A DNA stretch of 40,552 nucleotides. Origin: Phlyctochytrium arcticum. Its lineage: Eukaryota; Chytridiomycota; Chytridiomycetes; Chytridiales; Chytridiaceae. The stretch spans positions 1 through 40,552 of the forward strand of contig JAHLKI010000067.1 of assembly GCA_025602905.1 (NCBI GenBank). The letters run 5' to 3'. A program made the position numbers and the translations under genes. Under the pieces are notes generated by a model. It worked only from the letters and a program-made list of their open reading frames with translations. It searched no databases and was not told the origin of the DNA. Shown piece by piece: positions 1 to 40,552 of the stretch (positions are counted from its first letter, which is position 1; the number at the start of each line of letters is the position of its first letter).

Positions 1-923
1 TTGCGTTGATGATCGCCCTCGCAGCATATTTGTAAAACCGCGCTTGGTCGGGAATTTTGAAAGAAAATCATCGTCTTCCGACGTGACCGCGGCGTCCCCA
101 TCGAAAAGTTCTTGGTGGATCTGACCCCGCCGAGAATGACACTGTCATAGGCTTTCGAAAACTTTTAGTCACAAACGCAGGATCCGGGGCAATCAAATCG
201 AGCAATGAGTGGAAAGCGGTGCGTGACATGCGCATTTCATCCTCGAATTGACAGCTGGAGAAAATCTCTGCGCGAATGCTTGAGGACTGGAACTCGAGGT
301 GACCAATACCGAATGTTGGACAGTAAAGGAAAAGTACTGCATGTTCTCGGCCTCATATCGTCGATTGGCCCCCATTCCGGTTCCATAGGGAGTGAGAAGA
401 CTTCCCAGACAAGCTTGATCTGAGGGCGAGGCGGACAAGATCTTGCAGGTCTTACAGGTCTCGCTGACGCTTGAGATCTCGAGACATGTTTGTTCGTCGT
501 TCGGGTGGAGCAGGGTATGAGAAGTGGTTGGGATGGGGGTGAGATGTGCGTAAGATGGGTCTTTGAGATTCTGAGGCATCTCCAGATTCTCCAGATGCAT
601 CTCGCGAGGTCCCACCGGAGGTCCCACACATCGTTGCACAGTGTGTTACGGCCATAACGGCCATACTTTCCCAATGATGGCCCGCACCCAGGAGGCCTCC
701 GAAAAAGGACATTTGAGCTCAATCGGGTGGAAAAAAAAGCTCGAAAATGGGACTAGATGGTCCGTATATGGATTGTCAGGGGTGTCGTCGTGTCCGCTCT
801 GGCCTCTAGTGAGATGATTCACAGCCTTTCAACGCGGATTTCAACGCGTCTATTTTTCCCAGGTGAGTGATCAACGACTTTAGAGAGAAAGTGGGGTTGA
901 GGATGCTCTGCCTTGTGTGGAGG

Positions 924-1158
924 GGAACAGTTGTTTCCTGGCAAGGCTTCCGCGTGTTCTTCCGCTGATGGCAGAGTGGAAGTGTGGTACTTCCGCTTCA
1001 TGATCTGCCCGACTACTTCGACGTTGTCCAACCTCGCAGTAGAACAACTGGGAAATGGGGGAACCAGTGTTTCCTGGCAAGGCTTCCGCGTGTTCACCCG
1101 CCGACGCACTTGTCCAGGCAGAGTGAATGCGTGTTCTTCAGCTTCATGATCTGTCCGT
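924..1158. repeat. Imperfect tandem duplication, two units of about 90-100 bp
   Basis: Unit 1 (about 924-1011) and unit 2 (about 1061-1158) both contain TTTCCTGGCAAGGCTTCCGC followed by GTGTTC. Both continue through a GGCAGAGTG stretch and end in GCTTCATGATCTG. A spacer of about 50 bp separates them. No coding potential is evident. Confidence 0.6.
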
Positions 1159-1370
1159 TGTATGCCATTTTCTGTCGGCCTACTCTCAATATCAACCTGA
1201 TATCGGCTCTTTGCCCACTACTGTCATGCTGTATTACTTTTGCCTTTTCTAATTTGCATTCTCTTCCACTGTCCTCCTACTATCTGTCAAGCATCCTGCC
1301 TATTGCCAAACTTCTGCACTGGTCTTCCGGATCCTGAGCATTTGAATCTTAGCAGCTCCGATCACGGCGC

Positions 1371-2700
1371 ATGGAAACCACTCTAACGGACGAAAACGGG
1401 ATTGATCAGTGTCAGTTTCCGGCAAGTGACAACCAATTGACCCTTGGTGAGCGGCCCAGTGGTCTGTCTCGGTCACTTGTAGAGTCTTGTTGGTAGTGGT
1501 AGCAGCAGTATTAGATCCAGATCCAAAAACGGAATTGGCCAGTGTCGGTTTTCGGCAAGGGACACCCACGCTCGAAAAGCTTGGTGAGCGACCCAGAGGT
1601 CCGTCTCGGTCCTTTGTTGCGGATTTATACTTTGCGCTCCATGGCCGTGGCATATTTTCATGGCTCGTTGCACATCGTGGAAATCGCTGTGACGAAATGA
1701 CAGGGATAACGTTCAGGTGAGAATTATGTGGGGTTTAGGGCATTCTCTAGAACCACAAGAGAGTTACTAAGTTAAAGTATGTTTGCCAGGTCACGGCCAT
1801 GGGAATTATTCTGACACTGTCAGTTTCCAGCTAGCGACAACCAGTGTGAAACTGGTAACTGGAGGTCGACATGGTACTAAGACAGGTTTGCGATGCGTTC
1901 ACCGTCCTCCGCATCCTCGATTCTGCAGTACATTGTCAAGCGCAAACCAGTTTACGCGCTGTGAAGGTATTGCGAGGGCGTTACAGTGGCGGTGTGACTA
2001 GTTGCTCGTCTCCAGCAACTTGCTGTCCCATAATTGCTCTGGGTATTGTCCAAGTATGTCCAGGACCCGGCTTGCACCTCACCGGAAAAAACCAGAGTGG
2101 GTCGGCCCTTCCAGGACACCATCCAACGTCCAAGCTGTTTGCGGCTGTATAGGACGGGATACCCTCCGTGGGAAGAGAACTATGGCATCTCGGGGTCTAG
2201 GCTTGCTCGTTAGCTTCCTACACCATTGGCTGCGTTTCCACAACAGTTTGGGGCCCGCCGACTGCCGCATATGCTCTCGCGTCTAGTTTCTATTCACTTC
2301 CATCATCTCAACAGTTACTTACGTTTCACGTGCAGATACTTCCTAAAGGCGCCATTTCTGCATTGAATGGGACAGGTCCGCATTCCTATTGATTCTCATC
2401 GGAAGCATAACTAAGTGTTAAATTTTGCAAACAGAAACATCTCGTATACTATGCACTTCCTGGTTGGTCCTGAACAACCGAGTCGAGCAAAGTCACAAGA
2501 GTTCTTTAGTGAATTGAGTTTTATCAGATCACGGCTCATGGAAACCCTTTTGACGGACGAAAATGGTTTGACCATTGTCACTTTCCGGCGAGCGGCAACC
2601 ACTGAAACTTGGTGAGCGGCCTCGGCTCTTTTTGGCGAATCTATTCTGCGCTCCATGGCACTGCTGTCACGAAACGACAGGATACATTCAGCGACCCGGG
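1371..2700 (+). repeat. Degenerate dispersed repeat family, four copies
   Basis: Four diverged copies (about 1371-1480, 1515-1690, 1785-1862 partial, 2538-2700) share, in order, ACGGACGAAAA, a CAGTGTCAGTTTCCGGCAAG-like block, CAACCA, TTGGTGAGCGGCC and a CTGCGCTCCATGG block. They are in the same orientation, 100-700 bp apart, and carry many indels. No terminal structure or ORF is preserved, so the parent element cannot be named. Confidence 0.5.
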
Positions 2701-3189
2701 TCATCTGTAGCGTCCCAAGAGAGTTCTAAAGTTGAAAAGTTTTTTTTCCAGGCCTCGGCGCAGACGGACGCAAAAGCCGGAAAATACAAATTTCATAACA
2801 TCTAGCATACATATTGTGCATGAATCCTGCTGCACCTTTTGCACAGCGACTTTACGTTCCGAACAATCATGTCCGTACGCTGTAGAAATTAGGTGCATGC
2901 CACCACATAATGTCATGTCATTCCGACATCTTGTAAACGACCTTTTTCACGTATCAATTCATATGATTCCTTGTGTTTGGAATGGAAATAGTTTTTGAAC
3001 TTGTGTCGCTTTCAAACGCAAATCGGCGTGAGCGTGTGCGAACCTCTCCCTTGTTCATTCTTTTCATCCATCAAATATTCCGCGACGACATCAACCTTTC
3101 TGCCGTCATCTATCGTGGCGACAGTTGGCGTCTTATTGGATGTCCACCAAAGATCTGGAGGCATTTTGTGCGTGGGAATGACTTCTCCA

Positions 3190-3340
3190 CGGCGTATGGA
3201 CATGGATTTTTCCCACGCGAAATTCGTGGATTTCCACAGCTATGCCACATGGAAGCCTTCACTGTAATACTGTATGTTTCACGTCGATGGTACATGGTGC
3301 TTCCACAGCGGGAGCATATGGAAATCACAGCAGTCCGATG
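3190..3340 (+). repeat. Degenerate repeat also present at about 10880-11010
   Basis: Shared blocks in the same order are TTTTCCCACGCG (then a one-base variant of GAATTC), GCCACATGG, CTTCCACRGCGGGA and a CACAGCA end. The second copy lies beside the left tRNA-Lys. Identity is patchy with indels, so this looks like an old non-coding repeat family. Confidence 0.4.
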
Positions 3341-3494
3341 CGAACCTGATTCCATGTAGCCAGGACATGGGGAGGACACCCGAGATCCTTTGTCCGCTTC
3401 CGGATATGGATGAGAAATAGCTGGATTTGGTCTCGATTTTTTCAAAAAGGGGAAAAAGTGCGATGTGCTTCTGTACACACCCACATCCCACCAC

Positions 3495-3550
3495 GTCTAT
3501 TTCACATGGAGCTTGGTGGAGCTGCCACGTCTATTTTACATGGGGCTTCA
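3495..3550 (+). repeat. Short direct repeat, about 24 bp, two copies 32 bp apart
   Basis: CCACGTCTATTTCACATGGA at about 3495 and CCACGTCTATTTTACATGGG at about 3527 differ at two bases and are each followed by GCTT. No coding context. Confidence 0.5.
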
Positions 3551-5425
3551 GACTCGGTGAGAGGACAGGTTCGACAGGAGGTTCACTTCTTTGCGAATGA
3601 ACTTCAAAATTGAGGGAGTCATGAGCCATGGTTATATTCTCCCAATTGGGACGGACGAATCCCCAAAATGGAAGATAAAATACTCGTCTTGTCGGTGGGA
3701 GGCATGTAGATCCTGTCCCGTCGCCCATCCCGCCGAGATCCAGGTCGGGATCCCGTTGTCAGTCGGGGACTCATTTCTCAATCCGCGATTCCGCATTCGG
3801 CCAATAACACTTCCAATGTGTGCCTTGAATCGTCCAAAAAAGGACTACAGTTGTGAATGACAAGGGCCTGAATGTAGATTTCAGCGATAGGCCCACTGCC
3901 AGATGGTCATTTAATCCAAATTAAGCAACCAAAATCCTAAAGAGGGTCTTGCATCGCCAGTTTTAGTATCGACAGGGATCGACTGTGTAGAGTACTTGGA
4001 ATCCCCAACCCTGGGAATATAGACTTTTGGATTACGTATGTGAGAACGTTAGAACGTTACAGAACGTTCACCTCACTCTTTGAGGCCGCCGAGGCCTTCA
4101 AATATTCGCCACAGAACTGGTGAGCAGGCAGTGGACAACCCATCCACGGCCAGTCCTCCCTTTCGTTCTGGTTGCATGAACAGAAGGAAAGCCAAGGACA
4201 ATGTAGTTATATGTACAAAAGATTGGACGTGGGAAAGCAACTGACAATGTGCGCAGTCGACGTGTCCTTGCATCACCTAGGACAACTGTAGCCAAGCGTC
4301 ATTCTCTGGGGGGTTTTGCGCGACTTGTACAGGAATGCATACATGTCGGCAATGGGAACTATTCATACTGCGGGTGGGAATTTCGACGGATGTCGACTGA
4401 TGTCGACTGCAGTCACTGACTGGTTGAGGCCAAACGGGTCAAGTATACCAAAAGCCACTGAGTCCACATACCGCCCTAGGACTTCCCAGATTTTGCATAT
4501 CTCACCAATCGCCAAAAACAACAACTCACTACAGAAGAGATGACACCCTCTTTCTCTCTCTCATCTTGGCCCTCGAGAGTGCGAAACAACGCGTAATGTC
4601 TTCTTCTGGCGCTGCCGTTGAATGTGCGCGGTCGCTTCCAAATAAGTCGTTTTCAACGTGATTACTCCTCGGGTGAGTATCATCCATACAGCCCGATTGC
4701 GCCCTGCTCGAGTAAGTTCTCACGTTCCCCACTACCAACACAGCAACATGAATTCCATCTACAGATCAACAGTAGCGGCAGACTACATTCCTCAATCGTT
4801 CTCTTCCTTTGTTACAAAACGCAAATGCCTTTGACCAAGAACTGTGATCAGATTTCCTGTTTGTAATTTGGAATATGGGTTGATCTTGAGACCCATCTAT
4901 GCGTTTTCTCGCGCACGGGTATAGTATTCCCAGTCTCTGAGTTCCTTACAAGGCCAAAACACAAGTCGCGGAAAGGGAAAACAGCAAATGATTGGAATAT
5001 AGAATTGAGCCCTGAAGTCTGCGTCGAAGGGGCACTCAGCGCAACCCGAGATTTTCCCGCCAAAAATTTACGTAAGCAATGTCCGACGGTCCGAACGATT
5101 TCCGCGACAACTGATGGGTGCTATACTGATGTAAATTCTAATGTAAAAGAGTGCTAAGAAGTGAATGAAATGATCGAACATATGCTAAAATATAAGTGGG
5201 AGGATGTTCACCGCGCCAAACTGTGTAATAGGTGCAAACTACGCCCTAAAAACCGACAGCATGAGATTGTCATGGGGTATGAAAATGGACCCCAAACGTC
5301 AAACGCAGAACGCATCGATGTGAGGCTGAGATATCTCAATCTAGACAATGTTTGTAAGAAAGTGAGTAATTGTTCATGGTGTAGCGGCGCAACCAGCGCC
5401 TGAGGGGCAGGCGAGTACCCTGTCT

Positions 5426-7613
5426 TTACGCACCTTCAACATCACGCGCTGGAACCTTGTCAATGTTCTTCCAAAAGTTGGTCAGCGATTGCTTGGCAAT
5501 CCACTGAAACATGCTGGGGCACTTGCAATCATCTGTTAGGCATCCGCAGCCTGCACGATCTCCTGTCAACGAATTCGTGTTTAAGAAATCCCGCGTCTTC
5601 TGGGCTTTGGCTGATGGCTTCGCTGGCCCATTGGTGATGTCGCCAAGAGGGGATTTAGACGATGGCTTCGGCACAGATTGATAATCGACAATATTGACGT
5701 GCTTTCCAAGATTAACATACGTCTGACGCTTCAGAGGGATTGCGACCAAGCTTTCTCGAAGGGTAACTATGATCTTGTCGGGATTTTCCTTGTTTGCATT
5801 TCTTGCTGGACTGGACCCTGGTGTTGGTAACGACGAAGAGGAGGGAGGGGATTGAACTGGAGGACTTGATGGGGATGGAAGAGGAGAATTTGGGCTGGGT
5901 GGAGGGGGAGGCCTTACCACAAGGTTGTAGTGGGGCACATTGGACCAATACGACAACTTTCCAGTTTGTCCTTTTACGTCAAACGAGAAGGATAGAAGGG
6001 TAGAAAAAAGATCTTTCAGATGAGAAACCATTCTGGGAACAACATCGTCCATCGCCTTCTCCAAGGGAAGCGGTGCACTGGACTTCTCATCATCATCTTC
6101 TTCATCATTGTCATGATCATCCGTCGGGATCGGAAGTCCGCGAAGCGGGAATTCGCGTTCAGTCATCTCTGCCAGCTGCTTGAGGGCATATTCCCCCCTC
6201 ATGGCTGTGATAAGGAACGCTTTCCGGGTCACTTGATCGTTGGTATCATAAAAGCGGATAGCAGCGCGAAGGATGGAATGAAAGACCTCTAGGTCTTCGC
6301 TGGAAAACGTGGAGAATAGGACAGAGACGAGGACATCCTGTGGGAGGTGGGCCGGCAATTTCTCCAAGAGGGCGAGCTGGAATAGGATAATGTTCACGTA
6401 ATTCTTCTTCTCCAGACGGGTGAACAATGGGAAGAGGCGCTGCAGACACATCTTGATCTGACCAAGATCACCGCTGGCTAACAAGTATGGGCAGTCCACG
6501 GAAAGAGGAATAGCCTCCTCAAAAACCCACAAGATGGCATCGATCATAGCCTTGCGGACGGGTGTAGCGTCAGGATGATTGGCCGCCAACTTGTAGGTTT
6601 TTAGAAGTTCCTCTCGACATTCTTGCCATGCGGTCATGGCAAGGGCCAGCATAGCTGTTCTGGCGTGGTGTTCTCAATCTCGGGGTACCCAGCAATCCAG
6701 AGGGGATGAATCAGCATCCAAGCATGTATGAGGATGGCCTCTTGAGAGTTGAGTGATACATGCATCAAGTCGGGTACTGCCAGTACATGTGGTTGTAAAG
6801 CCTGGTACTTTGGGGATCTGAGAAGCTTGTTGACGTACATCCATACGTAAAAATCCCCGGCCAGCACAAAGGACTGTTTGTGTGCAAGATCCTCGCCAGG
6901 ATAGCCTACTTTGGACAGAAAAGCCTCTATGTTGTCCATGACGGGCTTAAGGTCATCAGTGTGTCCTTGAAGCCAATCGAGGTGGCCTTGAGCTCGTACA
7001 GACGTGGGTATGCCGCAATGAATCCATCGACATCGACAAAGGGATTCCCGTCGAAAGGACGTTTGATAAAGTCCAACATGGCTTTATTCAAGTCATTGAC
7101 CGTTGCGGGATCCTCTTCATCCGGTTTCGAAGGAGTGATAATGGTGATGGCATCCAAGTTCTCCGGCTCATCATGATCAACCATTATGACTACGGCTTCA
7201 TCCTCATCTGCATTTGCTTCCGGCGATTCATCTGGTACACTTTCCACAGGTCGGAAGAATCCGTATTTATACCATCGAGATCGACACCCTTCGCAAGCAC
7301 ACGGGGCAGCGGCCCTACGCGCAAGCTGAGGCTTCACACCATTCATCGCCAGCTTACCGAGCTCGTCATATCCAAACTTGTAAAATCGTGAGGAGTTCTT
7401 GGTCCCACAACCAAAACAGCCGGGTATAAAGTACCACTTGCCGTTCTTTCTTCCAGGCACTTCATAGAACCAAACGCGTGAGCCTACAGCCTGAGGATTT
7501 CCGAGGTTCAAGAAAAAAGGCAAATGACGAAGGAATTACGATCAGTAGACTGTAGCGGCGCTTGATGTTCAAGTTGATCAAGATGCCCATCTCACCTTCC
7601 TCTTCGGCGGCAT
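5426..7613 (-). CDS. Unrecognised Cys-rich protein, with two apparent frameshifts
   Basis: I do not recognise the family. Exon 1 is 7613-7596 (MPPKRK) followed by a GTGAG donor. The acceptor at 7492-7491 resumes the frame at AVGSRVWFYEVPG. The N-terminal part has a CxxC (CFGC) and a CACEGC cluster about 45 residues apart, suggesting metal binding, followed by an acidic stretch. The middle and C-terminal parts look globular and helical, then Pro/Ser-rich, and end in a Cys-rich patch (CGCLTDDCKC). The frame changes near 6940-6930 and again near 6650-6640. At each point one missing base would restore continuous protein, and no plausible intron lies there. Either the gene is decaying or the assembly has two single-base errors. 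The neighbouring MULE inserted about 190 bp upstream of the start. Start and splicing are inferred from the sequence. Confidence 0.6.
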
Positions 7614-7797
7614 GCTGTCACTTGCGCGTCGGAATACTAAAGATCCTGTCAGAAAAGGTTCGGATAAAGTCACAGAGTCTCCTTCCCATACCGGTTGAGG
7701 TGAGTTTCGAGAGTTTACTGGAGGTGTGTAGTGCAAAAGATCGCGTGGAAATGGACAGATGGTGAACGAATGTTTTGCAAAAACGTACAGTAAAACG

Positions 7798-7806
7798 GCC
7801 AGGTCG
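7798..7806. repeat. 9-bp target site duplication, left copy
   Basis: GCCAGGTCG lies immediately outside the left inverted repeat and recurs exactly at 10623-10631 outside the right one. A 9-bp duplication is usual for Mutator-like elements. Confidence 0.9.
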
Positions 7807-7907
7807 GGACGTGACTAGGAATCGTACAGTCGGGCTAGGAATCGTACAGTCGCACAGCCACCTGAAATATGGACCGCGCGCTATCTTGAATCTCCGCTCA
7901 GATTGAC
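7807..7907 (+). repeat. MULE left terminal inverted repeat, 101 bp
   Basis: It starts GGACGTGACTAGG and matches the reverse complement of 10522-10622 without a mismatch that I can see. Near the outer end it contains two tandem copies of a roughly 20-bp unit (CTAGGAATCGTACAGTCG), a likely transposase-binding repeat. Confidence 0.92.
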
Positions 7908-8077
7908 AAAGGTCATTCCCTGCTGTGAGATCTGTACCAAGATCTGTACAATATCCAACGTGAGAGCTGTGTACGCACTACCCAACGTCACCTTTGAGTA
8001 AGAAGAGCCGCATACTGCTTTCTTGACGAGCAGAATATAACCTATCCTTTCTATATTTCTTTTTGCCGCAGACCGTC

Positions 8078-10388
8078 ATGATTGCTGGACCGTACAGTGA
8101 TCTTATTAAAGACAGAGAAGCTTCATCAGCGATTCAAAGCCTGCAACATACCGGGCACATTACTCAAGATGGAAATAGTAGTAGTACTCAAGGTGGAAAT
8201 AGTAGTACTACTATTGGGACCGCCCGGAGTGCCGATGCAGACGAACTGAAAGCGACAGCTTTTGACACCCTGGAGGAGCTCCTTACTCATGCAAAGGCGA
8301 ATGCGGAAGCAAACGGTTTTGCTCTGACCAGAAGGAGTAACAATGAAAGGTTCTATCTTCAATGCGGTCGTTGGGGAACGCTCCGCGAGAAAAAGGAGGC
8401 AACCATGGAGTCTGATTCAAAGACGCGCAATCGTTCAAGCTTACGATGCGGATGCCAATTTCAGCAATACGTTGCCCAAGACAAAAGAGGGTTAAAGGGC
8501 CCCAAAAATCTATGGTACTTGCACGAATCCTCCATTGAACACAACCACAACAATTCCGCACCTGTAGCCTATGCTGCTTATCGACAGTTCAGCAATGTAC
8601 ATAAGGAGTACCTAAGGCAGCACGCAAGAACAACGGTGAAAGAGCTGGTTTTGTCATTTCGTAAAACCTTTCCGGGTCATCCGGTAATCGATAAGGATAT
8701 TCGCAACTTCCGGACGCTTGAGCAAATGGAAGCTGCGAAGGGCAGATCTGCTATAGAGTGCCTCTTGGACGGACTTCACCAACCCGAATCTAGCTATATG
8801 GTTAGCTACCAAACCAGTGATGATGGTGCTCTTACCCACTTGTTTTTCGCTCATGAGAAGAGCGTTGAGAAATTAAGGCAATTTCCGGACGTACTAATAT
8901 TGGATTGTACTTATAAAACGAATAAGTGGCAAATGCCGCTTTTCAATATCCTCGGCATAGACAGCACTGGAATGTCCTTTACCGTAGGTTACGCGTTCTT
9001 ACGGGGTGAGACTGAGGAAGACTACACTTGGGCCTTACAGAACCTAGCTGGCCTTCTGGTAGGCAGCCGCGGGATTAAGACAGTGTTCGTGGACTGCAGC
9101 CGTGCTTTGATGAATTCCTTGGAGGCGGTCTTCCCAGGTATATTCCCAGCCGTTAATGAAAATGATTTGCGGTCTTTTAATTACTTTGCTCTAAGGTCTT
9201 AATGTTCTACTATGTATTTTTCATATCGTGGAAAACGTGGGAGCTCAACTGCAGCGTAAATATCCTCACATATCGGACGAAGACAAGCAAAACATTCTTA
9301 CTCTATGGAACGCTGTCGCCTACGCTGCATCCTTGGAAGATTATGCTGCAGCTGTTGGAGCCATCCGCAATGTACTCGATGACTACTACCCAGCGATGCG
9401 AATGTACCTAGAGGATACATGGCTTGTGCATCATAAACGGTTTGTAAAATTTTGGACAAGCCAGGTATTAACGCTAGGCATTAGAGCCACATCGCGAGTC
9501 GAAGGCTCGCATCGCTGCCTCAAAGATTGGCTTCACAATGGGGTGGGAGACTTTTTGACCGTATTTTCCGCCATGGATACGTTCATCAACAAGCAACTCA
9601 TTGACGTAGAGAACCAATACTTAAGAGAAAAAGACAGATTGTCCTCAAAGATGCGCGAAATCTTAGACGAGACACACCAAATTCGGGAGCATGTTTCCAA
9701 TGTGACCTTCAACGATCACCTCCACGCCAATATCGAGGAGGCTCGCAAGCAGGGTCCTCTGCAGCAATGCAATCACCAATACGCTGTCACAATGGGCTTA
9801 CCTTGTCCCGATCAAATTCGCTATGATTACAACCTTACGATTCCGCTGTCGGCTATTCATCCCGCATGGAGATATGATCCTTGCAATGCCAGTATTGATT
9901 CCTACTTTCTCCCCGACGCGACAACAGATTACCGTGCGCGTCTTGTCGCTGAGCTGGCAGCTGTTCAAAAGCGTTTCGATGCCCTACAAACAACATCTCA
10001 GCGACAGCGTGCGGTGCAACAGCTTAGCCAGGTGGGAGTGATCAGCGGTTCTGTCCTGAACCCGGTACGCACCAGGCGCGTCGATGTATTGGCGGAGCAT
10101 CGGGCAGCATCCAAACGTCAACGGATCGACACATCCACCCGTGCGGATCCTACTTTATCGGCGCATGTTGCGAGGGAGCAGCAGGAGCGTGCCGCCTCGT
10201 CCTCCGCCGCTAACAGGCAGAAGCCAAAGTGTAGCGTATGTCGGTCTGAAGACCACAAGGCAAACCGGTGCCCTGAAGCTCGCAGGAGAGAGGCCGCGCG
10301 TATTAATGCTGCCTGCGGAGTGAATGAACCGATTGAAGAGAAGATTGAAGAAGATATTAGTATCCTTATTGACATGTCACTTAGCTAG
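8078..10388 (+). CDS. MULE transposase with FAR1-like zinc region, DDE core and zinc knuckle
   Basis: This would catalyse cut-and-paste transposition of the surrounding element. Exon 1 is 8078-9137 and exon 2 is 9196-10388; the 58-nt intron has a GTATAT donor and CTAAG acceptor. Splicing in phase 1 restores the hallmark PGLNVLLCIFHIVENV (C..H) block, giving 750 aa. Features by residue: a FAR1/WRKY-GCM-like region with Cys and a closing EHNH at about 80-157; catalytic Asp at about 276 (LDCTYKTN); GETEEDYTWAL at about 310-320; second Asp at about 339 (VFVDCS); the C..H motif just after the splice junction; a SRVEGSH motif; and a CCHC zinc knuckle at about 699-712. The ATG at 8078 is the first one in frame. 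No stop or frameshift interrupts the spliced frame, so it is probably functional. Confidence 0.9.
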
Positions 10389-10521
10389 CTCAGATATTTC
10401 AGTTTCCTTCTAGATAGCATATGCGTATAGGGTTTCTCCTAATTTTAGTGCCAGCTCTCATGTTTTAGTAATTCACATTGTCTTCATCCGCGTCAGTCAA
10501 CGACGGCCACAGGGGCCAGTG

Positions 10522-10622
10522 GTCAATCTGAGCGGAGATTCAAGATAGCGCGCGGTCCATATTTCAGGTGGCTGTGCGACTGTACGATTCCTAGCCCGAC
10601 TGTACGATTCCTAGTCACGTCC
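10522..10622 (-). repeat. MULE right terminal inverted repeat, 101 bp
   Basis: Reverse complement of 7807-7907. It starts 133 bp after the transposase stop codon and is followed directly by the second copy of the 9-bp duplication. Confidence 0.92.
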
Positions 10623-10631
10623 GCCAGGTCG
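10623..10631. repeat. 9-bp target site duplication, right copy
   Basis: GCCAGGTCG, identical to 7798-7806. Confidence 0.9.
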
Positions 10632-11058
10632 GATCAGCTTACTTAATGCTACAATGACTGTGCCTCCCTATTGTAAAACTCGGGTTGCGCTGAGAAGGGG
10701 CAGCCAGATCGTGGGTCACCTGTGTTGAGTGTCCGGGATTCGGTTGTGTTGCTCTTTGGCGATGAGATCGAATGCACTCGATAAGTTTCCGGCCAATCGC
10801 CCTTCTTTGGACTTCCCTCCGCTAGAGACCACTAGAGAGTCAGATGTCAAAAGGAGTGAGGAAGCTTCCACGGGCGTAAGGATATGAACTTTTCCCACGC
10901 GGAATTCAGCGCGGAATTCAATTTGATTTCGGACCCGATTTACACATCTATTGAATGTGCCACATGGTTCTTCCACGGCGGGAACGAACAGATTCACAGA
11001 TCACAGCACCCCTACGTAAAAGAACCAGAGCAGAAAAGAAAAAAGAGAAAAAAAGGAG
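10632..11058. other. Intergenic, with one copy of a degenerate repeat
   Basis: No gene seen. Positions about 10880-11010 match the repeat at 3190-3340. An A-rich tract before 11058 reads as a T-rich Pol III terminator for the tRNA on the minus strand. Confidence 0.5.
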
Positions 11059-11131
11059 AGCCCGATGCGGGGGTCGAACCCGCAACCTTGAGGTTAAGAG
11101 CCTCACGCTCTACCGATTGAGCTAACCGGGC
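11059..11131 (-). tRNA. tRNA-Lys (anticodon CTT)
   Basis: A 73-nt cloverleaf without intron. The acceptor stem is GCCCGGT/ATCGGGC with one G-U pair. The D-arm is GCTC..GAGC, the anticodon stem TGAGG/CCTCA with loop CTCTTAA, and the T-arm GCGGG/CCCGC with TTCGACC. The last base is U. A run of eight T follows within 15 nt as Pol III terminator. The coding sequence is identical to the tRNA at 30757-30829, and both share the upstream GTTTGTTTATAACA, a TATA-like element. Confidence 0.97.
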
Positions 11132-11308
11132 TGTTATAAACAAACAAAATTGCGAGTACATAATTTCGCCAGCCTCAATATTTGACGAAGTTCGACGAGA
11201 CGATTCTGACTTTCGTTTGCGATCTTCCCAAGCTCGCTGCCTACCGCAACCTCCCACCCCAACTCCCCCCTCTTCCGGCTCGATCACCTACACACCATTG
11301 GCCAACCC

Positions 11309-14300
11309 ATGTCCTCCATATTCAGTCTCTATAAGCCCCTCCTTCCCCCATCCTCAATCGACGCATGTGTGCAAGCCCGCTTTACCCACCCCGAATCCGT
11401 AAACTTGATAGTAGCGCGCGGGAGTGTGCTGCAGGTTTATGGGGTTATCGAAGGGGAACAGGGTGATTTGGAGGTAAGATTGTGATTCTTCTCTTCGGTT
11501 TTGGGTTTTGTTTATGGAGGAGATCTTGAAAGTGGAATGGTTTGGAAGTACTATGTTCGATGGAAACTTTGTATCTTATTCAATTCAATACATGAGAGAC
11601 TTGTATACCAACCATTTGACTCGGACTATATCTGTTACTATAAGATCCATTGAAAGCGAGCAATATCAATAGGGCAAATATATTAAGTCCTTCATTGTCA
11701 TTTTCCAGAGCTCATCATCAGGACCTCCATCAATACCCGAAGCAGAGCCCGACCAAGATGCACCCCCCAAAACGATAGCCAAATTGGAACTAGTGGCCGA
11801 ATTTCATTTACACGGGAATATTACCTCTATGGGCGTTGTGAGGACGGTGACGTCTGTAGGGGCCGTGGGGATGGACAGTCTTTTACTCAGTTTTCGGGAT
11901 GCCAAGGTTTGCAGTTGGTCCCTTTTCTGAGTGCTTTACCAAAAACATTGACAAAATGCAGATGTCTCTGATCGAGTACTCGCCGGCCACCCATGATATT
12001 GTCACAGTGTCAATTCACTATTATGAGCGCGAAGAGTTCAAGCGGGAGAGTATTACGAGCAAATTTCGGCCTGATATCCGTGTAGATCCACAGAATCGGT
12101 GCGCCGTGATGCAATTTTATAATGATCGGTTGGCGATCTTACCGTTTAAGATGGAGGGAGAGGGTGGGGAGGGTGAGGATGAGAATAGGTGGGTTCTCAA
12201 CGCATTTTTAGAGTGGAGGCGTGCTCGAACTGACTTTTGGGGTAGTGATCATCCTTTTCATCCGAGTTTTGTGATACCATTTACGGCGATTGATTCCCGC
12301 GTGCGCAATGTGGTGGATATGACCTTTCTACATGGTTACTTTGAGCCTACATTAGCCATCCTGTTCGAACCAGTTTCTACCTGGGCGGGCCGACTAGCAG
12401 CTCGCAAGGACACAAAAGCCCTCCTGGTCGTATCCCTCGATCTGACCCAACGCAATTACCCCGTCCTATTCAAAGTGGATCACTTACCGTACAACTGTCA
12501 TCAGCTACTTGCGGCGCCCTCGCCAGTGGGTGGTGTCGTAATTCTCTCTCCGAATGCCATATTGCATATTGATCAGACGAGTGTACCCGGCATGGCATGT
12601 GCCGTCAATGGATACTACGGCTTAGAATCCCATTTTCCAACCCCACCCGCATCCGAAATGATTGGGCAGGCGTTTGACGCCAAAAACCCACTCTATGATC
12701 CATCGCATGTCTCCGATTTCAAACATTTGGGGATATCGCTAGACGGCTGCTCGCCCTTTTTCCTGAACCCGGATACGATGCTGCTGATTTTGAAGAGTGG
12801 AGAGTTGGTTGTGGTGGATATGGAGGGGAGTGAGGATGTCGGGCGGGGTGCGAGTCGGCGTAAAGGAGGCGTAAAGCGGATATCGGTGAAACGGACCGGT
12901 TTGAAGTCGACAATTCCGGGGTGTGGAGTGCGATTGGAGCATATTGGGACTGCGGCCAGATTGGGTGGATCAGCTGCAGCTGGAAGCACGACAACGAATC
13001 CGACTGCCACATCTGGCATGACTAGGAAGGATGCTGGTTGGGAGGCTCTGCACTATGGCTACCTGTTTGTGGGATCGAAAGCAGCCGATGCGGCGTTAAT
13101 TCAATTTGTGGAGCGCCAGGTTTGGGTAGATGATCCGGTTGATCTGCCCCCCGAGGGGAGTGCGGTGGACGCGATGGCCGAAGAGGATAATGCTATGCAA
13201 GGAGTGACGGAGCAGGATCACGAAGATACCATGGATGAAGACGAATTAGACGAAGATATTTACGGGACGGCACCTACCCACCACCCGTCCCCATCCTCCC
13301 CCTCTTCGCACCTTACCCCATCCACCTCCCATCACCTCTCAACCGCCACTCAAGCTCGTCATCTCGAAACCCGTCTCACTTTTCGAATCGTAGATACCCT
13401 ACTCTGCACCGGTCCCATTCGCGATATGGCCGTTGGTACCCCAACCTGCTACTCCAAATACCCATTCCGATCCCAAACGCTCAAGGCTGATTTGGAGATT
13501 GTGACATGTGCAGGGGAGGCGTATTCGGGTGCGCTGGGGGTGTTGCAGGAGAATGTAAGGCCATTGGTGGTGGAGGAGTGGGAGATTGAGGGTGTAGTAG
13601 ATATATGGACGGTTGGGAAAGGGAAATGGGTCGCTGATGTCGGACTTGATGCGGACGGAGTCAAGCTTGAAGAAGTGAAAATTGAGCATGAGGCAGACGA
13701 GGGTGACACGACAAAGCAAGAAGAAGAGACGGATGAGAAGACGAGAGAGTCAACAACCGCAGACCCTGTCCGCCAAAGCCAGGCTGACCGGTTCCTTCTT
13801 ATCTCCAAGGAAACTAGTACTGTGGTAAGCACATTTGCGACAACATGAAGACTATATGTTTGATGATTAATGCTCATTCGTTATGTCTTTTTGAAAAGGT
13901 TCTGGCTGCTGGCAACGATTATAAGGAGGTGGAAGGTCTTGGATTTTATCGAGATGGTCCCACCATTGGAGCTGATGTGCTGTTGGATGGACAAATGATC
14001 GTGCAAGTCTATGCGCAAGGGATTGAAGTACTGGATGCAGGTACTGTTTACATCAATGGTTCTGTAAATTCGTCACTCAAGGCCCAAATCCAGATGGCAT
14101 GTCAATCGAAAACATTCCATTTCCCGAGGAAGATGGAAACATTGTAGCCTGCAGTATTCTGGATCCCTATGTCCTCATCATCAGCAATACGGGCGGAATG
14201 ATTCTCTATGCCGTCAACCTTGAACAAAAATCGCTCTATCTATGCCGGAAATTGACGGATGGACCGGTTGCAGCCGCTTGTTTGTACACGGACGACGGGG

Positions 14301-17300
14301 ATAAGACCCTCTGCCCGACTGTGGAGGAGGCTGCCGATTCGAGTACGGTTCGGACCACGGCGTCTCGCGAAAAGCGATATTCAATTGCGCAGACTGATGC
14401 AAATCCTGTGGGGGATCAGGTTACCCAGGAGATGGTAAACGAGTCGGCTAAACGGCGGCGGACCGTTGTACCCGATGACGAATTCGATGTTGATTTATAC
14501 GGAGTTGAGGATGGCGATGATGATACCAATGGTGAATCTACCAATGGAGCTTCGATAGCGGGTGATAAAGATGATATGGAGGACGTTGCGGTGAATGGGG
14601 ATTCCACCTTAGATGGAGGATCTTCGATGAATGGGATTGCCATTACGAAAGCAATCAACCATGACAATCAGCAGTCGTCCTCTTCCTCGTATTTCGACTC
14701 ACAGACATCTGAGTCTCAATCAGGGAAACGTGTTTGGTGCGTGGCCTATCGGTCCGATGGGGCTCTAGAGGTACTATAGTGACTATCTCCCGCGGTTCAA
14801 TGGCATCTCATTCATCATGTTCCTAACAGATCTTCCATGTACCGACCTTTGAGCAAGTGTATCGAGTTGCGCACTTTGACATGCTTGCCACCTTGATACA
14901 CGATGAGCTACACCCTCTCCCGCAGCAACAGCCATCCTTGCCGCAAACCACGATTACAGAGATTTTGATGGTCAATCTGGGAAGGGATGCAAAGAATCGA
15001 AAACCTTATCTTATTGTAAGTTGATTTGTTTTTAGCATGCATTTTGGTGTTAACTTGACTATTCGCATGTAGGTACAAACGGATGATGGTGAATTAGTAA
15101 TTTACAAAGGATTTGCTCATTTGCAAACCGATGATGAGACTACCACCACCACTGATGCGACCCAATTCTCGAACTTGGCCACCACCACATCTACCACTCC
15201 AAAACTGTTTTCGGCTAATTCGAAAGAAAACTTTTTCGCTCAAACCGGTGATGTAAAACCGAACCGGCTCGCTCTTCGGTTCATCCGGGTTCCACATTCG
15301 CACATGTCGCGGGAAGCGACATCATCTAAACAAAACTCGGGAGGCATTGCCTCGCCAAGGACCGACACTGCACGTCCTCGGCGCTGCCTAAAACCCTTTT
15401 ATAGCATGGGTCTTCCAGGTGCACTGACCTACTCGGGAGTCTTTGTTGCGGGCCCCCGGCCATGCTGGATCATGGTTGGAGGAAGCGGCGGTCAAGGTCC
15501 TCAATTGGGCGTCATGTCGGAGCAGGATGATGAGCCTAGTACGGGGGGTGATATGAAAATCCGAGTTCCGCCCCCGCCAGTGTTTCCTGAGCCGCCCGTT
15601 ACGGTTTCGGGCAAGAATGTTGTGCGGGTGCATCCGCAGTTGGTTGATGGGGGCGTGGTGACCTTTGCCCAGTTGCACTCAGAGCAGGTTGATCGAGCGT
15701 TCATGTATGTGACGGCTGAGGTAGGCATGCTTTTTCCACTCTAAAGAACCATTTCCGAGTAGCTTAAAATGGTTATAGGGCCGAATGCGCGTTGGCCATC
15801 TCCCAGCGCACTTCAACTTTGACGCGCCATGGCCAATTTGCAAAGTTCCCATTCAGCGCACCCCTCAAAAAATCACTTATCATCATTCAACCCAAACCTA
15901 CATTGTAGCCTCATCTACGCCTGTCCCATTCAAATTATCGAAAGCTCAGCATGCCGCGGCGATTGCGGCCGGAGTTTTAGAAGCGGGGGACCCATTGCCG
16001 GAAACAGAGGCAACCAAAAAGCAGGATGAACGGGGTGGGTTGGAGTTTTTGGTTTCTCGCTTCGGGATTTGGGCTGTCCATATTGATTATTTTTTTAGAT
16101 AAGGGGATGTACTGGCCGCAGATCAGCGCCTATAGCTTGGAGATTATCTCTCCTGTAACATGGGAAACAGTTGACGCGTAAGTGCCAAGTCCTTCAACAT
16201 ACCTTGAATTCTACTTAACAAATTCGTCAATTAGAATTGAGATGGATGAGTATGAGCATATCTTGGCCATTGAGGCCGTCGAACTCGAAAGTAAGCAGAC
16301 AACAACGGGTCGCAAGTCGTTCCTGGCACTCGGCACTGGAGTCGTACGAGGCGAAGACTTGGCAACTCGTGGCCGCGTAAGTACCACTGCAATCATAATC
16401 CCGGTATTCCGATGCTCACTCCCCTATTCGTACTTGATAGATTGTGGTATATGATATTATTGATATCGTCCCCGAACCCGAACACCCGTTTGCCAAAAAT
16501 CGCTTTAAGCAGCTGTACGTTAGCGAAGAAAAAGGACCCGTAACGGCGCTGTGTAATGTGGGCGGGCATCTGGTCGCGGCGATTGGCACCAAGGTAAGCA
16601 TGAGCGTTGGCATGTACGGAAAGTTTGGAACCACACCTTTATTTGAGGCACGTGCAGTCCTTTTTGGGCACGTTGCACGGGCCCTGAACCAGTGTGGGAA
16701 ATTCCTTAATACCGCTGGCAATGATTTGCTGGCGGGGCCTGGATGTTTAACTCGTTTTTATTTGGCATATCACGTTGCTAAATGAGTTTCTTCCTGGCGT
16801 ACATTTGATAACTGAAGAGCTCTGGACTCGTTAACATTTACATTGAGTTACTAAACGGGCCTCTCTTTTGCTCCTCAGGTTATCGTTTACGCCTTTGAAG
16901 ACTCGGAAAGTTTGACAGGCATTGCCTTCCTAGACGTCAACATGTACGTCAATAGCTTATCCTCTATCAAAAACTTGATCATGGTGGGCGACATCATGAA
17001 AAGTGTATGGTTATTGGGCTTTCAGGTTCGTTCCTTGGGCACAGTCGACTCTTCTTGTGAGACCTGAATGGCTGATGACGTTCTTTGCGAAATATAGGAA
17101 GAACCACCGAAACTGGCACTACTCGGCAAAGATTTCCATGCGTTGAGCGTGTACGGATGTGAATTTTTGGTTGATGATTCGTCGCTTGCGCTGGTCGTTG
17201 GCGATTCCGAAAGCAATGTTCACGTCATGACATACTCTCCGTACCGTAAGTCGTATATTCTTCAAATGCATTCAGTCATCGTCCTTACAGAGCTCTCACG

Positions 17301-17908
17301 TGGCAGACATTCAATCGTCGAGCGGACAAAAGCTCATTCGTAGAGGCGACTTTCATGTTGGCCAACATATTTCGAAAATGTTATCACTACGAAGGATCGC
17401 TAATGATGTGAACACGCGAGACCAGCAAGTTACTCTGATTGGTTAGTATGACTTTTTTTCGACTGAACTCAAGAATTGCATGCTTAATGGGAGACTGTAT
17501 ATAGGAACGATGGAGGGTGGAGTCAGTCTCTTGGTCCCTGTTTCCGAAAAGCTGTACAAGCGATTATACAGTCTGTACTCCAAAATGGTCAATAATCTCC
17601 AGCACCCAGCTGGACTCAATCCTCGCGGATACCGGTGAGACACTCTCTCGTATGTCAAACCCATTGCCCACGACTGAATATCATATTCCAGACATGTATC
17701 GGCGCACGCTCGACCTAGCACGGCCGCCACTGCCACCCCCATGACAGGACCTCCAGGTCCGCGCCTAGTGCTCGATGGCCAAATGCTTTACCGCTACGCC
17801 AGTCTATCCGTTGCTCAACAAAAAGAATTGGCTAAAGGTATTGGATCGATATCGGGGCGGATTCTGGACGACTTGCTGGAGGGTATTGCCGGTGTTGAAT
17901 ACTTTTGA
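11309..17908 (+). CDS. CFT1: Cleavage and polyadenylation specificity factor subunit 1 (CPSF160/Cft1)
   Basis: A large beta-propeller scaffold of the nuclear mRNA 3'-end processing complex. Sixteen exons give an unbroken frame of 1761 codons: 11309-11473, 11709-11906, 11962-13824, 13899-14040, 14094-14770, 14830-15015, 15073-15720, 15779-16034, 16099-16177, 16235-16376, 16441-16593, 16879-17025, 17098-17245, 17307-17441, 17505-17634, 17692-17908. Family landmarks are LLLSFRDAK then MSLIEYSPATHDI near residues 110-135, YSGVFVAGPRPCW, FDAPWPICKVPI, VPEPEHPFAKNRFK, GPVTALCNVGGHLV, MVGDIMKSVWLLGFQ, RRGDFHVGQHI, AGLNPRGYR and a C-terminal GRILDDLLEG. It is longer than the human (about 1440 aa) or yeast (about 1360 aa) protein, because of acidic and Ser/Thr-rich insertions in the middle exons. 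The start gives an N-terminus like the family (FSLYKPLLPPS). Most introns are 50-80 nt. The 285-nt intron at 16594-16878 stays open for about 64 codons, but skipping it restores family similarity. Confidence 0.95.
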
Positions 17909-18894
17909 ATATAACTTGGCCCGCCTTGTTATTCCTTTCTTTGTACACTGCCATTTCCTAATTACTATCTATTTATTGATCGGCATTGCCGATTGAGGCG
18001 ATTTCCGTATATTTCGGGCGTGGGAATCTAATATATCATCCGCAATAGTCGGACGTACGACTGCCCTGCGAGAGAGCGCAGCCAGGCATTCTTTTCAACA
18101 AAACAACCAGGAGGAAACACTGATTTTTTCTGTCGTTGCACGCGATGCCTACATCTCCTATCGGGATACTGTTCCCACTCTCAGTGAAGTCACCCTTTCC
18201 CCGCTGATGCGAGTTCGAACATCGCTCCCACTTTATGCCAGATGCTTTGGCATCATCAGACATAATAAATTATCGAACTTGGCCAAAATCCTTCTCCTTC
18301 GGCATTCCTGCGTATGCCCTTAGGGAGCCCGGCAGCCTTCAGAGCTCTCACAAACCATATTGGCCTCCGCTACTAGGTCAAGATGTTTTCGGCGTCTAAC
18401 TCTTCGTCAGAGTGAAAGATGAACTAAATCGATGCTTGGATCCCGTCCATCTGGCCGTCCATCGTTGAAGCCGCCGTTGAAAGGTAGCGTTTCAGAATGG
18501 CGGAAAATGCCGGGATTCGCGAGTCTTGGGACGTCGGGGACGTCGGGATGTGGCGGAGGTTGCTTACGCGGGGATGCCGTGATCCAGGGCCGCAAAAATG
18601 CCCTAGTCTTCCAAGGCCAAAAAGACCCAACTTTTTACGACAGCATTTAGCATCCCATTAACGACCTACACTTTCCCTCCAGTTCAGCTACTACAGCATA
18701 CCGTGCTTGGATTAAGACTGCTGTCTCTCGTTCCCGTGAAAGCTGCGGTGATTCAACCGTCCTGCTGCCACTATTTGGCCAGGCGCTCCGAAAGCAAGCA
18801 GCCTAGTCATTTACATAGTGGGGCCGTTTGGGCACCGCGGACTGACAATTTGACCCAATAGCCTTTGCATTCCAACATATCAACCTTCCCATCA
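17909..18894. other. Intergenic region between CFT1 and the PP2C gene
   Basis: Nearly 1 kb with no coding signal that I can support. It should contain the CFT1 3' end and the promoter of the downstream phosphatase gene. I see no clear repeat or structured RNA. Confidence 0.5.
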
Positions 18895-20520
18895 ATGCTG
18901 CACGCACGAGGGGATCCTCTTTTCGCTGTCCGGCTGGTTGCGCAAACCGTTTCCCGCTATGTGCGGAGCATGGTGCGTTCGCCATCAGGCGTAACATCGC
19001 ACGGTCGCATACTCCACGTTTGGGACAACAAGAATGTGGTCTACACCAATCGCACCACATCACAGCGAGCAACTTCTACCTCTACTCCCTCATCCTCCCC
19101 CCCTCCTAGTTCCCATGTCAATTCATGCGAAACGCCTTGCGCTGAACCTGTCGTCCGACCGCCCAGTCCTCCAGGCGGGAAACGACGTAGCCGAGAACAC
19201 GCTCATCGAGTGTTCCCTGCCTTTGCAAGTTTTAACTATGCAGCTGCATTTGCTTCAGCCGCGCCTCGTTTCGGACCCCACTCAACCCGAGTTGAACAAT
19301 TACACGCAGCTTATACCCAACCTGCTCACCATGTGCAAGTTCGCTTCATGTCCATGCCAGCTGCCATCTCCCAAGCTGATGCCCTCAACTGGTTCAAACC
19401 ACGTGAAACACCGAGCATCTTTGAACTATTCGAAAAGGTAACGTCATTCGTTGGGCATGAAAATCTCGAAAATTCCGGAAATATCTAATTATTGTTCTTG
19501 ATGATCCTTCCAGGCTGTTCCTACTACCCGGCGAACGTTTCGTTTTGCACATGGAGCATCTGCCATGCCAAAACGTGCTCGAAAACCCACTCCCGAAGTA
19601 GCAGGAGATTACTTGTCGGTTCAAGTCGGCGAAGATGCCTACTTTGTTCGGTCAGACTCATTAGGAGTCGCTGACGGGGTCGGAGGTTGGGCGCAGGTCA
19701 AAGGCGCCAATCCTGCTCTGTATTCGCGAAAAATGATGCATTACGCAAGTGCAGAATTGGAAAAGATGGACGACATTGTCAATTCGGAATATAGTGTGGA
19801 GGATTACAACAGTGTAGACCCCAAGAATATCCTGCAAATCAGCTATGAGCATACAAATGAAGATGCAGCTCAGGAGAAATTGATGGGATCTACAACAGCT
19901 CTTGTCGCAATTCTCCGGGTAAGCTGGCATCTCCCTACCTTTAGCGCGGCCGGCCCTCTTTACTGACTGACAAATGTGTGCAGGACGATGAATTACGAAT
20001 CGCTAATCTTGGAGACTGCGGCGTGCTTATCATCCGGGACAATGAGCCCATCTTCAGAACAGAAGAGCAACAGCACTCGTTCAATTTCCCCTATCAGCTT
20101 GGCACTGGAAGCCGCGACAGCCCTGCCGACGCGCAGAGTTTCCGTGTCAAGGTCGAGGAGGGCGATATCGTTATCGTCGGTAGTGATGGCATGTTTGACA
20201 ATGTCTTTGACGAGGATATCGTGGAGATTGTTCGCTCTGTTACCCAAAACAAAAAGATTGCCCACATTGACCCGCAGCGGATTTCGGACGCTTTGCTGCG
20301 TCGCGCCCGTGAAACGGCAGAAGACAATCGTTTTGCCAACAGTCCCTTCCAGTCGCGTGCAATTCAGGAGGGACTCTACTACCAGGGTGGCAAGATGGAC
20401 GATGTTACTGTACTTGCTGGGGTTGTCCGGTAAGTGATGGCGAAAGAACACTTGAATCACTGTCAGATTTGTTTATGTTCATTATTTAGGCTCTCGGAGG
20501 ATTCACCGGACAGACGCTAG
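18895..20520 (+). CDS. PTC7: PP2C-family protein phosphatase, PTC7/PPTC7 type
   Basis: A metal-dependent Ser/Thr phosphatase. In yeast and animals this branch is mitochondrial and acts on coenzyme Q and matrix proteins. Exons 18895-19437, 19514-19918, 19984-20429 and 20490-20520 give 474 aa. Motifs are SLGVADGVGGW (metal-binding Asp at about 235), GSTTALVAIL, IANLGDCGVLII (Asp at about 327), VIVGSDGMFDNV, and KMDDVTVLAGVV with the last metal Asp. The DGVGGW form is typical of the PTC7 branch. About 180 residues precede the catalytic domain. They are rich in Arg, Ser and Ala with few acidic residues at the start, consistent with a mitochondrial presequence plus a non-conserved linker. The last exon adds only ten residues. 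The start is the first ATG in frame. Confidence 0.9.
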
Positions 20521-21392
20521 TACCATGTCCACTGTAAATCCCGTCCTCCCCCCTGCCTCCTTCAAGTCGAACACTCACACTACCCTTCTATTTTTGATAC
20601 ACATTGTTGTATATAGCCATGTCTACTTTGTTTACCAGATCGACACGCCGAAAACGGCGGGGTCGGCCTGCAATTTCTGTTTATACCAATCAATCCCTAT
20701 GAGTACTTCCCTTTTCTCCCAGTCAATTTCGAGCCTCATTTCACATCCCACGGTAACAATACGGAACAAGTTTAACCTTGCCCTCCATGTCTTCCAATAA
20801 ACTGGATCTTGGTGTCGTGTCCTGGCAGGAAGAGCTTCTGCACTAGGTCGTGCTATACATACATACCTTCTCAATACTTAAATTTTTATATGGAAAACCA
20901 CTTTGGCATTGAATTTGATTTTGTAGGCTCCGTATCGGCTTTCCTGTGTTACTCTTGATGTCACTAAAGGAAAAAATACTGTACCCATAGCTCCACGTTG
21001 TCCGTAAAACAAAAGTAGGACGGGGAATTGGTCGTCGCAAACTCGCACTTGGCACTACAATATCTACAGGATCCTTTTCCCAGGAGGAGGGTGCCTAAGG
21101 TTGAAATAGCAAAAGTCTTCTAGGAAAAGGCCTGGACGCCAAATCTGTGTCGTGGGCCATTCGAAGAACGGCGAACGCGCAGCGCCTTGAACGACGAGAT
21201 TTCTTTTGGGCGGGCAACTGTTTGCGCAAACTGAAAGTGGCACAAATCGGGATCTCCCAAGTCTAACGATTCCCGGAAGGATCTCCTGCTGTGAACCGCT
21301 TGTATTCTTTCACCTCGGGCAGTGTCCGATCACATTGTTGCCAATCCACCTTTGCCGAGCTCGAGGTTGAAACATTTCAACCTTGAGCGTAC
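20521..21392. other. Intergenic region, no gene seen
   Basis: About 870 bp between the PP2C stop and the next start. No coding frame with splice support, no repeat family and no RNA gene recognised. Confidence 0.5.
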
Positions 21393-24300
21393 ATGACCGA
21401 CGAACTGGAGCCCGAGGGCGAAGAGTCCTACCGGGGAGGCCAAAGAGGAGGGCGTAGATACGTAAGTGACGAGCTCCTCAAAGTCTCCGTGTTCAGAATC
21501 CCTTTCTCTAACATCGTGGATCCCTACATAGCCGCCGTCGCCAGCGGAAACAAAGTCAACCGACTCTCTACATGCCTTCCTCCTTCTCCGGGCCAAGGAT
21601 CTTTGGCACGCCTACAGCAATGACCCCACATCTCTTCCCTACAGAAGCGTCCTGCCCTTGATGGACGAGCTAGAACGCGAACATCGGGTGCAGATTTTCT
21701 CTGGAAAGGAGCGGTCGACCGTACAACAGTTATGTGCAGAGCTTGAATCGCAAGATGCAGAAGGAGGATTGACAGAGGGAGAGTTTTTGGGGTTGTTGGA
21801 ACGGACACGTCCAGCTCCAGTGGAATCTTCACCCAAAAAATCCTCAGCAAGAACTCCATCGCCAATGAAATCATCCCGAAAATCCCTACCCACCTTACCT
21901 TCTACAGTGCGGATGCCTGGAAAGTTTCCTTCGGCCGCAAAGCGTCCTGCGTCCAGTAGGCACCGATCGGAACATCGTTCGGATGTACCTAATCCTTTGG
22001 ATATGGATAGCCCAACCCCGTTTGCTTATGCCGCCAACGGGCACGACTCGCCCGAACTACTTATACCTGACGTAGAGGGTACACCACTATATCATATGTC
22101 AACTCCCGGGGGGCAAATGAGTCCTGAGTTTGGAGTTGTGGAGAGCGGGGGAAACCTGTCGCGCAGGCGAAATGGCCGCCGACCACATCCAGACAATCGT
22201 AGAACACCACCTGATGCATATACTAGTCCACGAACTGAATTTTCAGATACCGGAAGCAACTCGACGTCTTCCCCCCGTCGCATGCTGTTTCCTGATGTCG
22301 TAGATGGAGAGGACCGTAACGGGTCGCAACATGATCTTGCAGATGTGGTAAGTGAGGGATACTTTCACTACCGGCTTATACTAACTCGATATCCAGGAGA
22401 ACGGCGAAACCGACCTAAATACTGTATCAGGATTGCGACGTCGGTGTGCAGATATGAAGCGCCGGCTTCAACAGTCTGAACGGGTGCACAAACAAACGGA
22501 TCAACAAATCCATGATTTGCAGCATAGGCTCGAGGAAGTGGAGCAGGATCTGTCCTCAAAAAAGAAGGAGTGCAACGATCTCCGCTCCCGTGAAGATAAT
22601 CTGTTGCGTCAAATGGAAACTGTAAGCTTCTTTTGAAATAGTAACATCAGCACGCGTCCAACTAAAGCATACTCTACAGTTGGAAACATCTGTCGTGAGT
22701 CTGAAAAAGCTGTTGACGTCAAGCAAGACGAATGGCACCCATTTGCGGCAGCAGCTCGAGGAACAGACCTGTAAGCTGCAGACATGTGTTTGTTGGCGTT
22801 TCGTTCGTAACCACCAGTTCCTAGTGGCGTATAATCAAGCAACCGAGGCGTTGCAACAAAAAGAAGAAGAATTAGCGGCATTTGAAGCGACCCGGCTTCA
22901 ATTCGAAAAGGAAATACAACAGGTGTGAATTGTTTCCTACGTTTGTATCGTGGCGTTCTCATGAACAATCGTAAACAAAACAGAGTAATGAGGAGAAGGC
23001 CCAATTGGAGGAGAATATGAAGAAACTTCAAGACGACTTGTCAAGTACAGACCATGCCATGACGGAGCTGCGAAACGAAAACGCCTCTTTGAAAGAGTCC
23101 ATCGAGCTTTTGAGGGGAAATATTGAGCACATGGGGGGAAGTATGACATCCCTGATGGATTTTGATTCAGTCGGAGACCTGGGATCCAAGGTACGGCAAG
23201 AATGTCACCCCGCACTACGTATAACTACCTATTACTTGTCGTGCATACTCGTGCCTATTATTTGTTGTCATGTTACCTATTATATCCTCACTAGGTGTTG
23301 GAAAGAGAGCTACACGATTCTCTTGTTGAAGAAGAAGTAAAGTGCTCATTCTGTTTTTGGAGATTTTTGCTAAAATTACGTCTTTCTCCTTGCAGCGCGG
23401 CTCAATCATCAGTTTGTCTGGCCGACGGAGACGATCGAAGCAAAGAAACCTGAGTTTTATGGTGGTGCGTGACACACTCGCTTGAATTTGATGCTGTTCA
23501 AGTACTGATTTTACTGGTATCCAGAGCACGCAAGAAGGTGATACCCCAGTCACAGACGGAAAGTTATTGGATAATCTGGTAGTCACATGTGAGTACGCTG
23601 TTCAAATTGCGTGGGATTCCATCTTTAACTGTTATCTTCCAGTGGCTCCTGGAACGCCCCGTACACCGAATACCCCAGCGACACCTAAGCGACCAAAAGG
23701 GGTGCCGTTCAACCCGAGTACCCCAGGAGCGAGAGCTTACGAGGATGTTGAGCAAATCGTAAACGACAATAACTTTCTGCGTCTTGTACCAATCGTCAGA
23801 GAGTGGGTTGATAAATCCATTCAGGTGAATTTGTTGCGTAAGTCATGTTGCACGCCCGGGGAGAAGAATTTGGATGAAATTAACGGGTTTGTTTGGCAGC
23901 CAAAGAGGCTCCATTGTCAACTTCAACAACCGGGAATCAAACCAAACCTAGCGCAACATCAGAAACAACTCCAGCAGCAGCCACCGAGAGTATTGGAACG
24001 CAAGTTGGTACACCAACCGGCGACTTGCTGGTCAAAGGCGTCCAAACAGTCTCTTCTAAGACTGTATCGCGCGGAACCGACCCCAGAGCTCGTTCTCTCC
24101 TCTTGACGCGCACCACACAAACAGATGCCAAAGACAGTGCAACAAATGTCGGCACACAAGCATCAATCACTTTTGACAACTCTGCTAATACAGGGGTACA
24201 AACGGGCGGCCGCTTTTCTAAGGCTCCTGACGTGTCGATCGCAGTACAATGCGGTCCGGATCTTTTGGGTCACACTGCCGAGGCGACGCAGACTGATGAA

Positions 24301-25370
24301 GCTGCAAGTGTACATATGGCTACAGACACGGATGGTCTGAAAAAGTCAATGCCGGTAGAAACACAAACGGAATTCGCCCACAGCGTTTCGCGTGGTGACA
24401 TGGTGACAACTGACACGCAAACGGACATGTCGCATGCCGACGTCTCTCTCTTGTCCATCAAGCAAACGATGCGAGCGCACATGGAGAAAGAGATGGCGGA
24501 ACGATTGAAGAATGTTATACCCTCGACGGACATAGACAATGGTGCGGCAGAATGGTTCTCGTTTTCGTTAACCAGTCATTGAACTTTTTGGTGCAGATCC
24601 TCGTGTGCTGGAGTTAGCAGATGCCTTGGGACATCTTGAGCAGGAAAATGTGAGTAGTGGGTGCAGCTTGCACGAATGCGCAGCGTCTAATTTCCTTTTG
24701 TAGTCGACGCTCCAAGATCGTATTGTTACCCTACAAGAAGAGGTCCTCGAGACTCGGAGAACGCTCAACTACCGCAAACATTACGATGCAGAAGCTAGCC
24801 GATGGCTTGAGTCTCTCAAGGAGGATGTTCAAAAGGCCGAAGGGGCGGTGCTCGAAGCACAGAATGGTAAGGATCATGATGGTAATGGTGGCAAATTATA
24901 TATATACTTATTAAAACGTATGATGTTTAGAAATGGAGAAGCACATGGGCCGCAACGAGCAGCTTACTGGACGAATAACCGAACTTGAAGAACAGATCAT
25001 GGAGTATCGGACAACCATTGCAGATCTCTCCCTGCAGTTGTCTCGGGCCCATACTCCATTAAATCGACGGCATATAGACCCGTGGTCTGAAGACGAAGGC
25101 GATATGGACGGTGCGCTTGTATCGCGCAAACTCGACGCGCGTCGGCAACGGATGGCCCACATTGATGCAATGTACGCCAATGCCGGCGGTCCATCGTGGT
25201 TCCAAACAATCTTTTTGCTCATTTTTACGCTGACGTCGAGCATTTACTTGACAGCGTGGTGGGTGGATCCTATTCACCAATCGATAGGAGTTATGGATTG
25301 GTCAATCATATGGATGGATCAGTTGGTTTATGGTCCACGACACTGGAGGATTGAGCCTAAACCCAAGTAG
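21393..25370 (+). CDS. Coiled-coil tail-anchored membrane protein with repeated TQT motifs
   Basis: Not assigned to a named family. Exons: 21393-21461, 21532-22347, 22397-22621, 22680-22922 (probably with a 39-nt intron removing about 22788-22826), 22984-23190, 23295-23336, 23396-23464, 23525-23588, 23643-23837, 23900-24541, 24597-24649, 24704-24866, 24931-25370. They total about 1062 aa and stay in frame throughout. A helical N-terminal domain of about 100 residues (HAFLLLRAKDLWHAYSNDP) is followed by a Ser/Pro-rich linker, long heptad-rich coiled coils (about 300-520), a TP-rich linker, and a disordered stretch (about 630-810). That stretch has TQT or TQT-like motifs at about 664, 703, 716, 730, 760, 785 and 803. 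More coiled coil follows, then one membrane segment (about 1006-1028) and a lumenal tail of about 34 residues. TQT is the anchor motif for the dynein light chain LC8 family. The layout suggests a membrane-anchored dynein or microtubule linker, possibly LINC/KASH-like; that role is inference. The 39-nt intron is the least certain junction. Confidence 0.75.
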
Positions 25371-25542
25371 GGATCGGAACCCCGTGGACAGATTTTCGAG
25401 CGTGTGTGTGATGGTAACGGAGTCCTTCGGGCACCACTGTTGTAAATAAGATAATTTTGAGTAGCTTTGTAAACTCTTGTCCACTAAACGAAGAATAATA
25501 TTGTACACATGTGGAAAGAAAATGGACGAGCAGCCCGATGCA

Positions 25543-26977
25543 CTAGTATGCACTGATCAGCAATCGCAGTAATTGCAAGTGCTCGCTTGCTCCATCAACG
25601 AGGGCTTTGTCAACTTGCCCCAGTGTCTGTGCCATTTTCGCTTTTTGCACGGCGGTAAGATGAGCATCCTTCATGACCATTTCGTGAAGCTATAGAATTT
25701 ATGTTAGCACCAGGTACGCTGAATGATACTGTTAATGGGGAATATACCTGGCTGAGAATTTGGTAACCGGAATATCCATCCCGAATCACTTCCTCCACTG
25801 TCTTTTCTATTGTCCCCGAATTTTTGCTCTGCCATGCCTCCATAACCTTTTCGATGAGAGTCTCAGGTACCACCTGTGTCAGAAATTGTAAGCAAAAGCT
25901 CGGGAAGAAAATCCACAATGTATGTACCCCTGCAATTTCACAGATTGCTTCTTGCGAGATGGCCTCTGTTTGATAAAATCGGTATGCGCTTTGCAACAAC
26001 ATGATCGATCGACGCATGTCGCCTTCGGATATTGACACGAGTTGCTTGATGGTCTGTGTTGCCGAAAGAATGAGGTTGGTCTATCCTGTGTTTATGTTGT
26101 TTATAAGAAAGTCCATACCTCTGGTGGACAATTGACACTTTCACTGGCACAGATGCTCTTCAAGCGAGACGTGGTGGATGTAACGTCCAACGGCCTAAAT
26201 CGGAATTTCGCGCAACGGGATGCCAGAGGTTCTATTATTCTGTTCATACAAAGTCAGAAAGCGTTCTAAAGGGATACACTTCAGGGTCATGTACCTTGTG
26301 ATGTAGTTGCAGATCAGACAGAAGCGGGTAATGTTTGAGTACGTTTCCATTGTCCGACGAAGCGCCGATTGGGCATCTTGTGTCATGGAGTCGGCTTCGT
26401 CCAGGATGATTATCTTGTAAGGGGGTAACGAACGGCCACTACGTGCAAGTAAAAGAGTCAGCACTTCTCCCAACTCTCGTGGAAAAGAGGGACATACTTC
26501 AAGTTCTGACTATTCACCGTGGTCCGTGCAAAATTCTTGACCTTGGCGCGGATAACATCAATCCCTCGTTCATCAGAAGCATTCAGTTCTAGCACGCGTT
26601 CCTTCATGATATCCGGGCTGCAGTTCAATGCATGTTAATCCCGCGCGCACATGTGGGATCTGAGGATAAACAAACCCATAGATTTCTCGAGCTAGAGCCA
26701 AGATCGTCGATGTTTTACCAGTTCCTGGAGGACCATAGAAAAGCAGATGGGGCAGCTAAATTGGAGTCAGTCTCAGCTCTGATAACATAAATGATACTGG
26801 ACTTACGTTCTGCGACTCCATAGTCTTCTTTAGTACTGCGACTACTTCTTCCTGGGAACTAATGTCGTCCATATCCTTTGGGCGGTATTTCTCTATCCAT
26901 GGCCGCGCTGGAGGGTCTCGTTTCGCTGCACTTTTCGGGCCTTTTGCTGGTCGGTTTGCTTTGAAAAAGTCGGCCAT
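25543..26977 (-). CDS. RFC2: Replication factor C small subunit (yeast Rfc2 / human RFC4 type)
   Basis: An AAA+ subunit of the clamp loader that places PCNA on primer-template junctions in the nucleus. Eight exons: 26977-26807, 26755-26676, 26617-26498, 26438-26295, 26239-26119, 26053-25928, 25873-25748, 25689-25543; 344 aa, in frame throughout. Motifs: PWIEKYRPK near residue 27, EEVVAVLKK (typical of the Rfc2/RFC4 branch), Walker [10 protein letters not shown] (65-73), [11 protein letters not shown], Walker [11 protein letters not shown] (about 133-142), [19 protein letters not shown] (sensor 1), the SRC arginine-finger motif in [11 protein letters not shown], and a sensor-2 region [15 protein letters not shown]. 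Length is normal. The gene converges on the coiled-coil gene with a 172-bp gap between stop codons. Confidence 0.95.
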
Positions 26978-27266
26978 TATTCGTTGTTGCGAGGGTGATT
27001 GTAAATTGTCACAACTCAGTTGGGGTCTCGGGTCTCGCTAGGGTTTTGTTCGGACAATTTTATTTATGCTTGACCGTCTTGCGATCTCCCACAAAGATCT
27101 CCTGGACGGCCACCCACGACTCAAACAGTACACAGGGAGCAAGCGCAATCTGGTCGAAGAAAACTGATACCTCTTATTCTGTTCATTGTGTTGAAAACGA
27201 ATATGTACAGTACACTACGTGCAAATGCTATATACAACGGATGACACCCGAACCCGTGGGAACTAT

Positions 27267-28704
27267 TCATTCCTCCTTCTCGATTTCCTTTGGCATAATG
27301 TTGCACAGCGCATCAGTCAAGGAAAAGCTTCCAATCAGCTTGCCGTCGCTGTCCACTTCCCACACCCGGTGAATGTTGTGCTTGGTGCAAATCTGCAGTG
27401 CTTCTCCAACGATAGTGTCTCGTCGAACACTGACGGGTGCCTTTGAGTGGATAGACGACTTGGCGAGGTAGGTCATCACATTCTCGTACAGATCCTGAAT
27501 GTTCTCACGCGTGAGATGGCGCAAGTCGGAGCCGCTCAGATTTCCGACGAATTTGCCCATCTTGTTGACAATCGCCACACTAGGGAAGTGGTGAATAACC
27601 ATTGTTCGGAATGCCGTGATCGCAGTCACCGTCTCTGGCATGTGCAACGCATATCTGCATGTTGACAATCAGAGTGCTTATTTCCCATTTGAGAGTGATG
27701 TGTATCACCTTCGGTTTCCAGCGGTCCAGCGCTCATTGGGCAGCTTCAGTTGATTGGGATCCGCATTCTCCTCAAACTGGAAGGACAGGCAAGTGAGTAT
27801 CGAGAAAGGTCATTTGCCAGTTACTGGTATCATACCTGGAGAGCAATGTCTGAAACAGAGTCGACGCTACTGCTGAGCGCCTCTCTCAGCGCTGGATCTT
27901 CATTCTGTTTGGACGACAGCCAAGCAGTTATGTCTCCTTCGCTGAGAATATCGGCCGGTCTCCCCTCCTCGGGAGCAACGAGGAAATGGTGGTGCCTTCC
28001 TTGCACGATATGCCTGGCAACCTCATATATGGAAGTAACTCTTTGCACATAGCGAAGCTGGAAGGCGCTGGGGTTTTCTTGAACTAATTCCATGATGGTT
28101 CTCTGGATAAAACAATGGTCAAGTCTGGTCATGCACAGTCAATGCGTAGTTTAGAACTTACGTTCAAGTTCTTGTCCCAGCAATCATGCAGAACCTTTTC
28201 AAGTGATCTAGTTTCATCCATCTTTTTGAAATTTTCCAGTTGCTGGTTGCTCAATGCATCGCACATACTCTATAATTGCTGTCAGAGCTTGTACATGACA
28301 GATAGTTTTGTAATGTTACCTTCAAGATGGTAGAGGAGGCCAGGCTACAAACATCCAGCATGTTGCAGTATTCAATAATGTTATTCTGGTCGCCCCGGCG
28401 TCGGTATACCGGTAAACATCGGATCTGATCATCGCGTAATTTTTCCATTGCCTAGTATGATCACAAAGGCTCAGAATTTGTATGTCCACATGATATGCAT
28501 ACTTACCCGTTCAACAGTGTCAGTCTCCTCAATACGAGCCAGCTCAGGATGGGCAGCAAGTTGGGGGCGATTCATTCGGCGAGCATCGAGGACGTTCTCC
28601 ACATTGTGTTGTTTCAGAAAGTCGACAGGAAACGGCCATGAGACAGTTTTCTGCCCCGTGTGCGATGTCGGCATGTTGGAAGTGGAATGAGCGGTGGTAG
28701 CCAT
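27267..28704 (-). CDS. CBS-domain (double Bateman) protein, AMPK-gamma/Snf4-like
   Basis: Probably an adenine-nucleotide-sensing regulatory protein; CBS pairs bind AMP, ATP or related ligands. Exons 28704-28507, 28451-28320, 28269-28162, 28102-27836, 27776-27709 and 27654-27267 give 386 aa in one frame. Four CBS-like units can be seen: the first around VERAMEKLRDDQIRCLPVYR; the second around HHHFLVAPEEGRPADILSEG; the third around FPSVAIVNKMGKFVGNLSGS; the fourth around ALQICTKHNIHRVWEVDSDG with GSFSLTDAL. The order and length resemble the gamma subunit of AMPK/Snf1, but I cannot tell the true gamma subunit from a paralogue by eye, so no symbol is given. Confidence 0.8.
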
Positions 28705-28961
28705 TGTGGTGAATAATGGGCAATGATGTTTGCTTGTCGATAGTTTAGAAATGCAGAGTTTGCAAGTTGGGGCCGGCTTTTAAGACATATTCTTTTTATT
28801 TAAAGTAGTCACAATTTTACGTAGACAAATGTGCAAAAAGGGGCTTTCCAATTTCCCACGCCCGTAGTATAATTTTCCGAACCCCTTCACATGATCGGCT
28901 TCGCGCTTCTTGAGAGCCCGGTGCCCGAAGAAACGGGCTTTCCACGTAGCGAATGGTTGAT

Positions 28962-30581
28962 CTACGTTTCGTGAGCGGTAGCCCAGGCCAGCTTGTAAGT
29001 CTCTAATGCATCTTCGTAGTCACAGAGGATTCCGTCTCGGCCTTTGTTGCGCTTCTCGATGGCATCGACGACAGCTGCAATCTCATGTAAATAAGGATCG
29101 TCGTCCGGGAACTACGGGAATTTAGTCAATTATTTAGACATTCTACTCCGTAAAAATTCAAGACAGAAATTCAATTACCTGCGACACCATCTTGCCGTGA
29201 TCCCCAGCATGAGTGACCAGAGTTGGTTTGTTGAAGAGGTCACAGAGTTTGAAAAGGTAACCATCTGCATGGACCTCAACATGCATGTCGGGAAATGGCG
29301 AAGGATCTTGCAAACACATCGTGTGTAAAAATGTTCCAACAGCGCCGGATGCATATTTCCTTGAGAAATTTTATTTCGGGATGAATGTACGAATCAAATG
29401 ATGTCAAAAGATCACAAACTCACCAAACACCTGCCGTGGCTCGCGGGATTCGCTCGCTTTCTGGGATGGCAGATTCAGTGACTGGAACGACGGCTAGCTG
29501 CCCGGCATGATCGTTCCAGTTGACTTGCTCAACTGCAGGTGACTTGGAGGATATAGGGACGCTTGTGTTGGCCAGGTGACGACTCAGGTCACAAAGATCA
29601 GTTCCTTGGTGAATCATAGGGCCGCCACTGAGCCTTTGATTCCATGTCCAGGGTCGGGTATCTGTGATATAGCTGCTGGTGAGCCGGGCATGGGTGGCCA
29701 TCACAGGTGTTGGAATGTTATTGACGGTCTGCTTCACTTTCCGAACGGCTAGAGAGAAAAAGACATCATTTAGAGTTCAGAAAAGGAAAAAGATATGTTC
29801 AAACGCGCATGTACCTTTCAGATAGCGCTGGACGTAACTAACGCTAACAAGTGTGCCACTGCTGCGCAACACCGATGCGATGTTTTCCAGCTTGGAAATG
29901 TCGTCTGCAAGGCTAATAGGCTTTTCCAACATCAGCGCAGTCCCGGGTAGCCCTTCCGCGATGCGTGTCTCAATGTCTCCTTTGACCATTATCTTTGGGC
30001 GAAAGAATGGGTGGGCTCCCACAACTACCAGGTGCGGAACTTCAGGAGAGCTACTCAAATAATCATCTACAGTGGCAAACCCTCGGGTATCCTGATATGA
30101 CTGATTGGGTTCGTAAGCTGAAAACCGCTTATTCTCGATCGTTGTTTCCACAAGGGCATGATTCGGGTCAATGATGGCAGGAACGCGCAGTCGACGGCCA
30201 AGTAGCCTGAAAAAACGAAAATCAATATGCGGGACAATGGAAAAAAAGCGTCCAGTCTTTTTTCTACCTCTCAAATCTGTCTGACTGCGACCGTTGATTC
30301 CAAGGGCCATCAATATTGCCGAAATTCAGTCCCGCCGCTCCGATGAAAACCACGTTGAAGGGATCCAGTGATTTGCTATCATCTCGACTATGCGGATCGC
30401 ATTCATCATCCGGCAAATTCTGCTTTTCAATGTTTTCCGTCTCCGATGTTGCAAATCTTCTTGTATTTGCAAGATGATTGATTCGGTAACTGCCTGCCAC
30501 GGTACTGGGTCGGATGCGAGTGACATTTCTGATCACCCGGGCCCCTCCGTGAAGATTTCCTTGGTATAATCGAATCAACAT
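28962..30581 (-). CDS. Gfo/Idh/MocA-type NAD(P)-dependent oxidoreductase, probably mitochondrial
   Basis: A predicted dehydrogenase whose substrate (often a sugar or polyol) cannot be read from sequence. Exons 30581-30268, 30206-29815, 29748-29424, 29359-29179 and 29111-28962 give 453 aa in frame. The first 60 or so residues are Arg-rich and hydroxylated (MLIRLYQGN..RVIRNVTRIRP), like a mitochondrial presequence. Then comes a Rossmann strand with FIGAAGLNFGN, a second strand ending VPAIIDPN, VPHLVVVGAHPFF, and the family EKP motif in ALMLEKPISL. The C-terminal half contains the usual substrate domain elements (SGGPMIHQGTDLCDLSRHL, a His/Asp pair typical of the family). The Rossmann motif is less canonical than GxGxxG, so the exact subfamily is open. 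Confidence 0.82.
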
Positions 30582-30756
30582 GATGAATGAAACTTGAATC
30601 CTGCGCAAAGGAACTCAAGGGCTGAAATAATTGATTCCCCATCATTTGACGGCAATTTGTTTTACGCAAGTACAACAAGCAACCCTTTTTCAATTTTCCC
30701 AGACATATCTTGAGCAATGCGGTATTATTGTGGTACAGAATCGTTTGTTTATAACA

Positions 30757-30829
30757 GCCCGGTTAGCTCAATCGGTAGAGCGTGAGGCTCTTAACCTCAA
30801 GGTTGCGGGTTCGACCCCCGCATCGGGCT
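30757..30829 (+). tRNA. tRNA-Lys (anticodon CTT), second identical copy
   Basis: Sequence identical to the minus-strand tRNA at 11059-11131, in opposite orientation and about 19.6 kb away. It shares the 14-nt upstream GTTTGTTTATAACA. T-rich runs follow within 20 nt. This copy marks the end of the conserved gene block; accessory DNA begins less than 1 kb to the right. Confidence 0.97.
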
Positions 30830-31505
30830 TTCAACTTTTCTTTTCCTCTTTTTGCTCCACTTGTCCATCTGGTCGACTTTGCTCATTCTTTTTACCACAA
30901 TCAATTCGTGCAATGATGGCAGTCCCTTATTTCTTTCTGTGATGTCCTATATATTTGTGTCTGCCATTAGCCTCCTTCCAAATGATGCAGAACCTGACCG
31001 CAGAAGCGTTTTGCAGAACATGGTTCAATCCTGGCTTAGTTTCCAAATCGGGGTAGCCCGTGACTGGTTTGTTGCCGGCTTGTTGCCGGTTCTATCCGTC
31101 TGCGCAGGCTTCTGAATCTGCGGGTGGGAATCACTTTGAGGGCAAATCTGCGAAGATGGCATGGCAGAATTGTCAGAACAAACATCTCCGAGGAGATCTC
31201 GCGTTATCCTTGTAAGATTGTTTAAAGAAATAAAGAAACGCTATGACATACACAAGATGCGACGGCATCAGATGAACATGAAATCTTTGTCAACCTCCCC
31301 ATAAGAGAGGAAGACGATGGAAATTTAAGAATTTTCGAGAAACTCTGTATCACATCTGATGACATCTGAAGTCCTTGGATGAGGGCTATATAAAGACAAA
31401 GGATGGTTGCTGATCCCCCCCAACAATTATCAAACAAAAATTACCCACTATTCCCATATCTCAACAACCTTCATCCCATCATTCCATCATCCCATCAATC
31501 CCATC
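30830..31505. other. Intergenic region with a promoter for the downstream Myb/SANT gene
   Basis: No gene recognised. The right part carries a clear TATA box (31387-31394) and a C/A-rich leader with CCCATCAT-type repeats before the start codon at 31506. Confidence 0.5.
31387..31394 (+). promoter_or_regulatory. TATA box
   Basis: TATATAAA about 112 nt upstream of the start codon at 31506, at a reasonable distance for a transcription start around 31420. Confidence 0.6.
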
Positions 31506-32015
31506 ATGCCCAACTCAACCAGCAACAGCCAAAGCCAAAGCAACAGCCAAAGCAATAGCAACCGACACAGCTGGACGCCTGAGGAGGAAGACGTCCTCAT
31601 TGAGTGGTTAAACGACGCAGGAAGTTACGACCAATTCCGTTGCGGCGGGTACAAAGACAAGTCGAACCGCAACCGCACCAGCAAAAAAACAAAAATCCAG
31701 TTATGCCAAGAATTGGCCGCCCTCCTTGCGGACAAGGGATTTCCTGGCCTCACCGCGCAGCAAGTCAAGAGCAAGCTTGAAGCTTACGAAGGTCAATACC
31801 GCAAAGCCCGTCAATATTTGGATAAGACGGGTTCAGGTATATCGGACGAAGACAAGTTGCAAACGCCCAACATCATGTCGAAAATCAAGAGGATGTTTCC
31901 GCAATGGGACCGCCTCGCCACCGTCCTGGGCGATAGAACATGCAACAACCCTGGTACCATCTCCCAAACCGATGACCAAACGACCGAACTTGAAGATCTC
32001 TGTGATAGTGCATGA
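31506..32015 (+). CDS. Myb/SANT-like DNA-binding protein ending inside a palindrome
   Basis: An intronless ORF of 169 aa. Residues 1-20 are Ser/Asn/Gln-rich. A Myb/SANT-like trihelix domain begins at HSWTPEEEDVLIEWL (about residue 20) and runs through QQVKSKLEAYEGQYRKARQY to about residue 120, a type found in fungal transposon-associated and regulatory proteins. The last five codons (LCDSA) and the TGA stop are supplied by the 62-bp palindrome at 32000-32061. A second, unrelated small ORF at 36213 ends in the same five residues in the same way. The gene may be a host gene truncated by element insertion, or a gene carried with the palindrome. The start is the ATG after the TATA box. Confidence 0.7.
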   Translation: MPNSTSNSQSQSNSQSNSNRHSWTPEEEDVLIEWLNDAGSYDQFRCGGYKDKSNRNRTSKKTKIQLCQELAALLADKGFPGLTAQQVKSKLEAYEGQYRKARQYLDKTGSGISDEDKLQTPNIMSKIKRMFPQWDRLATVLGDRTCNNPGTISQTDDQTTELEDLCDSA

Positions 32016-32061
32016 AAAATCCCATAGTATATACTATGGGATTTTTCATGCACTATCACAG
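32000..32061. repeat. Perfect 62-bp spacer-less palindrome, element copy A
   Basis: Two 31-nt arms meet at 32030/32031 with no spacer and no mismatch. Each arm runs CTGTGATAGTGCAT, then GAAAA, then ATCCCATAGTAT. It overlaps the end of the upstream ORF. To its right the sequence is homologous to the DNA right of the palindrome at 36362; to its left it is not. It is therefore a boundary of the repeated element. Roles could be a resolved hairpin telomere or concatemer junction, an element terminus, or a strong 3'-end hairpin. Confidence 0.95.
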
Positions 32062-32200
32062 GGGGGGTTTCAACTATGCCCCAACTATGGGCCAACTATG
32101 CCCAACTATGCCCAACTATGCTCAACTATGAAGCCGACTATGTGACCTTATTATAAAGTCGCTTCTCCACTATGTGACCTTATGATAAGGTCGCCTCCAT
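32062..32200 (+). repeat. CAACTATG tandem repeats and small palindromes, copy A
   Basis: CAACTATG recurs about six times at roughly 10-11 nt spacing (about 32070-32128), with GGGC or CCC between units. Two further units (CACTATGTGACCTTAT..) carry short palindromes, GACCTTAT/ATAAGGTC and a variant, at about 32139-32192. The same motif family follows the palindrome in copy B. Confidence 0.8.
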
Positions 32201-32284
32201 CAAACATCGAGCCATCTTACACATCATGAATCATCCCTCTCCATATTTCATCGAGTCGATCCGCATTTGTCACGGGAAGAGTCT

Positions 32285-32335
32285 TCCACATTACACCGGT
32301 GTAATACGCTCATTACACCGTGTAATACGCTCATA
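32285..32335. repeat. ATTACACC/GGTGTAAT palindrome-repeat block, copy A
   Basis: ATTACACCGGTGTAAT (32290-32305) is a perfect 16-bp palindrome. It is followed by ACGCTC, then ATTACACCGTGTAAT, then ACGCTCAT. The same units are amplified in copy B at 36490-36716. Confidence 0.85.
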
Positions 32336-32501
32336 TACGGGACTTCCAGAAAATTCACAAATTTCTTCTGTCAAGATTTCACACCTTACAAGTCGGCGAA
32401 GAATATTCTCGCTCCATCCATCATCCATCATCGGGTCGCCGAAGTATTTTCACTTTGATTTTATTCACATCTCCCCGCTACATGTACGAATATTCTTACA
32501 G

Positions 32502-32846
32502 TTATACATCTTCTTCCTGTTTTATATTACCCACTATCTCCTTCATATCTAATACATCTATCGTTTTCCACCACACATCCGTCTCCACTGTATACTGTTC
32601 TTGTAATTCCAATGGTAGAGATTTTCCATCTACTCGCCTCATCTTTCTTATATCGAATCGCAGATGTTTCAATATTCGACCTTTCCCAATCTTTATTTCC
32701 GTTATTCCCTTTGCCTTCATGTGTGTCTTGACCTTTTCCAAGATTGTCGCATGTCGCTATATCAGTGTTGATGCTTTCCTGAATTCCTCGGAATGTTCCA
32801 GGTCGATCAATTCTTCCGCCTTCTTCTCAATAAATGTCGCTTCCAT
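32502..32846 (-). pseudogene. Relic of a small gene in element copy A (in-frame nonsense)
   Basis: Reading leftwards from ATG at 32846, the frame is open for 114 sense positions except for one TAG at 32759-32757 (codon 30). After the stop the protein keeps natural composition (ITEIKIGKGRILKHL..) to a stop at 32502-32504. Copy B keeps only the first few codons at the matching place (near 36945), followed by a deletion. It was probably a small protein transcribed in the same direction as the helicase. Function unknown; no family recognised. Confidence 0.55.
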
Positions 32847-32974
32847 TCTTATCAAGCGATGATTGATATTGTTAATTGATTTCTCTTTTGTGGAGCGGCC
32901 TCCTTACGGGACTTTCAATCCTTTATAACATTCTATTTTATCGATATCATTCTGAATTATACATCAACCCAAAA

Positions 32975-33350
32975 AAAGGGGTGCAGTTTTGGGGTGCAGT
33001 TTTTTTTCCCTCCATGTATCAAGTGAGAGACAAGTTTTACTATCTATTTCCCTCCACTTTACATGTAGGGGTGCAAGGGGTGCAGTTTTCTTGAGGTAAA
33101 GTCCCTGGGGGAGGTAAGGTAGGTACTAGTTAGTAGTTCACACAATCTGTGAACATCTCACAACACTTTTAAAAATTCTATAAGAAAAATAAATATTGAA
33201 AAAAACTGCACCACTTGCACCCTCTTTTTCTACCTCCATAGAAACACTACATTACTTTACTAATCAATTTTTATTTTCCTACATGTATCGAGTAGGGTGC
33301 AGTTTTTTAAAACGCCTGCACCCTACCTGCACCCACTTGCACCCCCCTCT
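32975..33350. other. Origin-like iteron module, copy A (GGTGCA type)
   Basis: Forward iterons GGGGTGCAGTTTT (two near 32978-33000 and two near 33066-33088) lie left of a core of about 110 bp. Two reverse units lie right of the core (33206-33222), then one forward unit (33295) and three reverse units (33317-33345). The core (33095-33200) is AT-rich and has the stem-loop GTTCACACAATCTGTGAAC (33136-33154), a 7-bp stem with a 5-nt loop. Symmetric short binding sites around an AT-rich core are typical of replication origins served by SF3-helicase initiators. No function has been shown; this is inferred from architecture. Confidence 0.65.
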
Positions 33351-33369
33351 TCATCAATCCCCGACGCAC

Positions 33370-33471
33370 TCACTTCTTCAATTCTATCCCTACAAAGTAT
33401 CGAGCCGTCTTTGTTCGCTTCTCCGATACTACCGCTCGCAGTTCTTTGTAAAATGTAATTCGCTCACAAAG
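33370..33471 (-). pseudogene. C-terminal fragment of the D5-like helicase, copy A
   Basis: The last 34 codons match the end of the intact helicase gene at 37523-40006 with only a few substitutions (TFYKELRAVVSEKRTKTARY against the same stretch with TTRY), ending in TGA at 33370-33372. Homology stops abruptly near 33472. The rest of the gene is missing and a duplicated iteron pair follows. Confidence 0.85.
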
Positions 33472-33512
33472 AAAAGGGGTGCAGTTTTGGGGTGCAGTTT
33501 TTTTCCCCTCCA
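33472..33512 (+). repeat. Duplicated iteron pair at the helicase breakpoint
   Basis: About 41 bp containing two GGGGTGCAGTTTT units plus a T-run and CCCTCCA, nearly identical to about 32973-33014 in the origin-like module. It lies exactly between the truncated helicase and the transposase relic, so it marks a rearrangement junction. Confidence 0.8.
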
Positions 33513-34417
33513 CCGGACACTATTCCGATGGAAGGCTCAGTGGGAACAAACGCACGACTTGTTACCTCACCAGAAACAAGGACCGGACTTCAAACTTACC
33601 GAAGCAGAACAGCAACATCTTTTAAGCGAGTTTGAGTCAAATCCTGGTCTAACAAATCAACAAGCCGCTGCTCTATTTGATAACCGGATCAAGCCCAGGA
33701 CGATCTGAAACGAGCGAAATTCTCCCGCAAACTATTTAGTGACGAACAAGAAACTTATGCATCAGAAAGCGCTATCCAATTGGTCAAGGAATATTGCAGC
33801 ATGATGAAAAGTATCCCGACGTCCAAACGAGTCTACATGGACGAAAGCTTTATATACGATAATGAGGCGCCAAGAAGAGGACGCAGTTTACAGGGGCAGC
33901 CTATACCGAAAGTTCGCTCACGACATGGGAAAAGATGGACTGTTTATTTGGCAATTCGAGAAGATGGTTTGGTTCATCCTCCCATAATCGATACGGAGTC
34001 TGCTGATGATCTCAACTTTTATCACTATGTATGGCAAACGCTTGCACTTCCAAACGAAGTGGTGATTTGGGATCGCTTAGGCAAAGCTGGACGATGCACA
34101 AATCCATCGAAACAGCACTTCAATCCCGGTGTGAAACGACTTATCGAGCAGAAGCATTGCAAGGTTGTTTTTCTTCCGCCAAAAGGGAAACTCTTCAATC
34201 CAATTGAATTAGTCTTTGGGACCCTCAAGACGCATCTAAGTACACGACCAGTGCAGCGTGTGCAGAAAAAAGACCGCGAACCGAGGTTGAGTTGATCGAA
34301 GATTTGCAAATTGCAGCAGATAGAATTGGAAGGGAACATTTGAAGGGATTTTTTAGAGATAGGGGTACGGACAGAGCGTTTAGATTGGCGTATCCATATA
34401 TAGAACTCAATAACTAA
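33513..34417 (+). pseudogene. Decayed IS630/Tc1-type DDE transposase
   Basis: Three frames must be joined to follow the protein. The first runs to 33708 and starts inside the homeodomain-like HTH region (LFRWKAQWEQT..LTNQQAAALF), so the N-terminus is missing. The second covers about 33711-34270 with the DDE core: YMDESFIYDNEAPRRGRS, VVIWDRLGKAG and LPPKGKLFNPIELVFGTLK. The third is reached by a frame change at an A6 tract (about 34264-34270) and runs to the TAA at 34415-34417. Catalytic Asp, Asp and Glu are still visible. I find no clear terminal inverted repeats or TA duplication. It is inactive as it stands. Confidence 0.8.
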
Positions 34418-34443
34418 TAATTGAGTGGTTGTTCAAACGTTGT

Positions 34444-35907
34444 TTATTCGGTGATAGAATCTTTGACTGTATTAACTAGAACTATGTGCTGTTCAGGTGC
34501 AATGTCGCCAGCTGTTCTTTCAGGTGCTTCGTCTAGAACAATCTTCAAATCCTTGAGCATCGCCTCGGTTGCCCGCACGCTGTCGCAACCCGACGTAACC
34601 CGAACTAGGTCGAAAAGGATCGCTCGAAGCTCTCCCTGCGGCGTCCGGTACAGACCAACATGTGCCCACTTCAAGTCCCGGTGCCAGTATCCCTGTCCCG
34701 CCATCGATTTGATCGCAGCAACCGTAGCCGAACGGACCGCAGGATCGTCAGGTGGTTGAGAATCAATTGACACTGGCTGCACGTAAGGCATTACGAGAAA
34801 GTGATCTTCCCGGGACCGTCGAACGAAAGAAGAGGCATTCCAAAGCTTGTTCCAAAGATCTGACTCGAAGGTCGCTTCGTCTTTGGAGTTTGCGCCCTGG
34901 TACACCTTCACCACGCAACCGCGCCCGGCGCTGTTGCATGCCAGCCACGCATGCCCGTCCCCGCCACCGTGAAGGTCGGCAAGAAGATAGAATTCCTCTG
35001 AAGATGAGTGAGGAAGAACATTGAAATCCACGGGTGAAGTCGAAACTCTGGTGGACCACGTCACCTCTTGGGGCTTAAGGCATAACGCAAAGCGCTTGTT
35101 TAAGATCGTAGATAGATTCGGTGGCACAATGGCGGATGATGCCATCTTGCATACAGCGGTCGCGAGTACCAACGGAAGCCGTTTGTCGTCAAAGCGGAAA
35201 CTACCAGTGGTAGAAAGGGTTCGACCAGTAAAGGGGGGCGTGAAGGTCGCCTCTTTTGTGACTGCATGATCACTGCTTCGTACTCCCCAAGTTGGTATCT
35301 CCGGCAAAAAACCCCACATCTGAAATGCCTTCCCTTTTCCGTCGGAGATCAGTGGCGCACTGATAGGAGCCTCGGCAGCATCCGTGTCGCTGTCCGACAA
35401 CCAGCAGATACGCCAGTCTTCGTACGTTGTGAGAATGCCGTAAACGTGCTGCAACCCCTGAAACTGTTTGAGCGCCAGCATGTAGTCAAAAATTTGTCCC
35501 TGTACTTCATCGTTGTCCAGGACGTCGTTACCAGGCTTTTTCACTTCGATGACACCAATCGGGGCGTTGTTGGTGTTGAGCAAGTAAAAGAAATCAGCCT
35601 TCTGCGTGCCGAACATGGTCAGCTCTTCCTGGAGACGCACTTGCTTTTGAAACCCCAGAATCCTGAGCGTATCTCGAAGTACGGCACCAACGAGGCTCTT
35701 GATGTCTCCCTCGCTACCCCAGCTTATTCCGGTTTCCGTCCTCATCCATATCTCTGATGTTATGTCCGACAAGCTTTCACGATCCAACAATTGCAGATTC
35801 TTTCGAATGCTCGTCGCAGCCCCGTGACGCTCTTTGTTTCCTCGACTTGATGATATAGACACCCCGCGCGGTCCCAGGGCGGGCAGACTATCATTCAAAA
35901 ACGACAT
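34444..35907 (-). CDS. Crinkler-like protein: PD-(D/E)XK nuclease plus kinase-like domain
   Basis: A single intronless exon of 487 aa. Residues about 55-165 resemble the REase-type domain of Crinkler (CRN) and CR-toxin families, with Asp105 (KADFFYL) and Glu121-x-Lys123 (GVIEVKKPG). Residues about 300-470 form a kinase-like domain: GGGDGHAWLA (glycine loop region, 314-323), VVKVY with Lys334, LVMPYVQPV, WHRDLKWAHVGLY (HRD at 409-411) and LFDLVRV where the DFG motif is DLV. REase-kinase fusions are known in chytrids and oomycetes, where some act as effectors or in conflict between genetic elements. I see no LFLAK-type N-terminal header or signal peptide, so secretion is not supported. The gene lies between the two element copies. 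Confidence 0.8.
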   Translation of the reverse strand: MSFLNDSLPALGPRGVSISSSRGNKERHGAATSIRKNLQLLDRESLSDITSEIWMRTETGISWGSEGDIKSLVGAVLRDTLRILGFQKQVRLQEELTMFGTQKADFFYLLNTNNAPIGVIEVKKPGNDVLDNDEVQGQIFDYMLALKQFQGLQHVYGILTTYEDWRICWLSDSDTDAAEAPISAPLISDGKGKAFQMWGFLPEIPTWGVRSSDHAVTKEATFTPPFTGRTLSTTGSFRFDDKRLPLVLATAVCKMASSAIVPPNLSTILNKRFALCLKPQEVTWSTRVSTSPVDFNVLPHSSSEEFYLLADLHGGGDGHAWLACNSAGRGCVVKVYQGANSKDEATFESDLWNKLWNASSFVRRSREDHFLVMPYVQPVSIDSQPPDDPAVRSATVAAIKSMAGQGYWHRDLKWAHVGLYRTPQGELRAILFDLVRVTSGCDSVRATEAMLKDLKIVLDEAPERTAGDIAPEQHIVLVNTVKDSITE

Positions 35908-36212
35908 GCTCTCTTACTATACATTGGACGGAAATGTTTTGACGTCTGCTCTATGTTTCCGATCCTCCGTTTGACAATTCCTGTAGAAGGTCGGTGAAGT
36001 GAAAGTCCCGGGGTGAAAGTGCCCCCTTTGCACGTGATCATTTGACGTGTGTGACGCGACAACACGTAGCGTGACGTAAGCAAAGCATTTGCACTCGAAC
36101 CTCATTTATTTGATGGTTGCTAGGTACTAGTGACATTATCCATCGCCTCCACACTAAGAAATGCAAAGCATCTCAAATTTCCCTCGTATCTCCGCACCTT
36201 CGATTTCCAATC
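35908..36212. other. Divergent intergenic region
   Basis: About 305 bp between the Crinkler-like gene (leftward) and the 54-aa ORF (rightward). It contains CACGTG and several TGACGT/ACGTGT-like elements at about 36030-36080 that could act as bZIP-type sites for a shared promoter. This is inference from motifs only. Confidence 0.4.
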
Positions 36213-36377
36213 ATGTCCGACATTGTCTCCGCCTTACAACAGATCACAAACAACGAACCTACTCATCTTGCAAAGGAACAGCTAAAGAAGTATTTCGAAT
36301 CAAACAACGGTATGGACATCGATGCCAAGACCACCTACATCTACAAGTTGTTTGTTGAACTCTGTGATAGTGCATAA
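36213..36377 (+). CDS. Small ORF (54 aa) ending inside the second palindrome
   Basis: A hypothetical, mostly helical, charged protein with no recognised family. The start is the ATG at 36213 after a pyrimidine-rich leader. The last codons (ELCDSA, then TAA) fall inside the 64-bp palindrome, in the same reading frame as in the unrelated gene at 31506 (DLCDSA, then TGA). It may be a truncated host gene whose end was replaced by the element. Confidence 0.45.
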   Translation: MSDIVSALQQITNNEPTHLAKEQLKKYFESNNGMDIDAKTTYIYKLFVELCDSA

Positions 36378-36425
36378 CCAAATCCCATAGTATATACTAT
36401 GGGATTTGGTTATGCACTATCACAG
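36362..36425. repeat. Perfect 64-bp spacer-less palindrome, element copy B
   Basis: Two 32-nt arms with no spacer or mismatch: CTGTGATAGTGCAT, then AACCAA, then ATCCCATAGTAT. Compared with the palindrome at 32000-32061 the outer and inner blocks are identical, but the middle block differs (AACCAA against GAAAA), and the change is mirrored exactly in the other arm. Confidence 0.95.
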
Positions 36426-36490
36426 GGGAGATTCCAACTATGGGCCAACTATGGGCCAACTATGGGCCAACTATGTGCCAACTATGTGCC
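36426..36490 (+). repeat. CAACTATG tandem repeats, copy B
   Basis: About five units of CCAACTATGGG or CCAACTATGTG at a regular 11-nt spacing, homologous to the array at 32062-32130. Confidence 0.85.
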
Positions 36491-36716
36491 ACATTACACC
36501 GGACTTTACACCGGGCTTTACACCGTGTAATACGCTGTGTACGGGACTTCCAGAAAATTCACAAATTTCTTCTGTCAAAATTTGACACCTTACAAGTCGG
36601 CGAAGAATATTCTTCGCCCCATTTACAAGTCCCGTAATGAGCGTATTACACCGGTGTAATACGCTCATTACACCGTGTAATACGCTCATTACACCGTGTA
36701 ATACGCTCATTACGGG
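36490..36716. repeat. Amplified ATTACACC/GGTGTAAT block with long inverted repeat, copy B
   Basis: It includes a perfect 20-bp palindrome GGCGAAGAATATTCTTCGCC (36599-36618). It also has an inverted repeat with exact 21-nt arms at 36631-36651 and 36696-36716. Between and within the arms ATTACACCG(G)TGTAAT plus ACGCTC is repeated three times. Copy A has only the two-unit version, so the block was amplified and inverted in copy B. Confidence 0.88.
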
Positions 36717-37104
36717 ACTTCCGTCAATTTATCACGATTTTAATTGTTGCAATTTGAAAATATTGTTATTACAATTCCATTATCTTTACTTTTATCCCAA
36801 CATTCTCGCTACATCCATCATCGGGTCGCCGAAGTATTTTCACATCTCCCCGCTACATGTACAAATATTTGTACCGTGTTGATGCTTCCCTGAATCCCTC
36901 GGAATGTTCCCAGTCTATCAATTCTTCTCAATAAATGTCGCTTCCATTCTTCTCCTGCGATGATTGATATTTTCGAATGATTTCTCCGGTGTGGAGCGGC
37001 CCCTTTACGGGACTTTCAAACCTTTATAACATTCTCTGCTATCGATATCATATCGATGTCATATCGATATCATTCCGAATTCTTTTCTGGATAAGACATA
37101 TCGA

Positions 37105-37505
37105 TATCATCCCAAAAAAAGGTGACACTTTTGGTGACACTTTTGGTGACAGTTTTTTTTACTCCACGTCTCGAGTGAGAGACACTTTTCATTATATATT
37201 TCCCTCCATTTTACATGTAGGTGACAGAGATGACAGTTTTTTTGAGGTAAAGTCCCTGGGGATATAGTTTTTAGACTAGTGATTAGTTGTTCACACGTTC
37301 TGTGAACTTCTGCTCACTCATAAAAATTCTATACAAAAAATAAACTTACAAAAAAACTGTCATTTCTGTCACCCTTTTTTTCCCTTCATAGAAACACTAC
37401 ACAACTTTATTAATAAATTTTTATTTTCCTACATGTATCGAGTGGTGACAGTTTTTTTTTTACCTGTCACCAAACTGTCACCTTTTCCAAAAAACTGTCA
37501 CCCCT
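37105..37505. other. Origin-like iteron module, copy B (GGTGACA type)
   Basis: Architecture as in copy A: three forward units near 37111-37150, two forward near 37217-37238, core, two reverse near 37355-37373, one forward near 37445 and three reverse near 37465-37503. The iteron core is GGTGACAGTTTT or GGTGACACTTTT, not GGTGCA. The core stem-loop GTTCACACGTTCTGTGAAC (37289-37307) keeps the copy-A stem and changes the loop. The module lies just downstream of the stop codon of the SF3 helicase gene, as expected for an origin and its initiator. Confidence 0.68.
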
Positions 37506-37522
37506 CTTCATCAATCCCCGAT

Positions 37523-40006
37523 TCACTCATTCTTCCATTCTATCCCTACAAAGTATCGAGTCGTCTTTGTTCGTTTCTCCGATACTACCGCTCTCAGTTC
37601 TTTGTAAAATGTGTTTCGCTCACAAAGAGTTGTGGATCCAACATTATCGGCCAGATACTTATCGTAGATTGCGGTTCTTTCAATTTTGTCTTCGGGGTTG
37701 TTGGTCAATTTATAAGTCATTTTGAACCATTTCGCAACGGTTAGAGAATTTACCAGATTCTTTTTAGTATACTCATTGACCTCCTCTGGAACCTTTATCG
37801 ATAAATCCAAAGTTCCATCCTTCTTTACAAACTTTGCTTTAAAGTATTGCAGCAATATGAGAATAAATGTGTCTCGATATTCTGGAGAGGATAAAAGTCT
37901 TTTAAGGTTTGGATCAACTTGACGAACAATTTGTTCATCTTCACCATCATCCATTTGGACGGCCTCTTCTTCATCCTCTTCTTCATCATTACATTCTGCA
38001 AATGTAACGGTGTAAGGGATCATTTTCGCCGAAAGAGCAATAGCAGTATCGATACGGTCGAATTTTGGATCTTCGTTTGTTTGAATATGGAGTGCCCCAG
38101 TCATAGGGAACGTAAGAGGTTTGCCGTGAAGTGTCCGAACCGGATAAGGGTCATTTCCTCGAATGATTTTAATTTCATCAGAAGCAAAGGATTGACCAAC
38201 TTGAGGCTCAGAAGTTGCGAGATATCTCTTACCGAAACAGTTGAACATTTGCGCATTTGGGGCATCACGTTGACCTTTGCTGCGAGTAGTAATATTTTCA
38301 GGTTTGATAAAGTAGAAATAAGTCCCAAAAGTAGATGTAATTAGCGCGGTTTCAGCACCCTTCCCGTTACGACCGCCTCCTTTTTGTACGTAAAAGGACT
38401 CCTCTACAACCTTTCCATATAAACATCGTGCAAGTTGAGCGATACGATAGTCACGTATATTATCGCATGGAAAAATGCTTACAATGAATGAGGCGATTTC
38501 CTCTTTAATGTCCGCATCTACTCCATCGCTAGGGAAAGGATACCCACAAGTGTGCAAGATGTAATCTTTGGCTTGAAAAGGACGAAACTCACCCGTGGTA
38601 AGGTCGTAAACGCCATCGGTGAATGCGAACAGATGAGGATTTGAAAGAAAGAGCCCGATACAATTGTCGTTTTTAACAGAGAGTCTATCGACATTTTTGG
38701 CCACATTCCCGGAAAAATCATTCATTTCGATCGTACGTTGAAATTGTTTAAACACATCTTTAAGGTCGTTGACATTCTGCATATCGTCATCTGCCTCTTG
38801 GATAAGAGATTTAAAGGAGGACACCAGAGTTTCGGCAACTTGAATATTTAAGTCACTTGATCCAATAGTGTCATACTCGCGCCAGATATTGTCTTTCCCG
38901 AGGATATAGAGAAAACCGCTTGTATGTTTCATGATACTATCGGCACTTTGCTCTTCAATAAACCATTTTGCGGCGTTGAGATGTGTTGGAGCATAAAGTC
39001 GCTTGAAATCGAAATATTTCCATTTGCCAGATGGTAAGTCCCGCAACGCTTCGAAATCAAGGTCATCTTTTTGTTTTTTCTTGGGTGGCTCATCATCATC
39101 ATCCTCCTCATCATCATCTTCCTCCAAAGGGTCATACTTCAAACGGAATTTCTCCAAAAACGCATCAGACACAAGGAGTGGTTTTTCCGCCAGTTTAATA
39201 TGAATACCACATTCGTCAAAGACGAATTGTGAACATTCATCAAGTAACTCTTGAGTCATATCGTGACCCTCTCTTTTCCTAATCATTCCACCATCAAAGA
39301 TTAGAGCATCGACCGACCACCCCCTATCGGTAAAGAATCGATCCATTAAAAGTGTCACTTTCTTTTCGAGGGTTTGGGTAACTTGTGCGATAAAACTACC
39401 TTCGCGATTACCCTTAATAGTAGCGTCCCGGGATGTTCTGACTTTTTCCCAAATGTCGGGATACTCGTTTTTTAGAATGGGGCAAAGTGTGGTGTAAACG
39501 GCCGAGTGTATTTCAGAAAAGAAAGGGTCACTGATTTTACGCCCAGCAAAAAGCATCATGGAAACGACCTCTTGTTTGTCAATTTTTTTTTCTGTCAAGA
39601 TAGTAGAGCGATTTTCGACATAGTGAGTTAGAGCATCACAAGTGATAGAATGCCTTTTAAAGAGATGTGCAATTAAAGTAAATATAGAGTTTACTTGGTC
39701 GATATCATGATACCGTCCTGCTGCTAGATACTGTCTGAAATGATTATCTCTTGCCTCGAGATTCTGAAGAGACAGTCCTCTAGCCCACAATCTGCCAATT
39801 TGTTCTAGGGCGCTTTTCTCTGAATAAGCATATTCAGTGCGATAAAGATTTTTTCCGACTTTGCGATACTTAAGAGCACGCAAACGGGTCTTCATTTTGT
39901 GTAAAACGAATGGACTCTGAAGACAATATTTGATATGAGTGTCATTGATATATTCGAACTTTTCGAGTGCGGTATCGCTTGATAATTTTGGACAAAAGTC
40001 AGACAT
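37523..40006 (-). CDS. D5-like superfamily 3 helicase, primase-helicase type
   Basis: A replicative helicase of the kind encoded by large DNA viruses, virophage-like elements and some plasmids. One uninterrupted exon of 827 aa; AT-rich, unlike the intron-containing host genes. The N-terminal half (1-290) has DALIFDGGMIRKREG (234-248), possibly belonging to a primase-type domain; I cannot assign it firmly. An acidic tract followed by PPKKKQK (about 295-313) looks like a nuclear localisation signal. The helicase core has FTDGVYDLTTGEFRP (462-476), Walker A GGGRNGKGA (543-551), Walker B region KRYLATSEPQ (593-602), motif C ALHIQTNEDPKFDRID (638-653) and a following IPY segment. A second acidic insertion (672-690) follows. 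The C-terminus (NTFYKELRAVVSEKR) is a winged-helix-like tail conserved in the copy-A fragment. The intact frame suggests recent acquisition or continued use. Confidence 0.85.
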   Translation of the reverse strand: MSDFCPKLSSDTALEKFEYINDTHIKYCLQSPFVLHKMKTRLRALKYRKVGKNLYRTEYAYSEKSALEQIGRLWARGLSLQNLEARDNHFRQYLAAGRYHDIDQVNSIFTLIAHLFKRHSITCDALTHYVENRSTILTEKKIDKQEVVSMMLFAGRKISDPFFSEIHSAVYTTLCPILKNEYPDIWEKVRTSRDATIKGNREGSFIAQVTQTLEKKVTLLMDRFFTDRGWSVDALIFDGGMIRKREGHDMTQELLDECSQFVFDECGIHIKLAEKPLLVSDAFLEKFRLKYDPLEEDDDEEDDDDEPPKKKQKDDLDFEALRDLPSGKWKYFDFKRLYAPTHLNAAKWFIEEQSADSIMKHTSGFLYILGKDNIWREYDTIGSSDLNIQVAETLVSSFKSLIQEADDDMQNVNDLKDVFKQFQRTIEMNDFSGNVAKNVDRLSVKNDNCIGLFLSNPHLFAFTDGVYDLTTGEFRPFQAKDYILHTCGYPFPSDGVDADIKEEIASFIVSIFPCDNIRDYRIAQLARCLYGKVVEESFYVQKGGGRNGKGAETALITSTFGTYFYFIKPENITTRSKGQRDAPNAQMFNCFGKRYLATSEPQVGQSFASDEIKIIRGNDPYPVRTLHGKPLTFPMTGALHIQTNEDPKFDRIDTAIALSAKMIPYTVTFAECNDEEEDEEEAVQMDDGEDEQIVRQVDPNLKRLLSSPEYRDTFILILLQYFKAKFVKKDGTLDLSIKVPEEVNEYTKKNLVNSLTVAKWFKMTYKLTNNPEDKIERTAIYDKYLADNVGSTTLCERNTFYKELRAVVSEKRTKTTRYFVGIEWKNE

Positions 40007-40242
40007 AATTGTTGTTATTGAATGTTTAGTATCTTTCCTTCTTTAAACAAGAGTTTTATTTCTTTAAATAACAATTAAACGCAACATCGACATTCAAAAC
40101 GGTATTGGTCATAATCCATCATATACATCGAAATTTCTCGAATTCGATGTAGACGATGACTCTTTCAAACGCAACACATGAAATATTGATTCATATTTAA
40201 AAAGATAGTAAAATAGTTTAGCATTATTTTAATATTCTTGCA
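40007..40242. promoter_or_regulatory. AT-rich divergent promoter region
   Basis: 236 bp between the divergent helicase and HTH genes. It contains AAACGCAACA twice, an inverted repeat ACATCGAA..TTCGATGT with a 10-nt loop at about 40124-40150, and long A/T runs before each start. The HTH protein could autoregulate here; that is inference. Confidence 0.45.
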
Positions 40243-40440
40243 ATGACTGGGTCAAAAAGCATCTATACAGCAGTTGTAACTTTCCTGGGAGAAGAACGAA
40301 CGGTTGAAGCACGGAGCATTCGACAATTGGCACGAAAACTCGGCGTATCTCATCCGACAATTCATAAAATGCTCAACAATCGCGAAACTACTCGGATGAA
40401 GGCTGTAATCACAGAAAGACCAAAGAATACAGAAAAGTGA
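40243..40440 (+). CDS. Small helix-turn-helix protein (65 aa)
   Basis: ATG at 40243, TGA at 40438-40440. Residues about 25-45 (SIRQLARKLGVSHPTIHKML) form a classical HTH resembling the N-terminal HTH of resolvases, transposases or phage-type regulators. The rest is short, basic and unlike a full transposase. It is divergent from the helicase and probably a regulator or accessory DNA-binding protein of the element. A hairpin-forming inverted repeat follows 25 nt after the stop. Confidence 0.65.
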   Translation: MTGSKSIYTAVVTFLGEERTVEARSIRQLARKLGVSHPTIHKMLNNRETTRMKAVITERPKNTEK

Positions 40441-40464
40441 TATCTTTAAGGGCTATGAGGAAAA

Positions 40465-40545
40465 GGGGGGGTCAAATCGATATTCTTGATAATCTCGATC
40501 GTGTAGGAACATTAGGAACATTAAGATTATCGATATTACCCCCCC
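40465..40545. repeat. Inverted repeat with G7/C7 ends, downstream of the HTH gene
   Basis: Arms of 23 nt (40465-40487 and 40523-40545) pair with three mismatches. The left arm begins with seven G and the right arm ends with seven C. The 35-nt spacer contains the direct repeat TAGGAACAT. It could be a 3'-end hairpin or the start of another element boundary; the window ends seven bases later. Confidence 0.7.
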
Positions 40546-40552
40546 ACCTCCC

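What the first reader, a model, noticed from the sequence alone, without database searches (positions are those of the whole stretch)
32975..37505. Two origin-like modules with identical architecture but switched iteron sequence
The modules at 32975-33350 and 37105-37505 align end to end. Both have forward iterons, an AT-rich core with a conserved GTTCACA/TGTGAAC stem-loop, two reverse iterons, one forward and three reverse. At every one of about ten homologous iteron positions copy A has GGTGCA and copy B has GGTGACA, while the surrounding DNA diverged less specifically. Random drift would not change all sites in the same way. The pattern fits a change in the DNA-binding specificity of the cognate initiator, with all sites following, as iteron plasmids and viruses do to become independent of each other. 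The nearby SF3 helicase is a natural partner. I know of no described fungal element with this design.
Basis: partly seen in the sequence, partly recalled or inferred. Interest (0 to 1): 0.9.

Follow-up and report, generated by a model that had tools for sequence, protein, structure and literature searches.

The report
Chytrid virus origins with switching repeats
Viruses integrated in a chytrid fungus's genome carry look-alike replication-origin modules whose repeated words change together and, in two of three comparisons, along with a small loop of the virus's replication protein that probably touches DNA, so how such viruses recognise their origins becomes directly testable.

Summary
Modules A and B share one plan: ten GGTGCA sites in A; nine GGTGACA plus two degenerate inner sites in B. 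The genome (Phlyctochytrium arcticum by protein match) holds at least 36 such modules, partial ones included, in six iteron types. They are not a plain fungal element: modules lie near the ends of integrated polinton-like (MELD) viruses, directly 3' of a gene for an A-family-polymerase/D5-helicase fusion whose C-terminus models as a winged helix. Between T1 and T3 modules, iterons differ at 46% of positions against 10% outside. In the closest T1/T3 gene pair the protein changes cluster in the wing (residues 809-816) although the gene body groups these two copies together; a T4/T5 pair repeats this; T1/T1b does not. A second virus clade has its own clean switch. Best reading: iteron origin plus recognition wing form a linked, exchangeable specificity cassette with the layout of SaPI/PICI origins. 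Limits: no binding or replication data; module A's type (T2) has no intact helicase and its remnants conflict; remnants of other types break the rule in places; T3 modules keep one odd outer site; for A versus B alone substitutions are not enriched in iterons.

The parts
32001..32060 (.). Terminal palindrome at the left end of element A, 60 bp, perfect
32978..33343 (+). Module A, type T2: forward sites 32980, 32993, 33070, 33079, 33296; reverse 33207, 33216, 33317, 33328, 33338; AT-rich core about 33095-33200
33136..33154 (+). Core stem-loop of module A
33376..33480 (-). Remnant of a helicase C-terminus beside module A (wing like that of T1b copies)
33469..33512 (+). Truncated start of a second T2 module (sites 33478, 33491)
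36363..36424 (.). Terminal palindrome at the left end of element B, 62 bp, perfect
37119..37502 (+). Module B, type T1: forward sites 37121, 37133, 37145, 37220, (37229), 37444; reverse (37358), 37367, 37465, 37476, 37496; AT-rich core about 37245-37350
37289..37307 (+). Core stem-loop of module B
37523..40006 (-). Replication protein, 827 aa: A-family-polymerase-like N-terminus, D5-type SF3 helicase, C-terminal winged helix
37556..37588 (-). Codons of the wing, residues 807-817
   Evidence: coordinates computed from 37526-40006
40243..40440 (+). Small HTH-like ORF of element B, divergent from the helicase gene

Best explanation
Modules A and B are replication-origin modules in the end regions of two integrated polinton-like viruses of a chytrid fungus. 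The module lies directly 3' of the viral replication gene, whose protein joins an A-family-like polymerase to a D5-type SF3 helicase and ends in a winged helix. Most likely this C-terminal domain binds the iterons on both sides of the AT-rich stem-loop core, loads helicase rings there and melts the core. Recognition is set partly by the wing. The wing codons lie a few dozen bases from the iterons, so recombination or short-tract conversion can move wing and iterons together; repeated exchange has given co-resident viruses distinct iteron types, which would make their replicons independent. Shown by sequence: anatomy, location, type uniformity within limits, divergence between types, wing clustering in two of three contrasts, provirus gene content. 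Inferred: winged-helix contact with iterons, ring loading, melting, independence and selection.
For: Position directly after the stop codon and iteron arrays far above shuffles in 7 of 8 loci tested. D5/E5 fold over about 335-827 and A-family polymerase fold over about 3-280; winged helix with recognition helix 797-807 and wing strands 810-812, 817-824. C1_1529k (T1) versus C5 (T3): 6 of 669 nt differ upstream, then 14 of 23 nt in the wing, then 0 of the next 47, then all iterons but the outermost. Five of 13 T1-fixed, T3-different residues lie in 809-816, a cluster reached in 0 of 20,000 random draws. C3 (T5) versus C6 (T4): 5 of 44 differences in 807-817; four T1/T1 pairs have 0 there. Both T4 genes with a readable end share one wing; C32_11k shares the T3 wing with C5. 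Gene body groups C1_1529k with C5 at 43 sites against 15. Five of six facing module pairs share a type. Virus genes lie between facing modules. Independent switch in a second clade, C34 versus C13. Precedent: SaPI Rep C-terminus and downstream iterons (PMC7581432 passages); PICI iterons around an AT-rich region (PMC6092414 passages).
Against: No binding or replication experiment. T1 versus T1b shows no wing clustering (1 of 51 differences in 807-817). T2, the type of module A, has no intact helicase, and its two remnants carry different wings. Remnants break the rule: C3_239.4k is a T5 module beside a T4-like wing; C17_5.0k (T3) and C1_1550k and C42_153k (T5) share one wing. T3 modules keep one GGTGACA-like outer site. 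Two T3 modules differ inside iterons as much as outside, 12/80 versus 33/307. The window 807-817 was chosen after seeing the alignment, so its P values are optimistic. The wing tract of C5 also carries synonymous changes (alignment), which points to import by recombination rather than stepwise adaptation.
Confidence: 0.68

Rival explanations
1. Passive cassette: module and gene end are simply neighbours, and recombination at conserved blocks near the virus ends moves both; wing and iterons need not match functionally.
For: The wing lies within about 100 bp of the module. Synonymous changes cluster in the C5 wing as well (alignment). Remnants with mismatched wings exist.
Against: Between wing and module 47 nt are unchanged in C1_1529k/C5, so a single plain tract does not explain it. 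The C3/C6 wing differences are amino-acid changing in five neighbouring codons. Full-length genes keep type and wing together.
Confidence: 0.14
2. The iterons are bound by another factor, such as the small HTH protein or a host protein, and serve transcription, silencing, packaging or end maintenance rather than initiation.
For: The modules lie near virus ends, and a small HTH ORF lies next to the helicase in several copies.
Against: The HTH protein hardly differs between T1 and T3 copies and between T4 and T5 copies. The arrays lie 3' of helicase genes in distant clades too.
Confidence: 0.13
3. Neutral homogenisation: iterons within a module are kept alike by conversion or slippage, like a satellite, without an initiator.
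For: Forward arrays do expand in tandem: 28 copies of GGTGACACTTTT in L039.
Against: Sites in both orientations and in separate blocks change together while the DNA between them still aligns. A versus C17_5.5k shows 0/70 changes inside and 38/321 outside. The protein wing changes as well in two contrasts.
Confidence: 0.05

Closest known systems
SaPI / PICI origins (Rep helicase plus iteron ori)
   Same: Origin directly 3' of the D5-family or related helicase gene, two iteron sets around an AT-rich region, recognition by the Rep C-terminus (PMC7581432 and PMC6092414 passages); a SaPI5 primase-helicase is among the fold matches.
   Different: Bacterial phage satellites; here eukaryotic viruses, a polymerase-helicase fusion, a core stem-loop and placement near virus ends.
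Phage P4 alpha protein and plasmid pRN1 replicons
   Same: P4 alpha binds origin repeats with a winged helix; pRN1 needs a stem-loop 3' of its replication gene, kept in structure but not in sequence (PMC4234260 passages).
   Different: P4 and pRN1 use primases rather than an A-family-like polymerase; pRN1 has no iterons.
Polinton-like / MELD viruses
   Same: Capsid ('hexon' of a Powellomyces chytrid MELD virus, 64% identical), A32-type ATPase, rve integrase, primase-helicase type protein, 15-50 kb, facing ends.
   Different: No iteron origin of such viruses turned up in my paper searches.
Geminivirus iterons and Rep
   Same: Conserved positions and pattern but diverse iteron sequences among close relatives, cognate Rep (PMC12548392 abstract).
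   Different: Circular ssDNA with a different Rep; that paper also reports that iteron identity was not essential for replication.

Membership tests
Polinton-like (MELD) virus | Double jelly-roll major capsid protein | tested here: inconclusive
   Intact 416-417 aa ORFs match a protein named hexon of a chytrid MELD virus and Capsid_N weakly (E 0.002, below the curated cut-off); the fold model failed (pLDDT 33.7)
Polinton-like (MELD) virus | A32-type packaging ATPase | tested here: met
   Pox_A32 39.5 bits against a cut-off of 22.8
Polinton-like (MELD) virus | Integrase and target-site duplication | tested here: met
   rve plus chromodomain; CAGAA at both ends of C4:1109k-1157k, and 4 of 5 bases alike at C4:901k-924k
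Polinton-like (MELD) virus | The window's own elements A and B carry these genes | tested here: inconclusive
   A is truncated and B runs off the contig after the helicase and HTH ORFs; membership rests on related copies such as C4:901k-924k
SaPI/PICI-type iteron origin (works like) | Two iteron sets around an AT-rich region, immediately 3' of the initiator gene | tested here: met
SaPI/PICI-type iteron origin (works like) | Initiator C-terminus binds iterons | not testable with these tools
   only wing/iteron correlation
SaPI/PICI (as a member) | Bacterial satellite induced by a helper phage | tested here: not met
   The host is a fungus and related copies encode capsid and ATPase
D5-type SF3 primase-helicase | D5_N domain and D5/E5 fold to the C-terminus | tested here: met
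TV-Pol-type polymerase-helicase fusion (name recalled) | A-family polymerase fold fused to the N-terminal side of the helicase | tested here: met

The most novel reading that the evidence does not exclude
Eukaryotic integrated viruses keep origin specificity as a swappable cassette, wing codons plus iterons, near their ends. Repeated cassette exchange has split dozens of co-resident proviruses in one fungus into several mutually independent replication types, at least twice independently, with an origin layout otherwise known from bacterial phage satellites.
Probability: 0.42. Interest if true: 0.87.

Novelty: new variant of a known kind. Interest (0 to 1): 0.79.

Why it matters
My paper searches found no description of how polinton-like viruses recognise an origin (open-licence papers only). 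Here the candidate origin, its likely initiator and a natural series of six iteron types sit in one genome, so the recognition code can be tested by simple binding assays. [quoted passage not shown] finding it in eukaryotic viruses would suggest that D5-type helicases keep one old way of starting replication. Type switching would also explain how many related viruses can share one host without cross-talk.

Tried and rejected
Plain fungal transposon: rejected, because facing module pairs enclose virus genes. SANT-like ORF (31407-32015) as iteron binder: rejected; element A begins at 32001 inside it, and the tail it shares with the ORF before element B comes from the element's terminal sequence. 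Small HTH protein as type determinant: disfavoured. Related free viruses: three scans of viral contigs found none that passed; records near the window's genome may be left out of that tool. Capsid fold: model too poor; one capsid piece had no PDB sequence match. C1_1529k and C1_1550k face each other but differ in type and terminal sequence, so I do not count them as one provirus. Iterons 3' of C81's helicase: best 7-mer 3 copies, reached in 72 of 300 shuffles: not supported. Frames shown for distant helicases were naive; replace them for C34, C13, C44 and C81; repeats seen by eye near C8, C23 and C4:896k were not tested. The P4 origin-binding domain is not in the fold list shown, which proves nothing. 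Rows left out: one search aligned 31 of 36 modules (five partial ones dropped); the C22 row lacks its first part through my trimming.

Papers: ten searches. Listings showed no paper on iteron origins in polinton-like viruses or on such viruses in Phlyctochytrium. Seen: PMC4234260, PMC7581432, PMC6092414, PMC10120064, PMC11071308 and PMC10328495 as passages; PMC12548392 as abstract and outline; the rest as listings. PMC10120064 left Fungi out of its survey (passage).

Full report
WHERE IT IS. The window is the whole contig C67 (40,552 bases) of a 31.5-Mb, 91-contig genome. The closest database proteins of the helicase are annotated as Phlyctochytrium arcticum and lie on contigs whose lengths equal C1, C6, C24 and C25; this is a chytrid. 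Element A begins at 32001 inside a SANT-like ORF; element B begins at 36363 inside another ORF and runs off the contig. From its terminus to the contig end B differs from a copy on C43 at 1 of 4,190 positions, while the outside flanks differ: two recent insertions.

THE OBSERVATION. Two genome searches found more copies (counts are lower bounds). I extracted 36 modules, partial ones included. By iteron they fall into six types (my naming): T1 GGTGACA[C/G]TTTT (10 modules), T1b GGTGACAGACTT (2), T2 GGGTGCAG (3, with module A), T3 TAGGGCAG (4), T4 GGGGGGCAG (4), T5 GTGACA with a free base before it (13). T1, T1b and T5 share GTGACA, so the truly distinct cores are four. All cores end in CA; the first half varies. 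T2 (3 of 3) and T4 (4 of 4) modules hold only their own core. T1 modules carry one GATGACA inner site in 10 of 10. T3 modules keep GGTGACA at the outer left end in 3 of 4; the fourth has GGTTACA there. T5 mixes GGTGACA and other NGTGACA in 13 of 13.

RATES (14 pairs chosen by me). Six same-type pairs, inside versus outside iterons: C67B/C4_901k 1/63, 6/328; C16/C1_1529k 0/77, 6/324; C3_276.2k/C25 5/70, 24/333; C6/C45 0/63, 5/345; A/C17_5.5k 0/70, 38/321 (p=6e-4); C5/C17_5.0k 12/80, 33/307. Only the T2 pair shows iterons frozen while the flanks drift; the T3 pair does not; the rest are too close to tell. Eight pairs of differing type: T1/T3 41/90, 32/307; T4/T5 26/70, 52/319 and 24/63, 58/321; T2/T3 26/77, 56/304; T1/T2 17/76, 50/300 and 16/67, 47/318 (p=0.24, 0.07); T2/T1b 10/63, 55/314; T1/T1b 4/80, 30/304. 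So excess change inside iterons is clear for T3 and T4, and absent by substitutions where the change is indel-like (T2) or the core is shared (T1b).

STEM-LOOP AND ENDS. The core hairpin survives in different letters, such as GTTCACA/TGTGAAC, AAGTAGTTCA/TGAACTACTT and GAAGAATA/TATTCTTT. Thirty of 36 modules have a stem of at least 7 pairs (G-T allowed); three reach only 6, and three partial ones gave none. Of 12 element ends with both terminal motifs in my loci, 10 carry a palindrome with no or one mismatched pair, 60-84 bp long, in four sequences; two are imperfect.

WHAT THE CARRIER IS. Six module pairs face each other across 21-48 kb; five agree in type. C4:901k-924k encodes an integrase with rve core and chromodomain, an A32-type packaging ATPase, an HNH-AP2 protein, a response-regulator domain, repetitive fibre-like proteins (my reading) and a capsid gene in two pieces. 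A genome search with one capsid piece gave 53 rows, 26 in open frames of 400 aa or more; four of the five same-type pairs enclose one, C42 does not. In two capsid loci read, the integrase lies next to the capsid ORF. The capsid matches 'hexon [Powellomyces chytrid fungus MELD virus 5]' at 64%. A helicase relative and a capsid relative both lie on database contigs of 13,883 bp, presumably one contig. The T4 pair's capsid is only 30% like the T1 capsid, the T5 pair's 72%, though their helicases are 82-84% like T1: replication and capsid genes seem to be reshuffled.

WING AND ITERONS. Ten open helicase frames were aligned, one trimmed. C1_1529k (T1) and C5 (T3) differ at 6 of 669 nt over columns 1800-2520, at 14 of 23 nt in the wing, at 0 of the next 47, and then at all iterons but the outermost. 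Of 38 residue differences five lie in 807-817 (P=5e-5). Of 13 sites fixed in six T1 rows and different in T3, five lie in 809-816; 0 of 20,000 random draws were as clustered. The gene body groups C1_1529k with C5 at 43 sites; 15 sites, five of them in the wing, group it with C67B. C3 (T5) and C6 (T4) differ at 44 sites, five in 807-817; C45 (T4) has the C6 wing. Four T1/T1 pairs have none there. T1/T1b has one there and four or five in 795-827, two at the start of the recognition helix: no clustering in the wing. The window 807-817 was set after seeing the alignment. In the genome at large 22 of 36 modules had a readable C-terminus beside them. All nine T1 ones carry TTRYFVGIEWK; C32_11k matches C5 (T3). 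Against the rule: C3_239.4k, a T5 module, lies beside a T4-like wing; C17_5.0k (T3) and C1_1550k and C42_153k (T5) share one wing; the two T2 remnants differ, module A's being T1b-like. These are broken remnants, not genes, but the correlation is good only for whole or nearly whole genes.

GENERALITY. Distant helicases C34 and C13 (73% alike) have ten and eleven copies of their own 7-mers within 420 bp of the stop, and C44 seven (0 of 300 shuffles each); C81 has no supported array. C34 and C13 sites differ as ATCTGTGTA versus ATCTGTACA. Their last residues are also less alike than the helicase core, but I made no test.

MECHANISM. [quoted passage not shown] PICI origins have two iteron sets around an AT-rich region (PMC6092414 passages); P4 alpha binds origin repeats with a winged helix, and pRN1 needs a stem-loop 3' of its replication gene (PMC4234260 passages). 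The chytrid virus modules combine these features. I infer binding by the winged helix, ring loading, core melting, and type switching by exchange of a linked wing-plus-iteron cassette. None of this is shown by experiment.

VERDICT. The carrier is a known kind; the origin logic is a new variant of a known kind.

Noticed in passing
window 32001-32060 and 36363-36424; ends in L003, L011, L015, L029: Element ends carry perfect or near-perfect palindromes of 60-84 bp in four different sequences that begin TGTGATAGTGCA; they may be footprints of hairpin ends.
   Followed up: partly
C17:5.0-5.9k, C17:61.8-62.6k, C3:239k and 276k, C7:651k, C2:3k: Tandem modules, in C17 of two different types separated by a helicase C-terminal remnant of about 100 bp.
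   Followed up: partly
L039 (C44:79500-80700): A run of 28 copies of the 12-bp iteron unit GGTGACACTTTT.
   Followed up: no
helicase copies on C67, C43, C16, C22, C17:709k: These copies lie within about 0.5-3.5 kb of a contig end with the gene start facing that end; subtelomeric position or assembly breaks at repeats.
   Followed up: no
L020 3135-4027 and L023: T4 copies carry an insert of about 830 bp with a small ORF between the helicase and the module, flanked by a repeat of the gene end.
   Followed up: no
window 34444-35907 (-): ORF of 487 aa with DUF5898 and a weak HSDR_N-like stretch between elements A and B.
   Followed up: no
window 8063-10388 and 33780-34295: A MULE-type transposase ORF with a neighbouring ORF, and a DDE_3 transposase fragment downstream of element A.
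   Followed up: no
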